Source: Gammaproteobacteria bacterium (GTDB lineage Bacteria; Pseudomonadota; Gammaproteobacteria; SZUA-229). Taken from it: 64,000 nt of DNA. The first letter of the stretch is position 1, and every line of letters starts with the position of its first letter. The stretch is from assembly GCA_029881035.1 (NCBI GenBank), contig JAOUNI010000002.1, positions 1-64,000 of the forward strand, in the 5' to 3' direction. The notes under the pieces were generated by a model. The model ran no database searches. It saw nothing but the letters and a program-made list of their open reading frames with translations, and was not told the origin of the DNA. Both the position numbers and the translations under genes were made by a program. Below are positions 1-64,000 of this stretch, in pieces.

Positions 1-769
1 TGTTCAGCGCGCCATAAACAATACTGTAAGTACCATTCATGGCAACGATGGCCTGCTTTGCATCACCGATTTTAAAAGCGGTAATCACGCTCTGCGGCAA
101 GCCGCCAAAGCCGCCACGAACCAGGATAACCGAAACAAAAAGTATGAGAAAAAATACGGCTTCATATTGCAGCTTAAATGGTAGAGAAAAATCAGCCTGA
201 TTACTAGCAAACGACAAAACACGCTGCAAAATGAATATCAGCCCCAGCATGGTAATAAAACCAATCAATATGCTGGCCAGAATAAAAATACCGTGGTGCG
301 TAATGGCTGTCATCAGCAAGCCTGAGGCATCTGCAACCACGTCACGCATTTCATAACTAACATGGCGCCCTGCATCAACAAAGTACATGGCATCACTGGT
401 TTGCAGTGACATCTCTACGATCAAGGCTAACAGGAATAGCGTTTTTGCAGAGCGTGAAAACTGGTTTTTATCCGAGAGCGCAAACTGATATCGGCTTAAT
501 CGGTAATACAGCCATAAGCCCAAACACATCAGTAGCGAGATCATCGCTGCCGAGGCCAGATCGAATCTCAGCCCCCAGAATGCGGCATATAACATGTCGC
601 TCCACGACATCTCACCGATACTGCTCTGGTTGTAGACAAAAAAGACAATCTTAAAAACAAAACCTGTGATTGTTAATGCAAACAGACTCGCCAGATAAAA
701 CAGCAATAATCCACGTGAGCTTTTATGCCAGGCAGGCGACAGGCTTGCGGTGTTAATTATAATTTTCAT
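1..769 (-). CDS. LTA synthase-like / phosphoglycerol transferase membrane protein, N-terminal part (cut by window edge)
   Basis: Reading from an ATG at 767-769 toward position 1 gives 256 open codons with no stop, so the gene continues beyond the window. The visible part is a membrane domain with about five hydrophobic segments (for example around residues 20-45, 60-75, 100-115, 150-180 and 200-220). It ends in a stretch RGGFGGLPQSVITAF followed by AIVAMNGTYSIVYGAL, which resembles the region just before the extracellular sulfatase-like domain of the LtaS/MdoB family. Those enzymes transfer phosphoglycerol-type groups on the outer face of the inner membrane. The catalytic domain lies outside the window, so the call rests on the membrane half only. 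It is divergent from argA. Confidence 0.55.
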   Translation of the reverse strand, partial: MKIIINTASLSPAWHKSSRGLLLFYLASLFALTITGFVFKIVFFVYNQSSIGEMSWSDMLYAAFWGLRFDLASAAMISLLMCLGLWLYYRLSRYQFALSDKNQFSRSAKTLFLLALIVEMSLQTSDAMYFVDAGRHVSYEMRDVVADASGLLMTAITHHGIFILASILIGFITMLGLIFILQRVLSFASNQADFSLPFKLQYEAVFFLILFVSVILVRGGFGGLPQSVITAFKIGDAKQAIVAMNGTYSIVYGALN

Positions 770-1019
770 GAAGGCTGCAATAAACTAATTAGAATTTATC
801 AGCGACAGCACTTTCTGAAGCAGCGCCCGACCCGACGTCTACGCCCCCATCTACAGCCATTGAGGGGAAATTGCGTTTATTATCATTGTCCATCGGAATA
901 TTCCCTGGTTATATATATTCGAGCAGTGTATTCAAGTAAGATAATTTTGTGTGTATCGCCACGCGAAAGCACATATATTACAATCTAACGAGTGTTTTTA
1001 GGACCGGTAGCTCAAAAAA
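770..1019. other. Intergenic region between divergent genes
   Basis: About 250 bases separate the membrane protein gene (minus) from argA (plus). The stretch is AT-rich and includes an alternating TA run near 910-918. I see no convincing ARG box, terminator or small gene. Confidence 0.4.
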
Positions 1020-2354
1020 ATGGCGAATAACAGAATAAATTCCGATCACGTTGACTGGTTTAGAGCCGCAGCACCCTACATCCATACCCATCGTGGCAGT
1101 ACCTTTGTTATCCTGTTTGGTGGTGAGGCGGTCGATCATCCCAGCTTTGCCCATCTGATTCATGACATTGCCCTGCTCGGCAGTATGGGCGTACGTCTGG
1201 TGCTGGTGCATGGCGCGCGCCCGCAAATCGAAAAACAATTAAAGGCGCTCGGCCTGGACTCAGACTTTTCCAATGAGTTGCGCGTCACCCCCGCCGAAAA
1301 CATGGCCGGTGTCGAACAGGCCGTGGGTCAGGTACGCATGGCCATCGAAGCACAGCTTTCCATGGGGCTGCCCAATACGCCAATGGCAGGCGCTGCGGTG
1401 CGCGTGGTCTCGGGTAATTTTATTACCGCGCAGCCTTATGGCATTCGTGATGGTGTTGATTTTGGCCAGACTGGCAATGTCAGAAACGTGGATGCAAAAG
1501 CCATTAGTGGCCAGCTGGAACAGAAAAATGTGGTGTTGATTTCACCCATCGGGTATTCACCCACGGGCGAAACCTTTAACCTGCGCGCCGAAGATGTCGC
1601 CACCGCCACAGCCATAGCATTGCAGGCCGACAAGCTGATCTTCATCATGGAAAATAATGGCGTCACCGATAAAGACGGCCACTTGTTGCAGCAACTCAAT
1701 CTCACTCAGGCCGAGCAGTGGCAACACGATCATGGCCAACAAAACCATGAAGATCGCCTGACGCAATCTCACCTGAATAGCGCTGCCCGCGCCTGTCGCA
1801 AAGGTGTTAAGCGTGCGCATATGATCAGCCGGGACATTGATGGCGCGCTGCTGCTGGAACTTTACAGCCGCGACGGCGTTGGCACGCTGGTCACCGCCGA
1901 CAATTATGAAGGCCTGCGTACTGCTACCATCGATGATATCGGCGGCATCATGGAACTGATCAGTCCACTGGAAGAACAGGGCGCTCTGGTTAGGCGTTCG
2001 CGCGAACAGCTAGAACTGGACATCAAATATTTTACCGTCATCGAACGTGACAGTATGATTATTGCCTGCGCGGCGCTGTTCCCATTCCCAGAGGAAAAAT
2101 CAGCCGAACTTGCTTGCCTTGCTGTGCACCCCGACTACCAACGGCAAGGTCGTGGTAATGATTTAATGGAACACATCGAATGGCAGGCACGCAAACAGCA
2201 CCTCACCGAGCTGTTCACGCTCACCACGCAAACCACACACTGGTTTCTGGAACGTGGTTTTCAGGAAGTGCCACTAGAAAAATTACCAATGAAAAAACAG
2301 TTGCTGTACAACTACCAGCGAAAATCTAAAATCCTTCACCTGACTCTAGCCTGA
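1020..2354 (+). CDS. argA: Amino-acid N-acetyltransferase (N-acetylglutamate synthase)
   Basis: This enzyme acetylates glutamate with acetyl-CoA, the first step of arginine biosynthesis in the cytoplasm. The 444-residue product matches the ArgA family in length and order. An amino-acid-kinase-like domain covers about residues 20-290 (FVILFGGEAV and LVLVHGARPQI near its start). A GNAT acetyltransferase domain covers about 300-435, with the acetyl-CoA loop QRQGRG. In this family the kinase-like domain has no kinase activity and serves arginine feedback. It is followed 8 bases later by nadC on the same strand, so the two may share a transcript. The start at 1020 gives a normal ArgA N-terminus. 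I found no clear ArgR operator upstream. Confidence 0.95.
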   Translation: MANNRINSDHVDWFRAAAPYIHTHRGSTFVILFGGEAVDHPSFAHLIHDIALLGSMGVRLVLVHGARPQIEKQLKALGLDSDFSNELRVTPAENMAGVEQAVGQVRMAIEAQLSMGLPNTPMAGAAVRVVSGNFITAQPYGIRDGVDFGQTGNVRNVDAKAISGQLEQKNVVLISPIGYSPTGETFNLRAEDVATATAIALQADKLIFIMENNGVTDKDGHLLQQLNLTQAEQWQHDHGQQNHEDRLTQSHLNSAARACRKGVKRAHMISRDIDGALLLELYSRDGVGTLVTADNYEGLRTATIDDIGGIMELISPLEEQGALVRRSREQLELDIKYFTVIERDSMIIACAALFPFPEEKSAELACLAVHPDYQRQGRGNDLMEHIEWQARKQHLTELFTLTTQTTHWFLERGFQEVPLEKLPMKKQLLYNYQRKSKILHLTLA

Positions 2355-2362
2355 TTGCAATC

Positions 2363-3208
2363 ATGCCTGCTCCTGTGTTGAACATCCCACAAAGTACGAT
2401 TGAAGATAACGTACACATGGCCTTATTCGAAGATGTAGGTGATGGTGACATAACCGCACAACTCATCCCCGAAGATGAAATTACCATCGCCACCGTGATC
2501 AGTCGTGAAGATTGTGTTCTCTGCGGCATGGACTGGTTTGAAGAAGTATTTCGTCAACTCGATGATGAAATTCTCATCGAATGGTATTTCGAAGACGGCG
2601 ATGCTCTGGAGGCAGGTCAATCCATTTGCAGCTTGAGCGGATCCGCACGCGCCATCCTCACCGGTGAAAGAACAGCACTCAATTTTATGCAAACGCTCTC
2701 CGCCACAGCAACACTTTCAGCAGCATATGCCAACGCTGTTGCTGGCACGGGAACCATAGTGCTTGATACACGTAAAACCATACCGGGACTTCGGCTAGCA
2801 CAAAAATATGCTGTCAGTTGTGGTGGCTGCCAAAACCACCGCATTGGTTTATATGATGCCATTCTGATCAAAGAAAACCACATACTAGCCTGTGGTAGCA
2901 TTCAACAGGCGATTGAAGAAGCACGTTTCCATAATCCCGAAATGGAAATTGAAATTGAAGTTGAAAGTATCGATGAATTAAACCAGGCACTGGCCGCTGA
3001 TGCTGATCGTGTTTTACTGGATAATTTTACTAACAAGCAACTTAAACAAGCAGTGAAGATTTGTGATGGGAAAATTCCACTGGAAGCTTCAGGCAATGTT
3101 ACGCTGAATAATATCCGTGAAATCGCGCTCACCGGTGTTAATTTCATTTCCACCGGGGCATTAACCAAGGATATTAAAGCCATCGATTTATCCATGCGTT
3201 TTTCCTGA
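2363..3208 (+). CDS. nadC: Nicotinate-nucleotide pyrophosphorylase (carboxylating), quinolinate phosphoribosyltransferase
   Basis: This enzyme converts quinolinate and PRPP to nicotinate mononucleotide, CO2 and pyrophosphate in de novo NAD synthesis. The 281-residue product has the family length. It shows the signature blocks GERTALNFMQTLSATAT, LDTRKTIPGLRLAQKYAV and GGCQNHRIGLYDAILIKENH, which supply the basic residues that hold quinolinate and PRPP. The C-terminal barrel blocks EIEVES and LLDNF, and the ASGNVTLNNI strand, are also present. It lies 8 bases after argA and 29 bases before the acyltransferase. No nadA or nadB is in this window. Confidence 0.96.
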   Translation: MPAPVLNIPQSTIEDNVHMALFEDVGDGDITAQLIPEDEITIATVISREDCVLCGMDWFEEVFRQLDDEILIEWYFEDGDALEAGQSICSLSGSARAILTGERTALNFMQTLSATATLSAAYANAVAGTGTIVLDTRKTIPGLRLAQKYAVSCGGCQNHRIGLYDAILIKENHILACGSIQQAIEEARFHNPEMEIEIEVESIDELNQALAADADRVLLDNFTNKQLKQAVKICDGKIPLEASGNVTLNNIREIALTGVNFISTGALTKDIKAIDLSMRFS

Positions 3209-3237
3209 ATACCTCTGAAATCATTGCCCCAGCTTTC

Positions 3238-4014
3238 ATGAAGACAGTGAAGACTCGCATCCGAATTATTTATCGCAGCTCCTTTTTATTTGCCATCATT
3301 ATTGCTGGCTTTCTGTTCACCGTATTTTTTCAGCAAGGTAACATGCCACGTCAAAGCCTCGGTGCAAAACTGACCCAGTGGTGGCACAAGCGCATACTCA
3401 AAACACTCGATATAAAACTTTCCATACATGGTACACCTACTAACAGCGCCACTTTATTTGTCGCCAACCATCTTTCCTGGCTCGACATCCACTTAATCGG
3501 CAGCCATATCCCGGTACATTTTTTATCCAAGGCAGAAGTCAAAGACTGGCCAGTCTTTGGCTGGTTGGCCAGTAAAGCAGGTACCCTCTACATACCACGC
3601 GGCAGAAAACACGCATCGGCGCAAGCCAATATTATTATGCAACAGACATTGTTGGATGACCGACATGTCGTGCTATTTCCGGAAGCCACAACCTCCAATG
3701 GCAATATCAAACGGTTTCACAGCCGTCTCATGCAAAGCGCGATAGATGCACAATGTCTACTGCAACCTATCGCAATTCTTTATCCAGATAGCAATGGCAA
3801 CACGGTACATGAAGCTGTTTTATATGTAGACGATACTACTTTTATACAATCTGCAAAAAATATCATAGCCACGAAAAACCTGAATGCAGAATTGTATTTT
3901 CTTGAACCCATCGAAACACAAAACAAAAACCGCGATGAACTGGCGCGTTATGCAGAAGAGCAAGTGAAATCTTTATTTAAAGAGACTAAATATCAGCTGA
4001 CTGACAGAGCATAA
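3238..4014 (+). CDS. 1-acyl-sn-glycerol-3-phosphate acyltransferase (PlsC-type) family protein
   Basis: This is a 258-residue lysophospholipid acyltransferase-like protein. A hydrophobic N-terminal anchor spans about residues 14-31. The catalytic HX4D motif is intact (H78 to D83 in ANHLSWLD). A second block, FPEATTSNG at 147-155, corresponds to the FPEGT(R/T)S motif, with Ala where Gly is usual. YIPRGR at 118-123 is the expected intermediate motif. The family moves acyl chains from acyl-ACP or acyl-CoA to lysophosphatidate or lyso-ornithine lipids at the inner membrane. The FPE-TTS form resembles the OlsA-like side of the family, so the natural acceptor is uncertain. It follows nadC on the same strand. 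Confidence 0.85.
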   Translation: MKTVKTRIRIIYRSSFLFAIIIAGFLFTVFFQQGNMPRQSLGAKLTQWWHKRILKTLDIKLSIHGTPTNSATLFVANHLSWLDIHLIGSHIPVHFLSKAEVKDWPVFGWLASKAGTLYIPRGRKHASAQANIIMQQTLLDDRHVVLFPEATTSNGNIKRFHSRLMQSAIDAQCLLQPIAILYPDSNGNTVHEAVLYVDDTTFIQSAKNIIATKNLNAELYFLEPIETQNKNRDELARYAEEQVKSLFKETKYQLTDRA

Positions 4015-4077
4015 TAAGGCGTGAATCGGTAAAGTCGTAGTGCTATCATTAATGAGCATCGACAGAGGAGTACAATC

Positions 4078-4893
4078 ATGTCAAAGGCTGTACAATCACA
4101 ATGCAATCATTCGACGCTATTTACTGTTTTCATTATCAATGGAAATGGTATTTTCCAGATCTACCTCAAAGATATGAATAACGAGTCGGTGACAATGATC
4201 AGCCGAAACACCAGCAATGTCGCCGGTAATGCGCCAAGCACCAATCCCGATATGAGCCCAGACGGTAAACATATCGTATTTGAACCCGCTGCAACTAACT
4301 TTACATCCTCCAATGGCCTGAAACACATTTATTATGTTGACACGAGCGTGGCGCATGCGGTTGAGCAAATAAGTCTGAGCACAACGGGTGCGCAAGCAAG
4401 CTCACCGAGTAATAACCCTTCAATCTCGAATGATGGCTCAATGATTGCCTTCGACACGGGTGCTGCTTTGAACAATACATTGGATAAAAATGGTGTCCTG
4501 GATGTTTACCTGCGAGATAGAACATTATCTTTAACAAGTCTCATCAGCGCTAACCCTAATACCAGCAATAGTGGCAATAATATTAGCGAGCAAGCTCACA
4601 TCAGCGGTAATGCAGACTACGTGGTATTTGAATCAGTGGCATCTGACCTGGTAAACAATGATACTTTGGGATTCAGAGATATTTTTGTGCGTGACCTGTC
4701 TGCCTTACCTGCAATTATTATCGACAGAGTAAATGTCCCGACATCCGGTTCCGAAGCAACCGCCAGCTCCAACCAACCCGCCATCAGTACAGATGGTCGA
4801 TACATCAGTTTTCATTCTACTGTTAAATTTACTAATGATGACATTGACACCATAAGCGATGTTTTCCGGGCACACAACAGCACACATCCATAG
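4078..4893 (+). CDS. PD40/WD40-like beta-propeller repeat protein, short
   Basis: This 271-residue product carries about four TolB-like PD40 repeats, seen as NPDMSPDGKHIVFE, NPSISNDGSMIAFD, QAHISGNADYVVFE and QPAISTDGRYISFH. Two are followed by the DIFVRD/DVYLRD strand typical of secreted calcium-rich propeller proteins. A Shine-Dalgarno-like GAGGAG lies about 8 bases before the ATG. Relatives usually have a signal peptide and six or more blades. Here no cleavable signal is evident and the blades are too few to close a propeller. The gene may be a 5'-truncated remnant with a new start, or its product may pair with another propeller. Function is unknown. Confidence 0.7.
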   Translation: MSKAVQSQCNHSTLFTVFIINGNGIFQIYLKDMNNESVTMISRNTSNVAGNAPSTNPDMSPDGKHIVFEPAATNFTSSNGLKHIYYVDTSVAHAVEQISLSTTGAQASSPSNNPSISNDGSMIAFDTGAALNNTLDKNGVLDVYLRDRTLSLTSLISANPNTSNSGNNISEQAHISGNADYVVFESVASDLVNNDTLGFRDIFVRDLSALPAIIIDRVNVPTSGSEATASSNQPAISTDGRYISFHSTVKFTNDDIDTISDVFRAHNSTHP

Positions 4894-5020
4894 AAACCAT
4901 CAGAGATTATTGCAAACAGTGAATAACTATTTGGATTGATAATAATTTTGAGGGATTGGGTACTTAAGGCGGGCGTTCAAAAAAGTTTCTCCGAAAATTC
5001 TGCAGCAAAGGCTTTAGAGA

Positions 5021-8000
5021 TTAAAGTCTGATACTACGCTGTTCATACACCAGATACACCAGTGGTATCACCAGCAATGTAAGCACGGTCGAGGCGAAGG
5101 TACCGAAGATCAGTGACACGGCGAGACCACCGAATACCGGATCAAAGGCGATGATGAAGGTGCCGAGGATGATGGCAAACGCGGTGAGCAGAATTGGCCG
5201 CAGACGTGTCATGCCGGCGGTCAGTACAGCGGCATCGAGCGTATGACCTGTACGCCGGTATTCAAGAATAAAATCGATCAGCAATAATGAATTGCGCACG
5301 ACAATACCGGCGAGCGCAATCACGCCGATCATCGAGGTGGCGGTGAAATACTGGCCCATGATGGCGTGCCCGGGCAGCACACCAATAATGGTCAACGGTA
5401 TTGCGCCCATGACGATGAGCGGGATGGCGAACGAACGGTAGTAGCCGACCAGCACCAGATAAATCAGCACTATGGCCACAGCAAAGGCCGAGCCCAAATC
5501 ACGGAACACGTCCAGCGTCAGGCGCATTTCACCATCCCAGCGCACGGCATAACCGGCACCGGTCGGATCGGACATAAAATACTGTGTCAGTTTCACACCA
5601 CCGGGCAGCGTGTTGTTTTGCAGGTAATCCCACATTTTATACACCGCATAAACCTGGCTGGTGCTAGCCAGTTCGCCGGTGACATACACCACCGGGTACT
5701 GGTCCTTGTGCAGTATCGGTTTAGGTGCAACACGTTTTTCTATGCTCGCGATGTCCGACAGCGACACCTGCCGACCCTGCGGCGTGGTGAAATAAACTTT
5801 TGATAAATCTTCCGGCCCGGTGCGATCCGCGGCAGGCACGCGAAAACGAATCGGCACCGGTTCTTTTTCGTATTCAAGATGCACCGTGCCGACATCGACA
5901 CCGGCAACGAAGGCACGTAATGTTTCGGCAATGCTGGCGGGCGCGATGCCGGTGAGCATGGCTTTTTCACGATCCACCACGATATTGTATTCAGTGAAAT
6001 CATCGGTAACAGAATCGTCGATATCGACTACGTCATCGGTGTTCGCAAACACTTCAGTGCGCAGTTGTTTGGCAATTTTTCTCAGCGTATCGTAATCAGG
6101 GCCGTACAGTTCTGCCAGTATGGTGGCGCGTACCGGTGGCCCCGGCGGATCTTCCACCAGCCTGATATTGGCGCCGGTTTTATCCGCCAGCTCGACCAGC
6201 TGCGGGCGCAGCTCGAGCGCAATATCAATCGAGGATTCATCACGCTCATGTTTGTTGGCCAGGTTAACGCGCACTTCAGCAATGTTCGGGCCGCGTTTCA
6301 AACCGGCGCCGCGCAACAGGCCATTGAAGTCGATGACACCGGGTTGACCGACGCTGGTTTCCCAGGTCTCGACCTGCGGATGCACGCGGACGATATCGCC
6401 AACCTTACGCGCAACATAATCGGTTTCTTCCAGCGTAGTGCCTTCCGGCATATCAATCGTGATCACGAAAGTATTGGTGTTATTTTTCGGCAGCATTTTG
6501 AACTGCACCCACTGGTACGCCGGCATGATCAGCACCAGCAGCATGATCAGTGCCACCGCCACAAAAAATAAATTGCGTGACAGCCGGCTGCGAATCAGCT
6601 GTTTCATCATGCGTGAATAATTGCGCTCCAGAAAACCATAATGGCTTTCATGGCCGTGCTCTTCCACTTTCAAAAAGCGGTACGCTGCCCACGGCGCCAC
6701 CGTGTAAGCAATGGCCAGCGACGCGGTCATGGCGACCAGTACGTTAAACGGAATCGGTGACATGTACGGCCCCATCATGCCGGTAACCCAGAACATCGGC
6801 AAAAAAGCGAGGATGACAGTGAACGTCGCCAGATTGGTGGGCCTGCCGATTTCGTTAATGGCACGCACCGCCGACTGCAAACGATCGACACCCTTTACGC
6901 TGTAGTGGCGATAAATATTTTCGATCACGACGATCGAGTCATCCACCAGCAGGCCCAGTGACAGGATCAACGCAAACAGGGTGATGCGATTGATGCTCTG
7001 ACCGGAAACATAACCAACCGCGAGGGTAATAAAAAGAATCAACGGAATGGTCACGGTGACGATGGAAGCTGCACGCCAGCCCAGAAAAAACACCAGCAGC
7101 ATCACCACGGTAGCAATGGCAATCGCCAGATGCTCCATCAGCGTATTGACCGCATCTTCTGCTTTGGCGCCATCATTGCGCGTAACGTCAACGCTCACAC
7201 CTTCAGGAATTGAAACTTCACGAATACGTTCAAGCTCATCAATCACCGCCTGCGCAACGCTCACCGCATTGGTGCCGGCGCGTTTGGCAATCGCGATACT
7301 GACCGCGGCTGTTTCATAATCGGCCGGCTTCTGCCCGTCAAAGGCCGGGCCGTAACCAATGCGCGACACCTGATCAATGTCCTCCGGACCATCGGTCACT
7401 TCGGCCACCTGTTTTAGATACACTGGCTTATGCTTTGACAGTGTAACGACCAGGCTGCCGACATCTTCCGCTGTTTTCAGCGCGCCGCTGGTCTGCACGG
7501 AGGTTAGCGTATTGCCACCGACAAAAGTGCCCGAAGGTACTGCACGGTTGGTGGCTTCGACCACTTTACGAATATCGTCGAGCGTGACGTTATATTTATT
7601 CATGCGCTCAAGATCGAGATTGACACTGATGGCGCGTTTGCGACCGCCGTGCACATAAGAGATTGCCGTACCTTCGACCCGCCGCAACTGTTCCAGTACA
7701 TCGTTGGCCACATGCCTGAGACTACATTCCTTCCGGCCATTGCACGATAGCGAAACCACCACGATCGGCACATCATCAACATCGGCAGGTTTGATCAGCG
7801 GTTGCAATGTGCCCGGCGGCATGTGATCAATGTTGCTCATGATGCGGTCGTACAATCGTACCAGCGCATCTTCCATATTTTCACCAACATCAAACTGCAC
7901 GCTGACCACACCGGTCGAATTCATCGCTGTGCCGTAGGTGTGATCCATGCCCGGCAGTCCCTGCAAAATAGCTTCAAGCGGCTTGATGATGAGCTGCTGT

Positions 8001-8230
8001 ATTTCTTCGGGCGAAGCGCCGGACTTTTGCACAATAACGTTCGCTGCCGGCACGACAATTTTCGGGTTCTCTTCGCGTGGCGTCATCAAAAAGGCAAACA
8101 CACCTGCGACGAAAGCAAACAGCACAATCAACAAGGTCAGTTTATTGTCGATGAAATAGGCCGCCACGCGCCCGGCGATATTTAGTTCGCTATCAGCAAC
8201 AGAAGTCTGTGGGGTATTTTGCTCGGTCAT
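5021..8230 (-). CDS. RND family efflux transporter permease
   Basis: This is a 1069-residue inner-membrane proton-driven pump of the AcrB/HAE-like RND superfamily. The first membrane helix is at about residues 28-49. It is followed by TPREENPKIVVPAANVIV, a common start of the porter domain in this subgroup. The proton-relay aspartate pair is intact (D430 and D431 in GLLVDDSIVVIEN). A second set of helices fills the last 200 residues. It is the last gene of a minus-strand operon and overlaps the small adaptor gene by 4 bases, with the TolC-like gene before that. The substrate cannot be read from the sequence. Only its adaptor is abnormal in size. Confidence 0.93.
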   Translation of the reverse strand: MTEQNTPQTSVADSELNIAGRVAAYFIDNKLTLLIVLFAFVAGVFAFLMTPREENPKIVVPAANVIVQKSGASPEEIQQLIIKPLEAILQGLPGMDHTYGTAMNSTGVVSVQFDVGENMEDALVRLYDRIMSNIDHMPPGTLQPLIKPADVDDVPIVVVSLSCNGRKECSLRHVANDVLEQLRRVEGTAISYVHGGRKRAISVNLDLERMNKYNVTLDDIRKVVEATNRAVPSGTFVGGNTLTSVQTSGALKTAEDVGSLVVTLSKHKPVYLKQVAEVTDGPEDIDQVSRIGYGPAFDGQKPADYETAAVSIAIAKRAGTNAVSVAQAVIDELERIREVSIPEGVSVDVTRNDGAKAEDAVNTLMEHLAIAIATVVMLLVFFLGWRAASIVTVTIPLILFITLAVGYVSGQSINRITLFALILSLGLLVDDSIVVIENIYRHYSVKGVDRLQSAVRAINEIGRPTNLATFTVILAFLPMFWVTGMMGPYMSPIPFNVLVAMTASLAIAYTVAPWAAYRFLKVEEHGHESHYGFLERNYSRMMKQLIRSRLSRNLFFVAVALIMLLVLIMPAYQWVQFKMLPKNNTNTFVITIDMPEGTTLEETDYVARKVGDIVRVHPQVETWETSVGQPGVIDFNGLLRGAGLKRGPNIAEVRVNLANKHERDESSIDIALELRPQLVELADKTGANIRLVEDPPGPPVRATILAELYGPDYDTLRKIAKQLRTEVFANTDDVVDIDDSVTDDFTEYNIVVDREKAMLTGIAPASIAETLRAFVAGVDVGTVHLEYEKEPVPIRFRVPAADRTGPEDLSKVYFTTPQGRQVSLSDIASIEKRVAPKPILHKDQYPVVYVTGELASTSQVYAVYKMWDYLQNNTLPGGVKLTQYFMSDPTGAGYAVRWDGEMRLTLDVFRDLGSAFAVAIVLIYLVLVGYYRSFAIPLIVMGAIPLTIIGVLPGHAIMGQYFTATSMIGVIALAGIVVRNSLLLIDFILEYRRTGHTLDAAVLTAGMTRLRPILLTAFAIILGTFIIAFDPVFGGLAVSLIFGTFASTVLTLLVIPLVYLVYEQRSIRL

Positions 8231-8610
8231 TTTTTGCCCGTTGATGTTTTTGTTAATACTGTGATCGGACTGCCATCGTGCACCGACTCCAGCTCACCCA
8301 GCACCAGCGTCTCGCCGCCGAACAAACCGCTGAGAATATCTACCTTCGTAGTGCCGGTTTTTCCCGTGCGCACCATGCGAAAACGCGCTTCCTTGTTATC
8401 CACGACAAACACACCGGGTACGCCGTTACGAATAGTCAGCGCCGCACGCGGAATCGAGATGCGGATACCATCACCAGATGCAGCAGAAATTTTCATCACC
8501 TGCCTTTCAACCACAGGCAACGTGTTTGTATTCGGATCGGCTGCGTGAATAACACCAGTATTGAGAACCAGCAACGCGGCAAACATCATCAAACAAGTGG
8601 CGCGCTTCAT
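8227..8610 (-). CDS. Mini periplasmic adaptor (C-terminal domain only) of an RND efflux system
   Basis: This is a 127-residue exported protein. A signal peptide (residues 1-23, ending GVIHA) is followed by a region that matches only the membrane-proximal end of RND membrane-fusion proteins: IPRAALTIRNGVPGVFVV, then VRTGKTGTTKVDILSGLFGGETLVLGELESVHDGSPI. Ordinary adaptors have about 350-400 residues with lipoyl, alpha-hairpin and beta-barrel domains, and none of these is present. It is translationally coupled on both sides, overlapping the TolC-like gene by 4 bases and the RND gene by 4 bases. No adaptor fragment is seen upstream of tolC, so it looks like a deliberate short form rather than a recent break. 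Confidence 0.75.
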   Translation of the reverse strand: MKRATCLMMFAALLVLNTGVIHAADPNTNTLPVVERQVMKISAASGDGIRISIPRAALTIRNGVPGVFVVDNKEARFRMVRTGKTGTTKVDILSGLFGGETLVLGELESVHDGSPITVLTKTSTGKK

Positions 8611-9956
8611 GGCGACACCACGTCGGGTAACGCCAGGGTTCCGGCGGCCAGCGGCAGCGACGCCTGCGCCACATCCAGGTTCAAACGCGCGGTCAGTTTT
8701 TCAATACGCGCATCGGTATATAAACGCTCCGCCTGCAACAAATCGAGCAGAATGGTTCGCCCCTGACCGTAGCGCTGCTTGACCAGTTTGACCGTCTGCT
8801 GCGCGGTAGCTACATTATTCTCGGCGATGGCGAGACGCTCTCGGGATTCGCGCAAACTGTTGTAAGCATCACGCACCTGCTTCTGCACCGACTGCTGTAG
8901 CGCCTGCAACTGCCACTGCATTTCGCGCTGCTGCGCCAGCGTGATGTCAATTTCACCGCTGCTCTTGCCATCGTACAAATCAAAACTGAGCACACCCATA
9001 ATGCTGGAAGAATGACTGTCGAAACCCGGCTGGTCGTCGTACCAGTTCGAGCTGACCACCAGATCCAGATTCGGCTTGCGCACTGAACGCGCCGCATCGA
9101 CCCGCGCCTGCGCCGCCTGCACCAGTGCACGCGCGGCGGCAAGGTCCTTACGGTTATCCAGCGCGCGCTTTTCATATTCCTCGATAGCCACATCGTCAGC
9201 GATCGCCGCCACCTTCGCTACCGCCAGCTCAAGGTCAGTATCCAGCGGCAGACCGGTGACCAGTTTTAATTCATTCAGCGCCGAGCGGTGCCGAGTCGTG
9301 ACCTGCTCAAGCTGCGAACGAATCGCGGCCAGATTCACTTCAGCCGCCAGCTTGTCCGATTCGACAATACGACCTTCGCGCGCCAGCTGGGCGGTGGTGC
9401 GGGCGTGTTGCCGGGCAGCGGCCACCGCATCTTCGGCAATCGCCAGCCCCTGCTCCGTTGCCTGCACAAATAGATAAGCACTGATGGTGGCAAACGCAAT
9501 CTGCTCGCGCTCACGCTGATACTGTAGCCGGCTGTTTTTTTCCGTCTGCTCGGCATCTTCCACCATGGCCGAAGTGCGCCCGCCAGCGTACAGCGACCAG
9601 CGCAACGCCAGCTGGGTGAAATACAGATCGGAAGAACCGGGATCATTGAGCAACGCCGGATCGAAATCCGGCGAAGTCACCTGACGGGTATGGAGCTTGT
9701 CGGCAAAAGCATCGAGCGGGTTATCGCTCAAACGCGCCGTGTGCGACAGCGTCAGCGTGGGCAGATGCCCCGCCTTGCTCGCCTGAGTACGCGCATCGGA
9801 CGCGCTCACCTGCGACTGCACCGCATTCAAATTCGGATTGTGCCTGAGCGCATGCGCCACCGCCGAATCCAGGTCAAAAACCTGTGCCTGTAAGACACCG
9901 CTAATTAATGCCAGCACAAATATCAATGAAATTTTTACCGAACACCGATAAGCCAT
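8607..9956 (-). CDS. TolC-family outer membrane efflux protein
   Basis: This is a 449-residue outer membrane factor with a signal peptide (residues 1-24, ending GVLQA) and the family opening FDLDSAVAHALRHNPNLNAVQSQ. Two repeats of long heptad-rich helices follow, as expected for the periplasmic tunnel (about residues 130-215 and 345-425). RYGQGRTILLDLLQAERLYTDA near the C-terminus is a standard OEP-family block. It is the first gene of the efflux operon, and its promoter should lie in 9957-10250. It would form the outer-membrane exit duct for the RND pump. Confidence 0.92.
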   Translation of the reverse strand: MAYRCSVKISLIFVLALISGVLQAQVFDLDSAVAHALRHNPNLNAVQSQVSASDARTQASKAGHLPTLTLSHTARLSDNPLDAFADKLHTRQVTSPDFDPALLNDPGSSDLYFTQLALRWSLYAGGRTSAMVEDAEQTEKNSRLQYQREREQIAFATISAYLFVQATEQGLAIAEDAVAAARQHARTTAQLAREGRIVESDKLAAEVNLAAIRSQLEQVTTRHRSALNELKLVTGLPLDTDLELAVAKVAAIADDVAIEEYEKRALDNRKDLAAARALVQAAQARVDAARSVRKPNLDLVVSSNWYDDQPGFDSHSSSIMGVLSFDLYDGKSSGEIDITLAQQREMQWQLQALQQSVQKQVRDAYNSLRESRERLAIAENNVATAQQTVKLVKQRYGQGRTILLDLLQAERLYTDARIEKLTARLNLDVAQASLPLAAGTLALPDVVSP

Positions 9957-10250
9957 GTCTAAACTCGCGCGATTTTTTTTATTGATTGAGCCAGTACAGC
10001 GAAATTCTATTTACAAAATTTCCCAGCTGACATCCCAACAATATATAGCTTCCCTGCATTATTACAAGAGCTGACTTAAATTCTAACCTTCGCCTATCCT
10101 ATTCTCTCTAGCCAAAATATTTTCAGTTAACAGTGTTCAGGGTAAGCGAGATTTTTTGTGCCCAACTATAGCTAATGTTTTAATGAACTGCGCGGACTGG
10201 TAGCATTTTGCCCACGCTAATAAAATCATAACAAAGCATCGACCACTGCA
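9957..10250. other. Intergenic region upstream of the efflux operon
   Basis: This is about 294 bases of AT-rich sequence with no credible reading frame. It should carry the promoter of the minus-strand tolC-like gene and the 3' end region of the envelope protein gene. I saw no strong palindrome or terminator here. Confidence 0.4.
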
Positions 10251-10952
10251 TTAAAACTCATACTCAACCATCATCTTTAATGTGTTGTCGGCGGTTTCAT
10301 CATTCAGACCAAACAACCAGCCCAGTTGATAGCCGAATTTTGCCGACTCGGTTTTAATTTTACCCATCACTACCGGACCCATGCTTTTGCTGTATTCATC
10401 GGCGTAGACTTCAATTGCCGGTTCGAAGCTCTGGCTGAGGCGCCATTTTAACTGTGCGTTGACGCTGCCTTCGATTTTTTTCTCCGCCTTTTCGTACTCG
10501 GCGATCAGGTTGGTGGTGAACGTCATATTGCTGCCAATCTCGGTGGCCAGTATCGGGCCGAATTCAATTTCTTTCAGTTCATCCTGTTGCGTGGAGTATT
10601 CCACTTCGGCCAGCAGGCCGACGTCCCAACTGTATTCCCCCTGTTCGGTCAGCTGATAGATGCCTTCGATGGCCACCGCTTCTGTTTCCCTGCTCTGATT
10701 CGGCTTTTTTTCTATTTCTACTTTTACTTCCAGAAACAGGTTGGGGGTAACGCCCTTGCCGAATTCGATAACGTATTGTTGTGTGCCGTCGATGACGGGA
10801 TTGTCGTCGCTGATGCGCTGCGCATAGAGTTCAACTTCGGTTTCACCGTATTCAACAGTCGGGCTATATACCAGGGAATAGGCCGAGGCCGTCGATGAGA
10901 TACCGGTCGCTGTTGCAGCCAGTGCCAATGTTAATAGATTTTTTTTAAGCAT
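10251..10952 (-). CDS. Exported beta-strand-rich envelope protein, downstream of FTR1 iron permease
   Basis: The start at 10952 (MLKKNLL) is preferred because GCGGAGAC lies just before it, and it begins a clean signal peptide ending STASA. The mature part alternates polar and hydrophobic residues with acidic turns and ends EYEF, with a terminal Phe, as outer-membrane beta-barrels do. No family is recognised with certainty. It lies 59 bases downstream of the FTR1 permease on the same strand and probably belongs to the Fur-regulated operon. An outer-membrane or periplasmic role in iron handling is inferred from context only. Confidence 0.65.
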   Translation of the reverse strand: MLKKNLLTLALAATATGISSTASAYSLVYSPTVEYGETEVELYAQRISDDNPVIDGTQQYVIEFGKGVTPNLFLEVKVEIEKKPNQSRETEAVAIEGIYQLTEQGEYSWDVGLLAEVEYSTQQDELKEIEFGPILATEIGSNMTFTTNLIAEYEKAEKKIEGSVNAQLKWRLSQSFEPAIEVYADEYSKSMGPVVMGKIKTESAKFGYQLGWLFGLNDETADNTLKMMVEYEF

Positions 10953-11011
10953 GAGTGTCTCCGCATCGGGCTCGATGAGCCCGATCAATTTAAGTTAAAT
11001 AATGAAATGAG

Positions 11012-11869
11012 TTAGTTGATTTCTGGCAGCGGTGCGTCTGTCACCGAAACCTGTCTGTTTTTTTGTTGTGGCGGCTTACCGACGGTTTTCATCAGCAGCA
11101 GTATGGTGCTGAATGTCAGCAGCCAGGCCGCCAGTGCGATACCACTAGGGCGTGCCTGATAACCAATCAGGGTATGCGCCAGTTGCCCGGCCAGTGACTG
11201 TTCGCTGAGCAACCAGTTGCTATCCCAGAGTACCGGTTTGAGGGCGGGTAGCAGGCCAGCCTGTTCAAGGAAACCGGCAGCACTGGCGGCAAGGCCAGCG
11301 GCCAGCAATAAAATCATCCAGCCGGTCACCTGAAAAAAGTGGCGCAACGGAATACGCAGTAAACCAAAGTACATGGCAACACCGACTGCAGTGCCGCCGG
11401 CAATACCAAGTACACCACCACTAACAAGATTAGCCGCCGGCTCGCCACTCATTGCCATGCCATTGAGGAATAATACGACTTCGGCACCTTCACGTAACAC
11501 TGCCAGTGCAATTGCAATAGCCAGGGTAACCATGGGCAGATCACCATTGCTCACGCCCTGCCCCACGGCCTTCATCTGTTGTACCAGCTGCTTGCCGTGC
11601 GCTGCCATCCAGATGTTATGCCAGGCCAGCATGAGCACGGCAGTCAGCAAGACGCCGGCGTTGAAGATTTCCTGGCCGACACCTTCCATCATATTTGATA
11701 TACCTTCGGCAAATGTAGCCACCAGGATGGCACCGGCGATACCCGTGATAACACCCGTGATAACCCACAGGCCGCGATTGAGTACGCCTCGCGTTACCGC
11801 CAGAATGATGGTGATGATTAAAGCGGCTTCGAGCACTTCACGAAACACAATGATGGATGAACCGAACAT
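11012..11869 (-). CDS. FTR1 family iron permease (EfeU-like)
   Basis: This is a 285-residue inner-membrane permease with seven or so hydrophobic helices. It has both iron-binding motifs of the FTR1/EfeU family: REVLE at 10-14 in the first helix and REGAE at 126-130 in the fourth. The family carries iron across the inner membrane. The cupredoxin gene lies 23 bases upstream on the same strand and a candidate envelope protein lies downstream. An EfeB-type peroxidase and the M75 peptidase-like part of EfeO are not nearby, so this is a reduced form of the Efe system. Two Fur boxes before the cupredoxin gene suggest iron repression of the whole unit. Confidence 0.92.
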   Translation of the reverse strand: MFGSSIIVFREVLEAALIITIILAVTRGVLNRGLWVITGVITGIAGAILVATFAEGISNMMEGVGQEIFNAGVLLTAVLMLAWHNIWMAAHGKQLVQQMKAVGQGVSNGDLPMVTLAIAIALAVLREGAEVVLFLNGMAMSGEPAANLVSGGVLGIAGGTAVGVAMYFGLLRIPLRHFFQVTGWMILLLAAGLAASAAGFLEQAGLLPALKPVLWDSNWLLSEQSLAGQLAHTLIGYQARPSGIALAAWLLTFSTILLLMKTVGKPPQQKNRQVSVTDAPLPEIN

Positions 11870-11892
11870 ATGAGTAGCTCCAGTATTAGGTG

Positions 11893-12222
11893 TTATTGAG
11901 CAATGATCTTGCCTTGCGCTGTGGCCGGATTGAATTCACCAAAGAAGTCATATTCGCCCGCCTCCAGTGGCCCGATGAAAACCACGGCCTTGCTATTGCC
12001 GGGAATAATTTTCTCACGGTTGAGTTTGTAGCTTTCAAATTCTTCAGCAGTGGCATCGGCATTGATCACTTTGAGTTTGATTTTTTTATCGACCGGTACG
12101 ATCAGCGTGCTGGGGGTGAACTGGTGATCCTTGATCACGATCTCAAATTCAACCGGTGTTGCCTGGGCCAGGCCGGTGGTTGCCAGTAGTGCTGCGAAAG
12201 CGGCGTGATGGGTATAGTGCAT
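11893..12222 (-). CDS. Periplasmic cupredoxin-like protein (EfeO N-domain type)
   Basis: This is a 109-residue exported protein with a signal peptide ending about residue 21 (LAQA), then one cupredoxin-fold domain. The stretch EEFESYKLNREKIIPG, followed by GPLEAGEYDFFGEF, is characteristic of the cupredoxin domain of EfeO. There is no cysteine in the mature protein, so it cannot hold a type I copper centre. It may bind ferrous/ferric iron or copper through acidic and other residues. It is the first gene of the FTR1 operon and sits directly behind two Fur boxes. Confidence 0.85.
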   Translation of the reverse strand: MHYTHHAAFAALLATTGLAQATPVEFEIVIKDHQFTPSTLIVPVDKKIKLKVINADATAEEFESYKLNREKIIPGNSKAVVFIGPLEAGEYDFFGEFNPATAQGKIIAQ

Positions 12223-12246
12223 AACAATCTCCAGATATTTCTAAAT

Positions 12247-12265
12247 AAGAATGATTATCATCTTA
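12247..12265. promoter_or_regulatory. Fur box 1
   Basis: AAGAATGATTATCATCTTA matches the 19-base Fur consensus GATAATGATAATCATTATC at 13 of 19 positions, with the central TGAT-ATCA core intact. It lies about 25 bases upstream of the cupredoxin start codon on the minus strand, where it could block transcription. Confidence 0.7.
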
Positions 12266-12278
12266 CTCGTAATAAATA

Positions 12279-12297
12279 GTAAATGCAAATCATTCTC
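12279..12297. promoter_or_regulatory. Fur box 2
   Basis: GTAAATGCAAATCATTCTC matches the Fur consensus at 14 of 19 positions. It lies 32 bases further upstream than the first site, about three helical turns, so two Fur dimers could bind on one face. This supports iron control of the cupredoxin-FTR1 operon. Confidence 0.65.
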
Positions 12298-12407
12298 ATT
12301 ACTATATTAGAAATAAATGAAGTAACATTACCTGCCCCATTGACTGGCACAGGCGAAGCTAAGTCTTTAATAAGTTGAGAGGTTCTGCTGGATGCAGGTT
12401 TATAGCA

Positions 12408-13196
12408 CTATCGGGAATGCCTGAGATTTGTAACAAAAAATATCAATGCCGCTGCCAGCACGATCGACGGGGCTGCAGGTGTATCCCAGTATAAGGAAGC
12501 ACCCAGTCCCAATAGAACCGACAATATTGCCAGCAACATCGACAACACCACCATCTGCAACGGCGTTTTTGAATACAGCCGCGCGCTGGCGGCCGGGATG
12601 ATCAGCAAGGCGGTAATCAGCAGCACGCCGACCACTTTGATCGCCACAGCAATGGTCAGAGCCAGCAACAGCATAAACATGAAACGTGTTTTGTTGACCG
12701 AGACGCCATCGGTGCGCGCCAGTTCTTCGTGCACCGAGATCGATAGCAGGTCACGCCACAGGTAGGCAAACAGCGACAACACCAGCACCGCGCCGGCGTA
12801 AATCCAGATCAGTTCTTCGCGGCTGACGGCGAGAATATCGCCAAACAGATAGGCCATTAAATCAACATTGGCGCCTTTAGTCTGCGCGATGGACAGGACG
12901 ATCAGGCCGAGTGCCAGTGCGCTGTGTGACATGATGCCCAGTAGTGTGTCGTTGGATAATTCCTTTCTTTGTTCGAGCCAGAACAGCAGCGATGCCAGCA
13001 CGATGCCAATCACGGCGACGCCGATAATGGGCATGATGTCAGCGGAAACCGCCAGCGCCACGCCCAGCAAAGCGGAGTGCGCCAACGTGTCACCAAAGTA
13101 AGCCATGCGCCGCCAGACCACGACGCAACCCAACGAGCCGGCCAGCATGGCCAGACCGATGCCCGCTAATAATGCATTGATGATGAAATCAGCCAT
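12408..13196 (-). CDS. znuB: Zinc ABC transporter permease
   Basis: This is the membrane subunit of the ZnuABC zinc importer. From the start at 13196 (MADFIINALLAGIGLAMLAG) it has 262 residues and eight or so hydrophobic helices. The block WRRMAYFGDTLAHSALLGVAL is diagnostic of the manganese/zinc ABC-3 permease family. Longer in-frame starts upstream lie inside znuC and encode a polar, non-homologous extension, so they are rejected. It overlaps znuC by 8 bases, consistent with translational coupling. Confidence 0.95.
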   Translation of the reverse strand: MADFIINALLAGIGLAMLAGSLGCVVVWRRMAYFGDTLAHSALLGVALAVSADIMPIIGVAVIGIVLASLLFWLEQRKELSNDTLLGIMSHSALALGLIVLSIAQTKGANVDLMAYLFGDILAVSREELIWIYAGAVLVLSLFAYLWRDLLSISVHEELARTDGVSVNKTRFMFMLLLALTIAVAIKVVGVLLITALLIIPAASARLYSKTPLQMVVLSMLLAILSVLLGLGASLYWDTPAAPSIVLAAALIFFVTNLRHSR

Positions 13197-13959
13197 GACG
13201 GTGGCCACACTCTTTATGATGTGTGCAGACGATAGCACCGTTAAGCTCGTGCTCGTGATCATGATGGTGCGAGTACACCGCCATGCCATCGAGCGCATCA
13301 CCAAACAGTTTCAGATACTCGGGGTGTTCGCTGATGTGGTCGGGGTGGCCGGTGCAGCATACGTGTGTGTTCAGGCAGACCACCTGATCGGTCGCAGCCA
13401 TGACCAGATGCAAATCGTGGGACACCATCAAAATTCCGCAGGCATGATGGTCGCGTATCGAGGCAATCATTTTATAAAGCGCCTGCTGACCGATAATATC
13501 AACCCCCTGCGCGGGTTCATCCAGCACCAGCACATTCGGCTTTTTCAGCAACGCCCGGGCCAGTAGCACTCTTTGTAATTCGCCACCGGAAATATTCTGA
13601 ATGGCTGAATCTAAAATATGGCTGACGCCGACTTCATGCAAAACCTGGGCAATTTCATCATCCTTATAACGTGCGCCCAGTTGCAGAAAATCCCGCACGC
13701 GCAACGGCAACACCGCATTGATGCTGGTACGTTGCGGCACGTAACCGATACTGAGATCAGCGCGGCGATAGACCTCACCCTCACTTGCCTGACTTAAACC
13801 CAGCAGGATTCTAATCAAACTGGTTTTACCCGCGCCGTTGGGACCGATCAGGGTCACTATCTCGGATTCACGCAAACTCAGGTTCACGCCCGAAAGAATC
13901 GTTTTACCCTGCCGTTTCAGACCCAGATTTTCTGCCGCCAGTAAAATGTTATTATCCAC
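13189..13959 (-). CDS. znuC: Zinc ABC transporter ATP-binding protein
   Basis: This is the ATPase subunit of the zinc importer, 256 residues. Walker A (GPNGAGKTS), Q-loop (YVPQR), signature (ISGGELQRVLLARAL), Walker B (VLVLDEPAQGVD) and H-loop (SHDLH) are all intact. The C-terminal tail is rich in histidine (HHHDHEHE, then HHKECGHRHG). Such metal-binding tails occur in some ZnuC proteins and may sense or buffer cytoplasmic zinc. It is divergent from znuA, with 115 bases between the start codons and no recognisable Zur palindrome there. Confidence 0.95.
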   Translation of the reverse strand: MDNNILLAAENLGLKRQGKTILSGVNLSLRESEIVTLIGPNGAGKTSLIRILLGLSQASEGEVYRRADLSIGYVPQRTSINAVLPLRVRDFLQLGARYKDDEIAQVLHEVGVSHILDSAIQNISGGELQRVLLARALLKKPNVLVLDEPAQGVDIIGQQALYKMIASIRDHHACGILMVSHDLHLVMAATDQVVCLNTHVCCTGHPDHISEHPEYLKLFGDALDGMAVYSHHHDHEHELNGAIVCTHHKECGHRHG

Positions 13960-14074
13960 TCAAACTCCCAACTTGATTGATGCGACTTACTTGCGTCGCC
14001 TGACACACACTTCATTGATGATGATTAAGTGTTAGAATCGCGCCGACATTTTATCCCATATTGCCGCCAATATC

Positions 14075-15004
14075 GTGACTAAACATCTCCGTTTTCTAAC
14101 ACTACTTCTGCTGGTCACCACTTCAGTTGCTACAGCAGAACCACTGCGCATTGTTGCCAGCATCAAGCCGGTGCATTCTCTGGTGGCTGGAATTACGCAG
14201 GGCATTAGTGAACCTGAACTGTTGATGAGCTCAAACCAGTCGCCCCATCATTACAGCCTGCGACCTTCTGAACGCAGAATGCTGGCTGAGGCTGACCTGA
14301 TTTTCTGGATAGGCCCGGGCATGGAAAGTTTCATGCCGCGCTTACTCAACAGTCTCGATAATAAAAATAAAGCAGTATCACTTATCGAATCGCAGGGCCT
14401 GAAATTAATACCCATACGCGCAGCCGGGGATAACCATAGTGATCATGATCACGATGAGCATGATGGCGGTGAAGCCGAGCAGGAGCCTTCAAGGATAGAT
14501 GCGCATATCTGGCTGGATAGCCATAACACTGACATTCTGGTCGATGCCATCAGCCAGCAAATTATCCGTCTTGATCCCGAGCACCGGCAACAATATCTGG
14601 CCAACAGCCAGCGACTACACGATCGCATTGCTCAGTTGAGAAAAACACTGCAACAGTCACTCAACGCCATCAAAATTTCTTTTTTAACTTACCACGATGG
14701 CTATCAATATTTTGAAACCGAGTTTGGTTTGCACAACACCGGCTTTATTACCACCACTGAACTACAACCCGGCGCGCGACATATTATCGATCTAAAAAAG
14801 ACCATCAAAGAAAAAAATATCGAATGCGTTTTTTACGATGCCCCCGCAGAACCTGCGCTGCTGAAATCACTGCTGGCCAACAGCCAGGCCAGAACTTTCA
14901 TGCTGGACCCGGTGGGCATGCTGATACCGCCGGGCGAAGACAACTGGCTCAAGATAATGCATTCACTGGCGGATCAGTTCATAAACTGTCAGCAGCATCT
15001 ATAA
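14075..15004 (+). CDS. znuA: Zinc ABC transporter substrate-binding protein
   Basis: This is the periplasmic zinc receptor of ZnuABC, 309 residues. A GTG start gives a signal peptide (ending SVATA) and the family opening LRIVASIKPVHSLVAGI. Metal ligands are visible at H in NQSPHHYSLRPS, at H in DAHIWLDS, and in the C-terminal part around FLTYHDGYQYFE. A histidine- and aspartate-rich loop (NHSDHDHDEHDGGE) follows the first lobe, as in other ZnuA proteins, and may collect zinc. It is transcribed divergently from znuCB. Confidence 0.95.
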   Translation: MTKHLRFLTLLLLVTTSVATAEPLRIVASIKPVHSLVAGITQGISEPELLMSSNQSPHHYSLRPSERRMLAEADLIFWIGPGMESFMPRLLNSLDNKNKAVSLIESQGLKLIPIRAAGDNHSDHDHDEHDGGEAEQEPSRIDAHIWLDSHNTDILVDAISQQIIRLDPEHRQQYLANSQRLHDRIAQLRKTLQQSLNAIKISFLTYHDGYQYFETEFGLHNTGFITTTELQPGARHIIDLKKTIKEKNIECVFYDAPAEPALLKSLLANSQARTFMLDPVGMLIPPGEDNWLKIMHSLADQFINCQQHL

Positions 15005-15067
15005 TCACTGCATCGTTTGTCAGGCGCACATATCACGCTCTGACAGATCACCGAACAGGAGACCCTC

Positions 15068-15484
15068 ATGGTTCATCAGCAACACCTGCGTTTTTCTACC
15101 AATGGTCGTGGCACCTACAACATTAGCCAGCAGATCAGTGATGTCATCGAAAAATCAAACATCCAGACCGGTATCTGCCAGATATTTATTCAGCACACCA
15201 GTGCTTCTTTAATTTTGTGTGAAAATGCCGACCCGACCGTCAGAACCGATCTGGATGCTTTCATGAAACGACTGGTGCCCGATGGTGACAGCCTGTTCAA
15301 ACACAAGGATGAAGGCCCGGATGATATGCCGGCACACATCCGCACGGTTTTAACCGAAAGCTCACTCTCGATACCTGTGCACAAGGGCAAAGCCAGTTTA
15401 GGCATATGGCAGGGTATTTATCTCTGGGAACACCGAACCAGTTCGTTTAAACGTAATCTCAGCGTGACTATTATTGGCGAATAA
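15068..15484 (+). CDS. yjbQ: YjbQ/UPF0047 family protein (secondary thiamine-phosphate synthase type)
   Basis: This is a 138-residue single-domain protein of the YjbQ family. All expected conserved blocks are present: FIQHTSASLILCENADP, the HKDEGPDDMPAHIR loop, IPVHKG, and LGIWQGIYLWEHR. Family members form trimers with a His-rich site, and some weakly replace ThiE as thiamine-phosphate synthase, though the physiological role is debated. GGAG lies upstream at a suitable distance. It is followed after 17 bases by a degenerate paralogue, and thiD-thiE lie about 2 kb downstream. Confidence 0.9.
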   Translation: MVHQQHLRFSTNGRGTYNISQQISDVIEKSNIQTGICQIFIQHTSASLILCENADPTVRTDLDAFMKRLVPDGDSLFKHKDEGPDDMPAHIRTVLTESSLSIPVHKGKASLGIWQGIYLWEHRTSSFKRNLSVTIIGE

Positions 15485-15501
15485 TCCGCTTATAATCACT
15501 T

Positions 15502-15948
15502 ATGTTATATCAGAACACATTACAGCTCGCCGAACACACTCAGGGCGCGTATGAAATCACCGAGCTGGTCACAGAGATCATAAAAGACTCAAAAATACAC
15601 ACCGGCACCTGTCATCTTTTCATACACAATAGCAGCTCGGCTATCCTGATCAGCGACACTGCTGATGAGTCTACAAAAAATTTAACCGCTGACTTCATGG
15701 CTCAGCTTGCGCCCAGCAGTGTCGACGCCAATGCAAATATCAACAATGCCATGAATGCTGTGCCACCTACGATGAAATATGCACGTTCACAAAATGAACT
15801 GACTATCCCGGTGACTAGCGGCCGATCCGGCATCGGTGTATGGCAGGGTATTTTTCTGTGGGAATATAAATCAGCACCGGTAGAACGTAAATTAACCGTG
15901 ACTATTATGGGCGAGCCACTACACAAGTCCTTCAGACTGACCCGCTGA
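15502..15948 (+). CDS. Degenerate YjbQ-like paralogue
   Basis: This is a 148-residue homologue of the preceding gene. It keeps the fold-forming blocks (TGTCHLFIHNSSSAILIS, IPVTSGRSGIGVWQGIFLWEY) but has lost the active-site residues. HTSAS has become NSSSA, the HKDEGPDDMPAHIR loop is replaced by a polar stretch with no histidine, and EHR has become EYK. The catalytic histidines seen in the upstream copy are therefore absent. Its last 30 bases overlap the 3' end of the convergent dehydrogenase gene. It may be a structural or regulatory partner in a mixed oligomer, or a decaying duplicate. Confidence 0.8.
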   Translation: MLYQNTLQLAEHTQGAYEITELVTEIIKDSKIHTGTCHLFIHNSSSAILISDTADESTKNLTADFMAQLAPSSVDANANINNAMNAVPPTMKYARSQNELTIPVTSGRSGIGVWQGIFLWEYKSAPVERKLTVTIMGEPLHKSFRLTR

Positions 15949-16878
15949 CAAAGCTGAAATATTTCTGGCCACGCCATCAATCAATCGCTGTCGCGATTCA
16001 ATACTAGCCCAGGCAACGTGAGGCGTAATAATTAAATTCGGCAAAGCTGAATGGATTAATAAATCTTTTTCCAACGGCGGCTCATGTTCGAGCACATCCA
16101 GTGCAGCACCTGCGAGCCGGTTATTTTTTAGCGCTACCAGCAGTGCTGCTTCATCGACCAGACCACCGCGTGCGGCATTGATCAGCACCGCATCCGGTTT
16201 CATCAAAGCCAGTTCTTTTTCGGCAATGAAATGCCGGTTATTTTCAGTCAGTGGACAATGCAGTGACAGCACATCAACCTGCGGCAACATGTCATGCAGG
16301 GCAACACGGCCAGTGCGTTCATCTTTTGCATCTCGCTGTGCAATTAAAATTTTCATACCGAATGCTTCAGCGACCTGAGCGACAGCTCGCCCCAGCTCAC
16401 CATAACCAACGATGCCTAACGTTCTACCCGATAATTCTCGAACAGGAAAATCGAGCAAACAAAAATGTTCACTATGCGCCCATTGATTTACTTTAACCGC
16501 TGACTGGTATTCAGCCCAGTGCGTAGTCAGCGACAGCAACAGAGAGAACACGTGCTGCACCACCGAAGCGGTGGCGTAAGAGCGCACGTTACAGACCGGA
16601 ATTTCCAGATCATGCGCTGCATTTAAATCAATGTTATTAGTGCCGGTGGCTGCAATACAAATCAGTTTTAACTGCGGAGCCTGTTGCAGAATCGCTTTAT
16701 CCAGAATTACTTTATTACTAACGACAACATCAACGCTGGACAAAACCGAAACCATTTCTTCGGGCTTTATTTTCTCGAACCACAACCATTCAGGCACCGC
16801 TGCTTCCAGCGCCGATAAATCCAGATCACCGCGATAGACTGAGGCCAGATCGAGAAATGCAGCGCGTTTTAATTCCAT
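15919..16878 (-). CDS. D-2-hydroxyacid dehydrogenase (glycerate/hydroxypyruvate reductase-like)
   Basis: This is a 319-residue NAD(P)-dependent dehydrogenase of the D-isomer-specific family. The dinucleotide site GIVGYGELGRAVA lies at about 150. The substrate/NAD blocks are VDVLSLHCPLTENNRHFI and LINAARGGLVDEAAL, and the catalytic histidine is in TPHVAWAS. Overall similarity is closest to glycerate dehydrogenases (HprA-like), which interconvert hydroxypyruvate and D-glycerate, but the substrate is not proven. It converges on and overlaps the degenerate YjbQ gene. The rubredoxin gene lies just upstream on the same strand. Confidence 0.9.
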   Translation of the reverse strand: MELKRAAFLDLASVYRGDLDLSALEAAVPEWLWFEKIKPEEMVSVLSSVDVVVSNKVILDKAILQQAPQLKLICIAATGTNNIDLNAAHDLEIPVCNVRSYATASVVQHVFSLLLSLTTHWAEYQSAVKVNQWAHSEHFCLLDFPVRELSGRTLGIVGYGELGRAVAQVAEAFGMKILIAQRDAKDERTGRVALHDMLPQVDVLSLHCPLTENNRHFIAEKELALMKPDAVLINAARGGLVDEAALLVALKNNRLAGAALDVLEHEPPLEKDLLIHSALPNLIITPHVAWASIESRQRLIDGVARNISALSAGQSEGLV

Positions 16879-16886
16879 ATCCGCTT

Positions 16887-17057
16887 TTATACTTCGATCA
16901 TTTCAAAATCAGACTTACCCACACCACAATCAGGACATACCCAGTCTGCAGGAATATCTTGCCAGCGTGTACCCGCCGCCAGTCCGTGCTCTTCATCACC
17001 CAACTCTTCGTTATAGATATAGCCACAGACAGTACATAGCCAGCTCTTGTAATTCAT
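16887..17057 (-). CDS. Rubredoxin
   Basis: This is a 56-residue one-iron electron carrier. The two cysteine pairs CTVCGYIYNE and CPDCGVGKSDFE supply the four iron ligands. The spacing and the aromatic core (W and Y residues, TRWQDIPADWVCPDC) fit ordinary rubredoxins. The start at 17057 (MNYKSW) is chosen over a start six codons upstream because it gives the family length and has an AGAG element before it. It lies 8 bases before the dehydrogenase on the same strand. Its redox partner is not evident in this window. Confidence 0.93.
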   Translation of the reverse strand: MNYKSWLCTVCGYIYNEELGDEEHGLAAGTRWQDIPADWVCPDCGVGKSDFEMIEV

Positions 17058-17191
17058 ATTTTCATCTCTATACACAATTTAGTTATTATAAAAATGCATT
17101 GTACCGAATGGACGAAAATAATATCCACTGTAATGTTGATCTGACTTAATTGGGACTTGCTTTGCATGCTCACAAGCATAAACTTGCGACT

Positions 17192-18004
17192 ATGAGTGAA
17201 ACATTATTACCCGTCGTCATGTGTTTTTCAGGTCTTGACCCTTCCGGGGGCGCGGGCATTCAGGCGGATATTGAATCCGTCAGTAGCCACGGCTGCATGG
17301 CGGCGCCCATCATTACCGCTGCAACGGTACAGGACACGAACAACGTGATGTCTTTTTTACCGATGCCGGCTGACCTTATTATTGAACAGGCGCGCGCTAT
17401 TCTGGAAGACATGCCCGTCAGCATCATTAAAATCGGCATGGTCGGCAGTGCAGAAATGGCTCGAGCCATTCACTCAATTCTAATCGACTATCCTGAAATT
17501 AAAGTTGTCTATGACCCGGTCTTCAGCACTGAAAATAACGGCTCACTCAGCACCAGTGATCTGATCGACAATGTGCGCGAACTACTATTGCCGCTGACCA
17601 CGGTGCTAACGCCCAATATTTTTGAAGCGCACGCGCTGACACCAGGCTCGGATACAGCAGCGGCTGCCGCGATGGGTCTGCTGGAAAATAAATGCGAATA
17701 CGTGCTGCTGACCGGCACCCACGCTAAAACCAGCGATGTGGTACATACGCTTTACAGCAATCACCGCGAACTCAAACAGTTCCACTATGAACGCCTGCCG
17801 CACAAATACCACGGCTCAGGCTGCACCCTTGCGGCCAGCGTTGCCGCGTTATTAGCCATCGGTCATGAACCCATCAGCGCCGTGCATCATGCGCTCGACT
17901 ACACGCACAAAACACTGATCAATGGACGCCGCATCGGCATGGGCCAGTACCATCCTGATCGTTTTTTCTGGCTCAACAATTCTGATAAAAGCAAAGCCAG
18001 TTGA
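17192..18004 (+). CDS. thiD: Hydroxymethylpyrimidine/phosphomethylpyrimidine kinase
   Basis: This kinase phosphorylates HMP and HMP-phosphate for thiamine biosynthesis. The 270-residue form from ATG 17192 begins MSETLLPVVMCFSGLDPSGGAGIQAD, which contains the substrate loop. The anion-hole region HGSGCTLAASVAALLA near the C-terminus has the catalytic arrangement of the ribokinase family. A TTG 14 codons upstream extends the frame, but the added residues are not typical. ThiE follows immediately. No TPP riboswitch is visible in the short leader. Confidence 0.93.
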   Translation: MSETLLPVVMCFSGLDPSGGAGIQADIESVSSHGCMAAPIITAATVQDTNNVMSFLPMPADLIIEQARAILEDMPVSIIKIGMVGSAEMARAIHSILIDYPEIKVVYDPVFSTENNGSLSTSDLIDNVRELLLPLTTVLTPNIFEAHALTPGSDTAAAAAMGLLENKCEYVLLTGTHAKTSDVVHTLYSNHRELKQFHYERLPHKYHGSGCTLAASVAALLAIGHEPISAVHHALDYTHKTLINGRRIGMGQYHPDRFFWLNNSDKSKAS

Positions 18005-18014
18005 GGTTCGGCTA

Positions 18015-18641
18015 TTGAACAAACCTCTGTTGCGTGGACTGTACGCCATCACTGATGAGCGTCTGATGACCGAAAAAAATTTCCTTTTCAAAGCTGAGCA
18101 GGCCCTGCTCGGTGGTGCCAGTCTGATTCAGTATCGTGACAAAAGTGGCGATAAAGAAAAACGCCTGCATCAGGCCACTGCTCTCAAGCAGCTCTGCGAA
18201 CAGCACGCGGTACTGCTGATCATCAATGATGACATTGAACTGGCCCATGCGGTGCAGGCCCACGGCGTGCATCTGGGCAAGGAGGATGCATCGATCAGGC
18301 AGGCCCGCCAGCAATTAGGTCCAGATGCGATTATCGGTGTGTCCTGCTATGACCAGCTCGACCTGGCGCTAGCTGCGGAAAAAGCCGGCGCAGACTATGT
18401 CGCATTCGGTGCCTTTTTTGTCTCACCGACCAAGCCTGAAGCGCGCACTGCCAGCCTGGAATTATTGACCACTGCCACACAGCAGTTGCACATCCCCATA
18501 TGCACCATCGGTGGCATCACCGCGGCTAATGCAAGCACGCTGGTCGAATCTGGCGCGGACATGACCGCCGTGATCAGTGATTTATTCTTCGGCGATGACA
18601 TTCGGACAACAGCCTCGCACATCGCACGTCTATTCAGTTAA
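18015..18641 (+). CDS. thiE: Thiamine-phosphate synthase
   Basis: ThiE couples HMP-pyrophosphate to the thiazole phosphate. The product from TTG 18015 has 208 residues and begins with the family pattern LRGLYAITDE. It shows SLIQYRDKSGDKEKRL, LLIINDDIELAHAVQAHGVHLGKED, YVAFGAFFVSPTKP and ICTIGGITAANA, which form the pyrophosphate and thiazole sites. GAGG lies about 9 bases before the TTG and overlaps the thiD stop, which favours this start over an ATG far inside thiD. No ThiC or thiazole genes are in the window. Confidence 0.92.
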   Translation: MNKPLLRGLYAITDERLMTEKNFLFKAEQALLGGASLIQYRDKSGDKEKRLHQATALKQLCEQHAVLLIINDDIELAHAVQAHGVHLGKEDASIRQARQQLGPDAIIGVSCYDQLDLALAAEKAGADYVAFGAFFVSPTKPEARTASLELLTTATQQLHIPICTIGGITAANASTLVESGADMTAVISDLFFGDDIRTTASHIARLFS

Positions 18642-18695
18642 AATTACTCTCGATTTTTTAACCCCGTTTTTAATACCGCCAGACGAGCACCACAC

Positions 18696-19976
18696 ATGAG
18701 CACGATGAACGAGCAATTTCAGGCCGCACAACGACATATCCCCGGTGGCGTTAACTCGCCGGTACGCGCATTTCGCGGCGTGGGCGGCAATCCTGTCTTC
18801 ATAGAAAAAGCCAAAGGCGCTTATATTTTTGATACTCAGGGCAAGCAATACATCGATTATGTCGGCTCATGGGGGCCGATGATTCTGGGCCACGCTCACC
18901 CTGAAGTTATCGCGGCGGTTAAAGCCGCGGCCGATAACGGCCTCAGCTTTGGCGCGCCGACTGAAATAGAAACCGTGATGGCCGACAAAATCTGCGAGAT
19001 CGTGCCTTCGATGGAAATGGTGCGCATGGTCAGCTCCGGCACCGAAGCCACCATGAGCGCGATTCGTCTGGCGCGTGGTTACACCGGCCGTGACAAAATC
19101 ATCAAATTCGAAGGCTGCTACCACGGCCATTCGGATTCGCTGCTAGTCAAAGCGGGTTCCGGCGCATTAACGCTGGGCGTGCCCGATTCACCCGGCGTGC
19201 CAGCCAGCCTGGCTGAACATACTTTGACCCTGCCCTACAATAATCTGGAAAAAGTTGCTGAAACGCTGGCCAAGCTGGGCGACAAAATCGCCTGTATTAT
19301 TATCGAGCCGGTGGCCGGTAACATGAACTGCATTCCTCCTGTCGAGGGCTTTTTACAGGGTATTCGCGAGCTATGTACCCAGCACGGTGTTGTGCTGATT
19401 TTTGACGAAGTCATGACTGGTTTTCGCGTGGCACTGGGTGGTGCACAAAGCCATTACGGCATCACCCCTGACCTGACTACACTGGGCAAAGTCATCGGTG
19501 GTGGCATGCCCGTTGGCGCATTCGGTGGCAAACGCGAAATCATGGAAAAAATCGCCCCGCTGGGCCCGGTTTATCAGGCAGGTACTTTATCCGGCAATCC
19601 CATCGCCATGACCGCCGGCCTGAAAACGCTGGAGCTGATTTCCGCACCCGGTTTTTTTGAAGAATTATCAGAAAAAGTGGAATACCTTACCAACGGTATT
19701 CTGGATGCGGCCAAATCGGCGGGCATCGCCATGACCTGCAACCGCGTGGGCGGAATGTTTGGACTGTTCTTCTCCGATCAAAAAGTAACCAGCTTTGAGC
19801 AGGCGACGCAGTGTAACGTCGAGCAATTCAAGCAATTCTTCCACGGCATGCTGGATGAAGGCATATATATGGCTCCCTCTGCCTATGAAGCGGGTTTTGT
19901 TTCCAGCATGCACCACCGTGACGAACTGGTCAGAACCATCGCAGCAGCCAAGAAAGTACTGAGCAGCATCAAATGA
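18696..19976 (+). CDS. hemL: Glutamate-1-semialdehyde 2,1-aminomutase
   Basis: This PLP enzyme converts glutamate-1-semialdehyde to 5-aminolevulinate in haem and cobalamin synthesis. The 426-residue product has the family opening [18 protein letters not shown]. It also has the [13 protein letters not shown] block, the [17 protein letters not shown] cofactor block, the FDEVMTGFR block, and the PLP lysine in [18 protein letters not shown]. It follows thiE by 54 bases on the same strand, and a separate promoter is possible. Confidence 0.97.
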
Positions 19977-20119
19977 CGAAACATTCAAGCGTCATGACTG
20001 AAGATGAGACAAGGCATAAAGGTAGTACGAACGGAATTTACAACTCGCTAATAGCTTCACAGCACCGCATCGCGAATTCTGCTTTATAAAACCGTATCAT
20101 CAGAAAGATTAGCTTATAC

Positions 20120-20395
20120 ATGAAATCCTATATATACCGATGCAGCCGCAAGCCCGATATGTACATTTATCTGGCTGAGGAAGATGACTTCTCCAACGTG
20201 CCCAAAAATATCTTCAATAGTCTTGGCATTATTACATTTGCCATGGAGCTGGAGATCAGCCCTGATAAAAAACTCGCCCGAGAAGACCCCGTTAAAGTAA
20301 TAGGAAATTTAAAAGAACATGGTTTTCATCTTCAACTCCCTGATCAGACTCCGATTGAGGAATTGATGGCTCAAATCGCGGCTAAAAAAATCTAA
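20120..20395 (+). CDS. ycgL: YcgL domain-containing protein
   Basis: This is a 91-residue protein of the YcgL family, small cytoplasmic proteins of gammaproteobacteria with unknown function. The pattern YIYRCSRKPDMYIYLAEEDDFSNVP near the start is family-specific, as is the LxLxxDKKLAREDxxKVxxNLxEHGFxLQLP arrangement. It stands alone between hemL and the cold-shock-domain gene and is probably followed by the hairpin at 20408-20428. Confidence 0.9.
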   Translation: MKSYIYRCSRKPDMYIYLAEEDDFSNVPKNIFNSLGIITFAMELEISPDKKLAREDPVKVIGNLKEHGFHLQLPDQTPIEELMAQIAAKKI

Positions 20396-20407
20396 CTCCT
20401 CAATTCC

Positions 20408-20428
20408 ACACATAACTTGGCTATGTGT
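20408..20428 (+). terminator. Hairpin after ycgL
   Basis: ACACATA (20408-20414) pairs with TATGTGT (20422-20428), followed shortly by GAGTTTTCG. The 7-bp stem is AT-rich and the T-run is short, so this is a weak intrinsic terminator candidate. Confidence 0.4.
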
Positions 20429-20457
20429 CTGAGTTTTCGTCAGGTATACTCCTAATC

Positions 20458-20487
20458 GTTCAGTTCTACATCCTTATTAAACTGAAC
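20458..20487 (+). promoter_or_regulatory. Inverted repeat in the leader of the cold-shock-domain gene
   Basis: GTTCAGTT (20458-20465) and AACTGAAC (20480-20487) form a perfect 8-bp inverted repeat with a 14-base spacer. It ends 39 bases before the start codon. It could be a regulator site or a leader-RNA stem, since cold-shock genes often have structured leaders. Function is not shown by the sequence. Confidence 0.35.
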
Positions 20488-20526
20488 ATTTACAATTTTA
20501 TACAACCATCGTTTTAGAGGTATCAA

Positions 20527-20952
20527 ATGATTACAATAAATCAATTTATCAAAATAATTATTATCAGCACCATCACATCCGCCATCGCTACCGTTGTCAG
20601 CTTAAAAATACCTGGAAGCGAAGCCCATCTTGCAATCACTTCAACTCATTTGCCGCTATTTTTAATTTCCTTTATCAGCATTTTGGTCGCCTGCCTTATT
20701 ACCATCAAGCTGGCTGGCACCTCAAGAAAACCTGTCAAAGTCGGTTCTGGTCGTGAAACCGGCACAGTAAAATGGTTTAACGCTGCCAAAGGCTTTGGTT
20801 TTATTACCCGTGAAAATGGTGAGGATATATTTGTTCATTTCCGTTCAATTCAAGGTAAAGGACATCGCTCTCTAGGTGAAGGTCAGTCGGTTATTTTTGA
20901 AGTTGCCGAAAGCGATAAAGGCTTACAAGCTGTAGACGTATGCAGTGCTTGA
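20527..20952 (+). CDS. Membrane-anchored cold-shock-domain protein
   Basis: This is a 141-residue fusion. Residues 7-26 and about 43-63 form two hydrophobic helices. After a basic linker, residues 77-140 form a full cold-shock domain starting [15 protein letters not shown]. Both RNA-binding motifs are intact (KGFGFI and DIFVHF). Ordinary Csp proteins are about 70 residues and soluble. The anchored form would place the nucleic-acid-binding domain on the cytoplasmic face of the inner membrane. AGAGG lies 8 bases before the start, and a strong terminator follows the gene. Confidence 0.88.
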
Positions 20953-20971
20953 TAAGTTAAATTTCACTCAT

Positions 20972-21000
20972 AAAAAAAGCTCCTTAAGGAGCTTTTTTTA
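20972..21000. terminator. Bidirectional intrinsic terminator
   Basis: AAAAAAAGCTCC-TTAA-GGAGCTTTTTTT is a near-perfect stem flanked by an A-run and a T-run. It ends the cold-shock-domain gene and can also stop transcription arriving from tcdA on the other strand. Confidence 0.9.
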
Positions 21001-21033
21001 TGGTCTTGATTAATACCAGAAATAAACATACTG

Positions 21034-21828
21034 TTATTTTTTCCTAATGACTTTATTTTTTATGGCTATCCGTTCAATCGCTGCCGCCGCCGCAGTAAAA
21101 CCAAATATAGCGGTAACAGCAACACTGGAACCATAACCAAAATTACAATCCAGTGACAAACCTGAAACACCGGGCTTTGCGTAACCTACATTTCCATCCT
21201 TACCTGGATAACGTTGCTGCTCTGTTGAATACACACAGGGCACACCAAAGGTATATCTTTTATCCCGAGTAAATCCGTGCCAGTAGCGCAATTCTGAACG
21301 CACTTTGGCGGCCAGTGGATCATTCCAGGTGCTGGATAAATCAGATACCTGTATTTTTGTCGGATCGATCAGGCCGCCCGCACCACCGGTGGTGATAATC
21401 GGTATTTTATTTCGCTTGCAGCAGTAAATCATTTTGGTTTTAGATTTGAAGCCGTCGATGGCATCGATCACACAGTCATAGCCGCGTTCCAGAATATCGC
21501 GAAAATTACTCTCATCAAGATATTGCTCGATGGTCTGCACCTCGCATTCGGGATTAATATCCAGCAGACGCTTTTTCATGGTATCAACCTTCGACTGGCC
21601 GATGGTCGATTCCAGGGTGTGAATCTGCCGGTTGGCATTGCTGCGTGAAATGATATCGCCATCAACCAGGGTGATCCTGCCGACCCCTGTTCTGACCAGT
21701 GCTTCCGCCGCCCACGAGCCCACGCCGCCAATACCGACCACACAAATATGCGCACTGGCCAGCATCTTCATCATCTCGACACCATAAACACGCGACAGGG
21801 AACTAAATTTCTCTTCGTAATGACTCAT
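21034..21828 (-). CDS. tcdA: tRNA threonylcarbamoyladenosine dehydratase
   Basis: This E1-like enzyme adenylates t6A37 in tRNA and cyclises it to ct6A. The nucleotide loop ICVVGIGGVGSWAAEALVRTGVG, then LVDGDIISRSNANRQIH and VIDAIDGFKSK, are typical. CKRNKIPIITTGGAGGLIDPT and the C-terminal FGYGSSVAVTAIFGF complete the TcdA/CsdL pattern. The start at 21828 (MSHYEEKFSSLSRVYG) gives 264 residues, close to the family length. A longer start at 21882 adds 18 unconserved residues and cannot be excluded. It is divergent from rimO. The csdA-csdE sulfur-transfer genes are not nearby. Confidence 0.92.
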   Translation of the reverse strand: MSHYEEKFSSLSRVYGVEMMKMLASAHICVVGIGGVGSWAAEALVRTGVGRITLVDGDIISRSNANRQIHTLESTIGQSKVDTMKKRLLDINPECEVQTIEQYLDESNFRDILERGYDCVIDAIDGFKSKTKMIYCCKRNKIPIITTGGAGGLIDPTKIQVSDLSSTWNDPLAAKVRSELRYWHGFTRDKRYTFGVPCVYSTEQQRYPGKDGNVGYAKPGVSGLSLDCNFGYGSSVAVTAIFGFTAAAAAIERIAIKNKVIRKK

Positions 21829-21917
21829 TAAAAAAGTTTCAGGTTGTTCGTTAGCAGTGACCAATAAAAAGCTTTCAGCCATCTACTGCCGGCTGATATC
21901 TAAGGTAAAATCGCCCC

Positions 21918-23261
21918 ATGACATCTACATCAAAAAATACGACGCCTCAGCGCGCCAAAAAAGTTGGCTTCGTTAGCCTCGGCTGCCCCAAGGCGACCGT
22001 CGATTCGGAGCATATTCTCACACAGTTGCGCGCCGAAGGTTACGACATTGTACCCACTTATGACGATGCGGACATTGTCGTGGTCAACACCTGTGGTTTT
22101 ATCGATGCCGCCGTTGAGGAATCACTCGATGCCATCGGCGAAGCACTGGCTGAAAATGGCAAGGTTATCGTCACCGGCTGCCTCGGTGCCAAAGGCGATG
22201 TCGTCAAACAGGCCCATCCCCAGGTTCTGGCCGTGACCGGCCCACATGCCACCGCCGAAGTGATGGATGCGATCCACCAGCATCTGCCGCCGCTGCATGA
22301 CCCGTTTGTCGACCTGGTGCCACCGCAGGGCGTCAGGCTCACGCCCCGGCATTATGCCTATTTAAAAATTTCCGAAGGCTGTAATCATCGCTGCACCTTC
22401 TGCATCATTCCCGCCCTGCGCGGCGACCTGGTCAGCCGCCCGGTCAATGACGTACTGGCCGAAGCCAAACGCCTGCAAGAAGCCGGCGTGCAGGAGCTGC
22501 TGGTGATATCGCAGGACACCAGCGCCTACGGCATCGACGTTAAATACAAAACCGAATTCTGGGAAGGCATGCCGGTGAAAACCCGCATGACCGAACTCTG
22601 CGAAGCACTGGGCACACTCGGCCTCTGGGTACGTTTACATTACGTTTACCCCTACCCGCACGTCGATGAAATTATTCCGCTGATGAATGCAGGCAAGGTA
22701 CTACCGTATCTGGACATCCCCTTCCAGCACGCCAACCCGCGTATTTTAAAAGCCATGAAGCGCCCGGCTTCCAGCGAAAAAGTTTTAGGCCGCATCAAAA
22801 AGTGGCGCGAACAATGCCCCGAACTGACCCTGCGCAGCACCTTCATCGTCGGCTTCCCCGGTGAAACTGAAGAGGAGTTTCAGGAACTACTCGATTTTCT
22901 CGACGAAGCCCAGCTCGACCGCGTCGGCTGTTTCACCTACTCCCCGGTCGAAGGCGCGGTAGCCAACGAACTCGGCGAAGCCATTCCGGAAGAAGTCAAA
23001 GAAGAACGCCTGGCCCGCTTCATGGAAAAACAGATAGGCATCAGCGCCGAACGCCTGAAAAGAAATATTGGTAAAGAAATAGAAGTACTGGTGGATGAAG
23101 TCAGTGAAGACGGCGCCATCGCCAGAAGCATGGCCGACGCCCCGGATATCGATGGCCTGGTATATATTCTCGAACCCGAAGATCTACAACCAGGTGATCG
23201 GGTGATGGTACGCATCGAGCAGACCGATGAACATGATATGTGGGGAATACTGGTCGATTAA
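21918..23261 (+). CDS. rimO: Ribosomal protein uS12 methylthiotransferase
   Basis: This radical-SAM enzyme adds a methylthio group to an aspartate of ribosomal protein S12. The 447-residue product starts with the N-terminal iron-sulfur domain ([30 protein letters not shown]). The radical-SAM CX3CX2C motif follows (CNHRCTFC), with RGDLVSRP next to it. A C-terminal TRAM domain covers about the last 70 residues. All cluster-binding cysteines are present. GC content is clearly higher than in the following fic gene. Confidence 0.96.
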
Positions 23262-23349
23262 AAACTTTTCACCGCAGAGCCGCAGAGGATACACTTCAAT
23301 TCCTAACTTACGTCCGATTACACTGCGCTAATCACACCTACGAGCTGGC

Positions 23350-23378
23350 TTGTGTCGAACCATTCGACATGTTATAAG
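23350..23378 (+). promoter_or_regulatory. Candidate sigma-70 promoter of the fic fusion gene
   Basis: TTGTGT (23350-23355) and TATAAG (23373-23378) are separated by 17 bases. The -10 matches the consensus at five of six positions and the -35 is weak. The repeat array at 23353-23409 covers both elements, so a protein bound there should repress. Confidence 0.45.
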
Positions 23379-23409
23379 AATATGTCGAATATGTTACAAA
23401 TCTTCGACA
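23353..23409. repeat. Array of four TGTCGAA/TTCGACA half-sites (operator-like)
   Basis: Perfect 7-base half-sites occur at 23353-23359 (TGTCGAA), 23363-23369 (TTCGACA), 23383-23389 (TGTCGAA) and 23403-23409 (TTCGACA). Their orientation alternates and their spacing is 10, 20 and 20 bases, so all lie on one face of the helix. The array ends 51 bases before the fic start codon. The most direct reading is an operator for two dimers, perhaps bound by the winged-helix part of the Fic protein itself. Confidence 0.7.
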
Positions 23410-23460
23410 TATAACAACGGATTGATTTGGTAAGCAAAATGATCACAAAGCACAAGCCTC

Positions 23461-25422
23461 ATGTTTGATAGAAACAAACCTTACAATGATTTACCTCTCT
23501 TGCCACCCAACCGGGAGCTGGAAACCAAAGAAGTGCTGAAAAAAGCCATATCTGCCAATGCTCGTCTTGCAGAGCTCAAAGGCATAGCGAATAGAATCCC
23601 AAATCAAACTATACTGATTAACTTCCTGACTCTTCAGGAAGCACGAAGCAGTTCAGAAATAGAAAATATTGTTACAACTAATGACAAGCTTTTTGAAGCC
23701 TTTTCTCTTAACAACACAAAGGGAGACCCGGAAACAAAAGAGGTATTGCGCTATAAAGAAGCAATGTGGGAAGGTTATCAGGCTCTGAAAAATAAGCACT
23801 TTTTAACTACCAATCTATTTGTAAACGTCTGCAATACCATTAAAAAGAACCAGTCAGGTGTCCGCAAAACAACGGGGACAAAGATAGGAAATCAAACTAC
23901 AAAAGAAATCATATATACCCCACCTGAAGGTGAAAGCGTCATATTAAAAAAGCTAAAAAACCTTGAAGATTACATTCATGATGATAGCGATTTAACAGAC
24001 CCTTTAATTAAGATGGCTGTTATTCACTACCAATTTGAAGCGATACATCCATTCTCTGACGGCAATGGAAGAACAGGACGAATTCTTAATATTCTTTATC
24101 TCATTTTGAAAGATATGCTCGATCTTCCGATCCTGTATCTCAGTCAATATATCATCGCCAATAAGGATAAATACTATAAACATCTGAGTCAGGTTACTGA
24201 GGAAAATGAATGGCAGGGCTGGATAATGTATATGCTTGATGGCATTGAGCAAACAGCTACCTCTACAAGAAATAAGATAATAGAGATTAATGATCTTTTT
24301 GAATACACCCTGGATTATGCAAAACAAAAGCTACCTAACTACATGTATTCAAAAGAGCTGATTGAACTCATTTTTGAACAGCCTTATTGCAAAGTTAAGT
24401 TTCTTGTTGATAAAGATATTGCCCAACGCCAGCAGGCATCAAAATACCTGTATCAACTTGAAAGCATAGGTATTTTGCAGAAAAAAAAGGTGGGCAAGGA
24501 GCAGCTTTTTTTAAATACCAAACTATTTGAGTTATTAAGCAACTTAACACCACACCCTAATAACTTGCAAAGCTCTAAAAGTGAAGGTGATCTTTTTGAA
24601 ACCCTTGATAGCAATCTCGAAACATGGGAAGAAATGTTCCTCAAGCTCAAAGATTTTATTGAAAAACATGGGCATTCTTATGTGTCAAAAAGAGATCAAA
24701 AAACAAGGCAGCTCGGTCACTGGGTAACTGACCAGAGGAAGAAAAAGAAAAGCAACTTACTTTCAAGGGAGCAAATCACCAAGCTTGAAGAAATAGACAT
24801 GGACTGGGACCCTATAAATAACAGATGGGAAAACAACTACAAGGAACTCGTTAAATTTAAAAAGGCTAATGGTCATTGTGATGTTCCTCAGAGATATGCA
24901 GAAAATCAGGAATTCTCTAATTGGGTGTTTAACCAGAGATATAGATATAAAATAAAAAAGCTGTCTAACATAAGAACAAAGAAGCTTGAAAAGATAGGTT
25001 TCAACTGGGGTAGAGATGCTAATGTTTCGGATGATCGAATTAAAGAATTGCTTGAATATAAGAAAAAATTTGGGCATCTTAATGTTTCACAAGTAGATCC
25101 CAATGAAGAATGGCGCGGATTAGGCAAGTGGCTTAACAATCAGAGGCATGCCAAGAAAAAAGGAACACTTAGTACCGAGCTTGAAGAAAAACTTAATGAA
25201 ATAGGTGTCGCATGGAATGCGTTAGAAGCAAATTGGGATAAGAAACTAGGCGAGTTAAAAGACTTTCATGAAATTCATGGGCATTTCAGGGTGCCCCAAA
25301 ATGGGGAGATCAGCAAACTCGGTTATTGGATTGCAAAAATCAGAAGAGTTAAACCCGATGCTGAAAGATTGAAAAAGCTGTCTGACATAGGCTTTGATTG
25401 GGATAAGGAAAAAGTAAAGTAG
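23461..25422 (+). CDS. Fic-domain AMP-transferase fused to a winged helix and four helicase-associated (HA) repeats
   Basis: This is a 653-residue protein. Residues 1-100 form a Fic_N region with the inhibitory-helix motif (S/T)xxxE(G/N), here S64 to E68-N69 in SSSEIEN. Residues about 115-270 form the Fic core with the complete active-site motif HPFSDGNGRTGR (H196 to R207), so AMP or another nucleotide moiety could be transferred to target proteins. Residues about 290-362 look like the winged helix common behind Fic domains. Residues about 389-450, 456-517, 524-585 and 592-648 are four HA repeats. Each has the pattern of an aromatic/acidic helix, (H/N)GH or FGH, VP or VS, a W before xxxxR, then IGFxW or similar. 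HA repeats are normally attached to helicases and are thought to bind nucleic acid. The gene is AT-rich compared with rimO and nhaD, which suggests acquisition. There is no adjacent antitoxin, and the inhibitory motif is internal. Confidence 0.88.
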   Translation: MFDRNKPYNDLPLLPPNRELETKEVLKKAISANARLAELKGIANRIPNQTILINFLTLQEARSSSEIENIVTTNDKLFEAFSLNNTKGDPETKEVLRYKEAMWEGYQALKNKHFLTTNLFVNVCNTIKKNQSGVRKTTGTKIGNQTTKEIIYTPPEGESVILKKLKNLEDYIHDDSDLTDPLIKMAVIHYQFEAIHPFSDGNGRTGRILNILYLILKDMLDLPILYLSQYIIANKDKYYKHLSQVTEENEWQGWIMYMLDGIEQTATSTRNKIIEINDLFEYTLDYAKQKLPNYMYSKELIELIFEQPYCKVKFLVDKDIAQRQQASKYLYQLESIGILQKKKVGKEQLFLNTKLFELLSNLTPHPNNLQSSKSEGDLFETLDSNLETWEEMFLKLKDFIEKHGHSYVSKRDQKTRQLGHWVTDQRKKKKSNLLSREQITKLEEIDMDWDPINNRWENNYKELVKFKKANGHCDVPQRYAENQEFSNWVFNQRYRYKIKKLSNIRTKKLEKIGFNWGRDANVSDDRIKELLEYKKKFGHLNVSQVDPNEEWRGLGKWLNNQRHAKKKGTLSTELEEKLNEIGVAWNALEANWDKKLGELKDFHEIHGHFRVPQNGEISKLGYWIAKIRRVKPDAERLKKLSDIGFDWDKEKVK

Positions 25423-25495
25423 CTCGTAGGTCTCAACACATTGCGCATTATGAAATGCTTTTTTTCTTCCGCTTTACCCACCCCCTCACATCTTG

Positions 25496-25602
25496 CCGAG
25501 CCATGTGACTTTGGTAGTGCAAATCAGGCAGGACGCCTGATTTAGTTTCGCGAGCGGGATTGCGAGTCGAAACGGGCGCGTAGGCAAAGTTGCATGGCTC
25601 GG
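25496..25602. repeat. Long-range inverted repeat enclosing a hairpin
   Basis: CCGAGCCATG (25496-25505) and CATGGCTCGG (25593-25602) are perfect inverted copies 87 bases apart. They enclose the stem AAATCAGGC (25521-25529) / GCCTGATTT (25535-25543) and a second stem GTTTCG (25545-25550) / CGAAAC (25568-25573). The arrangement could fold as a multi-branched RNA or DNA structure. Confidence 0.6.
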
Positions 25603-25640
25603 GAACCCGTTAGGGCAAGGTGTTATGGGCGGCATTTTTA

Positions 25641-25775
25641 CAAAACACGTCCTGTGTTTTGCCCTACGGGACAGCTATAAAACAGCTGTTCAAATTCGCT
25701 CCCGGCGAATTTGTCTGGTTACTCTTTTGCTGCTGTTGGCAAAAGAGTGACTCGCCCGTGGGTGCGAATACCCAC
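25641..25775. repeat. Tandem short hairpins
   Basis: Four perfect stems lie in a row: CAAAACAC/GTGTTTTG (25641-25661), CAAATTCGC/GCGAATTTG (25691-25713), ACTCTTTTGC/GCAAAAGAGT (25721-25748) and GTGGGT/ACCCAC (25758-25775). A shorter palindrome, AACAGCTGTT, lies at 25681-25690. Loops are 5-8 bases. The stems differ in sequence, so this is a string of unlike hairpins, not a simple repeat. Confidence 0.65.
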
Positions 25776-25835
25776 TACCACCAAGATTACAGATTAATAC
25801 GAAGATTTTGTAATTACACAAAAGCCCAGACATGG

Positions 25836-25855
25836 ATACCGGCCTACGCCGGTAT
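25836..25855. repeat. Dispersed palindromic repeat (REP-like unit)
   Basis: ATACCGGC (25836-25843) and GCCGGTAT (25848-25855) form an 8-bp stem with a 4-base loop, preceded by CATGG and followed by GACGA. This is the form of a palindromic intergenic repeat common in proteobacteria whose translation reads WIP-YAGMT. Confidence 0.6.
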
Positions 25856-25865
25856 GACGAACATA

Positions 25866-25899
25866 AAAAAAGCAGGGCGGATTACCCGCCCTGCTTTTT
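25866..25899. terminator. Bidirectional intrinsic terminator
   Basis: GCAGGGCGG (25872-25880) pairs with CCGCCCTGC (25886-25894) around a 5-base loop. An A-run before and a T-run after extend the stem. It serves nhaD on the minus strand and any transcript from the fic side. Confidence 0.9.
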
Positions 25900-25924
25900 C
25901 AATGAAACACTGATGAGTTATTTA

Positions 25925-27364
25925 TTAAGTAAAATAACTTTCATTCCACCACATATGCACTGCAATACTCGCTGCATAACCCAGTGCAATGACCGGCGTC
26001 CATTTAAGATGGCCGAAGAAAGTGTATTTACCCTGTGCCTGACCCATCAGCGCCACGCCCGCGGCTGAACCGATCGACAATAGAGAGCCACCAACACCGG
26101 CGGTCATGGTCACCAGCAGCCACTGTCCGGTCGACATGTGCGGCTCCATAGTCAGTACGGCAAACATCACCGGTATATTATCGACAATCGCTGAAAGCAA
26201 ACCGACAGCGATATTCGCATTGGTCGCACCCCATGATGTGTACATGATTTCAGACACCAACGACAGATAACCGAGGAAACCCAGACCACCGACGCACAAT
26301 ACAACGCCATAGAAGAAGAACAGCGTATCCCACTCGGCGCGGGCAATTTTGCTGAACACATCAAAGGCAACCACATCACCGATTTGTGCTTCTTCCTCTG
26401 GATTGCTACAACGCTGTGCGATACAACGGGAGTGCGTTCTTTTCAGGAAGTAACCAAAAAACTGCAAATAACCCAGACCTGTCAGCATGCCGATAACCGG
26501 TGGCAGGCCAAGGAAGTTGTGGAAACTAACCGCAGTCACGATGGTGAGCAGGAACAGTGCAATGATGCGTTTCGCGCCACGATAGGTGAAGGCTACTTCA
26601 TCGGCACCTGATGGCTGCTCATTCGGCACTGCAAAATGCATGATTGCAGCAGGTATCACAAAGTTAACCACCGAAGGAATGAATAAGGCAAAGAAGGTGA
26701 CAAAATCAACCATACCTTTCTGCCATACCATCAGCGTCGTAATATCACCGAAAGGTGAAAAGGCACCGCCAGCATTGGCACCAACAACGATGTTGATACA
26801 GGCCAGCGTGACAAATTTGGTATTGGTGCCACCCACGGCCAGTACTACGGCACACATCAACAATGCAGTAGTCAGGTTGTCGGCAACGGGTGAAATAAAG
26901 AATGCCAGTATGCCGGTCAGCCAGAATAATTTTCGGAAACCGAAACCTTTGCTAATCAACCAGGAGCGCAGAGCATCAAATACCCGGCGTTCTTCCATGG
27001 CGTTGATATAAGTCATCGCCACCAGCAGGAACAACATCAGCTCGGCGTATTCCAGCAGGTTGTGGCGCACCGCCATTTCTGCCATATGCGACATACCATG
27101 CTGCATGTAAACCCAGCCAATGGTACCCCAGATCAAACCGGCCGCAATGATGACCGGCTTGGATTTACGCAGATGCAGAAATTCTTCACCAATCACCAGT
27201 GCATAAGCAAAAACAAAAATAACGATGGCGAAAAAACCGACACCGCTATTGGTTAAATCAAGACGTGTCGCTTCGGTTGCGACTGCACCAGTGCTGGCCA
27301 TAGCCAGCCCGGGTAACATCACGGCAGCCAGAGCTAACCACGTTTTATTGAAGAGATTAAACAT
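25925..27364 (-). CDS. nhaD: Sodium:proton antiporter NhaD
   Basis: NhaD antiporters exchange cytoplasmic Na+ or Li+ for external H+ and are frequent in marine and haloalkaliphilic bacteria. The 479-residue product starts with a signal-like helix ending AMAS and has about 12 further hydrophobic segments. Family blocks include SPVADNLTTALLMCAVV, ANAGGAFSPFGDITTLMVWQKG and the C-terminal GGSLLSIGSAAGVALMGQ. Charged residues D and N within membrane segments are conserved candidates for ion binding. It follows the SLC13-type permease gene by 23 bases on the same strand, so the two are probably co-transcribed. Confidence 0.94.
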   Translation of the reverse strand: MFNLFNKTWLALAAVMLPGLAMASTGAVATEATRLDLTNSGVGFFAIVIFVFAYALVIGEEFLHLRKSKPVIIAAGLIWGTIGWVYMQHGMSHMAEMAVRHNLLEYAELMLFLLVAMTYINAMEERRVFDALRSWLISKGFGFRKLFWLTGILAFFISPVADNLTTALLMCAVVLAVGGTNTKFVTLACINIVVGANAGGAFSPFGDITTLMVWQKGMVDFVTFFALFIPSVVNFVIPAAIMHFAVPNEQPSGADEVAFTYRGAKRIIALFLLTIVTAVSFHNFLGLPPVIGMLTGLGYLQFFGYFLKRTHSRCIAQRCSNPEEEAQIGDVVAFDVFSKIARAEWDTLFFFYGVVLCVGGLGFLGYLSLVSEIMYTSWGATNANIAVGLLSAIVDNIPVMFAVLTMEPHMSTGQWLLVTMTAGVGGSLLSIGSAAGVALMGQAQGKYTFFGHLKWTPVIALGYAASIAVHMWWNESYFT

Positions 27365-27387
27365 AAACCAGTTCCTGGAAATTTAAA

Positions 27388-29361
27388 TCAGAAAATTAAA
27401 TTCATCATTAGCATCATAACAGTCAAAAACAACACCGTCATAATACCACCTGCTTTCATAAAGTCCGGTACGCGATAGCCGCCGGGGCCCATGATTAGCG
27501 CATTCACCTGATGCGTTGGGATGAGGAATGAGTTCGAAGTCGCAATTGCCACAGTCAAAGCAAAAACGGCCGGGTTCGCATCGACACCATTCGCCTGCAG
27601 ACTAATGGCGATATTCACCGCCAGTGGCACCAGCAAGACGGTAGCGCCGACATTCGACATCACCAGGGTAAAGAAGGTCGCCAATACAGCGATGGATAAC
27701 TGGATCACCCAGACGTCCATATCGCCCACGACTGACAATGTCTGCTCGGCAATCCAGCGAGCCGTACCCGAGGTTTCTACCGCCAGACCCAGCGGGATCA
27801 AACTCGCCAGCAGGAAAACGGTTTTCCACGAAACGGCTTTATAAGCTTCATCAATATTTAGTACGCCTGACAATACCATGCCGATAGCACCGGTCAGCAG
27901 GGCGACAGATAAGCGCAAATCACTAAATAGCACCATTGATAGCGCAATCACAAAGAAAAAGCCTGCCCAACCGACCTTGTGAGGACGAACTTCCTCATGC
28001 GGATATTCGGTGGTGACAACGACAAAGTTGGGGTCAGTTTCCAAACGCGCCAGAGCCGCCCAACTGGTGTGAACCACCAGCGTATCACCGGCTTCTAAAG
28101 GCAGATTTCTAATATCATCTCCTTCTACCAGCGTTTCGCCATCACGATGCAACGCCACCATGGCAATACCGTAAGTTTTACGCATCCATAAATCACGCGC
28201 ACTCTTACCAATCAAAGCAGAACCGGGGGGGATTACGATATCAGCAATACCTGATTTAGCGGATGACAGAGAATCAGCAAAAGTTTCCAGTTCGGTGCGC
28301 AATTCAAGTTTGTACTTTTCAGCAAAGGCCAGCAGGTTATTTGGTGACGCGAACACACCCAGCACGCTGCCATCTGTAATACCTGTATCACGGTCCAGAC
28401 CACCAGCGCCTACACGCAGGTCATCACCGCCACTACGAATCGCAACGACACGAATACGCTCGTCGTGTTCGATATCATTTAAATTAATGCCCACTAAACT
28501 ACTCTCTTTAGGCACGGCTAATTCGAACAGATCATAATCGATACCGTAAATTTTCTTGAAGTAATTCAGTGTATCGCCACCTTTTGTACCTTTCTCTGCG
28601 TCCGTTTTCGGCAGCACGTAACGCCCCATCAGCACAAAATAAATGATTCCGGCGGTTACCAGTGCCAGGCCAACGGGGGTCACCGAGAACAGCCCCCAGG
28701 TTTCCATCTGCTGTTCAGCTGGCAAAGCATGGTTCGAAGTCAGGATAAGATCATTGAGCAAAATTAATGGCGAGGATCCGACCATGGTCACGGTACCACC
28801 CAGAATGGCACAGAAACCCATCGGCATTAACAGGCGCGACATGGGCAGACCGGAGCGCGCTGAAATACGACTCACCACTGGCAGGAATAAGGCGGCGGCA
28901 CCGACGTTCTGCATGAACGAGGAAATAAAACCGACGGTGCCCGAAATAATTGGGATGATACGAGTTTCAGTTTTACCACCTATTTTAAGGATAAAGGCCG
29001 CTACCGTGGTCATCAGGCCCGTTTTATCCAGACCGGCACCAATAATCATCACCGCTATGATCGACATTACCGCGTTACTGGAAAAGCCGTTGAAGATCTT
29101 CTGGGTATCGACCAGCCCCTGTTCCAGCCCCATAACCGGGGCCAGCAAGGTAGTCAGGCCGAGTAACACCATAATACTGACCGCAGCCACATCAACGCCC
29201 ACGACTTCAAAGGCAAATAAATAAATAGTCAGCATTAATAGCGAGGCCACCCAGGCTATCTCGATGGTCGGGGTATATGAAGTCAGCCAGAGTGCACCCA
29301 GCGCAAAAACAACAGCTGCGATGATTTTTTTCATCGGTAATGATTTTTTTTCTTCAGTCAT
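27388..29361 (-). CDS. SLC13/DASS-type permease with two RCK_C (TrkA-C) domains
   Basis: This is a 657-residue membrane protein. Two hydrophobic halves of about five or six helices each flank a cytoplasmic region at about residues 270-450. That region holds two TrkA-C/RCK_C modules (around YDLFELAVPKESSLVGINL and IADIVIPPGSALIGKSARDL), each ending in a GD-x-L strand. The membrane parts contain the divalent-anion:Na+ symporter patterns MQNVGAAALFLPVVSRIS and MSNVGATVLLVPLAVNIA. Members move dicarboxylates, sulfate or similar anions with Na+, and the substrate is not determined. It is the first gene before nhaD and is divergent from a LysR regulator at 29504. Confidence 0.9.
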   Translation of the reverse strand: MTEEKKSLPMKKIIAAVVFALGALWLTSYTPTIEIAWVASLLMLTIYLFAFEVVGVDVAAVSIMVLLGLTTLLAPVMGLEQGLVDTQKIFNGFSSNAVMSIIAVMIIGAGLDKTGLMTTVAAFILKIGGKTETRIIPIISGTVGFISSFMQNVGAAALFLPVVSRISARSGLPMSRLLMPMGFCAILGGTVTMVGSSPLILLNDLILTSNHALPAEQQMETWGLFSVTPVGLALVTAGIIYFVLMGRYVLPKTDAEKGTKGGDTLNYFKKIYGIDYDLFELAVPKESSLVGINLNDIEHDERIRVVAIRSGGDDLRVGAGGLDRDTGITDGSVLGVFASPNNLLAFAEKYKLELRTELETFADSLSSAKSGIADIVIPPGSALIGKSARDLWMRKTYGIAMVALHRDGETLVEGDDIRNLPLEAGDTLVVHTSWAALARLETDPNFVVVTTEYPHEEVRPHKVGWAGFFFVIALSMVLFSDLRLSVALLTGAIGMVLSGVLNIDEAYKAVSWKTVFLLASLIPLGLAVETSGTARWIAEQTLSVVGDMDVWVIQLSIAVLATFFTLVMSNVGATVLLVPLAVNIAISLQANGVDANPAVFALTVAIATSNSFLIPTHQVNALIMGPGGYRVPDFMKAGGIMTVLFLTVMMLMMNLIF

Positions 29362-29503
29362 AATTGTTGAATATGGTTATTGAGAGGGAATTAGGATTTT
29401 TAGAGGCGCGAATTCTAGTCAACTAGACCTAAACTGAAAAGCGAAATAAAATACCCGCTATGAACAAAAATTTAGCACAGCAAGTACAGGCAAACTAATC
29501 AGC

Positions 29504-30337
29504 ATGGATATCGAGCACCTCAAAACGTTTCTCGAAGTCGAGCGTATGCGCAATTTTCGCAAGGCCGCGGAAAATCTGTGTATTTCCCCGTCTGCGATTA
29601 GCGCGCGCATCCGCCAGCTTGAACAAACCATCGGCCTGGTTCTATTCCGGCGTGACCGACAGACAGTCAGCCTGACTCAGGCCGGTGAACGTTTTGAGCG
29701 CCATGCGCGTTTTATCCTGAGCGCATGGGAACATGCACACCAGGAAATTGCACTCAGCAAACAAATCGATAAGCATCTGGTGGTAGCCGGCGTCAACAGT
29801 TTGTGGGAAATCCTTCTGCAGGGCTGGCTCAATGACATTCACTGTCATTCGCCATTAATTGGTCTCCGAGCCGAATCCAGCACATCCAAACGCATCGCGC
29901 AGAAACTGGAACAGGGTGCCATTGACCTTGGTTTTATCTATGAACCTCCCCAGCTCAGGGAAATGGTGGTACAGGAAGTGGGCAATGTCGCCCTGATCAT
30001 GGTCAGCAGTGAACCAGACCAGAAAGCTGATGATGCACTGACTGATGGCTATGTTCGCGTCGACTGGGGCACACTGTTTACCAGCCTGCACGAAAATTAT
30101 TTCCCTCAGCGCCCGATCGCCGCGGTCCGTGCCAATGTCGGTAGTATTGCCCTTGGCCTGATTGAAAGTTGTGGTGGTGCCGCCTATTTACCCACTTCGA
30201 TGGTCAGGCACAAACTGGATCAGGGTAAACTCTTCAGGGTTAACGACGCCCCCGAAATTCCTCTAAAAGCTTATGCGGTCTTCTCTATGCATGGCGAACA
30301 TCGCCGTTTGATTGAGCAGCTACTACAAACACTGTAG
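29504..30337 (+). CDS. LysR family transcriptional regulator (HdfR-like)
   Basis: This is a 277-residue DNA-binding regulator. The N-terminal helix-turn-helix reads MDIEHLKTFLEVERMRNFRKAAENLCISPSAIS in short segments typical of LysR proteins, followed by the linker helix RIRQLEQTIGLVLFRR. An effector-binding domain covers about 90-277. The N-terminus is closest in pattern to HdfR. It is transcribed divergently from the SLC13-nhaD pair with 142 bases between, the usual arrangement of a LysR protein and its targets. Regulation of those transporters is inferred. Confidence 0.9.
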   Translation: MDIEHLKTFLEVERMRNFRKAAENLCISPSAISARIRQLEQTIGLVLFRRDRQTVSLTQAGERFERHARFILSAWEHAHQEIALSKQIDKHLVVAGVNSLWEILLQGWLNDIHCHSPLIGLRAESSTSKRIAQKLEQGAIDLGFIYEPPQLREMVVQEVGNVALIMVSSEPDQKADDALTDGYVRVDWGTLFTSLHENYFPQRPIAAVRANVGSIALGLIESCGGAAYLPTSMVRHKLDQGKLFRVNDAPEIPLKAYAVFSMHGEHRRLIEQLLQTL

Positions 30338-30561
30338 CTAGCAGACAAAAGGGACTCATTAGCACAGGCGGCTCACCTGAAGAGCGTGTTCGGAAGGTTA
30401 ATCAGCAATAATTCAGGTTGCCATCTGGTAAAACCCGGTTCTCATGGCCTGGGGATCACCGGATTGATTAAAAATCCTTTTTAACCCAAATCAATTTCCC
30501 GGGCTTCAAAATCACCTAGAATCAGCCTCCATATTCAACTCACTAAAATCCACCAACACAT

Positions 30562-31305
30562 ATGGATGCACCCGTCACCTTAACGTCCGCTTTCCTGCTA
30601 GGCCTATTCACTACGCTACATTGTGTCGGCATGTGCGGTGGCATCATCGGCGCATTGAGCCTCAGCCTGCCTGCAAAAATACGCGACAACAAACTCCAGC
30701 TGCTATTTTTTGTTGGCACTTATAATCTTGGCCGCATTATGAGTTACAGCCTGGCGGGTTTACTGGCCGGGTCACTGGGCATGAGCGTATTAACCTCTGC
30801 CAGTTTTGAACAGGGACATCAGGTACTGCAATACATTGGTGTCAGCATGATGATCGCGGTCGGCCTGTACCTCTCCGGCTGGCTACCACAGCTCGCCAGG
30901 GTCGAGAAAATAGGCATTCCACTGTGGAAAAAAATCGAGCCCATCGGCCGACACCTGTTACCCGTATCCAGCCCGATCAAAGCACTGGGCTATGGCCTGA
31001 TCTGGGGCTGGCTACCCTGCGGCATGGTCTATTTTGTACTGATCTGGGCCTTGTCCGCCGGCTCTGCCCTGCAGGGTGCGGCCATCATGCTGGCCTTTGG
31101 CCTGGGTACATTGCCGACCCTGATGACCGCCGGTTTCATGACTTCACAGCTGACGCGATTCGCCGCCAACCCCAAAATCCGTAGCCTCGCTGGCCTGCTT
31201 ATTATCGCCATGGCCATCGGCAGCCTGTTCATTCCTATGGAACATCAGGCGCATAACGATGGTCAAATTGAACAAATGGATCACACTAACCATCATCACC
31301 ACTAG
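30562..31305 (+). CDS. Sulfite exporter TauE/SafE-like (DsbD_2 type) membrane protein with His-rich tail
   Basis: This is a 247-residue inner-membrane protein with six hydrophobic helices. The motif TTLHCVGMCGG in the first helix and WGWLPCGMVYF in the fourth are typical of the CcdA/DsbD_2-like SafE group. Some of these act in copper export or cytochrome oxidase maturation. The C-terminus ends HTNHHHH, after several other histidines, which suggests metal binding. It is followed after 17 bases by the oxygenase-like gene and heads a four-gene same-strand run. Confidence 0.88.
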   Translation: MDAPVTLTSAFLLGLFTTLHCVGMCGGIIGALSLSLPAKIRDNKLQLLFFVGTYNLGRIMSYSLAGLLAGSLGMSVLTSASFEQGHQVLQYIGVSMMIAVGLYLSGWLPQLARVEKIGIPLWKKIEPIGRHLLPVSSPIKALGYGLIWGWLPCGMVYFVLIWALSAGSALQGAAIMLAFGLGTLPTLMTAGFMTSQLTRFAANPKIRSLAGLLIIAMAIGSLFIPMEHQAHNDGQIEQMDHTNHHHH

Positions 31306-31322
31306 ATACGGTTCTACAGTTT

Positions 31323-31877
31323 ATGAATGACCAATTAAAAAAATGGGCTAATCAGGACGATATTTATGTCGTCCATTCAGCCCGCCTGAAAAAACTCAAT
31401 CCTGCTTTTTCAAAAGGCTTTTTCGAGCATTACCAGCGCGACGATGTTGAGCGCACACACCTGTTTAACGGTCGTTATGAAAACACCTATTTAAATGAGC
31501 AGCACATACCCGAATTGTTACAGCTCAAACAGGAAGCGTGCCATTTTGCCAATATGATACTGGGCACCGAAGACATTGAGATGGGCTACTGGTTTAATCA
31601 CATGCCGCCAGGGGCTGTTACTACCTCACATCGCCATGATGACGACGACGAATTACTGTCTGCGGCCTACTACATCTCTGTGCCAGAAAACTCCGGTGAC
31701 TTTATCATTCACACCAGCAATATTCCTGCGAAAAGCGAAACCATAAGAATCACGCCAACAGAAGGCAGTTTTCTATTTTTCAAGCCCAGCATGGTCCATG
31801 AAGTGACAGAAAACCTGAGCGACCAGCACCGATTTTCCATCGGCATTAATTTCGGCCAGAGAAATCGGGAAGATTAA
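31323..31877 (+). CDS. Putative 2OG-Fe(II) oxygenase-like double-stranded beta-helix protein
   Basis: This is a 184-residue cytoplasmic protein. It has a plausible metal triad, HxD at H105 and D107 within SHRHDDDDE and a distal His at H159 in SMVHEVTEN, plus R170 as a candidate 2-oxoglutarate contact. The strands YYISVPENSGDFIIH and EGSFLFFKPSMVHEV fit the 2OG-FeII_Oxy_5 (PF13759-like) pattern. No substrate is implied. It sits 17 bases after the SafE-like gene. Confidence 0.72.
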   Translation: MNDQLKKWANQDDIYVVHSARLKKLNPAFSKGFFEHYQRDDVERTHLFNGRYENTYLNEQHIPELLQLKQEACHFANMILGTEDIEMGYWFNHMPPGAVTTSHRHDDDDELLSAAYYISVPENSGDFIIHTSNIPAKSETIRITPTEGSFLFFKPSMVHEVTENLSDQHRFSIGINFGQRNRED

Positions 31878-31930
31878 CCTTTTAACCGGGATCGTTCATA
31901 CCCGCTGTTGTTCTGTTATTATTAAAGCCA

Positions 31931-32383
31931 ATGTCGCAAAAGCAAATAGACAACCCAAAAATTTCTGCCACTGAGCCCCCTGAAACAAAGTCTCGACCTC
32001 GACGTCGATTCAGCGGTCTGATTGTATTTGGTTTTTTTGTCGCTATTGCATTTACCGCTAGCTATAAACCATCGATTGAAATAACTTATTGCACAACAGA
32101 AACCCTGTCACCCAAACCTGCTGTCATCATGCTCGGCGCATCCTGGTGCCCCTATTGTTACAAAGCACGAAAATATTTCGTCGAAAATCAAATTAGCTAC
32201 TGTGAATATGACATCGAAGATGATGGCAGAGGTGCTCAGATGTACTCGCAGATCAATAATCGTTCAAATATTCCTGGCATGCAGCCCCTGGGTATCCCGA
32301 TATTATTCATTGGCAAATATCAATTCAGCGGATTCGAAGAACACAACATCAAAAAAGCACTAGCAACAATTCAACCATTATGA
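31931..32383 (+). CDS. Membrane-anchored glutaredoxin-like protein
   Basis: This is a 150-residue protein with a basic N-terminal segment, one hydrophobic helix at about 28-44, and a glutaredoxin domain at about 62-148. The active site is CPYC (C73-C76) within GASWCPYCYKARKYF, and the cis-proline region reads PLGIPILFIG. Ordinary glutaredoxins are soluble and about 85 residues long. Positive residues before the helix suggest that the domain faces the periplasm, which is unusual for a glutaredoxin. The last 4 bases overlap the TerB-like gene. Confidence 0.82.
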   Translation: MSQKQIDNPKISATEPPETKSRPRRRFSGLIVFGFFVAIAFTASYKPSIEITYCTTETLSPKPAVIMLGASWCPYCYKARKYFVENQISYCEYDIEDDGRGAQMYSQINNRSNIPGMQPLGIPILFIGKYQFSGFEEHNIKKALATIQPL

Positions 32384-32838
32384 TTTTACGCATTAAACAG
32401 TTTTTTGAGTCACACTTGCTCATCAGCGAAACCACATCACAAACAGATATTGATCACAAGCTCAAACTTTGCTGCGCGGCTTTGATGCTCGATGTTGTGC
32501 ATGTTGATGGCGTGACTCACGACAACGAGCTGGAAAAAATTCGCCATGCTCTGCAACAACAATTTGATATTAGCGAGACTGAAATAGAAGAATTATTAGC
32601 GATCGCTCACGAAGAGAAAAACAGCGCAGCTGATTATTATCGATTCACTTCCTTGATCAATCAGCATTATTCACAGCAGCAGAAAATATTTTTAGTTCGG
32701 CAGCTCTGGCATATCGCCTATGCCGACAATCAGCTCGATAAATTTGAAGAACATCTAGTCAGAAAATTAGCTGAACTGTTACATGTGCCACATCGGCATT
32801 TCATACAGACCAAACACCAAGCTGAAAACAACACATAA
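32380..32838 (+). CDS. TerB-like (tellurite resistance TerB family) protein
   Basis: This is a 152-residue helical protein. The stretch LCCAALMLDVVHVDGVTHDNELEKIRHAL and the later LVRQLWHIAYADNQLDKFEEHLVRKLAELL match the TerB fold, with acidic residues after each A-D-hydrophobic helix that may bind divalent metal. The start overlaps the glutaredoxin stop (ATGA), indicating coupled translation. No other ter genes are here, so the tellurite name should not be read as function. Confidence 0.8.
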   Translation: MILRIKQFFESHLLISETTSQTDIDHKLKLCCAALMLDVVHVDGVTHDNELEKIRHALQQQFDISETEIEELLAIAHEEKNSAADYYRFTSLINQHYSQQQKIFLVRQLWHIAYADNQLDKFEEHLVRKLAELLHVPHRHFIQTKHQAENNT

Positions 32839-32853
32839 AACCCGGTACATCAA

Positions 32854-33600
32854 TTAATGCAAAGTACTTTCAGAACCCCACATTTGATCGTATCTTTCTA
32901 CTACCTCACGCACAACCTGTGGATAACCAATAATATCCATCTGCTTCATACCTTCCCTGAAAAACTCTCGCGCGTCATTCGGTAAATTCTTCACCAGACC
33001 ATCATAGGCGGCTTCGATTAATTTCGGCTCATGACTTCGAGTCGCGATAATACCGTAATTGATATGTAAAATACGCCACGGTCGCATAGGATTAGTTTGC
33101 TCCAGATCTTGCCGAACTGTATCTGATACAACCTCAATGATCGTCGCCATCACCCGAGTCAGCTCCGCCAGCTGTTCAGGCCTTCTTAATTCATTGGCAT
33201 AATCGGCCAGTGCATTGACGATCAGATCGAGCTTATCCAGCCTACCACCACAATGCGCCACCCACATTGCCACCGGTAAGGTTAAGCGCATCAAAGCCCG
33301 ACTTTGAATAGCCGAGCCTGTACCTGATGCTGCCTGAAGATGGCCAATCAAACCTTCAATCAGCGTCAACACATAATCTCCAATCTGACTGATATCTTTC
33401 TGCTCAACCATATTTTCTGATGATTCAGATAAAATGTCCGCCTCTGCACGCTGCATCACATCAATCGCCTGCCTCATCGCTGCCAGCATATGTTCGGGAG
33501 AACTTTCCGCGTCCTGTGCCAGCGGTGATGCATCTATGCCACCTTCAACCGCCTGTTCAAACATGCTTCTGAAATGTTTTGCGTTAAATGAAAAATCCAT
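32854..33600 (-). CDS. Conserved hypothetical protein, alpha-helical
   Basis: This is about 248 residues from the start at 33600 (MDFSFNAKHFRSMFEQAVEGG). An upstream in-frame start at 33681 adds 27 less likely residues. It is predicted to be soluble and helical, with no signal peptide and no membrane helix. Blocks such as LTLPVAMWVAHCGGRLDKLDLIVNALADYAN and PWRILHINYGIIATRSHEP are distinctive, but I do not recognise a named family. It is convergent with the TerB-like gene and divergent from gloA. Confidence 0.65.
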   Translation of the reverse strand: MDFSFNAKHFRSMFEQAVEGGIDASPLAQDAESSPEHMLAAMRQAIDVMQRAEADILSESSENMVEQKDISQIGDYVLTLIEGLIGHLQAASGTGSAIQSRALMRLTLPVAMWVAHCGGRLDKLDLIVNALADYANELRRPEQLAELTRVMATIIEVVSDTVRQDLEQTNPMRPWRILHINYGIIATRSHEPKLIEAAYDGLVKNLPNDAREFFREGMKQMDIIGYPQVVREVVERYDQMWGSESTLH

Positions 33601-33712
33601 GATCTTGATTCTATTGTTATGTATTTCTGGTAAGTTCGAAAAAGTGCAGGCATACTCCGACACTAATGTGAAATGTATCATAACTATATCCTTTAATAAC
33701 TAGAAGAAAACC

Positions 33713-34096
33713 ATGCGATTACTGCACACCATGTTACGTGTCGGCGATCTGGATCAATCGATCAAGTTCTACACCGAAATTCTCGGTATGAGACTACTAC
33801 GCCGGAAGGATTATCCCGAGGGTAAATTCACTCTGGCCTTTCTTGGCTACGGTGATGAAAAAGAAAATACCGTACTGGAACTGACTTATAACTGGGATAT
33901 ATCCAGCTACGATCTTGGCAATGGTTTTGGCCACCTCGCTATCGAAGTCAATAATGTTTACCAGGCCACAGAACAAATTCGTCAGCAAGGCGGGAAAATT
34001 CTACGTGATGCCGGCCCAATGAATGCGGGCAATACCATCATTGCATTTGTGGAAGATCCAGACGGTTATCAGATTGAACTTCTAGCTAAAGACTAA
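33713..34096 (+). CDS. gloA: Lactoylglutathione lyase (glyoxalase I)
   Basis: This enzyme isomerises the methylglyoxal-glutathione hemithioacetal to S-lactoylglutathione. The 127-residue product is the size of the bacterial nickel/zinc-type enzyme. Metal ligands are visible at H5 ([14 protein letters not shown]), E in [11 protein letters not shown] in [10 protein letters not shown], and E in GYQIELL. It detoxifies methylglyoxal in the cytoplasm. It stands alone, with no gloB nearby. Confidence 0.96.
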
Positions 34097-34131
34097 CCAG
34101 TAAATCCATGCGTTAACGTAGATAGTAAAAA

Positions 34132-34803
34132 ATGAGACAAAAAACGATGATGTCATGGAGCAGTGGCAAAGATAGTGCATGGGCCCTGTATCAATTGCAG
34201 AATAATCCAGAAATTGATTTAGTTGGCCTTTTCTGCACCATCAATAAAGAATTCAATCGGGTAACCATGCATGGTGTAAGAGTTGAGCTATTACAAAAAC
34301 AAGCAGACAACATTGGCCTTCCCCTTGAGATAATTGAAATACCTTACCCATGCAGTAATATTGAATATGAACAAATAATGGGCGAGTTCGTAGAAAAAGC
34401 AAAAAAAATGCACATTGAGAACTTTGCTTTCGGTGATTTATTTCTAGAGGAAGTACGTAACTATAGAGAAGAAAAATTAAAAAACTCCGGAATTAAAGCT
34501 ATTTTTCCCATCTGGGGCATACCCACAGATGAACTATCAAGAAAAATGATAACCAATGGCCTGAGAACGATAATCACATGCATTAATCCAAAACAAACTC
34601 CTGATAAATTTATTGGCAAAGAGTTTGATGATAACTTTTTAGCTTCGTTACCTGAAACTATTGACCCCTGCGGTGAAAATGGGGAATTTCATAGCTTTGT
34701 TTTTGATGGCCCTATGTTTAAAGAAAAAATAAACATTGTTCTCGGCGATATTGTACAACGTGATGACTTTGTATTTGCGGACATTTTATTAGAAAACAGT
34801 TAA
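34132..34803 (+). CDS. PP-loop ATP pyrophosphatase (diphthine-ammonia ligase-like)
   Basis: This is a 223-residue adenine-nucleotide alpha-hydrolase-like protein. The PP-loop SSGKDSA lies at residues 10-16, which is the signature of N-type ATP pyrophosphatases. The C-terminal blocks FGDLFLEEVRNYREE and DPCGENGEFHSFVFDGP match the diphthine-ammonia ligase (Dph6-like) family. Bacteria do not make diphthamide, so the substrate is unknown. The gene is noticeably AT-rich compared with gloA. Confidence 0.85.
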   Translation: MRQKTMMSWSSGKDSAWALYQLQNNPEIDLVGLFCTINKEFNRVTMHGVRVELLQKQADNIGLPLEIIEIPYPCSNIEYEQIMGEFVEKAKKMHIENFAFGDLFLEEVRNYREEKLKNSGIKAIFPIWGIPTDELSRKMITNGLRTIITCINPKQTPDKFIGKEFDDNFLASLPETIDPCGENGEFHSFVFDGPMFKEKINIVLGDIVQRDDFVFADILLENS

Positions 34804-34905
34804 TATCATATTCTTTTTTACATACTCAATAAGTAAAAAATCATTTTGTATGTTGAACATTTCTAAAACCATAAAAATAGCATTGATATAAATGAGAATT
34901 AACAA

Positions 34906-35184
34906 ATGATAAAAACAGAAAAAATGCCAATATGGGTGTTCCTCGCATTTTCAAGCATCGAAACAAGAAAAGGTGCTTTGATACTTATTAATGCCTGTGT
35001 AATATTTTCAATCTATTGCATTCCTTTCCCCCTGTTTTTTGAAGACAATGAATTAATTAAAGCCATATTCCTGATTGATGACTGGAGCTGGATTGCAATG
35101 ATGGCACCAATGTCACTCTGGTACTGGATCAGCCTGAAGTGGGTAGATAAAAACTCAGGTTGGAAAGAATCTTCGCCGGATTAA
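34906..35184 (+). CDS. Small hypothetical membrane protein
   Basis: This is a 92-residue protein with two hydrophobic segments at about 23-42 and 54-76 and an aromatic-rich second helix (DDWSWIAMMAPMSLWYWISL). No family is recognised. It lies between the PP-loop gene and rnd on the same strand, separated by about 100 bases on each side. The reading frame has AT-rich codons like the preceding gene. Confidence 0.55.
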   Translation: MIKTEKMPIWVFLAFSSIETRKGALILINACVIFSIYCIPFPLFFEDNELIKAIFLIDDWSWIAMMAPMSLWYWISLKWVDKNSGWKESSPD

Positions 35185-35292
35185 TGATTAAGAGCAATCA
35201 ACCGGCATACATCTGATTACGCTTCGTGAATCATATCAACCACTGCCGATATTGCACTGGCATGATACTTCACTAGTATATAACCTCCCTCC

Positions 35293-36387
35293 ATGATTCC
35301 TATACTCATCGAAGACAAGCAGACACTCAATAATTTCTGCGATAAATTGATCCACGAGTCTCTACTCGCTATCGATACCGAGTTTTTCCGGGAAACTACC
35401 TACTTTCCTCATCTCGGATTAATTCAAATTGCCAGCTCCGACCATATTATATGCGTCGACCCACTGGCTTTTGACGCACGAGATGAATTACGTCGATTAT
35501 TTTTTAATCGTGACATTACAAAAGTTTTTCATTCATGTTCGCAGGATATGGAAGTGCTATATCAATACTTCAATGAACTGCCTGCTCCCATTTTTGATAC
35601 CCAGATCGCTGCTGCTATGCTCGGTTATCAGGATCAAATTGGTTATGCCAATCTGGTTGCTGAGATATACGAGGTCGAGCTTGATAAATCACAAACCCGT
35701 ACTAACTGGCTGAAACGTCCATTAAGTGTAAAACAAATAGAATATGCAGGTGAGGATGTACTTTATTTGCTGCCCTTATATGAAAAATTTAATCAGGCAT
35801 TAAAAGAGAGCGAACGTAACATCTGGTTACAGGAAGATTGCGAACAACTCTGCGGCAATGTACAGCGATTTCAGCCTGATTTTGAAAACTGCTGGCAACG
35901 CGTTAAAGGTTATTTTAAATTGAGTAATATGCAATTAGCCGTATGCCGCTCTATTGCACAATGGCGAGAACAGTTAGCTATGTCAAAAGATCTAACACGT
36001 CGAAGAGTCATGCCTGATGAGTTATTACTAAAACTGGCAGCTACTCAGGTCAATATCCAACAACTCAAAACCATCGATCGCCAGATTGCACAATTTAGTA
36101 GTGATGAGCTGGAGACTTTGGCTCAGGCCATCGAGACTGGTATGCAAACACCAGAATCTGAATGGCCTGTTCTCAATAGAGAAAGACCCTCTAACGAAGA
36201 AAAAACATTACTTAAACATTTGCAGAAACTGGTACAAGATAAAGCTGATGCGCTCGGTATTCATCAGAGTGTTTTGTGCTCAAAAAAAGAGATAGAAAGA
36301 CTAATACATGGGTCTCGTGATGGAAAACTACTCAATGGCTGGCGATTCGACTGTATTGGTCAACAATTACTAGCTGAAGTTGAATAA
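35293..36387 (+). CDS. rnd: Ribonuclease D
   Basis: This 3'-to-5' exonuclease trims tRNA precursors and other structured RNAs. The 364-residue product has the DEDD exonuclease domain first, with ExoI residues D28 and E30 in AIDTEFFRE. The ExoII block is KVFHSCSQDMEVL and ExoIII is YAGEDVLYL. An HRDC domain follows, starting around MQLAVCRSIAQWREQLAMSKDLTRRRVMPDELL. The order and length are as in E. coli Rnd. Confidence 0.95.
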   Translation: MIPILIEDKQTLNNFCDKLIHESLLAIDTEFFRETTYFPHLGLIQIASSDHIICVDPLAFDARDELRRLFFNRDITKVFHSCSQDMEVLYQYFNELPAPIFDTQIAAAMLGYQDQIGYANLVAEIYEVELDKSQTRTNWLKRPLSVKQIEYAGEDVLYLLPLYEKFNQALKESERNIWLQEDCEQLCGNVQRFQPDFENCWQRVKGYFKLSNMQLAVCRSIAQWREQLAMSKDLTRRRVMPDELLLKLAATQVNIQQLKTIDRQIAQFSSDELETLAQAIETGMQTPESEWPVLNRERPSNEEKTLLKHLQKLVQDKADALGIHQSVLCSKKEIERLIHGSRDGKLLNGWRFDCIGQQLLAEVE

Positions 36388-36522
36388 TATAAGGTAAACA
36401 CTTAAGTCTAGACGCTCACTAAATTATCATTAATAAGACAAAAACTAACCATTGATTAACAACCGGTTTCGACTACAATGGAGGCAGACGGTAATAATAA
36501 TCATTCTCCGGAGATTCTTCAT

Positions 36523-36978
36523 ATGTACAAAAATATACACCACATCATTAAAGTGCTGACTATCTTTACCCTGCTCGCTTTTGGATCGAGTGCCTACGCG
36601 GAAAGCTCCATGGAGTTTGGAGATTATGTCATTCATTACAACGCCTTCAGAAGTGACACGCTAACGCCCGAAATTGCCAAAAGTTATAATCTGACCCGTC
36701 GAAATAATCGTGTGATTGTTAATATTGCTGTACTCAAAAAAGTACTCAATACCACGGGTAAACCTACCGCTGCCGAAGTGAGCGGACACGTCAGCAACCT
36801 GACTGGGCAAATGAAAAATGTTGAGTTCCATCAGGTAAAAGAAGATACCGCTATCTATTATCTTGCTGAAGTGCAATTTACCGAAGGTGAATTTTTAAAA
36901 TTTGAGATTAAAGTCACTCCCGAAGGGGAAACTGAAGCTGCCCGCCTGAAGTTCGACAAACGTTTTTCTACTCAATAG
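36523..36978 (+). CDS. DUF4426 domain-containing exported protein
   Basis: This is a 151-residue exported protein. The start at 36523 (MYKNIHHIIKVL) is chosen because CGGAGA lies just before it and it begins a signal peptide ending AYA. The mature part (SMEFGDYVIHYNAFRSDTLTPEIAKSYNLTRR) matches the DUF4426 pattern of gammaproteobacterial periplasmic proteins with unknown role. It converges on the DUF3301 gene, overlapping its 3' end by 11 bases. Confidence 0.85.
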   Translation: MYKNIHHIIKVLTIFTLLAFGSSAYAESSMEFGDYVIHYNAFRSDTLTPEIAKSYNLTRRNNRVIVNIAVLKKVLNTTGKPTAAEVSGHVSNLTGQMKNVEFHQVKEDTAIYYLAEVQFTEGEFLKFEIKVTPEGETEAARLKFDKRFSTQ

Positions 36979-37303
36979 AGCCTTCTATCGTCCGACCCGT
37001 TACATGTCGCGGATCCATACCGGTTTCCGCGACATGATGACCTAACATAACAATATAACCCTGTCTGCGTGACTCATTATCGTCACTGTAATCAAAGCTG
37101 TATATTCGACACAGCTGTATGCTTCCATTAACACTACGCCCCAACCAGATCCGTTGTCGCATAATTGTATTATCCAGTAACTGTAACTCGGCATTTCGAC
37201 ATAAATTTTTACAGGCATTCAAAGCCAGTTCACTAGTACGAGTAGTATCCCACCAATACAAAGCGACAGCTGCCAACGCTGTAATTAATAATAATTCCTG
37301 CAT
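36968..37303 (-). CDS. DUF3301 domain-containing membrane protein
   Basis: This is a 111-residue protein with one N-terminal hydrophobic helix (residues 2-18, ending YWWDT). A conserved soluble region with NACKNLCRNAELQLLDNT and IQLCRIYSFDYSDD follows, as in the DUF3301 family of gammaproteobacteria. Two cysteines lie in the C-x-x-x-C spacing near residues 31-35. Function is unknown. Confidence 0.85.
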   Translation of the reverse strand: MQELLLITALAAVALYWWDTTRTSELALNACKNLCRNAELQLLDNTIMRQRIWLGRSVNGSIQLCRIYSFDYSDDNESRRQGYIVMLGHHVAETGMDPRHVTGRTIEGSIE

Positions 37304-37401
37304 AACTTACTCAAAAAGTCTCTCTCAATACCATCATGCCTCTTTTTCCTATAAAATGGCCAAATATTTAATTACAAATGGCCCATTAGTGGATTAACCC
37401 T

Positions 37402-37938
37402 ATGCTCGCAGACCAAAAAACTTTTACACAACAAAATTCATACACCTACGAAGAACTACTTAAATGTGGTCAAGGTGAGCTTTTTGGACCTGGCAATGCA
37501 CAACTACCAGCGCCCAATATGCTGATGTGCGACCGTATTACCCACATTGCTAATGTTGGCGGTAGTTACGGAAAAGGCGAAATTCACGCTGAACTGGATA
37601 TTAAACCTGATCTCTGGTTTTTTGACTGCCATTTCAAAGGTGATCCAGTTATGCCTGGCTGCCTGGGTCTTGATGCCATGTGGCAATTGGTCGGTTTCTA
37701 TCTGGGCTGGAGCGGCCACCCCGGGCGAGGCCGTGCGCTCGGTGTCGGTGAAGTCAAATTTACCGGACAAGTTCTGCCCACCGCCAAAGATGTCAGATAT
37801 CAAATTGATATTAAACGTGTGATTGCACGTGATCTGGTCCTTGGTATCGCTGATGGCTCTCTGTCCGTTGATGGACGTATCATTTATACAGCAAAAAACC
37901 TACGTGTAGGTTTATTTACGTCAACTGAAAACTTTTAG
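37402..37938 (+). CDS. fabA: 3-hydroxyacyl-[ACP] dehydratase/isomerase FabA
   Basis: FabA dehydrates 3-hydroxydecanoyl-ACP and isomerises the product to the cis-3 form, which begins unsaturated fatty acid synthesis. The 178-residue product has the catalytic pair H77 and D91 in [22 protein letters not shown], matching H70 and D84 of the E. coli enzyme with an offset of 7. It is followed 9 bases later by fabB, the classical pair of the FabA/FabB pathway. Confidence 0.97.
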
Positions 37939-37947
37939 GAGTTACTC

Positions 37948-39165
37948 ATGAAACGCGTCGTTATTACCGGTTATGGCATTGTTTCCTGCTTGGGGAATGA
38001 TCGACAAACTGTTCTTGAATCATTACAGCAGGGCCGCTCTGGTATTAAATTTCAGGAAGCGTATAAAGAACTTGGCATGCGCAGCCATGTCGCTGGCAGC
38101 ATTGATATCAATGCCGATGATTTTATCGATAGAAAAGTAAAGCGTTTTATGGGTGACGCGGCGGCTTTTGCTTACATATCTATGCAACAGGCCGTTGCAC
38201 ACGCCAATTTAACAGAAGACCAGGTATCCAATATCCGTACCGGTATTATCATGGGTTCCGGTGGTGCCTCATCAGCGAATCAGGTGGAAGCGGCCGATAT
38301 TCTTCGCAGCAAGGGCATCAAGCGCGTCGGACCTTATATGGTACCGCGCACCATGTCGAGTACAGTCTCAGCCTGTCTGGCCACACCGTTCCACATCAAG
38401 GGAGTGAACTATTCGATTAGCTCAGCCTGCGCCACCAGTACCCACTGTATTGGCAATGCTTACGAACTGATCCAGATGGGCAAACAGGACATCATTTTTG
38501 CAGGCGGCGGTGAAGAAGAACACTGGAGCCTGAGCATGTTATTTGATGCTATGGGTGCCCTGTCATCCAAATACAATGAGACCCCGGAAAAAGCTTCTCG
38601 GACTTACGATGCCAACCGTGATGGTTTTGTCATCGCCGGTGGTGGCGCCTGCCTGGTAGTTGAAGAACTTGAACACGCTCTTAATCGTGGCGCCAATATT
38701 CTCGCTGAGATTGTCGGTTATGGCGCGACCTCCGATGGCGTTGATATGGTTGCACCTTCAGGTGAAGGTGCAGTTCGCTGCATGCAAATGGCTTTAGAAG
38801 GTGTTGAACAACCGCTGGATTACATCAATACCCACGGCACCAGCACCCCCGTAGGTGACACCAAAGAACTGCAGGCCATACGTGAAACTTTCGGTGATAA
38901 GATTCCTGCTATCAGTTCAAGTAAGTCACTGGCTGGTCATTCTCTAGGCGCTTCTGGTGCACAGGAATCCATCTACAGTTTATTGATGATGGAAAATAAC
39001 TTCATTCAGGCTTCAGCCAATATCGAGTCACTGGATGAACAGGCTGTCGGTATGCCGATTGTTACCCAGAGACAAGATAACATAACACTGAATACTATCA
39101 TGTCGAATAATTTTGGCTTTGGCGGCACTAATGCCTGCCTGGTATTCCAACGCTATCAGGGTTAA
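37948..39165 (+). CDS. fabB: 3-oxoacyl-[ACP] synthase I
   Basis: FabB condenses malonyl-ACP with the cis-unsaturated acyl-ACP made by FabA. The 405-residue product has the nucleophile C161 in [14 protein letters not shown], the two active-site histidines in [11 protein letters not shown] and [10 protein letters not shown], and the terminal [10 protein letters not shown]. The length and order are as in E. coli FabB. It is co-transcribed with fabA, and a hairpin follows the gene. Confidence 0.97.
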
Positions 39166-39185
39166 TAATAAAACAGCCTTGCTGA

Positions 39186-39206
39186 CTCCCTGATTTCATC
39201 AGGGAG
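39186..39206 (+). terminator. Hairpin after fabB
   Basis: CTCCCTGAT (39186-39194) and ATCAGGGAG (39198-39206) form a perfect 9-bp stem with a 3-base loop. The following T-run (ATTTTG) is short and set back, so it is a moderate terminator. Confidence 0.6.
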
Positions 39207-39274
39207 ATGTATTTTGCTGAGCAAGTGCTACAATCTCTATATTCGTTCTATCGCAAGGAAATCATGGGGATAAC

Positions 39275-39802
39275 ATGAACATAAGCAATAACCTGAAGCA
39301 AATTATCTTAACTGGCTGCTGCCTGCTGCTCGTTTCAACTCAGGCACTGGCAGATCGCCCCGCCATGAGTGAACGCTCAGAAACTATTGAACCTGAGATT
39401 ATTGATTTATCGACCGATGTTCAGGAAATTCCTGTTTTTGAAGAACTCCCCACTCAGGGAACCGCACCAGAAATGGATGAGATCTCTGCCGTTGAAGTTG
39501 ACATGCAACAACAGGAACAACAGGCTGTTGAAGCTGAACCCATCGTTCATGTTTATGATCACAGAACTGAAACTGAAATAACAGGTGATGTTATTGAATT
39601 ACAACCCGGTGATTCACTACCTGTAACTGTTCTGGATTTCCCGCGCCGTGGCATGACCATGGATAAAGTTAAAAACGAACTAGGTCAACCTCTTGAAGCA
39701 TCTGAAGCTATCGGCCAACCTCCGATTACCAGCTGGACTTATAACGACCGTATTGTTTATTTTGAATACTCTAGTGTAGTTCACGTGGTAGCCACACACT
39801 GA
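39275..39802 (+). CDS. Exported acidic protein with SmpA/OmlA-like C-terminal segment
   Basis: This is a 175-residue exported protein. Its signal peptide ends ALA at about residue 26. A long acidic, glutamine-rich region (residues 30-100) follows. The C-terminal 55 residues (FPRRGMTMDKVKNELGQP, then SWTYNDRIVYFEYSSVVHVV) resemble the small SmpA/BamE-like fold. The function is unknown, though this domain type often sits in envelope proteins. Its TGA stop overlaps the CTG that opens the next gene. Confidence 0.7.
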   Translation: MNISNNLKQIILTGCCLLLVSTQALADRPAMSERSETIEPEIIDLSTDVQEIPVFEELPTQGTAPEMDEISAVEVDMQQQEQQAVEAEPIVHVYDHRTETEITGDVIELQPGDSLPVTVLDFPRRGMTMDKVKNELGQPLEASEAIGQPPITSWTYNDRIVYFEYSSVVHVVATH

Positions 39803-40722
39803 AACAACTTCAGGATTTAATTCTCGGAGAAAGTCCACTTCAGGCAATCCAGTCTCCCCTGCTGCAAGCAGCAGGTATTAGTTTACATATCAAGCGCGAA
39901 GACCTGGTTGACTACGAACTGGGCGGCAACAAATGGCGCAAGATGAAATACAATCTTGCCGCCGCATCACAACAAAACCACGACACTCTGCTTACCTTTG
40001 GTGGTGCTTATTCCAACCATATTTACGCCACCGCCGCAGCTGGCAAGCGACTCGGTTTTCGCACCATTGGCATTATCCGTGGTGAAGCACACGAGCAACT
40101 CAATACTACACTTCAATTTGCTCACAACTGCGGCATGCAGCTGGAATACATTGATCGAACCACGTATCGAAATAAGAATTCCGAAGAATACATCAACAGT
40201 CTGCGCAAAAAATACGGTCAATTTTATTTGCTGCCCGAAGGCGGCAGCAACTCACTGGCGCTCAAAGGTTGCGCTGAAATCGTCGATGACATCGATCAGG
40301 AATTTGATTTTATCTGTAGCGCCTGTGGTACAGGTGCAACACTGGCGGGAATAATTAGTGGTTTGAATGAGCAGCAGCAAGCCATTGGCTTTCCTGTACT
40401 CAAAGGCGGTGATTTCCTGACTGATGATATTCAGAACTTCCTTCAGCAGGCCGATGTAAAATCATCTACACGCTGGCGACTCAATACTGATTATCACTTT
40501 GGTGGCTACGCAAAAACCAGCACCGAACTTTGGACATTCATCGAACAGTTTAAAAAAGATTTTGATGTGCCCTTGGATGGCGTCTATACAGGAAAAATGT
40601 TCTATGGACTATTCGACTTAATAAAAAAAGGTTTTTTCCCCAAAGGCAGTCGCATCATTGCCATTCATACTGGCGGTCTTCAAGGTAATTATGGTTTAAC
40701 CATGAACAATAAATCCCAATAA
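39799..40722 (+). CDS. PLP-dependent enzyme, ACC deaminase/D-cysteine desulfhydrase family (CTG start)
   Basis: This is a fold-type II PLP enzyme. From CTG 39799 the product has 307 residues. It begins with homologous residues LKQLQDLILGESPLQAI, then the PLP-lysine block ELGGNKWRKMKYNL (K45), FGGAYSNHIYATAAAGKRLG, and CGTGATLAGIISGL. The conserved region extends well upstream of the first ATG at 39943, which would remove the PLP lysine. In-frame stops lie at 39742, 39757 and 39772, and no ATG, GTG or TTG lies between 39775 and the conserved block. The CTG overlaps the previous stop as CTGA. Substrate (D-cysteine or ACC) is not decidable here. Confidence 0.85.
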   Translation: MKQLQDLILGESPLQAIQSPLLQAAGISLHIKREDLVDYELGGNKWRKMKYNLAAASQQNHDTLLTFGGAYSNHIYATAAAGKRLGFRTIGIIRGEAHEQLNTTLQFAHNCGMQLEYIDRTTYRNKNSEEYINSLRKKYGQFYLLPEGGSNSLALKGCAEIVDDIDQEFDFICSACGTGATLAGIISGLNEQQQAIGFPVLKGGDFLTDDIQNFLQQADVKSSTRWRLNTDYHFGGYAKTSTELWTFIEQFKKDFDVPLDGVYTGKMFYGLFDLIKKGFFPKGSRIIAIHTGGLQGNYGLTMNNKSQ

Positions 40723-40735
40723 ATCTGTCGAATTA

Positions 40736-41593
40736 CTAATCAAATATATTCCTCCAATTCTTTTTACGTTTTTCATTCTTTAGATCTGCTTTGCCGTCAT
40801 CAGGATTATTTTCTTGTTGCTCACGATAATCTTTTGACTGTTGTCGGAAAGTTTCCAGCATCTCGCCCGCAACAGATTCAAAGTTACTGAAACTTTCCTG
40901 CTCCTTCTCACCCATCTCGGTTTCATCAACTCGGTTTCCATCAAAACGAATCATATGATTAGCCTGTAAGGTGAAACTTTTCTTGTACTCAACAAATTCT
41001 ACCATGGTTTGTTTTTTATAATCTTCGTATTCTTTTTTCATCGCATTTTGTGCATCAATCGCCTGCTGCTTGAAAGCAGCAAAGTCATCAACCGGTTTCT
41101 TACGGTGTATTTCATAATCATCACCCGGTGATTCAAGCACTAGCTGACCTTCTTGCAAAGAAACACTCTGAGCATCCTGATTGTCGGTCACAATAAAAGT
41201 GGTGCCTCGAATACCAATAGTTGAAAATTTAGCTTTAACTTGCCGATTGTCGCCAAATACTTTACGAAAGGTAAAATAAATTTTTCCACCCAGATGAGAA
41301 AGCCAGTTTTTCTTCTCGACCTGCAAACTACTTTTCTCATCCAGTACCGAGAGCGCACCATCATTAAATCGAACCACGGCCTGACCACCTTCACTGGTGC
41401 TTACCGTATCCATTTCATGAATAACGACATTGGCTCCTGTAGCTTCGCGAGTCTCACCCTGCGCATTAATAATTTTTACAACACCACTGGTTTTGAGAAT
41501 GGTGCCGCGAGCCTCTTCAGCATGACATAAGCCTGACTGGATTAAGAAAACAAGTATAAAAACAGGCATTATTAAACCAATTTTTTGCGCCAT
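40736..41593 (-). CDS. FecR-domain exported protein with charged C-terminal helix
   Basis: This is about 285 residues from ATG 41593 (MAQKIGLIMPVF). A GTG four codons upstream is the alternative. The signal peptide ends CHA. A FecR domain follows at about 30-150, with ARGTILKTSGVVKIINAQGE, the VRFNDGALSVLDEKSSL strand and STIGIRGTTFIV. Residues about 160-285 are highly charged and probably helical or coiled. No sigma factor or TonB receptor gene is adjacent, so it is not a classical iron-signalling FecR. Confidence 0.82.
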   Translation of the reverse strand: MAQKIGLIMPVFILVFLIQSGLCHAEEARGTILKTSGVVKIINAQGETREATGANVVIHEMDTVSTSEGGQAVVRFNDGALSVLDEKSSLQVEKKNWLSHLGGKIYFTFRKVFGDNRQVKAKFSTIGIRGTTFIVTDNQDAQSVSLQEGQLVLESPGDDYEIHRKKPVDDFAAFKQQAIDAQNAMKKEYEDYKKQTMVEFVEYKKSFTLQANHMIRFDGNRVDETEMGEKEQESFSNFESVAGEMLETFRQQSKDYREQQENNPDDGKADLKNEKRKKNWRNIFD

Positions 41594-41704
41594 AAAATTC
41601 ACCACTTTGAATAATTATTTACCAGCATCGAGTATAGCTGAAACCCCTGCGCGATAGTCTGAGCTCACCCACAAAACTAATACACACCATTTAATCAGCG
41701 TAAC

Positions 41705-42439
41705 TTAATCTACATAAGGTCCATACTGCCTTATTTTCTCTGCATGAGGAAGTCCACAACACAACATCATTCGAGCATTAGATTTAGCGTTCATTTCGAG
41801 CTGATTTATTCCCTCAAAAAACAGAGCCTGTCCCACTGCTAAAGATTGTCCGCCGACATCGACATCACCCTCTACCACATAAACCAGCCCCCTGAATCCA
41901 TCTGTAACTGGCTCAGTTAAATGAGCACCGGTTTTTAGCTGAATATCCAAATATAGAACCGGTGTTTTTAGCTTCAAAGGAGAATCAAACCCGATTAACT
42001 CACGAACCACACCACCTTCTACAATGTGCTCCGGAATAGAATCCGAATCAACCTGCTGATAATCTGGTGTGCTTTTTTTTAAACTCTGCGGCAAATTCAC
42101 CCAGAGCTGAATACCTTGTGTAGTCGTGCCCGGAGAAGGCATTTCTGAATGAACAATTCCGGCTCCTGCAGTAAAACGCTGTAAGCCACCGGGCAGGACT
42201 GTAGATTCGTTACCTAGATTATCTTTATGCTGCATTGAACCTTTAAAAATATAAGTAATACCTTCAAAGCCTCGATGAGGATGATCTGGAAAACCACAAC
42301 CTGCTGATACTTTAAAATGATCCCACAGAACAAAGGGATCATAATTCATAAAACCATGAATAGGAAAAAGACGCTGCACTTCCGCACCGTCACCTTCAGC
42401 CCCTGAGCTGGAGGTACGTACAAAAATATTCGGCTTCAT
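41705..42439 (-). CDS. Pirin family protein
   Basis: This is a 244-residue bicupin of the pirin family. The metal-binding motif FPDHPHRGFEGITYIF lies near residue 50, and GAGIVHSEMPSP carries the distal His and Glu. Pirins bind iron, and some oxidise quercetin or act in redox responses. It follows the uup gene by 16 bases on the same strand, and the functional link between the two is unclear. Confidence 0.93.
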   Translation of the reverse strand: MKPNIFVRTSSSGAEGDGAEVQRLFPIHGFMNYDPFVLWDHFKVSAGCGFPDHPHRGFEGITYIFKGSMQHKDNLGNESTVLPGGLQRFTAGAGIVHSEMPSPGTTTQGIQLWVNLPQSLKKSTPDYQQVDSDSIPEHIVEGGVVRELIGFDSPLKLKTPVLYLDIQLKTGAHLTEPVTDGFRGLVYVVEGDVDVGGQSLAVGQALFFEGINQLEMNAKSNARMMLCCGLPHAEKIRQYGPYVD

Positions 42440-42455
42440 GATATTACCCCCAATT

Positions 42456-44336
42456 TTAAGCTTCTAATTCTTCCCAGCGACGATAGCTAGCCTCAAGGGC
42501 TTGTTCAGTTTCTTTCAGCAAGTTCTGTACTTTTAAAATTTCATTTTTATCCTGCTGAAAAAAATCAGGAGCCGCCATTTGTGCATGCACACTTTCCAGC
42601 GCTGCTTCCAGTTTTTCGATTTTTAGCGGTAGTTCATCGATTTCATGCTGGTCTTTGTAACTGAGTTTTTTCTTCGACCCCTTGTCTTTAGCTATTTTTG
42701 GCACAGATTTTTCTGACTTAACAACACCCGAATCTGAATCCTGCGGGCGCTGACGCAACCAGTCATCATAACCTCCGACGTATTCGCTAACCTTACCGTC
42801 TTTCTCGAAAACAAGGGTATTGCTAACGACGTTATTTACAAACTCACGGTCATGGCTGACCAGCAAAATAGTGCCAGTGTAATTGAACACCAGCTCTTCC
42901 AGAAGCTCAAGCGTTTCAATATCAAGATCGTTGGTGGGCTCGTCGAGCACCAGAATATTGGCTGGTTTTGAGAACAGCCTTGCCAATAACAGGCGATTAC
43001 GTTCACCACCCGACAGGGCTTTGACTGGTGAGCGCGCCCGTTCGGGGGCGAACAGAAAATCCTGTAGATAACCAATCACATGCTTACGGGCACCGTTGAT
43101 TTCAATAAATTCACGGCCTTCGGAAAGATTGTCCAACACGCTGGATTCCTCATCAAGCTGGTCGCGCATCTGGTCAAAATAGGCGATGGCCTGTTTGGTA
43201 CCCAGTGTCACTTTGCCCGAACTCGGCTGTAACTGGCCCAGCAATATCTTCAGCAAAGTGGTTTTACCTGCACCGTTTGGTCCGATGATACCGACCTTAT
43301 CACCACGCAAAATGGTAGTGCTGAAATTTTTAATAATACTACGACCATCATAGTCAAAATTGACGTCTTCCACTTCAACAACCAGTTTGCCCGATTGTTC
43401 ACCACGAACGATCTTCATATCAACGTTGCCGGTTTTCTGTCGCCGGTCTGCACGTTCATTACGCATTTTTTCCAGCGCCCGTACACGACCCTCATTACGG
43501 GTTCGCCTGGCCTTAATGCCCTGACGAATCCAGACTTCTTCCTGCGCCAGTCTCTTATCAAACAGATTATTAGCCTGTTCTTCTGCGTGTAGAAGCTCTT
43601 CACGACGTGTCAAATAGGTGGTGTAATCACAGGGAAAACTGACTAATTTGCCGCGATCAAGCTCAACGATACGGGTCGACAATTTACGCATGAAAGCACG
43701 GTCATGGGTGATAAATAACAATGCCCCTTTGTAGCTCAGCAATTGCTCTTCCAGCCACTGAATAGCTTCCAGATCAAGATGATTGGTTGGCTCATCGAGC
43801 AGCAGCAAGTCAGGCTGCACCACCAGCGCCTTGGCCAGCAAAACACGTCGGCGCATGCCACCGGACAGCTGGGTAAAATCGGCGTCGCCATCCAGCTTCA
43901 TTTTCGACAGCACCGCTTCGACCTGTTGATTCAAACCCCAGGCATCGGCGACTTCGATTTCATGCTGGATGCGTTCCAGCTCGGCAAATGCCTGCTCGGA
44001 ATAATCCTCTGCCACACGATGGGTCGCATGGTGATAGGCCTTCAGCAATTCCGCCTTTGAACCCAATCCAGAGGCCACGACATCAAAGATGCTGCCCTGC
44101 AGGTCATACGGCACCTCCTGTTCCAGAGAAGCAATCTTTACTGACTTATTGATGTCAATTTCACCATTATCCGGCTTAATCAGGCCACTGATGACCTTTA
44201 ACAGGCTGGATTTTCCAGTGCCATTTCGGCCCAGCAAACTCACCCGCTCACCCGCCTCAATAGACAGATTGACCTGCTCAAGCACAGCCGGTCCGCCAAA
44301 ACTAACGTTGATATTACGAAGCCTTATTATTGCCAT
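42456..44336 (-). CDS. uup: ABC-F family ATPase Uup
   Basis: This is a 626-residue soluble ABC-F protein with two nucleotide-binding domains. The first has GRNGTGKSS, LSGGMRRRVLLAKAL and LLDEPTNHLDLEAI. The second has GPNGAGKTT, LSGGERNRLLLARLF and VLDEPTNDLDIETL. A linker lies between, and a C-terminal coiled coil at about 545-626 is characteristic of Uup. Uup proteins act on ribosomes or branched DNA and limit transposon excision in E. coli. No membrane segments are present. Confidence 0.94.
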   Translation of the reverse strand: MAIIRLRNINVSFGGPAVLEQVNLSIEAGERVSLLGRNGTGKSSLLKVISGLIKPDNGEIDINKSVKIASLEQEVPYDLQGSIFDVVASGLGSKAELLKAYHHATHRVAEDYSEQAFAELERIQHEIEVADAWGLNQQVEAVLSKMKLDGDADFTQLSGGMRRRVLLAKALVVQPDLLLLDEPTNHLDLEAIQWLEEQLLSYKGALLFITHDRAFMRKLSTRIVELDRGKLVSFPCDYTTYLTRREELLHAEEQANNLFDKRLAQEEVWIRQGIKARRTRNEGRVRALEKMRNERADRRQKTGNVDMKIVRGEQSGKLVVEVEDVNFDYDGRSIIKNFSTTILRGDKVGIIGPNGAGKTTLLKILLGQLQPSSGKVTLGTKQAIAYFDQMRDQLDEESSVLDNLSEGREFIEINGARKHVIGYLQDFLFAPERARSPVKALSGGERNRLLLARLFSKPANILVLDEPTNDLDIETLELLEELVFNYTGTILLVSHDREFVNNVVSNTLVFEKDGKVSEYVGGYDDWLRQRPQDSDSGVVKSEKSVPKIAKDKGSKKKLSYKDQHEIDELPLKIEKLEAALESVHAQMAAPDFFQQDKNEILKVQNLLKETEQALEASYRRWEELEA

Positions 44337-44720
44337 AACCTATTACAACCCTGGTGCATCAGCAAAACCCGTTCAGTTGGCTTCGATGATAAAAATTTAT
44401 ACGTGTAAAACACTAAGTGACTGTTTTTCAATGTCTGAAATCGGATAGTTTTGCACAAGCGAAAAAACACTATCTGGAAAGCAATATTAGCAGTTATTAA
44501 TGTAATTATTTGTCAATGGGATAAATATATAAAATATTTAACCTGTTGTTTTATATTGAATTTTTTATTTTTGTTCAAAAAACGATCATTTTAAAACCCA
44601 GCCCCATAGCATTGGGGAATCACCCTGTTACCCGACTTGCTTCCACAGAGTTATCCACAGGTTCTGTGGATGAGTTTCCGCTTAAAACCCAGCTGCTGTT
44701 CAAGCTCTCATCAGTCGCTA
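44337..44720. other. Intergenic region with AT-rich tract and paired DnaA-like boxes
   Basis: About 384 bases between metH and uup, both on the minus strand. It has no credible gene. It holds a long AT-rich tract at about 44480-44600 and, beside it, the DnaA-like pair annotated below. The promoter of uup should lie near 44340-44450. Confidence 0.5.
44651..44673. promoter_or_regulatory. Inverted pair of DnaA boxes
   Basis: TTATCCACA (44651-44659) is a perfect DnaA box. TGTGGATGA (44665-44673) is an inverted box with one mismatch. The core ATCCACAG / CTGTGGAT is a perfect inverted repeat. They lie next to an AT-rich tract. Two boxes are too few to call a replication origin. Confidence 0.5.
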
Positions 44721-47700
44721 TTAAGCGTCATAATCCAGCACGGAAGACAGCCAGCGCTCAGTCACCCTGATATCGACATGTTTCCGTTTTGAGTAATCAT
44801 CAACCTGATCACGCTGGATTTTGCCGATACCAAAATAGCGCGCGTCGGGATGCGAGAAATACCAGCCGGAAACGGCGGCGGTCGGCAACATGGCGAAACT
44901 TTCGGTAATACTAATGCCGGCATTCACATCGGGCTTAATCAACGACCATAAAGTCTGTTTCTCGGTATGGTCCGGGCACGCAGGATACCCCGGTGCCGGC
45001 CGAATACCCCGGTAGCTTTCAGCAATCAGGTCGTTATTGCTCAGAGACTCATCACCGGCATAAGCCCAGAACTCTTTGCGCACACGTTCGTGCAGTCGCT
45101 CGGCAAACGCTTCAGCCAGACGATCAGCCAGTGCTTTGAGCATGATGCTGTTGTAATCATCGTGCTGTTGCTCAAAACGCGCCACATGCTCATCGATACC
45201 AATGCCTGTAGTGACCGCAAAGGCGCCGATATAATCTTTCTGTCCACTGTCTTTAGGGGCAACAAAATCAGAAAGGCACCAGTTCGGACTTTCCGCTGAC
45301 TTGGACAGTTGCTGACGCAAATGGTGCAATACGGTCTGCACTTCAGCGCGCTCATCATCGGCATAGACTTCAATATCATCACCGTTGCTGTTCGCCGGGA
45401 AAAACCCGATCACGGCGCGCGCCTGTAGCCAGTTCTCATCAATAATCTGCTTGAGCATGGCTTTGGCATCGGCAAACAATTTGCTCGCTTCCTCGCCGAC
45501 CAGTTTATCGTCAAGAATGGTCGGGTATTTGCCTGACAGCTCCCAGGTACGGAAGAACGGTGTCCAGTCGATGTACTCGACCAGCTCTTGCAGCGAATAA
45601 TCCTCAAAAGTTTTCAGGCCCAGAAAGCTCGGTTTTGGTGGTATATAACTGCTCCAGTCAAACTTGAACTTATTGTCTCTGGCCTGCTGCAGGCTCGCGG
45701 TTTTCTTATCCGTCTGGCGCTGGCTACGCCTGACGCGCATCTGCTCGTATTCGTCTTTGATCTCCCGAACATACTCAGCACTGCGCTCTTTACTCAGCAG
45801 CTCGCCGACCACGCCCACGGCACGGGACGCATCCGGCACATAGACTGCTGCATGAGAATATTTCGGGTCAATTTTAACGGCGGTATGAATGCGCGAGGTG
45901 GTGGCACCACCAATCATCAATGGCAGTTTCATGCCCAGACGCTCCATCTCCGAGGCCATGTACACCATCTCATCCAGCGAAGGTGTAATCAGGCCGGACA
46001 GACCGATCACATCAACATTATGTTCTTTCGCTTTGGCGAGAATGGTTTCCGCGGGCACCATGACGCCGATATCGATCACTTCGTAGTTGTTGCACTGCAA
46101 CACCACGCCGACGATATTCTTGCCGATGTCATGCACGTCACCCTTCACCGTGGCCATTAAAATCTTGCCATTGCTGCTGATCTCGCCGCCTTTCTCGGCT
46201 TCGATATAGGGCAATAAATAAGCCACCGCCTGTTTCATCACGCGCGCTGATTTCACTACCTGCGGCAAAAACATTTTGCCTTCGCCGAATAAATCGCCGA
46301 CCACATTCATGCCATTCATCAACGGCCCTTCGATCACCTGCAAGGGGTAATCGGACTGCAGGCGCGCTTCTTCAGTGTCTTCCAGAATAAATTCGGTAAT
46401 GCCTTTCACCAGCGCATGTGACAGCCGTTCATTCACTGGCAGTTCACGCCAGGTCATATCCTGCATGCTCACCGCCGCCATACCATCACCCACATATTTG
46501 GAAGCCAGTTCCAGCAGGCTCTCGGTGGCTTCTGCATTTTTATTCAGGATGACGTCTTCGACCGCATCGCGCAATTCAACCGGCAGGTCATCATAAATCG
46601 CCAGCTGCCCGGCATTAACAATACCCATATCCATACCGGCCTTGATCGCGTGGTACAGGAACACGGAATGAATCGCCTCACGTACCATGTTGTTACCGCG
46701 GAACGAGAACGACACATTGGAAACACCGCCGGAGATCAGCGCGTGCGGCAGGGTTTTCTTAATAGTACGTGTGGCTTCAATGAAATCCACCGCATAATTA
46801 TTGTGCTCAGCAATGCCGGTGGCGACCGCAAAGATATTCGGATCAAAAATAATATCTTCCGGTGGAAAGCCAACTTTTTCAGTCAGCACTTTGTAGGAAC
46901 GAGTGCAGATTTCTACTTTGCGCTCATAGGTATCCGCCTGACCGTCTTCATCAAACGCCATGACCACCACGGCCGCACCGTAACGGCGAATTTTTTTCGC
47001 GTAGTTGATGAAGTTTTCTTCGCCTTCTTTCAGTGAGATGGAATTCACCACCGCCTTGCCCTGCACACAGCGCAGGCCAGCTTCGATAACATCCCATTTC
47101 GAGGAATCGATCATCACCGGTACACGTGAAATATCCGGCTCGGAAGCAATCAGGTTGAGAAACTTGACCATCGCCGCCCTGGAATCGAGCATGCCCTCAT
47201 CCATGTTGATATCGATAATCTGCGCACCGCTCTCAACCTGCTGCAAAGCCACAGTCAAAGCTTCTTCGTATTTCTCTTCCAGAATGAGTCGCTTGAACAT
47301 GGCCGAGCCGGTGACATTGTTACGTTCACCAACATTCACAAACAGTGAATCGACGCCAATGTTGCAGGGCTCCAGACCGGAGAGGCGACATTCCGCCGCA
47401 ATATCGGGAATCACCCTGGGTTTTTTGTCCGCCACAATTTTGGCAAATTCACGAATGTGGTCGGGCGAAGTGCCACAGCAGCCACCGATGATGTTCAGGA
47501 AGCCGGCATCGGCCCATTCGCCAATCGCAATCGCCATGTCTTCGGGGCCAAGGTCATACTCACCCATTTCATTCGGCAGGCCCGCATTAGGGTGCGCCGA
47601 CACATGGGTTTCAGAAATACGCGACAGCTCCTGCACATACTGACGCAAATCTTTAGGTCCAAGCGCACAGTTCAAGCCTATCGAAATCGGTTGTGCATGG

Positions 47701-48407
47701 CGTAAAGAATTATAAAATGCTTCGGTCACCTGGCCGGTCAGAGTACGGCCGGACTGATCGGTAATCGTGCCGGAAATCATGATCGGCAACTCAATGCCGT
47801 CTTCATCGAACACCTGTTTCACGGCATAAATCGCCGCCTTGGCATTCAACGTATCGAAAATAGTTTCAATCAAAATAATATCCGCGCCACCTTCGATCAA
47901 ACCACGGGTGGACTCGACATAGGCCTCGGACAATTGTTCAAAGGTGATATTACGAAAGCTCGGGTCATTCACATCCGGTGAAATCGAACAGGTGCGGTTG
48001 GTCGGACCGAGTACACCAGCGACATAACGGGGTTTGTCTGCAGTCTCTGCTGCATCGGCCGCTGCGCGCGCCAGACTCGCTGCCGCCACGTTGATCTCAT
48101 AGCTGAGGTCTTCCATGTCGTAATCGGCCATGGAAATACGCGTAGCGTTGAAGCTATTGGTTTCGATAATATCGGCGCCGGCATCCAGATAGGCCTGATG
48201 AATACCGCTAATAATCCCCGGCTGGCTCAGCACCAGCAGGTCGTTATTGCCCTTGAGATCAGAGGGCCAGTCGGCAAAACGTTCTCCACGATAATCGGCT
48301 TCACCCAACTTATGACGTTGAATCATGGTGCCGGTAGCACCATCCAGAATCAGAATTTGGTTTTTTAACCTTTCTTTGAGAGAGGTGATGCGTTGTGCTC
48401 TGGTCAT
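44721..48407 (-). CDS. metH: Cobalamin-dependent methionine synthase
   Basis: MetH transfers a methyl group from methyltetrahydrofolate to homocysteine through cobalamin. The 1228-residue product has all five parts. The homocysteine domain (about 1-330) has the zinc cysteines in [11 protein letters not shown]. The pterin domain covers about 350-620. The cap covers about 650-740, and the cobalamin domain about 745-890 with [14 protein letters not shown]. The reactivation domain covers about 920-1228. Only about 70 bases separate it from bpt, so there is no room for a long riboswitch in the leader. Confidence 0.98.
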
Positions 48408-48510
48408 AAGACGAATATCTGACTAAATAAAAGGCGCAAATTATACCACTTCCCCTCAATCTTATGGACTCAAGGCCTTGAATTTAGATGATAAATGCTA
48501 TGCTTATACA

Positions 48511-49218
48511 ATGAGTTCAGAACATATCCAGCTTTATTTAACGACCGAGCATGAATGCAGCTACTTGCCGAATCATAAGGCCGCCAATATTGTGCCTGAT
48601 CCTAATCTTCCTATAACCATGCCGATATACAGTTACTTGCTCAAACATGGATATCGGCGCAGTGGTGACTTCATTTACAGGCCTCACTGTAAAAACTGTG
48701 AAGAATGTCAACCCTGCCGTATTCCGGTGGCACAATTTTCACCACGACGTACCCAGCAACGCTGTTTAAAAAATAATCAGGATTTAACCATGAACATGGT
48801 GAAGGCTGGTTACAGTGAGGAATACTTCGAACTATATCGGAATTATCTCAACATACGCCATGGTGATGGTGAAATGTCAAACCCCAAACCCGATGACTTC
48901 AAGCAATTTTTATACTGTGAATGGAGCAACACTTATTTTCTAGAAATCCGTAAAAATGAACGTTTACTGGCTGTTGCAGTCACTGACGTCACCCCGTCGG
49001 GATTATCTGCTGTCTATACCTATTTCGATCCTTCTGAAGCCAAACGTAGTCTGGGTAATTTGTGCATCTTGCAGCAAATTCAATATGCTCAGTACTTGCA
49101 ACTGGAATACCTGTATATGGGATACTGGATAAAAGATTGTCAAAAAATGAAATACAAAGCTAATTTTCAGCCACTTGAAACCTTCGTCGATAATCTTTGG
49201 CAACCCTGTTATTTATAA
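48511..49218 (+). CDS. bpt: Aspartate/glutamate leucyltransferase (arginyl-tRNA-protein transferase family)
   Basis: This enzyme adds leucine from Leu-tRNA to N-terminal Asp or Glu of proteins, marking them for ClpS-ClpAP degradation. From ATG 48511 the product has 235 residues. The N-terminal cysteine region (HECSYLP, HCKNCEECQPCRIPV) and the C-terminal block LGNLCILQQIQYAQYLQLEYLYMGYWIKDCQKMKYKANF match the Bpt family. A TTG at 48478 would add 11 unlikely residues. It is divergent from metH. No aat or clpS gene is nearby. Confidence 0.92.
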   Translation: MSSEHIQLYLTTEHECSYLPNHKAANIVPDPNLPITMPIYSYLLKHGYRRSGDFIYRPHCKNCEECQPCRIPVAQFSPRRTQQRCLKNNQDLTMNMVKAGYSEEYFELYRNYLNIRHGDGEMSNPKPDDFKQFLYCEWSNTYFLEIRKNERLLAVAVTDVTPSGLSAVYTYFDPSEAKRSLGNLCILQQIQYAQYLQLEYLYMGYWIKDCQKMKYKANFQPLETFVDNLWQPCYL

Positions 49219-49387
49219 TCTCCAGATGTTATCTCCTGACATCCTATAGCAATTTTTATCTGCGAAATCTAATTTAATCGCTATACTCTATACAGTGATA
49301 TTGATGCAACGCATGGAGCAAGAATAACATCTACATTAAATAATGTAGCCAATTAGCCCTAATTAAACCGAGACACGAGCCCGTTTT

Positions 49388-50617
49388 ATGGAACGTAAAG
49401 TCAGTACATTTGATCTAAAAATTGGCATGCACGTTTCTAATTTAGATCGACCGTGGCTGGATACTCCCTTTTTATTACAAGGATTTATTATCGAAGATAA
49501 GGATGATATCAAAGCTCTGCAGCAACATTGCCAGTATGTTTTTATAGACACTGAAAAAGGCGATGAAGCAAAGAACTACATGGATGAAAAACCTAGTCTA
49601 CCTAGCAGCTCCTATGTTGAAGATTTCCTGGATGGCGGCACCAAAAGAGTTTCTTATGAAGAAAAACAATCTGCATTCCATGAGCTGCCTGCGGCTGAAA
49701 CAGCTTTAGAAACTGCCACAGATAAAGTGGCACGATTAATGGACAATCTTAAAGCAGGTGAGAACCTTGATATAACGGCTGTGCGCAATGCTGTTCAACC
49801 AATCCTGGAAAGCGTAATTCGTAATTCCGATGCCCTGTTATGGGTTTCAGAAATGAAGAAAAAAGATGCCTATACCTATTCTCATTCTTTAGACAACTGT
49901 TCGCTTGGTATCGCTTTTGGTCGGCACCTGGGTCTTTACAAGGAGGATTTAAGAAATCTTGCCATGGGCCTGTTATTAATGGATGTCGGCAAGGTCAAAG
50001 TTTCAGATGAGATTCTCAATAAGACAGGCACATTGAGCGTCGAAGAATTCAAGGAAATGAAAAACCATGTCCACTATGGGGTTGAAATGCTAAGAAATAC
50101 ACATGGCATGAACGATACCATCATTAATGTAGTGTTGACCCATCATGAACGTTTTGATGGCAGCGGCTATCCTAGTGGTTTAAAAGGCAAGGAAGTGCCT
50201 GTTTATGGTCGAATCGCTGCCATCATAGACTGCTACACCGCCATGACAGGTAACAGTACATATCGTGTAGCCATGGCCCCACACAAAGCACTACAGACTA
50301 TTTACAACTGGCGTAATAAATATTTTCAGGACGAACTAGTTGAACAGTTCCTGCAATGTCTGGGCGTTTACCCTACTGGTTCTCTAGTCGAAATGTCGTC
50401 CGGTGAAGTAGGCATGATCATGTCACAAAACCGTGTGCAGCGACTCAAACCTAAGATTATGATGTTACTGGATGAAAACAAAAAACCCTATGAAGTCAGT
50501 AAAATTGTTGACCTAACCGTTGATACAATGGATGCCAGTGGTCTGGAACTTACCATTATCAGCGGACTGCAACCCGGTGCTTATGGCATTGACCCTACCA
50601 AAGTGCTTGACGACTAA
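49388..50617 (+). CDS. HD-GYP domain protein (DUF3391 N-domain) with altered HD motif
   Basis: This is a 409-residue cytoplasmic protein. Residues 1-100 are a DUF3391 module, and residues about 150-330 are an HD-GYP domain of the kind that degrades cyclic di-GMP. Later signature residues are intact: HHERFDGSGYPSG (H252-H253, then G258-Y261-P262) and IDCYTAMTG (D281). The hallmark HD pair is MD here (M198-D199 in LLMDVGKVKV), so one metal-binding histidine is missing. H166 in YSHSL is present. Catalysis may be weak or absent, leaving a sensor role. There are no TM helices. Confidence 0.9.
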   Translation: MERKVSTFDLKIGMHVSNLDRPWLDTPFLLQGFIIEDKDDIKALQQHCQYVFIDTEKGDEAKNYMDEKPSLPSSSYVEDFLDGGTKRVSYEEKQSAFHELPAAETALETATDKVARLMDNLKAGENLDITAVRNAVQPILESVIRNSDALLWVSEMKKKDAYTYSHSLDNCSLGIAFGRHLGLYKEDLRNLAMGLLLMDVGKVKVSDEILNKTGTLSVEEFKEMKNHVHYGVEMLRNTHGMNDTIINVVLTHHERFDGSGYPSGLKGKEVPVYGRIAAIIDCYTAMTGNSTYRVAMAPHKALQTIYNWRNKYFQDELVEQFLQCLGVYPTGSLVEMSSGEVGMIMSQNRVQRLKPKIMMLLDENKKPYEVSKIVDLTVDTMDASGLELTIISGLQPGAYGIDPTKVLDD

Positions 50618-50710
50618 ATTTCAGCTAGACTTAGCCGCAATAATAACAATAAAACAATTTTCTTAATCGGGTTTTTTTCCCGGTCATACCCTGTGTTAAT
50701 ATCGACAATC

Positions 50711-51016
50711 ATGAACAAACAAGAAACCATTATACAAAAATTAAACCTTGCCTTCTCTCCCGAACATCTGGAAGTTATCAACGAAAGTCACATGCACAGC
50801 GGCCCAGAAACCGAATCACATTTTAAGGTGATTATTGTTTGTGATGAATTTAAAGGGAAAATGCTGCTCGCCAGACATCGGCTAGTCAACAAAGTACTCG
50901 AAGATGAACTCAATGGCGGCATCCATGCACTGGCTCTACACACTATGACAATGGAAGAGTGGTTTAAAAAAGGTAATGCACCTGCATCGCCGCCCTGTGC
51001 TGGTGGCGGTAAATAA
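50711..51016 (+). CDS. bolA: BolA family protein
   Basis: BolA binds monothiol glutaredoxins and iron-sulfur clusters and can act as a regulator of morphology and stress. The 101-residue product from ATG 50711 has the BolA core SESHFKV-like block (TESHFKVIIVCDEF), LLARHRLVNKVLEDELNGGIHALALHTMT, and the terminal ASPPCAGGG tail found in E. coli BolA. An upstream in-frame codon at 50693 would add six residues and is less likely. Confidence 0.93.
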   Translation: MNKQETIIQKLNLAFSPEHLEVINESHMHSGPETESHFKVIIVCDEFKGKMLLARHRLVNKVLEDELNGGIHALALHTMTMEEWFKKGNAPASPPCAGGGK

Positions 51017-51025
51017 ACAAACTGT

Positions 51026-51265
51026 TTATTTTTTGTCTGCTGGATTTTTACCGAGCACAAACTGCCTGAACAGCCGAACAAGAAGCAACATTGCAGGCGT
51101 GCCGTGCATAAATAAATCAAAAATATCGAGTGGGCGTTGTAGTGTGCCATCAGCAAGCATTCCCAGCTTTTCGAACAGATGAGGTGTTGCATTTAACGGC
51201 AATACTGCCATTAATACAGCCGCAATCAGGAGAAATGCTAAAGATATTTCGTCTAACCACTTCAT
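51026..51265 (-). CDS. Small hypothetical membrane protein
   Basis: This is a 79-residue protein with hydrophobic segments at about 5-23 and 50-66, separated by a loop rich in charged and polar residues (FEKLGMLADGTLQRPLDIFD). No family is recognised. It lies 38 bases downstream of gshA on the same strand, so it may share its transcript, and it converges on bolA. Confidence 0.55.
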   Translation of the reverse strand: MKWLDEISLAFLLIAAVLMAVLPLNATPHLFEKLGMLADGTLQRPLDIFDLFMHGTPAMLLLVRLFRQFVLGKNPADKK

Positions 51266-51303
51266 AAGATATTCCTATTTATTTTTCTCGCGATATTGAT
51301 TAA

Positions 51304-52881
51304 TTATTTTTTTGAAAAATAGTTTTGTAGATACTCATCAAAACTCAATGTGTCAGATTCTTCTATTTTTAATTGCTTGGCCAATGAGGTTTGAGCCATT
51401 AACTCAAAATACTGCTGACGTTCTGGTGACAGTTTTCTCGATTTAAAATAATCCAGATACTTTAACGATTTACGCTGCGCAAAATGGAAAAAACCTTCTT
51501 TGCGATCACGCATTTCTTCCAGCATTCTGGCGGAAGGGGTTTTGGATGGATCATTAATGCATTCCACTTGGGCTTTCAGGCTTTTTGAGTACGAAGTACA
51601 ATGATTTACTTCATCTAATAAACTGGCCACATCCTGCATACCTTCACATAAATCCATCGCCCAGTCTTTTAATGGAATAGATTGATCGTGTCGAGTTAAT
51701 TCCAAACCAGGCTGCCTCCCGGTGTGCGCTACCTGAATCAAATTCATATCAACTTCATTCATCTCCATCTGATTTAAAGCTGGACTATCCTGCAACAGGC
51801 AAAACAAAACAAAACTTTCAAGAAAATAAAGCTGTTCTTCATTAACACCTAGTGGATCAAAAGCATTCACATCCAGCGAACGAATTTCAACATAAGCAAC
51901 ACCACGCTTACGTAATGCTGTGGTTGGTTTTTCATCTTTTTGCGTAATTTGTTTTGGCCTTACCGTACTGTAATATTCATTTTCAATCTGCAATATATTG
52001 GCATTCAGCTGTCGATACTCACCATCGACTTTCACACCGATTTCAGCATAGGCTGAAAATGGTTTTTCAATGGCACATTGCAAACTTTTTACATAAGCAT
52101 CAATCGAACTATAGTCAGCCTTGATACCTGCCATATCTTCCTGCGCATTGGTATAACCAATATCACCCATACGTAAGGAAGTCGCATAAGGCTCATAAAA
52201 AGTGTGTTCATTAAATTCAGAGAGCAAGGTTGGCTTGCCGTGCAAAAAAGATTTACAGACTGCAGGTGAGGCCCCAAACAGATAAGGGATCATCCAGCCA
52301 TAACGGAGCATATTACGTACCAGCCCCATATACTGATTAGAAATAAAATCCTGCCTGGATTCTGTATTACTTTGCAATGTCTGATATAGATCCCAGAAAG
52401 AATCTGAAACCGAATAATTAAAATGTACACCGGCAATCACCTGCATGGTTCGTCCGTAACGATAACCCAGGCCGCGGCGATACACTGTTTTCATGGTGCC
52501 GATATTAGACGTTCCATATTGCGCAATAGGAATACTACTGCTATCACGCACCACACAGGGCATACTGGTCGCCCACAAGGTTTCATTATCCAGCTTTGAA
52601 TAAACAAACTTCTGAATATCATCCAGATAACATAAAGCATCTTTTATTGAATCACAGGGCGGAGTAATCAGTTCAATCAGTGCCTCAGAAAAATCAGTGG
52701 TGATAGCCGGATTAGTCAGCGCGGAACCCAATGCAGCTGGATGCACTGTTTGTGAAATGGCACCGTCTTCGGCCACACGCAGACTTTCTTTTTCAAGACC
52801 AATCAGGGACTCAGACAAGCAGGAAGCCTGACCTGAATCAATAATCTGCTTTAAACGTTTTTTTAGAGACTGGTACACCAT
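51304..52881 (-). CDS. gshA: Glutamate-cysteine ligase
   Basis: This enzyme makes gamma-glutamylcysteine, the first step of glutathione synthesis. The 525-residue product belongs to the E. coli-type (class 1) family. It opens LIGLEKESLRVAEDG, followed by ITTDFSEALIELITPP. The FNYSVS, RYGWMIPYLFGASPAV and YVEIRSLDVNAFDP blocks are also present. These carry the metal and glutamate contacts. No gshB is in the window. Confidence 0.96.
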   Translation of the reverse strand: MVYQSLKKRLKQIIDSGQASCLSESLIGLEKESLRVAEDGAISQTVHPAALGSALTNPAITTDFSEALIELITPPCDSIKDALCYLDDIQKFVYSKLDNETLWATSMPCVVRDSSSIPIAQYGTSNIGTMKTVYRRGLGYRYGRTMQVIAGVHFNYSVSDSFWDLYQTLQSNTESRQDFISNQYMGLVRNMLRYGWMIPYLFGASPAVCKSFLHGKPTLLSEFNEHTFYEPYATSLRMGDIGYTNAQEDMAGIKADYSSIDAYVKSLQCAIEKPFSAYAEIGVKVDGEYRQLNANILQIENEYYSTVRPKQITQKDEKPTTALRKRGVAYVEIRSLDVNAFDPLGVNEEQLYFLESFVLFCLLQDSPALNQMEMNEVDMNLIQVAHTGRQPGLELTRHDQSIPLKDWAMDLCEGMQDVASLLDEVNHCTSYSKSLKAQVECINDPSKTPSARMLEEMRDRKEGFFHFAQRKSLKYLDYFKSRKLSPERQQYFELMAQTSLAKQLKIEESDTLSFDEYLQNYFSKK

Positions 52882-52985
52882 CTACATCCTTACTCAATCA
52901 CTGATATGAAACAAACCTTGCCAGTATATTCACGGGCGATTATACATGCTTTGCTTTAGCAGAATCAGTGCGACCCGCACGGTCA

Positions 52986-53327
52986 TTATTGTCCCTGTTG
53001 AACTCGAATCCTGGGTTTTATTCCCTGATTTTCCTTATCATCTTTCAAAGATTTTTTGGGGATAAGCGCATAAACAAACTCACAATCCAGTGCCTGCGCG
53101 GCTTTTTGCATCATTTTTATGGTCACCGCACCACGCTTCTCATCCGACTCCATCATTGAAACCCTGGCCGGGCTGACGCCCATACGTTTAGCCATATCAA
53201 CGCCCTTCAGATTTTGTGCCTGACGTGCAGCACGCAACCATGACTTCTGCTGAATAATTTCTGCCCATGCGACTCGATTAGCCCGTATCCAATATTCCAG
53301 TCTGGAGAAAAATCTATTTTCCATCAT
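52986..53327 (-). CDS. Mobile mystery protein A-like helix-turn-helix regulator
   Basis: This is a 113-residue DNA-binding protein. The helix-turn-helix lies in about residues 35-70 (QNLKGVDMAKRMGVSPARVSMMESDE). The tail CEFVYALIPKKSL is diagnostic of the mobile mystery protein A family (TIGR02612-like). In other genomes this protein precedes mobile mystery protein B, a Fic-domain protein. No such partner is adjacent here, where the next gene is gshA. It probably represses its own promoter through the palindromes at 53341-53389. Confidence 0.85.
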   Translation of the reverse strand: MMENRFFSRLEYWIRANRVAWAEIIQQKSWLRAARQAQNLKGVDMAKRMGVSPARVSMMESDEKRGAVTIKMMQKAAQALDCEFVYALIPKKSLKDDKENQGIKPRIRVQQGQ

Positions 53328-53340
53328 TCAAACACTCAAT

Positions 53341-53389
53341 AAATTAATGTATATATTAAAAATTAACTTATACATTAATTTTTAATATA
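53341..53389. promoter_or_regulatory. Two interleaved perfect inverted repeats upstream of the mobile mystery A gene
   Basis: AAATTAATGTATA (53341-53353) and TATACATTAATTT (53369-53381) form a 13-bp inverted repeat. TATATTAAAAATTAA (53352-53366) and TTAATTTTTAATATA (53375-53389) form a second, 15-bp one that overlaps it. The block ends 13 bases before the start codon and should act as an operator. Confidence 0.7.
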
Positions 53390-53478
53390 AAACAATGTTT
53401 TTAGATATTTAAAAGCGTCAGGGTAGCAATAGAAGGTAACCAGCCTTAATTTCAAGTTAAGGCTTCAAAAATAAAACT

Positions 53479-54960
53479 TCAAGCAGTAGGCCGCGTCGTC
53501 ATTTGAAAAGAAAAGGTAGTGCCTCGGTTCAGTTCGCTGTGGACTTTGATGACGCTGCCGTGCAGCTCAATGATACGTTGTACAATGGCCAGACCCAGAC
53601 CGGCGTTGTTGCTGCCGGAGCGGTGCGCATCCTTCTGATAGAACCGTTCAAAAATTCTGGGCACATCTTCAGCCGGAATACCGCAACCAGTGTCGGCAAT
53701 TTGCACCACCACATTACCGGAGTCAACATCAACGCTCACGCTAATACGTCCACCCTCTGGTGTGTGGCGCAGGCCATTTTCCAGCAGATTTTCCAGCACG
53801 CGCTGCATCATCGCGATGTCACCGTAAATTAACGGCGCCTCGGGATTCAGATTTACATCCAGCTGGATTGTCTTCTGCTGGGCGCGTAACTGGAATGCCT
53901 GGGTGACGTCCTGCACCAGCTCGCCCATAGAAAATGGCTCCGAAAAAACCACCGCTTCACAGGAATCCAGTTTGGCCAATTCAAATAACTCTTCCACCAA
54001 CTTGCCCAAATGCTGGCTGTGACTCAATGCTGTTTCCAGATATTGTTTCTGTTCTTCCGCAGACAGCTCGCCACTCTTTAACAGCAGCGTTTCCAGATAA
54101 CCGCGCATGGTCGTCAGCGGGGTGCGCAAATCATGGGAGACATTGGCCACCATTTCGCGGCGCATGCCATCCATGCGTTTGAGCTCCAGTATCTGGCTAT
54201 TAATCTTTTCCGCCATGGCATTAAATTGCTGGCCTAATTCATCAATCTCATCATTGCTTTTGCCTTCACTCGGAAAACGTAACGACAGATCTCCGTCCCG
54301 GCTTTTACCTGTATAACTGTGAATGATGCTGCCTAACAAACGCAGGCGACGGGTCTGCAAGGCAAACACAATTAAACCGCCGAGTAAGGCGGCAGCCAGC
54401 GCAACCAGTAACACCTTTAATGCCGAATCAAAGATGAAGCTATTGCCGAGCATCTGCACTACGTCATCGTACTGTTCGCTTCCCAGCACGATATAAAGAT
54501 AACCCTGCAAACCATTTTCGTTGGTGATCTCTGCAACTGAAAATACTTTCTGACCATCGAGGTCACGTGGGTCGTCACCTTTAAGCGGGAATCTGGCATC
54601 GCTATGCAGAAAAGCCATTATGGGTTCGAGATCAACCTGGGTGCGTTTCACTTTTCCCTCGGGAGCAGAGTAGTCCAGCACCCCACCCTGTTTATCCAGA
54701 AGATATAACTCGATGCTGGGATTGATCACCATCAAATTATGAAACAGCCCTTCCAGCACCTGATCATTGATCTTCTGGTTCTGCATTAACGGCTGATCGG
54801 CAACAATATGTTGCGCCAGTGCAGTGTTCAGTTTTTGTGATACTTCCTGCTGATAGAGCGTACTGGAATGGCCGATTAATTGAATCAGGATTAACCCCAC
54901 CAGACTTAACAGCACAAACAAGGTCAGCGCCAGACGACTGTACAGCGTGCGGAACATCAT
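53479..54960 (-). CDS. Sensor histidine kinase (HAMP-HisKA-HATPase)
   Basis: This is a 493-residue membrane sensor kinase. The first transmembrane helix is at about 10-30. A periplasmic sensor of about 145 residues follows, then the second helix at about 180-200. A HAMP linker covers about 202-255, and the HisKA box NVSHDLRTPLTTMRGYLE has the phospho-acceptor H276. The ATPase part has VLENLLENGLRHTPEGG, ADTGCGIP and GSNNAGLGLAIV. It overlaps its response regulator gene by 4 bases. The ligand is unknown, but the divergent spondin genes are obvious candidate targets. Confidence 0.94.
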   Translation of the reverse strand: MMFRTLYSRLALTLFVLLSLVGLILIQLIGHSSTLYQQEVSQKLNTALAQHIVADQPLMQNQKINDQVLEGLFHNLMVINPSIELYLLDKQGGVLDYSAPEGKVKRTQVDLEPIMAFLHSDARFPLKGDDPRDLDGQKVFSVAEITNENGLQGYLYIVLGSEQYDDVVQMLGNSFIFDSALKVLLVALAAALLGGLIVFALQTRRLRLLGSIIHSYTGKSRDGDLSLRFPSEGKSNDEIDELGQQFNAMAEKINSQILELKRMDGMRREMVANVSHDLRTPLTTMRGYLETLLLKSGELSAEEQKQYLETALSHSQHLGKLVEELFELAKLDSCEAVVFSEPFSMGELVQDVTQAFQLRAQQKTIQLDVNLNPEAPLIYGDIAMMQRVLENLLENGLRHTPEGGRISVSVDVDSGNVVVQIADTGCGIPAEDVPRIFERFYQKDAHRSGSNNAGLGLAIVQRIIELHGSVIKVHSELNRGTTFSFQMTTRPTA

Positions 54961-55676
54961 GCTGATTTCTCCGCCAGGTCAGATGAGAATTTGTAACCAA
55001 CACCCCAGACGGTCATTACATATTTAGGTTTTGCCGGATCGGTTTCAATTTTTGCGCGCAGACGATTGATATGTGAATTCACCGTATGCTCATAACCATC
55101 ATGACCATACCCCCAAATGCTGCTAAGCAACTGTGACCGGCTATAAACCCGGCCCGGGTTGCTGGCAAAATGCCATAACAGGTCAAACTCCTTGGCCGTG
55201 AGTTCAATGCTGTTATCGTTGAGCAGTACCTGGCGTTTATCTGGGTCTATATACAGGTCACCACACTGCAGCGACTCCGATTTTTCTGCTGCCGGCGACG
55301 ACTGATATTCACCCGACCTGCGCAAGATCGAATTGACCCGTGCAATCAGCTCGGGAACACTGAAAGGCTTGGTCAGATAATCATCGGCACCCACTTCCAG
55401 ACCCAGTACCCGATCCAGCTCCGAAGTTTTTGCCGTCAGCATCAAGATCGGGGTGTTCACTTTTTCCTTACGCATCGTCCTGCAGACATCCATGCCATCC
55501 ATGCCCGGCAACATCAAATCGAGTATCACCAACTGATAACGCCCCGTCAGTGCCAGACGCAGACCGGTGTTGCCATCGGCGGCATGTTCCACCTGCATAT
55601 GCTTGCCGCGCAGGTTGATCATGATCAGATTGGCAATGTCGCGATTGTCTTCAATAATCAGTATGTTTTTTGGCAT
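54957..55676 (-). CDS. OmpR/PhoB family response regulator
   Basis: This is a 239-residue regulator from ATG 55676 (MPKNILIIEDNRDIA). The receiver has acidic pair E9-D10, phospho-acceptor D53 in VILDLMLPGMDG, and the lysine in LTKPFS. The C-terminal winged helix covers about 140-235 (SIELTAKEFDLLWHFASNPGRVYSRSQLLSSIWG). Starts further upstream are rejected because they add no conserved residues. It is the first gene of the pair with the kinase and is divergent from two spondin-domain genes. Confidence 0.95.
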   Translation of the reverse strand: MPKNILIIEDNRDIANLIMINLRGKHMQVEHAADGNTGLRLALTGRYQLVILDLMLPGMDGMDVCRTMRKEKVNTPILMLTAKTSELDRVLGLEVGADDYLTKPFSVPELIARVNSILRRSGEYQSSPAAEKSESLQCGDLYIDPDKRQVLLNDNSIELTAKEFDLLWHFASNPGRVYSRSQLLSSIWGYGHDGYEHTVNSHINRLRAKIETDPAKPKYVMTVWGVGYKFSSDLAEKSA

Positions 55677-55739
55677 GATGTCATCAGTGTTGTTTTCTGA
55701 AAATATATCTATTCGGTAATTTCTAGCCCTCAATTTCAG

Positions 55740-55843
55740 TCACAGCTTAGCATCCAGATATCACAGAAACATCACAAAACAATCGCTCACTAAAATCAGG
55801 CGTACCGTGATGGTTTTGTGAGATTTGCGGGATACGCCTGTGA
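55740..55843. promoter_or_regulatory. Candidate response-regulator binding region with repeated TCACA/TGTGA elements
   Basis: TCACA occurs at 55740, 55761 and 55772. TGTGA occurs at 55817 and 55839, with CGTGA at 55806. The 11-base spacings (55761 to 55772, 55806 to 55817) are typical of OmpR/PhoB direct repeats. TCACAAAAC (55772-55780) and GTTTTGTGA (55813-55821) form a perfect 9-bp inverted repeat about four turns apart. Confidence 0.5.
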
Positions 55844-55905
55844 AACCTCGTCTCTATGATGGACCTCGGACTGAATAATTCACTGAACTAACGAGGAAAA
55901 TAACC

Positions 55906-56604
55906 ATGCGTAAATTACTATCCGGTTTTGCTGTAACAGGAGCACTATTAAGTGCACCGGCGATGGCACAGGATCTAACCATCTCAATCACCAACCTGAC
56001 CCACGGCACTTATTTCACACCACTACTGGTCGCCGCCCATGCCAATGGCAATCACCTTTTCCAGACCGGTGTCGCGGCTAGCGCGCACCTGCAGGCCATG
56101 GCCGAAGGCGGTGATATCACCGGTTTGTCCGCAGACATGACCGCCATCAATGCCGACAAGATAGAAAATCCGGCCGGCGGACTACTGGCACCGGGCGCGA
56201 CCACGACCCTTAACCTGATCAACGCTGCCGGCAATGATCAGCTGTCCTTCACCGCCATGCTGTTACCCACCAATGATGGTTTTGTTGGCGTCGATGCATT
56301 ATCAATCCCCACCGCCGCCGGCACCTACACCTACCGGGTAAATGGTTACGATGCCGGCACCGAAGCCAATGATGAAATCATCAACGGTGCCGGCGCACCG
56401 GGCAACCCCGGTATTCCAGCTGATCCGGGCGGCGCCAGTGGCACCGGTGGCACCGGCGTAACCAGCACCGAAGCCAATACCCTGGTGCATATCCATCGTG
56501 GCGTATTGGGCGATAGCGACCCAACCGGCGGTGCCAGCGATCTTGATAGCAGTGTTCACCGCTGGTTAAACCCGGTCGCCGAACTGACCATCACCGTCAA
56601 CTAG
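55906..56604 (+). CDS. Spondin_N-domain exported protein
   Basis: This is a 232-residue exported protein with a signal peptide ending AMA (residue 21) and a spondin_N-like domain. The pattern ITNLTHGTYFTPLLVAAHANGNHLFQTGVAAS, then MAEGGD, TAMLLPTNDGFVG, YDAGTEANDE and SVHRWLNPVAELTI, is shared with the next gene. A glycine/proline-rich insertion lies at about 165-190. The ribosome site GAGGAAA is well placed. It is divergent from a two-component system with 230 bases between the coding regions. The role of bacterial spondin domains is not established. Confidence 0.85.
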   Translation: MRKLLSGFAVTGALLSAPAMAQDLTISITNLTHGTYFTPLLVAAHANGNHLFQTGVAASAHLQAMAEGGDITGLSADMTAINADKIENPAGGLLAPGATTTLNLINAAGNDQLSFTAMLLPTNDGFVGVDALSIPTAAGTYTYRVNGYDAGTEANDEIINGAGAPGNPGIPADPGGASGTGGTGVTSTEANTLVHIHRGVLGDSDPTGGASDLDSSVHRWLNPVAELTITVN

Positions 56605-56614
56605 GAGACATATT

Positions 56615-57307
56615 ATGGATATATTCAAACCATTAGCGCTAAGCACCCTGATCGCGGCACCGCTATTCCTCATCGGCTGCTCCAGCGATGACAATCACGT
56701 CAGCCGAGTCAGCTATCAAATCGAGGTCACCAACCTGACCGCCGCACAGCCGATGTCACCTCTAGCCGTGGCCCTGCATTCCGGCAGTTACGCTATGTGG
56801 CAGATTGGCACCAGCGCCAGTAGCGGGCTGGAACAACTGGCAGAAGGCGGCGATAACACGGCATTGCTGGCCGAAGCAAGTAGTGCCCATGCCGTCACCA
56901 TGACTGGCAATGGTCTTATCTTGCCGGGCACGAGTGACAGCATCATTATCAATACCAATATGAAAAGCGATCTCGCACTCTCATTCGCCACCATGTTAGT
57001 GAATACCAACGATGGCTTCACCGGCTTAAGCGGTGACAAACTGAGTAACCTGGCACTGGGAGAAACGCGCAGCACCGAACTCCTCGCCCTCGATGCCGGC
57101 ACCGAGGCCAATAGCGAATCCGTAGTGACGATTCCAGGCCCCGCCGCCGGTGGTGAAGGTTACAATGTCGACCGCGATGACCGTGATACCGTAGGCGGCC
57201 ACCCCGGTGTTGTTACCAGCGCCGACGGTTTAGCCACCTCCGCTCTGGGCGAAGAACATCGCTTCGACAACCCTGTGGCTCGCGTAACTATCACCCGGCT
57301 GAAATAG
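56615..57307 (+). CDS. Spondin_N-domain lipoprotein
   Basis: This is a 230-residue paralogue of the preceding gene, 10 bases downstream, so the two are co-transcribed. The N-terminus ends in a lipobox LIGC (C22), followed by SSDDN. Serine at +2 of the mature protein suggests sorting to the outer membrane. The domain blocks (VTNLTAAQPMSPLAVALH, LAEGGDNTALL, TMLVNTNDGFTGL, LDAGTEANSE, HRFDNPVARVTI) align with those of the first gene. The pair looks like a duplicated, differently anchored surface or periplasmic set. Confidence 0.85.
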   Translation: MDIFKPLALSTLIAAPLFLIGCSSDDNHVSRVSYQIEVTNLTAAQPMSPLAVALHSGSYAMWQIGTSASSGLEQLAEGGDNTALLAEASSAHAVTMTGNGLILPGTSDSIIINTNMKSDLALSFATMLVNTNDGFTGLSGDKLSNLALGETRSTELLALDAGTEANSESVVTIPGPAAGGEGYNVDRDDRDTVGGHPGVVTSADGLATSALGEEHRFDNPVARVTITRLK

Positions 57308-57320
57308 TCAAAACACTGAA

Positions 57321-57351
57321 AATAAAAGCGGCCGGTTTGGCCGCTTTTATT
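57321..57351. terminator. Bidirectional intrinsic terminator
   Basis: AATAAAAGCGGCC and GGCCGCTTTTATT form a perfect 13-bp stem with a 5-base loop. It separates the spondin operon from the convergent antiporter gene. Confidence 0.92.
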
Positions 57352-57388
57352 AGCCTTTAAATAGACGGTCAGGTCATGTCCAGATCTG

Positions 57389-59827
57389 TCAGACCGAGCG
57401 CTCTGTTTTAGCTTTCTCCAGCCGTTCAGAAATTTCGGGATGCTGATGCGCGACATCCATCACATCCTTGCTGTTGATACGCAACAATGAACATGAACTG
57501 ATAGCACGAACATCCGCCTTGCGGACACTATCGCCCAATAGCGCCATCTCACCAAAAAAATCACCTGCACCGAGCTCACCCAGTTTGCTTTCCTGATCTT
57601 CATGTTTCAACAGAGCTTCAAGTCGGCCGCGGACAATCACATACAGCGCATCACCATGTTCACCTGTACCAATGATGGTATCACCTTCAAGATAATTAAC
57701 CGGTATTGCCCGCTGTGCAATTTTGTCCAGAGCGTCATCAGGTAATCCAGAAAACAAGGACACCAGACCGACCAATTCTCTTGGCGCCAAACTCTGTACG
57801 GGTTCAGCGATAGGCCTGATTGCATCAATAGCGTGATGCATGCGCTCCTCTAGATAAACATAAACTTTAGTCGTAAGACTGCCGCAATGATACGCTTCTT
57901 CAACGTCGTGCAATGCTGCAACCAGTGCAGACTTCGCGCATAAACGAGCCTCAAAACGCTCAAAGAACTCAGGGAAAGAGTTACGGGTATCAGAAATATG
58001 TTCCCGAAAATAGCTGAGCAGCTTCGCATAATTCGACTCTATCTTCTGCTGATGTTCAGCGCTCACGCTGGCATCTTCACGCAATTTTTTCAGCGCAGCC
58101 TCGGCCATGAGAATACGCGCAATATCACGCATCAGGTGACTCGACAGGCGACGATTCTGGTAATAAGACAGGAAGCCTGCGGCCCAGTCTTTTTCACGCA
58201 ACCATTTGACCAGTGCATCTTCAAAGCGCACAAAAATATTATCTTCACGCACTGATTTTTTTACTTCACCAACACGATGTTCGGTCACAATATGATCACG
58301 CTTACGCATTATCTCGCTACGTAAATCCAGATAAGAATATTGATTCAGCACACCTGCCTTGAATAGATCCTCCATTTCCTGCACTTCGGCGTTGAGCGCA
58401 TTCAAACGCTGATGGCGAAATTCATCATCACCAATCACTTCCGGCAGCCACTGGTTGATAATCTCATTGGTTTCATCCTTGACCGTGTGGTGACCCGCCT
58501 TACTCAGCAAGCCCGAATCACTAAACCGATTAAGAATATTATCCACTTCACCTTTCGCGCTAATAATGCCGCGCTTAAGCTCGGCCAGCTCATCCGCGCT
58601 GAGCTTATCGATGCCCAGCAACCGAATCAGCGGCCGGATGGTCGGCGCATTCACCAGCATGGTAAATAACACGACACCCAGGGTGAGATGGATTAATAAT
58701 TCACGCCCCGGTAAATCGACTGGCAGCGACAGCACAATCGCAATCGCCAGGCCGCCCTTGAGACCACCCCAGAACATAATATGCCGTTCACCGAGTGTGA
58801 CATGTGGCAACTTGAATACTTTTTCCAGCAAAGGCACCGAACTATAAACCAGCGCCGCACGACTCGCCTGCACCAGAATAACGGCGAGCAGGATGTACCA
58901 GATATCACCGATTAAACTGTCCAGATCAACCAGCATGCCGACAAACAGGAACAACAGGGTGTTGCAGATATGCGCGATAAATTCCCAGGTTTCGTGCATC
59001 AGCTCGACCGATTCTCGCGACAACCTCGGCATACCAAAAATGCCAAACACCACCGAACAGGCCACCACCGCCATGACACCGGAAACATGCAGATCATGCT
59101 CGGCCACAACAAACGAAACATACGCCAGCACCAGCGACAATATCAGCACCGCGCTCGATTCCTGGGCGAAGCGCGTCATCATCCAGCTGATCACCACACC
59201 AAATACCGCTCCCACCAACGCACCACCAAAAAACACAAACATAAACTGGCTCACCGCCGTACCCACCACGCCCCAGCCATTAGTGGGCGCCGCTGTATAC
59301 AATCCCAGTAAAATGGTGACCACCACAATCGCCGTCGCATCATTGAGCAAAGACTCACCTTCGACCATCACTGTCAGGCGCTCGGGTGTTCCCAGTTCCT
59401 TGAATAATGAAATGACCGCGACCGGGTCAGTGGCTGAAATCAGCGCACCGAATAATAAAGCCACCATCAAATCAATCGGCAATAACAGCCACAGGCCGAC
59501 GCCGACCAGCGCGGTTGATATCAATAAAGCAGGCACGGCCAGCGTCAGCACCGGCGCAATATCTTTGATTAATTGCCGCGCATTCAAGTTTAATCCTGAC
59601 TCAAAAATCAGGGCGGGTAGAAAAATAAACAACACCAGGTCGGGTGTTAAATGAAAATGCTGTAATGGTTCCAGCGGAGGCCATGCCTCGGACAACTGCG
59701 TCAGTACAATGCCGATGACAACAAGAATAACGGTGTAAGGAATGGGTAGTTTTCTAAACACCCCGGAAGCAACAATGCCAGTTGCCAGCAAAGCCATGAT
59801 AACAAGAACGGTTTCAGATAACGGCAT
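57389..59827 (-). CDS. CPA1-type Na+/H+ antiporter with C-terminal cyclic-nucleotide-binding domain
   Basis: This is an 812-residue protein. The first about 410 residues form a 12-helix CPA1 cation:proton antiporter with SATDPVAVIS (D134) and EGESLLNDATAIVV (N162-D163), the ion-binding positions. A long helical cytoplasmic region at about 410-680 follows. Residues about 685-800 form a cyclic-nucleotide-binding domain (GDTIIGTGEHGDALYVIVRG, GDFFGEMALLGDS). The order resembles eukaryotic SOS1 and sperm NHE. Cyclic-nucleotide control of transport is plausible but unproven. Confidence 0.92.
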   Translation of the reverse strand: MPLSETVLVIMALLATGIVASGVFRKLPIPYTVILVVIGIVLTQLSEAWPPLEPLQHFHLTPDLVLFIFLPALIFESGLNLNARQLIKDIAPVLTLAVPALLISTALVGVGLWLLLPIDLMVALLFGALISATDPVAVISLFKELGTPERLTVMVEGESLLNDATAIVVVTILLGLYTAAPTNGWGVVGTAVSQFMFVFFGGALVGAVFGVVISWMMTRFAQESSAVLILSLVLAYVSFVVAEHDLHVSGVMAVVACSVVFGIFGMPRLSRESVELMHETWEFIAHICNTLLFLFVGMLVDLDSLIGDIWYILLAVILVQASRAALVYSSVPLLEKVFKLPHVTLGERHIMFWGGLKGGLAIAIVLSLPVDLPGRELLIHLTLGVVLFTMLVNAPTIRPLIRLLGIDKLSADELAELKRGIISAKGEVDNILNRFSDSGLLSKAGHHTVKDETNEIINQWLPEVIGDDEFRHQRLNALNAEVQEMEDLFKAGVLNQYSYLDLRSEIMRKRDHIVTEHRVGEVKKSVREDNIFVRFEDALVKWLREKDWAAGFLSYYQNRRLSSHLMRDIARILMAEAALKKLREDASVSAEHQQKIESNYAKLLSYFREHISDTRNSFPEFFERFEARLCAKSALVAALHDVEEAYHCGSLTTKVYVYLEERMHHAIDAIRPIAEPVQSLAPRELVGLVSLFSGLPDDALDKIAQRAIPVNYLEGDTIIGTGEHGDALYVIVRGRLEALLKHEDQESKLGELGAGDFFGEMALLGDSVRKADVRAISSCSLLRINSKDVMDVAHQHPEISERLEKAKTERSV

Positions 59828-59905
59828 AAGCTCTCCTTCTCCTGTTATTTGAGTGTACCTGAATTAATTCGTATTAAAAGTTATTCAGATCAAAAAGGCA
59901 TGGCC

Positions 59906-59938
59906 AAAAAAAAGCCCGTGAAGTCACGGGCTTTTTTT
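59906..59938. terminator. Bidirectional intrinsic terminator
   Basis: AGCCCGTGA and TCACGGGCT pair within A- and T-runs around 59906-59938. It lies between the peroxiredoxin and antiporter genes, both on the minus strand, and is placed to stop transcription leaving the peroxiredoxin gene. Confidence 0.88.
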
Positions 59939-59957
59939 ACTCAGAGAAAGCTGAAAA

Positions 59958-60563
59958 TTACAACTTATCAGCTTCTGCGGCCAGGTACTCTGCAACACCG
60001 GCAGGTGTTGCATTCATGCCTTTATCACCTTTATTCCAGCCAGCAGGACACACTTCACCGTGCTCTTCGTGGAATTGCAGCGCGTCGATCATACGTAGCA
60101 TTTCATCGACATTGCGACCCAATGGCAAATCATTCACCACCTGATGACGAACCATACCAGCTTTGTCGATCAGGAATGAACCACGGAAAGCAACTGCACC
60201 ATCCGGTGTTTCAACATCGTAGGCTTTGCAGATGGCGTGAGTCATATCAGCCACCAGCGTATATTTAACCGGACCAATGCCGCCATCGTTGATGGCTGTG
60301 TTACGCCATGCGTTGTGTGCAAAATGAGAGTCGATGGAAACACCAATGACTTCAACACCACGCTGGGTGAATTCTGCCAGACGGTGATCAAAAGCGATCA
60401 ACTCGGAAGGACAGACAAAAGTAAAATCCAGTGGGTAAAAGAAAATAACCGCGTACTTGCCGCTAGTGGTTTTCTTGAAGTTAAAATCTTCAACGATCTC
60501 GCCACTGCCTAAAACAGCTGCGGCGGTAAAATCCGGGGCTTCACGTCCTACTAATACAGCCAT
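59958..60563 (-). CDS. Typical 2-Cys peroxiredoxin (AhpC/TSA)
   Basis: This is a 201-residue peroxidase reducing H2O2 and organic peroxides. The peroxidatic cysteine is C51 in DFTFVCPSE, and the resolving cysteine is C172 in GEVCPAGW. The terminal region beyond C172 is of the AhpC/Tsa type. It is a stand-alone gene on the minus strand with its own terminator. An AhpF-like partner is not nearby, so electrons probably come from thioredoxin. Confidence 0.95.
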   Translation of the reverse strand: MAVLVGREAPDFTAAAVLGSGEIVEDFNFKKTTSGKYAVIFFYPLDFTFVCPSELIAFDHRLAEFTQRGVEVIGVSIDSHFAHNAWRNTAINDGGIGPVKYTLVADMTHAICKAYDVETPDGAVAFRGSFLIDKAGMVRHQVVNDLPLGRNVDEMLRMIDALQFHEEHGEVCPAGWNKGDKGMNATPAGVAEYLAAEADKL

Positions 60564-60667
60564 GTCGTTCTCCTCATATTGGGTTAAATTAAATTTGGAT
60601 GGCCATTATAAACCAAAACAAATAAAAAAATAGACTCATTCTAAATAAATTAAATAACCATTAAAAA

Positions 60668-61213
60668 TTAATAAGTTAACAATGATTTAATGAACTCAGT
60701 ATAGACTTTCTCATGCCAGTCCCGACCGCCGACTGCCTGATAACGAACCCTGCCCTCAGGGTCAATCAGGAAAGTTGTCGGCAAGCCGCGCGGCTTCCAG
60801 ATCTCGGTGATCTGTCCATCCATGTCCATCATGCTGGTTAAATTGGGAGCCACAATACCCAGAAACTTGAAAATGGTATCTTCATCTTCTGCGGCATTAA
60901 CCAGCACAAAATGCAGCTTGTCTTCATCAATGTTTTCCGACAGCGCCTGAATGGTCGGCATCTCTTCACGGCAGGGCCCGCACCAGCTCGCCCAGAAATG
61001 CAGGAACACCCAGCGACCGCGCGTGCTTTCCAGATTAAACATTTCACCGTCAATATCTGCCAGCTCAAAATTGGGCGCCTGGCCAATATCGTACTCACGA
61101 ATGCCAAAAGGCAATGCTGATTCTTTTGCGACAGCACCACCAGACAACAAAATCAGCAACAGCGCCGACAACATAGCAAGACCTTGTGCTGCTTTTAAGA
61201 TGTGACTTTTCAC
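60668..61213 (-). CDS. TlpA-like exported thioredoxin
   Basis: This is a 181-residue exported thioredoxin-fold protein. The start is GTG 61213, because CGAGGA lies 6 bases upstream and GTGA overlaps the stop of the gene before it. The N-terminal helix (residues 8-26) is a signal or anchor. The active site is CGPC (C78, C81) in FWASWCGPCREEMP, with the cis-proline in RGLPTTFLID. It probably reduces or oxidises periplasmic disulfides. It is translationally coupled to the upstream hypothetical exported protein. Confidence 0.88.
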   Translation of the reverse strand: MKSHILKAAQGLAMLSALLLILLSGGAVAKESALPFGIREYDIGQAPNFELADIDGEMFNLESTRGRWVFLHFWASWCGPCREEMPTIQALSENIDEDKLHFVLVNAAEDEDTIFKFLGIVAPNLTSMMDMDGQITEIWKPRGLPTTFLIDPEGRVRYQAVGGRDWHEKVYTEFIKSLLTY

Positions 61214-61734
61214 TGAGCATCCTCGGCGCAATAGAGTTGGTCGTAATGAATATGAATGGGCTCGCCTTGCTTGTTATCACCCGTGGCAAAAGTTGCATCC
61301 AGTGTTATTTTTCCTTTGCTAAAGGGCAGTACCAGATTACCGCCTTCATGTTCTCCAGGCAGGTAATCTAGTGTTTCGGGAATTAAGGTCCAGCGAAAGG
61401 TAGACTGGTAACGCAAAGGAATATCCATCGCCTGCCAGCGTTGTTTCCACTGTTCGCGGTGCTCACGCTTGATAGCCTGACCATTGACGCTGAACTTCCA
61501 GTCAGCCAGATTCAGCCAGATTTTTTGCTGACTGGTATTGGTAATACCGACGGTAATGAAACATTGTTTTTTCAGAATATCGCGCATCGTTTCGGGAAAA
61601 CCACGCGCTTCATAAAATGAAGCCATCTGCTCAGGCGTACGCGGCGCAAACTCGATGGTCAGCTGTTCTTTAACCACCGCCAACGGCGCCGTTGTTTGTG
61701 CTGCCAGTGCAGCTGAAAAAATTAACGAAAGCAT
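61210..61734 (-). CDS. Exported hypothetical protein
   Basis: This is a 174-residue protein with a signal peptide ending ALAA. The mature part is rich in tryptophan and basic residues (KREHREQWKQRWQAMDIPLRYQSTF) and contains two cysteines, one in KKQCFITVGITN and one near the end (YCAEDAQ). I recognise no family. It is coupled to the TlpA-like gene by a 4-base overlap (GTGA), so it is a candidate partner or substrate of that thioredoxin. Confidence 0.7.
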   Translation of the reverse strand: MLSLIFSAALAAQTTAPLAVVKEQLTIEFAPRTPEQMASFYEARGFPETMRDILKKQCFITVGITNTSQQKIWLNLADWKFSVNGQAIKREHREQWKQRWQAMDIPLRYQSTFRWTLIPETLDYLPGEHEGGNLVLPFSKGKITLDATFATGDNKQGEPIHIHYDQLYCAEDAQ

Positions 61735-61758
61735 ATCAACTCCCAGCTATATTCCCGG

Positions 61759-63108
61759 TTAAATATACCGCGCCAGCAAACTCTTTTCAGTGGTGCCTTC
61801 GGGCAGCTGCATTTTTACGTAGTAACCACTGCCCAACGCCGACTCCATCGGTTTACCGTACTGATCTAGCATGTTGCCGGCAATGATGTCGCGATTGCCC
61901 TGCGGCGTGACCAGCTCGAGTTTGTCACCAACACTGAATTTATTTTTCACGTCGATCTCGGCGATACCGGAAGCCGCATCGTAAGATAAAACCTCACCAA
62001 CAAAATTCTGCTGACGGCTCTTCGAATGGCTGTCCATATAATTCTGGTAATCGTGGGTATGATGGCGCTCGAAGAAACCATCGGTGTAACCACGGTTGGC
62101 CAGATTCTCCAGATCACCCAGCAAGGCCGGATTAAATTCTTCACCGCGTTCCGCTGCATCAATCGCCAGACGATAAGCCTGTGTAGTGCGCGCGACATAA
62201 TAATGCGATTTGGTCCGGCCTTCGATTTTCAAACAATCGACCCCGATATCCACCAGTTTTTTCACATGCTCAATCGCGCGCAAATCTTTGGAGTTCATAA
62301 TGTAGGTACCGTGCTCATCTTCCATGATCGGCATCTGCTCACCGGGGCGGCCTTTTTCTTCCAGCAGATAGACATCGTCCGCGCCCGTGCTGCGTACACC
62401 GTTACCGATTTCCGACGAGCTCATGGTGGGCGAGCAACCACTACCACAGGATGATTCACTCACCGGCTTGTAGACACCTTCTGCATTTTCTTCGGCGGCC
62501 GTGGCTTTGTATTCCCAGCGACACGAATTGGTACAGGTACCCTGATTTGGGTCGCGATGATTGAAATAACCCGAGAGTAAACAGCGGCCGGAATAAGCGA
62601 TACACAACGCGCCGTGGACAAATACTTCCAGCTCGATATCCGGACACTGCTGGCGAATCTCTTCAACCTCTTCCAGCGACAGCTCACGCGAAAGAATAAT
62701 GCGCTCGATGCCCTGCTGCTGCCAGAATTTCACCGCGGCATAGTTCACCGTATTGGCCTGCACCGAAAGATGAATCGGCATCTCCGGCCAGGTTTCGCGC
62801 ACCATCATGATCAAACCGGGATCAGCCATAATTAGCGCATCCGGTTTCATTTCGATCACCGGCGCCAGATCTCTCAAATAGGTTTTTACCTTGCTGTTGT
62901 GCGGCATCAAATTCGAAGTCAGGAAAAACTTCTTGCCCAGATCGTGGGCCTCCTGAATACCGATGGCGAGATTCTCGTCCTTGAAATCGTTATTGCGCAC
63001 GCGCAGGCTGTAGCGCGGCTGGCCGGCATAAACCGCATCCGCCCCATAGGCAAACGCATAACGCATGTTTTTAATCGTGCCCGCAGGGCTGAGTAACTCT
63101 GTTTTCAT
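61759..63108 (-). CDS. trhP: U32-type tRNA hydroxylation protein (YegQ-like)
   Basis: TrhP is needed with others for 5-hydroxyuridine formation at tRNA position 34 in a prephenate-dependent pathway. The 449-residue product has the U32 N-domain ELLSPAGTIKNMRYAFAYGADAVYAGQPRYSLR. It also has the cysteine region CIAYSGRCLLSGYFNHRDPNQGTCTNSCRWEY, and the C-terminal domain that follows. It heads the minus-strand run that leads to the exported protein and the TlpA-like gene. Confidence 0.93.
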   Translation of the reverse strand: MKTELLSPAGTIKNMRYAFAYGADAVYAGQPRYSLRVRNNDFKDENLAIGIQEAHDLGKKFFLTSNLMPHNSKVKTYLRDLAPVIEMKPDALIMADPGLIMMVRETWPEMPIHLSVQANTVNYAAVKFWQQQGIERIILSRELSLEEVEEIRQQCPDIELEVFVHGALCIAYSGRCLLSGYFNHRDPNQGTCTNSCRWEYKATAAEENAEGVYKPVSESSCGSGCSPTMSSSEIGNGVRSTGADDVYLLEEKGRPGEQMPIMEDEHGTYIMNSKDLRAIEHVKKLVDIGVDCLKIEGRTKSHYYVARTTQAYRLAIDAAERGEEFNPALLGDLENLANRGYTDGFFERHHTHDYQNYMDSHSKSRQQNFVGEVLSYDAASGIAEIDVKNKFSVGDKLELVTPQGNRDIIAGNMLDQYGKPMESALGSGYYVKMQLPEGTTEKSLLARYI

Positions 63109-63178
63109 CTAATCTGTATTTATCGTGGCTGTTTTCAGGGGCGCATTTTAGCACTGGAGCGCGCGAGAGAGTGCGTGA

Positions 63179-63209
63179 CTTGTATGTGGGTATAAACCCT
63201 AAATACAAG
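63179..63209. repeat. Inverted repeat in the divergent promoter region
   Basis: CTTGTAT (63179-63185) and ATACAAG (63203-63209) pair, with GGGT (63188-63191) and ACCC (63196-63199) inside them. The result is an imperfect hairpin or regulator site between trhP and the DUF1015 gene. Confidence 0.4.
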
Positions 63210-63261
63210 CCGTTATTGAGCAAAAATGCCGCCCGTCTCGCCCTCCAGCCCCGCTTCGCTG

Positions 63262-63267
63262 TATAAT
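63262..63267 (+). promoter_or_regulatory. Candidate -10 box of the DUF1015 gene
   Basis: TATAAT lies 32 bases before the start codon. No clear -35 is visible at 17 bases, so this is only a partial promoter call. Confidence 0.35.
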
Positions 63268-63298
63268 TCGCCTTCCTGAAATTTAAGAAGAACAAGTC

Positions 63299-64000
63299 AT
63301 GCCATTAATTCGCCCTTTTGCCGGTTTACGCCCTGTCCCAGAACGCGCTGAAGAAGTTGTTGCGCCACCTTACGATGTACTGAATTCTGCCGAAGCCAGA
63401 GAACGCGCCAAAGGCAAACCCTGGAGTTTTTTGCATATTTCCAAGGCGGAAATCGACCTGCCGGAGGATATCGACCCCTACGATCCAGCGGTCTACGCCA
63501 AATCGGCCGAGAACCTGCAGAAAATGCTGGGCGAAGGCATTCTGATCCGCGACAACAAAGACTGTTACTACGCCTATCGCCTGATCATGAACGGCCACTC
63601 ACAGATTGGCCTGGTGGCTGCGGCCTCGGTTGCCGATTACGACACCAACCGCATCCGCAAACACGAGTACACCCGTCCGGCCAAGGAAGACGATCGTGTA
63701 CGCCAGATCGAGGCACTGAACGCCCAGACCGGCCCGGTGCTGCTGGCCTATAAATCACAGCCGGACATGGACGCCATTCTGGAAAATGTCGCCAAAACCG
63801 AGCCGTTGGTCGATGTCACCGCCGACGATGGCGTGCAGCACACTTTCTGGATCATCGATGATGAAGAGACTATCGCTAAAATCAGCGCCGGCTTTGATGC
63901 CATGGATGCCATCTATATCGCCGACGGCCACCACCGCTCGGCCTCGGCTTCACGCGTCGCCAAAACCAAGGGGGGTGACGGCAACCAGAACAGCGATTAC
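63299..64000 (+). CDS. DUF1015 family protein (cut by window edge)
   Basis: The start ATG 63299 is followed by 233 open codons to the window end. The opening MPLIRPFAGLRPVPERAEEVVAPPYDVLNSAEAR and the block YIADGHHRSASASRVAK are characteristic of the DUF1015 family (about 400-420 residues). The family's function is unclear, though some members cluster with serine and phosphoglycerate genes. GAAGAA lies about 10 bases before the start. It is divergent from trhP. Confidence 0.92.
   Translation, partial: MPLIRPFAGLRPVPERAEEVVAPPYDVLNSAEARERAKGKPWSFLHISKAEIDLPEDIDPYDPAVYAKSAENLQKMLGEGILIRDNKDCYYAYRLIMNGHSQIGLVAAASVADYDTNRIRKHEYTRPAKEDDRVRQIEALNAQTGPVLLAYKSQPDMDAILENVAKTEPLVDVTADDGVQHTFWIIDDEETIAKISAGFDAMDAIYIADGHHRSASASRVAKTKGGDGNQNSDY

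What the first reader, a model, noticed from the sequence alone, without database searches (positions are those of the whole stretch)
23461..25422. Fic-winged helix-HA repeat fusion: a possible nucleic-acid-guided AMPylator
One protein has a complete Fic active site (H196 to R207), an inhibitory-helix motif (S64 to E68-N69), a winged helix at about 290-362 and four C-terminal HA repeats (about 389-648). HA repeats are known from helicases as likely nucleic-acid binders. I do not recall this architecture being described. It suggests a Fic enzyme whose self-inhibition is released, or whose target is chosen, by DNA or RNA binding, as in a defence or toxin system. The gene is AT-rich and is flanked by repeats.
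Basis: partly seen in the sequence, partly recalled or inferred. Interest (0 to 1): 0.85.

Follow-up and report, generated by a model that had tools for sequence, protein, structure and literature searches.

The report
SoFic toxin fused to HA repeats
A bacterial protein-modifying toxin of the known SoFic anti-phage family carries four extra repeats probably used to hold DNA or RNA, a fusion I found in no other sequence searched, and its gene sits behind a strictly spaced array of DNA motifs that is shared with SoFic genes from many phyla and is probably read by the toxin itself.

Summary
Window 23461-25422 encodes an intact 653-aa protein: SoFic-type Fic AMPylase (motif H196-R207, inhibitory S64..E68-N69), the SoFic C-terminal winged helix, an acidic linker, and four HA repeats (Pfam HA, E=4e-63). 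The first 360 residues are an ordinary SoFic-type Fic; SoFic is a listed single-protein anti-phage system. The HA tail is the new part. No other Fic-HA fusion appeared among 80 closest genome relatives, 80 viral relatives, SoFic genes from 42 of 369 class genomes, or the plasmid and phage collections. HA elsewhere sits on restriction-like helicases and, in one genome, a methyltransferase, which supports but does not prove nucleic-acid binding. Nucleic-acid control of AMPylation remains inference.

The 'flanking repeats' led further. Upstream lie TGTCGA/TCGACA hexamers spaced 11, 19 and 21 bases apart. The same geometry precedes about half of 124 SoFic genes from many phyla (64/124; control upstreams 8/400; Markov null 1/372) and E. 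coli SoFic. Hexamer variants track the winged helix's recognition residue. SoFic is therefore probably an autoregulator through its winged helix, leaving the HA array for another ligand. Likely acquired by transfer; AT-rich throughout, in a variable rimO-nhaD site.

The parts
23353..23409 (+). Operator-like array: TGTCGA 23353, TCGACA 23364, TGTCGA 23383, TCGACA 23404 (spacings 11, 19, 21)
   Evidence: same positions relative to the start in an Armatimonadetes SoFic (L061); TGTCGA-N15-TCGACA occurs once in the 2.69-Mb genome, here
23461..25422 (+). SoFic-HA fusion gene, 653 aa
23461..24315 (+). SoFic-type AMPylase domain (residues 1-285; Fic_N plus Fic)
   Evidence: Pfam, PDB SoFic 5.7e-111, PADLOC SoFic 2.3e-116
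23650..23667 (+). Class II inhibitory motif S64-S-E-I-E68-N69
   Evidence: Sequence; S64 and E68 invariant in 49 aligned sequences
24046..24081 (+). Fic active-site motif HPFSDGNGRTGR (H196-R207)
   Evidence: Sequence; conserved in alignments
24295..24525 (+). SoFic C-terminal winged helix (residues 279-355); recognition helix 323-335 at 24427-24465
   Evidence: PF21248 5e-29; AlphaFold2 pLDDT over 95 and helix 323-335
24547..24624 (+). Acidic, poorly ordered linker (residues 363-388, pI 4.2)
   Evidence: pLDDT about 39-51; charge
24625..24822 (+). HA repeat 1 (residues 389-454)
   Evidence: HMM 87.4 bits; Pfam HA
24826..25020 (+). HA repeat 2 (residues 456-520)
   Evidence: HMM 87.3 bits
25036..25230 (+). 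HA repeat 3 (residues 526-590)
   Evidence: HMM 72.8 bits
25234..25410 (+). HA repeat 4 (residues 592-650)
   Evidence: HMM 67.2 bits

Best explanation
This is a horizontally acquired SoFic-family toxin, most likely a single-protein abortive-infection (anti-phage) AMPylase, extended at its C-terminus by an HA repeat array. Proposed working: (1) the protein is a dimer held in a self-inhibited state by E68; (2) its winged helix binds the phased TGTCGA array upstream of its own gene and keeps expression low; (3) the HA array, on a flexible acidic linker, binds some nucleic acid, by analogy with HA tails of restriction-like helicases; (4) that binding during phage infection either localises the enzyme or favours release of the inhibitory helix, so that it AMPylates an essential target and stops growth. 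The family assignment and intact catalytic and inhibitory motifs are shown; (1) is inferred from SoFic relatives; (2) is strongly supported by comparison; (3) is inferred from family and charge; (4) is inference.
For: Family: Pfam, NCBIfam, PADLOC and PDB matches, all active-site and inhibitory residues kept. Autoregulation: array with fixed spacings upstream of 64/124 SoFic genes against 8/400 control upstreams and 1/372 Markov null; recombinase near only 3 of 46 arrays, so it is not a res site; hexamer last base tracks recognition-helix residue 328: R in 9/9 TGTCGC/TGTCGT/TGTCAC genes, 1/46 TGTCGA genes; a held-out test, E. coli SoFic at two loci, shows the 19/51/70 spacings; the site TGTCGA-N15-TCGACA is unique in this genome; known precedents CccR and CbFic2. 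HA as nucleic-acid module: basic (pI 9.6, net +15); partners elsewhere are ResIII/DEAD helicases with restriction-enzyme similarity and an MT-A70 methyltransferase; 32% identity over all four repeats to a viral-contig helicase's HA array. Transfer: core closest to Ignavibacteriota, Nitrospirae and Desulfobacteraceae (61-63%), unlike SoFics of its own genus and family (43-48%) which sit in another clade; GC3 0.37 in both halves against 0.54-0.63 in neighbours; rimO-nhaD junction carries other genes in sister genomes.
Against: NCBIfam's SoFic equivalog cut-off is not reached (497.7 of 550 bits). The neighbourhood is housekeeping, not a defence island. No second fusion, so no conservation supports function of the HA tail. 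The HA model is only moderate (pLDDT 77, pTM 0.41) and matches nothing in the PDB by fold. No test of DNA or RNA binding by an HA repeat was found in the papers searched. The two closest SoFic cores (L055, L056) lack the array. The operator-residue covariation rests on few independent changes (1 to 3 pairs).
Confidence: 0.6

Rival explanations
1. The HA tail is a passive acquisition: a recent in-frame fusion with no role in control. The protein behaves as an ordinary SoFic and the tail is tolerated.
For: Singleton in every collection searched; the closest cores end at about 360 aa without it.
Against: The four repeats keep their conserved W, L and IGF.W positions with no frameshift, and composition equals the SoFic half, so the fusion probably predates arrival and has survived.
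Confidence: 0.25
2. The HA array improves DNA binding for repression only: it adds non-specific contacts beside the winged helix at the upstream array. It has no role in sensing or targeting.
For: The window array has four half-sites where some SoFics have up to 11; HA is basic.
Against: Many SoFics without HA have four-site arrays too (L061, L077).
Confidence: 0.2
3. The HA array is a protein-protein module that recruits a partner (for example a helicase or the AMPylation target) and binds no nucleic acid.
For: HA binding of DNA or RNA is presumed, not found tested in the papers searched; a stand-alone HA-repeat protein exists (Rufibacter).
Against: Known partners act on nucleic acid and the array is strongly basic.
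Confidence: 0.2
4. The fusion is an assembly error joining two genes of different organisms.
For: Draft genome in 99 contigs; the architecture is unique.
Against: One open frame with even composition; rimO upstream and nhaD downstream match sister genomes on both sides, so a chimera would need two exact joins and an in-frame junction.
Confidence: 0.03
5. The upstream hexamers are sites of another regulator or of a recombinase, not of SoFic itself.
For: Two plasmid SoFics are followed by a recombinase gene, and TGTC..GACA resembles resolvase sites (own knowledge).
Against: A recombinase lies near only 3 of 46 arrays; hexamers change with the SoFic recognition helix; the array accompanies SoFic across phyla and at two unrelated E. 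coli loci.
Confidence: 0.12

Closest known systems
SoFic / EcSofic (NF046030, PF21248; PDB 3eqx, 3zcn, 9tc4; PMC12249575)
   Same: Whole 1-360 region: Fic_N, class II inhibitory motif, Fic motif, C-terminal winged helix; about 50% identity to many SoFics, 63% at best
   Different: Four HA repeats added at the C-terminus; no AS1-like antitoxin identified; single gene outside a defence island
CccR of Yersinia pseudotuberculosis (PMC9755527)
   Same: Fic toxin with C-terminal HTH; there shown to repress its own promoter through inverted repeats as a dimer
   Different: Its operator is two 10-bp boxes 26 bp apart, not a multi-site array; it is a T6SS effector; no HA
CbFic2 of Coxiella burnetii (PMC10628234)
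   Same: Class II Fic with C-terminal HTH whose activity is controlled by DNA binding
   Different: Different N-terminal annotation (DUF4172), proposed to switch to deAMPylation on DNA; no HA
HA-repeat helicases (PF03457 with ResIII/DEAD)
   Same: Tandem HA array at the C-terminus, about 30% identity
   Different: Enzyme is a helicase, not a Fic AMPylase
HA plus MT-A70 methyltransferase (L404)
   Same: HA joined to a non-helicase enzyme of a family that modifies nucleic acid
   Different: One N-terminal HA repeat only

Membership tests
SoFic | Fic motif HPFxDGNGRxxR | tested here: met
   H196-R207
SoFic | N-terminal (class II) inhibitory motif (S/T)xxxE(G/N) | tested here: met
   S64-N69
SoFic | SoFic C-terminal winged helix PF21248 | tested here: met
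   100.8 bits, cut-off 27
SoFic | NCBIfam equivalog cut-off (NF046030, 550 bits) | tested here: not met
   497.7 bits, profile 1-357 of 361 matched; so SoFic-type, not a certified equivalog
SoFic | Dimer by N-terminal helix and AMPylation activity | not testable with these tools
   Only a monomer was modelled
SoFic | Protects against phage | not testable with these tools
   Needs plaque assay
HA repeat (PF03457) | Match above the gathering score | tested here: met
   209.9 bits, four stretches
HA repeat (PF03457) | Helicase domain in the same protein (usual architecture) | tested here: not met
   No helicase match
HA repeat (PF03457) | Nucleic-acid binding | not testable with these tools
   Inferred from charge and partners
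Fic autoregulator (CccR-like working) | Palindromic operator upstream of own gene | tested here: met
   Array 23353-23409, conserved geometry
Fic autoregulator (CccR-like working) | Protein binds that operator and represses | not testable with these tools
   Indirect: hexamer tracks recognition helix

The most novel reading that the evidence does not exclude
A nucleic-acid-gated AMPylator: the HA array senses phage (or other foreign) DNA or RNA and this contact, together with the winged helix leaving its operator array, unlocks the SoFic active site or sets its target. It would, as far as I know, be the first Fic toxin with separate domains for reading its own promoter and for sensing nucleic acid.
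Probability: 0.25. Interest if true: 0.85.

Novelty: new variant of a known kind. Interest (0 to 1): 0.62.

Why it matters
How SoFic is kept silent and what switches it on during infection is an open question in the field (PMC12249575). The fusion offers a natural experiment on the trigger. More generally useful is the phased TGTCGA array shared by SoFic genes across phyla and by E. coli SoFic: it predicts that SoFic represses itself through its winged helix, which may help explain why SoFic is hard to clone under other promoters, and it can be tested at once in laboratory E. coli. A 2023 paper states that DNA binding by SoFic had not been shown (PMC10628234).

Tried and rejected
Genome scan with the window protein alone found no relative; repeated with an 11-sequence alignment. 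L055's long match looked like a fusion but is a second, separate Fic gene. HA-only scans of viral contigs failed for lack of conserved stretches or found nothing; a codon pattern found one HA helicase. L384's HA row was misaligned in the first structure alignment and dropped. A three-hexamer pattern alone is not specific in viral contigs (2 of 120 hits lie at SoFic), so only arrays with several phased sites beside SoFic count. A survey of DNA-binding repeat proteins was checked for HA: its MOON family is unrelated and PF03457 and 'HA domain' are not mentioned in the main text. No tRNA in the window and no Rfam match in 20000-30000. A resolvase-site reading of the array was considered and rejected.

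Full report
What is there. Window 23461-25422 (+) is a single open frame of 653 codons. Pfam gives Fic_N (26-107), Fic (144-214), SoFic-like_C (279-355) and four HA repeats (4.4e-63). The first 360 residues align end to end with SoFic crystal structures (5.7e-111) and with PADLOC's SoFic model (2.3e-116). NCBIfam's SoFic equivalog scores 497.7 bits, under its cut-off of 550. The catalytic motif H196-R207 and inhibitory motif S64-N69 are complete, and the key positions are conserved over 49 aligned sequences. So the Fic part and winged helix are an ordinary SoFic; the HA tail is what is unusual. AlphaFold2 models the SoFic part with confidence mostly over 90, a disordered linker at 363-388, and all-helical HA repeats of moderate confidence; the HA model has no significant fold match in the PDB.

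How rare the fusion is. HA in the phylum (45 of 398 genomes; no SoFic in the 30 loci inspected) and in the class (5 of 369, this one included) is on other proteins. In the four other class genomes with HA these are three ResIII/DEAD helicases, one overlapping a DUF4917/SIR2-like candidate defence gene, and one MT-A70 methyltransferase. Metagenomes could not be searched.

Origin. The core's nearest relatives are in Nitrospirae, Desulfobacteraceae and Ignavibacteriota (61-63%), and a tree without the winged helix puts it with Ignavibacteriota at 83% SH-aLRT, while SoFics of its own genus and family lie in another clade. Third-position GC is 0.365 in the SoFic part and 0.377 in the HA part against 0.54-0.63 in neighbours, so the fusion most likely happened before arrival. 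It sits between rimO and an nhaD-like transporter gene; in sister genomes that gap holds a small ORF or a GGDEF gene (gene names from the sequence). Because both flanks match sister genomes, a chimeric assembly is unlikely.

The upstream repeats. The window has TGTCGA, TCGACA, TGTCGA, TCGACA at 23353, 23364, 23383 and 23404. An Armatimonadetes SoFic has them at the same distances from its start. Over 46 genes the spacings are mostly 11, 19, 21, 30, 40, 51 and 70, and the half-site reads AYATGTCGAT. Allowing any hexamer in this geometry, 64 of 124 SoFic upstreams have three or more sites, against 8 of 400 upstream regions of other genes in the same loci and 1 of 372 Markov sequences. The geometry was read from the same data, but E. 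coli SoFic, not used for it, shows TGTCGA at -168, -98 and -28 and TCGACA at -117 and -47 at two unrelated loci. Other SoFics use TGTCGC, TGTCGT or TGTCAC in the same geometry; all nine of these carry arginine at the position of window residue 328 in the recognition helix, against 1 of 46 TGTCGA genes (Fisher p about 2e-9). The tree allows only one to three independent changes, so this covariation is suggestive and not proof. A recombinase explanation fails (3 of 46). In this genome TGTCGA-N15-TCGACA occurs only here. CccR, a Fic protein with a C-terminal HTH, is known to repress itself through inverted repeats, and CbFic2 is regulated by DNA through its HTH. For SoFic, one paper says DNA binding has not been shown, and the Sofic paper sections read do not describe it.

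How it most likely works. Shown: SoFic-type sequence with intact active and inhibitory motifs; HA repeats; conserved array. Strongly supported: winged helix reads the array, giving autorepression. Inferred: HA binds nucleic acid (basic, pI 9.6; nucleic-acid-acting partners). Speculative: this binding gates or aims AMPylation during phage infection.

Verdict. A real, apparently undescribed variant of a known defence toxin family, of fair interest; the shared phased array of SoFic genes is the more general result and is directly testable.

Noticed in passing
Upstream of SoFic genes in L031, L032, L057, L059, L061, L063, L078, L094, L101, L103, L110, L117, L406 and L407, and window 23353-23409: Phased TGTCGA/TCGACA arrays (unit about 70 bases, up to 11 hexamers) shared by SoFic genes across phyla and by E. 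coli SoFic.
   Followed up: yes
L045, L053, L002, L003, L119, L124, L132, L069, L108: Other SoFic clades have different palindromes in the same place (TATAGAAA.., TTATACATGAGAA.., ATATGTTC..), suggesting clade-specific operators.
   Followed up: partly
L402:810-4825: HA-repeat ResIII helicase gene overlapping a DUF4917/SIR2-like (PDC-S21) gene: a possible two-gene defence system.
   Followed up: no
L404:1790-2704 (two copies in genome G314): One HA repeat fused to an MT-A70 methyltransferase.
   Followed up: no
L030:5359-7062: Stand-alone protein made almost only of HA repeats on a Rufibacter plasmid.
   Followed up: no
window 23262-25924 with L255 and L257: The rimO-nhaD junction is a variable site: fic-HA here, a small ORF or a GGDEF gene in sister genomes.
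   Followed up: partly
window 25834-25904: REP-like palindrome (a second copy on contig C70) followed by a strong hairpin after the gene.
   Followed up: partly
window 57389-59827 (-) and 54957-55733 (-): Large protein with a C-terminal TIR-like match, and a weak Shedu (SduA, DUF4263) match at the N-terminal part of a nearby small protein.
   Followed up: no
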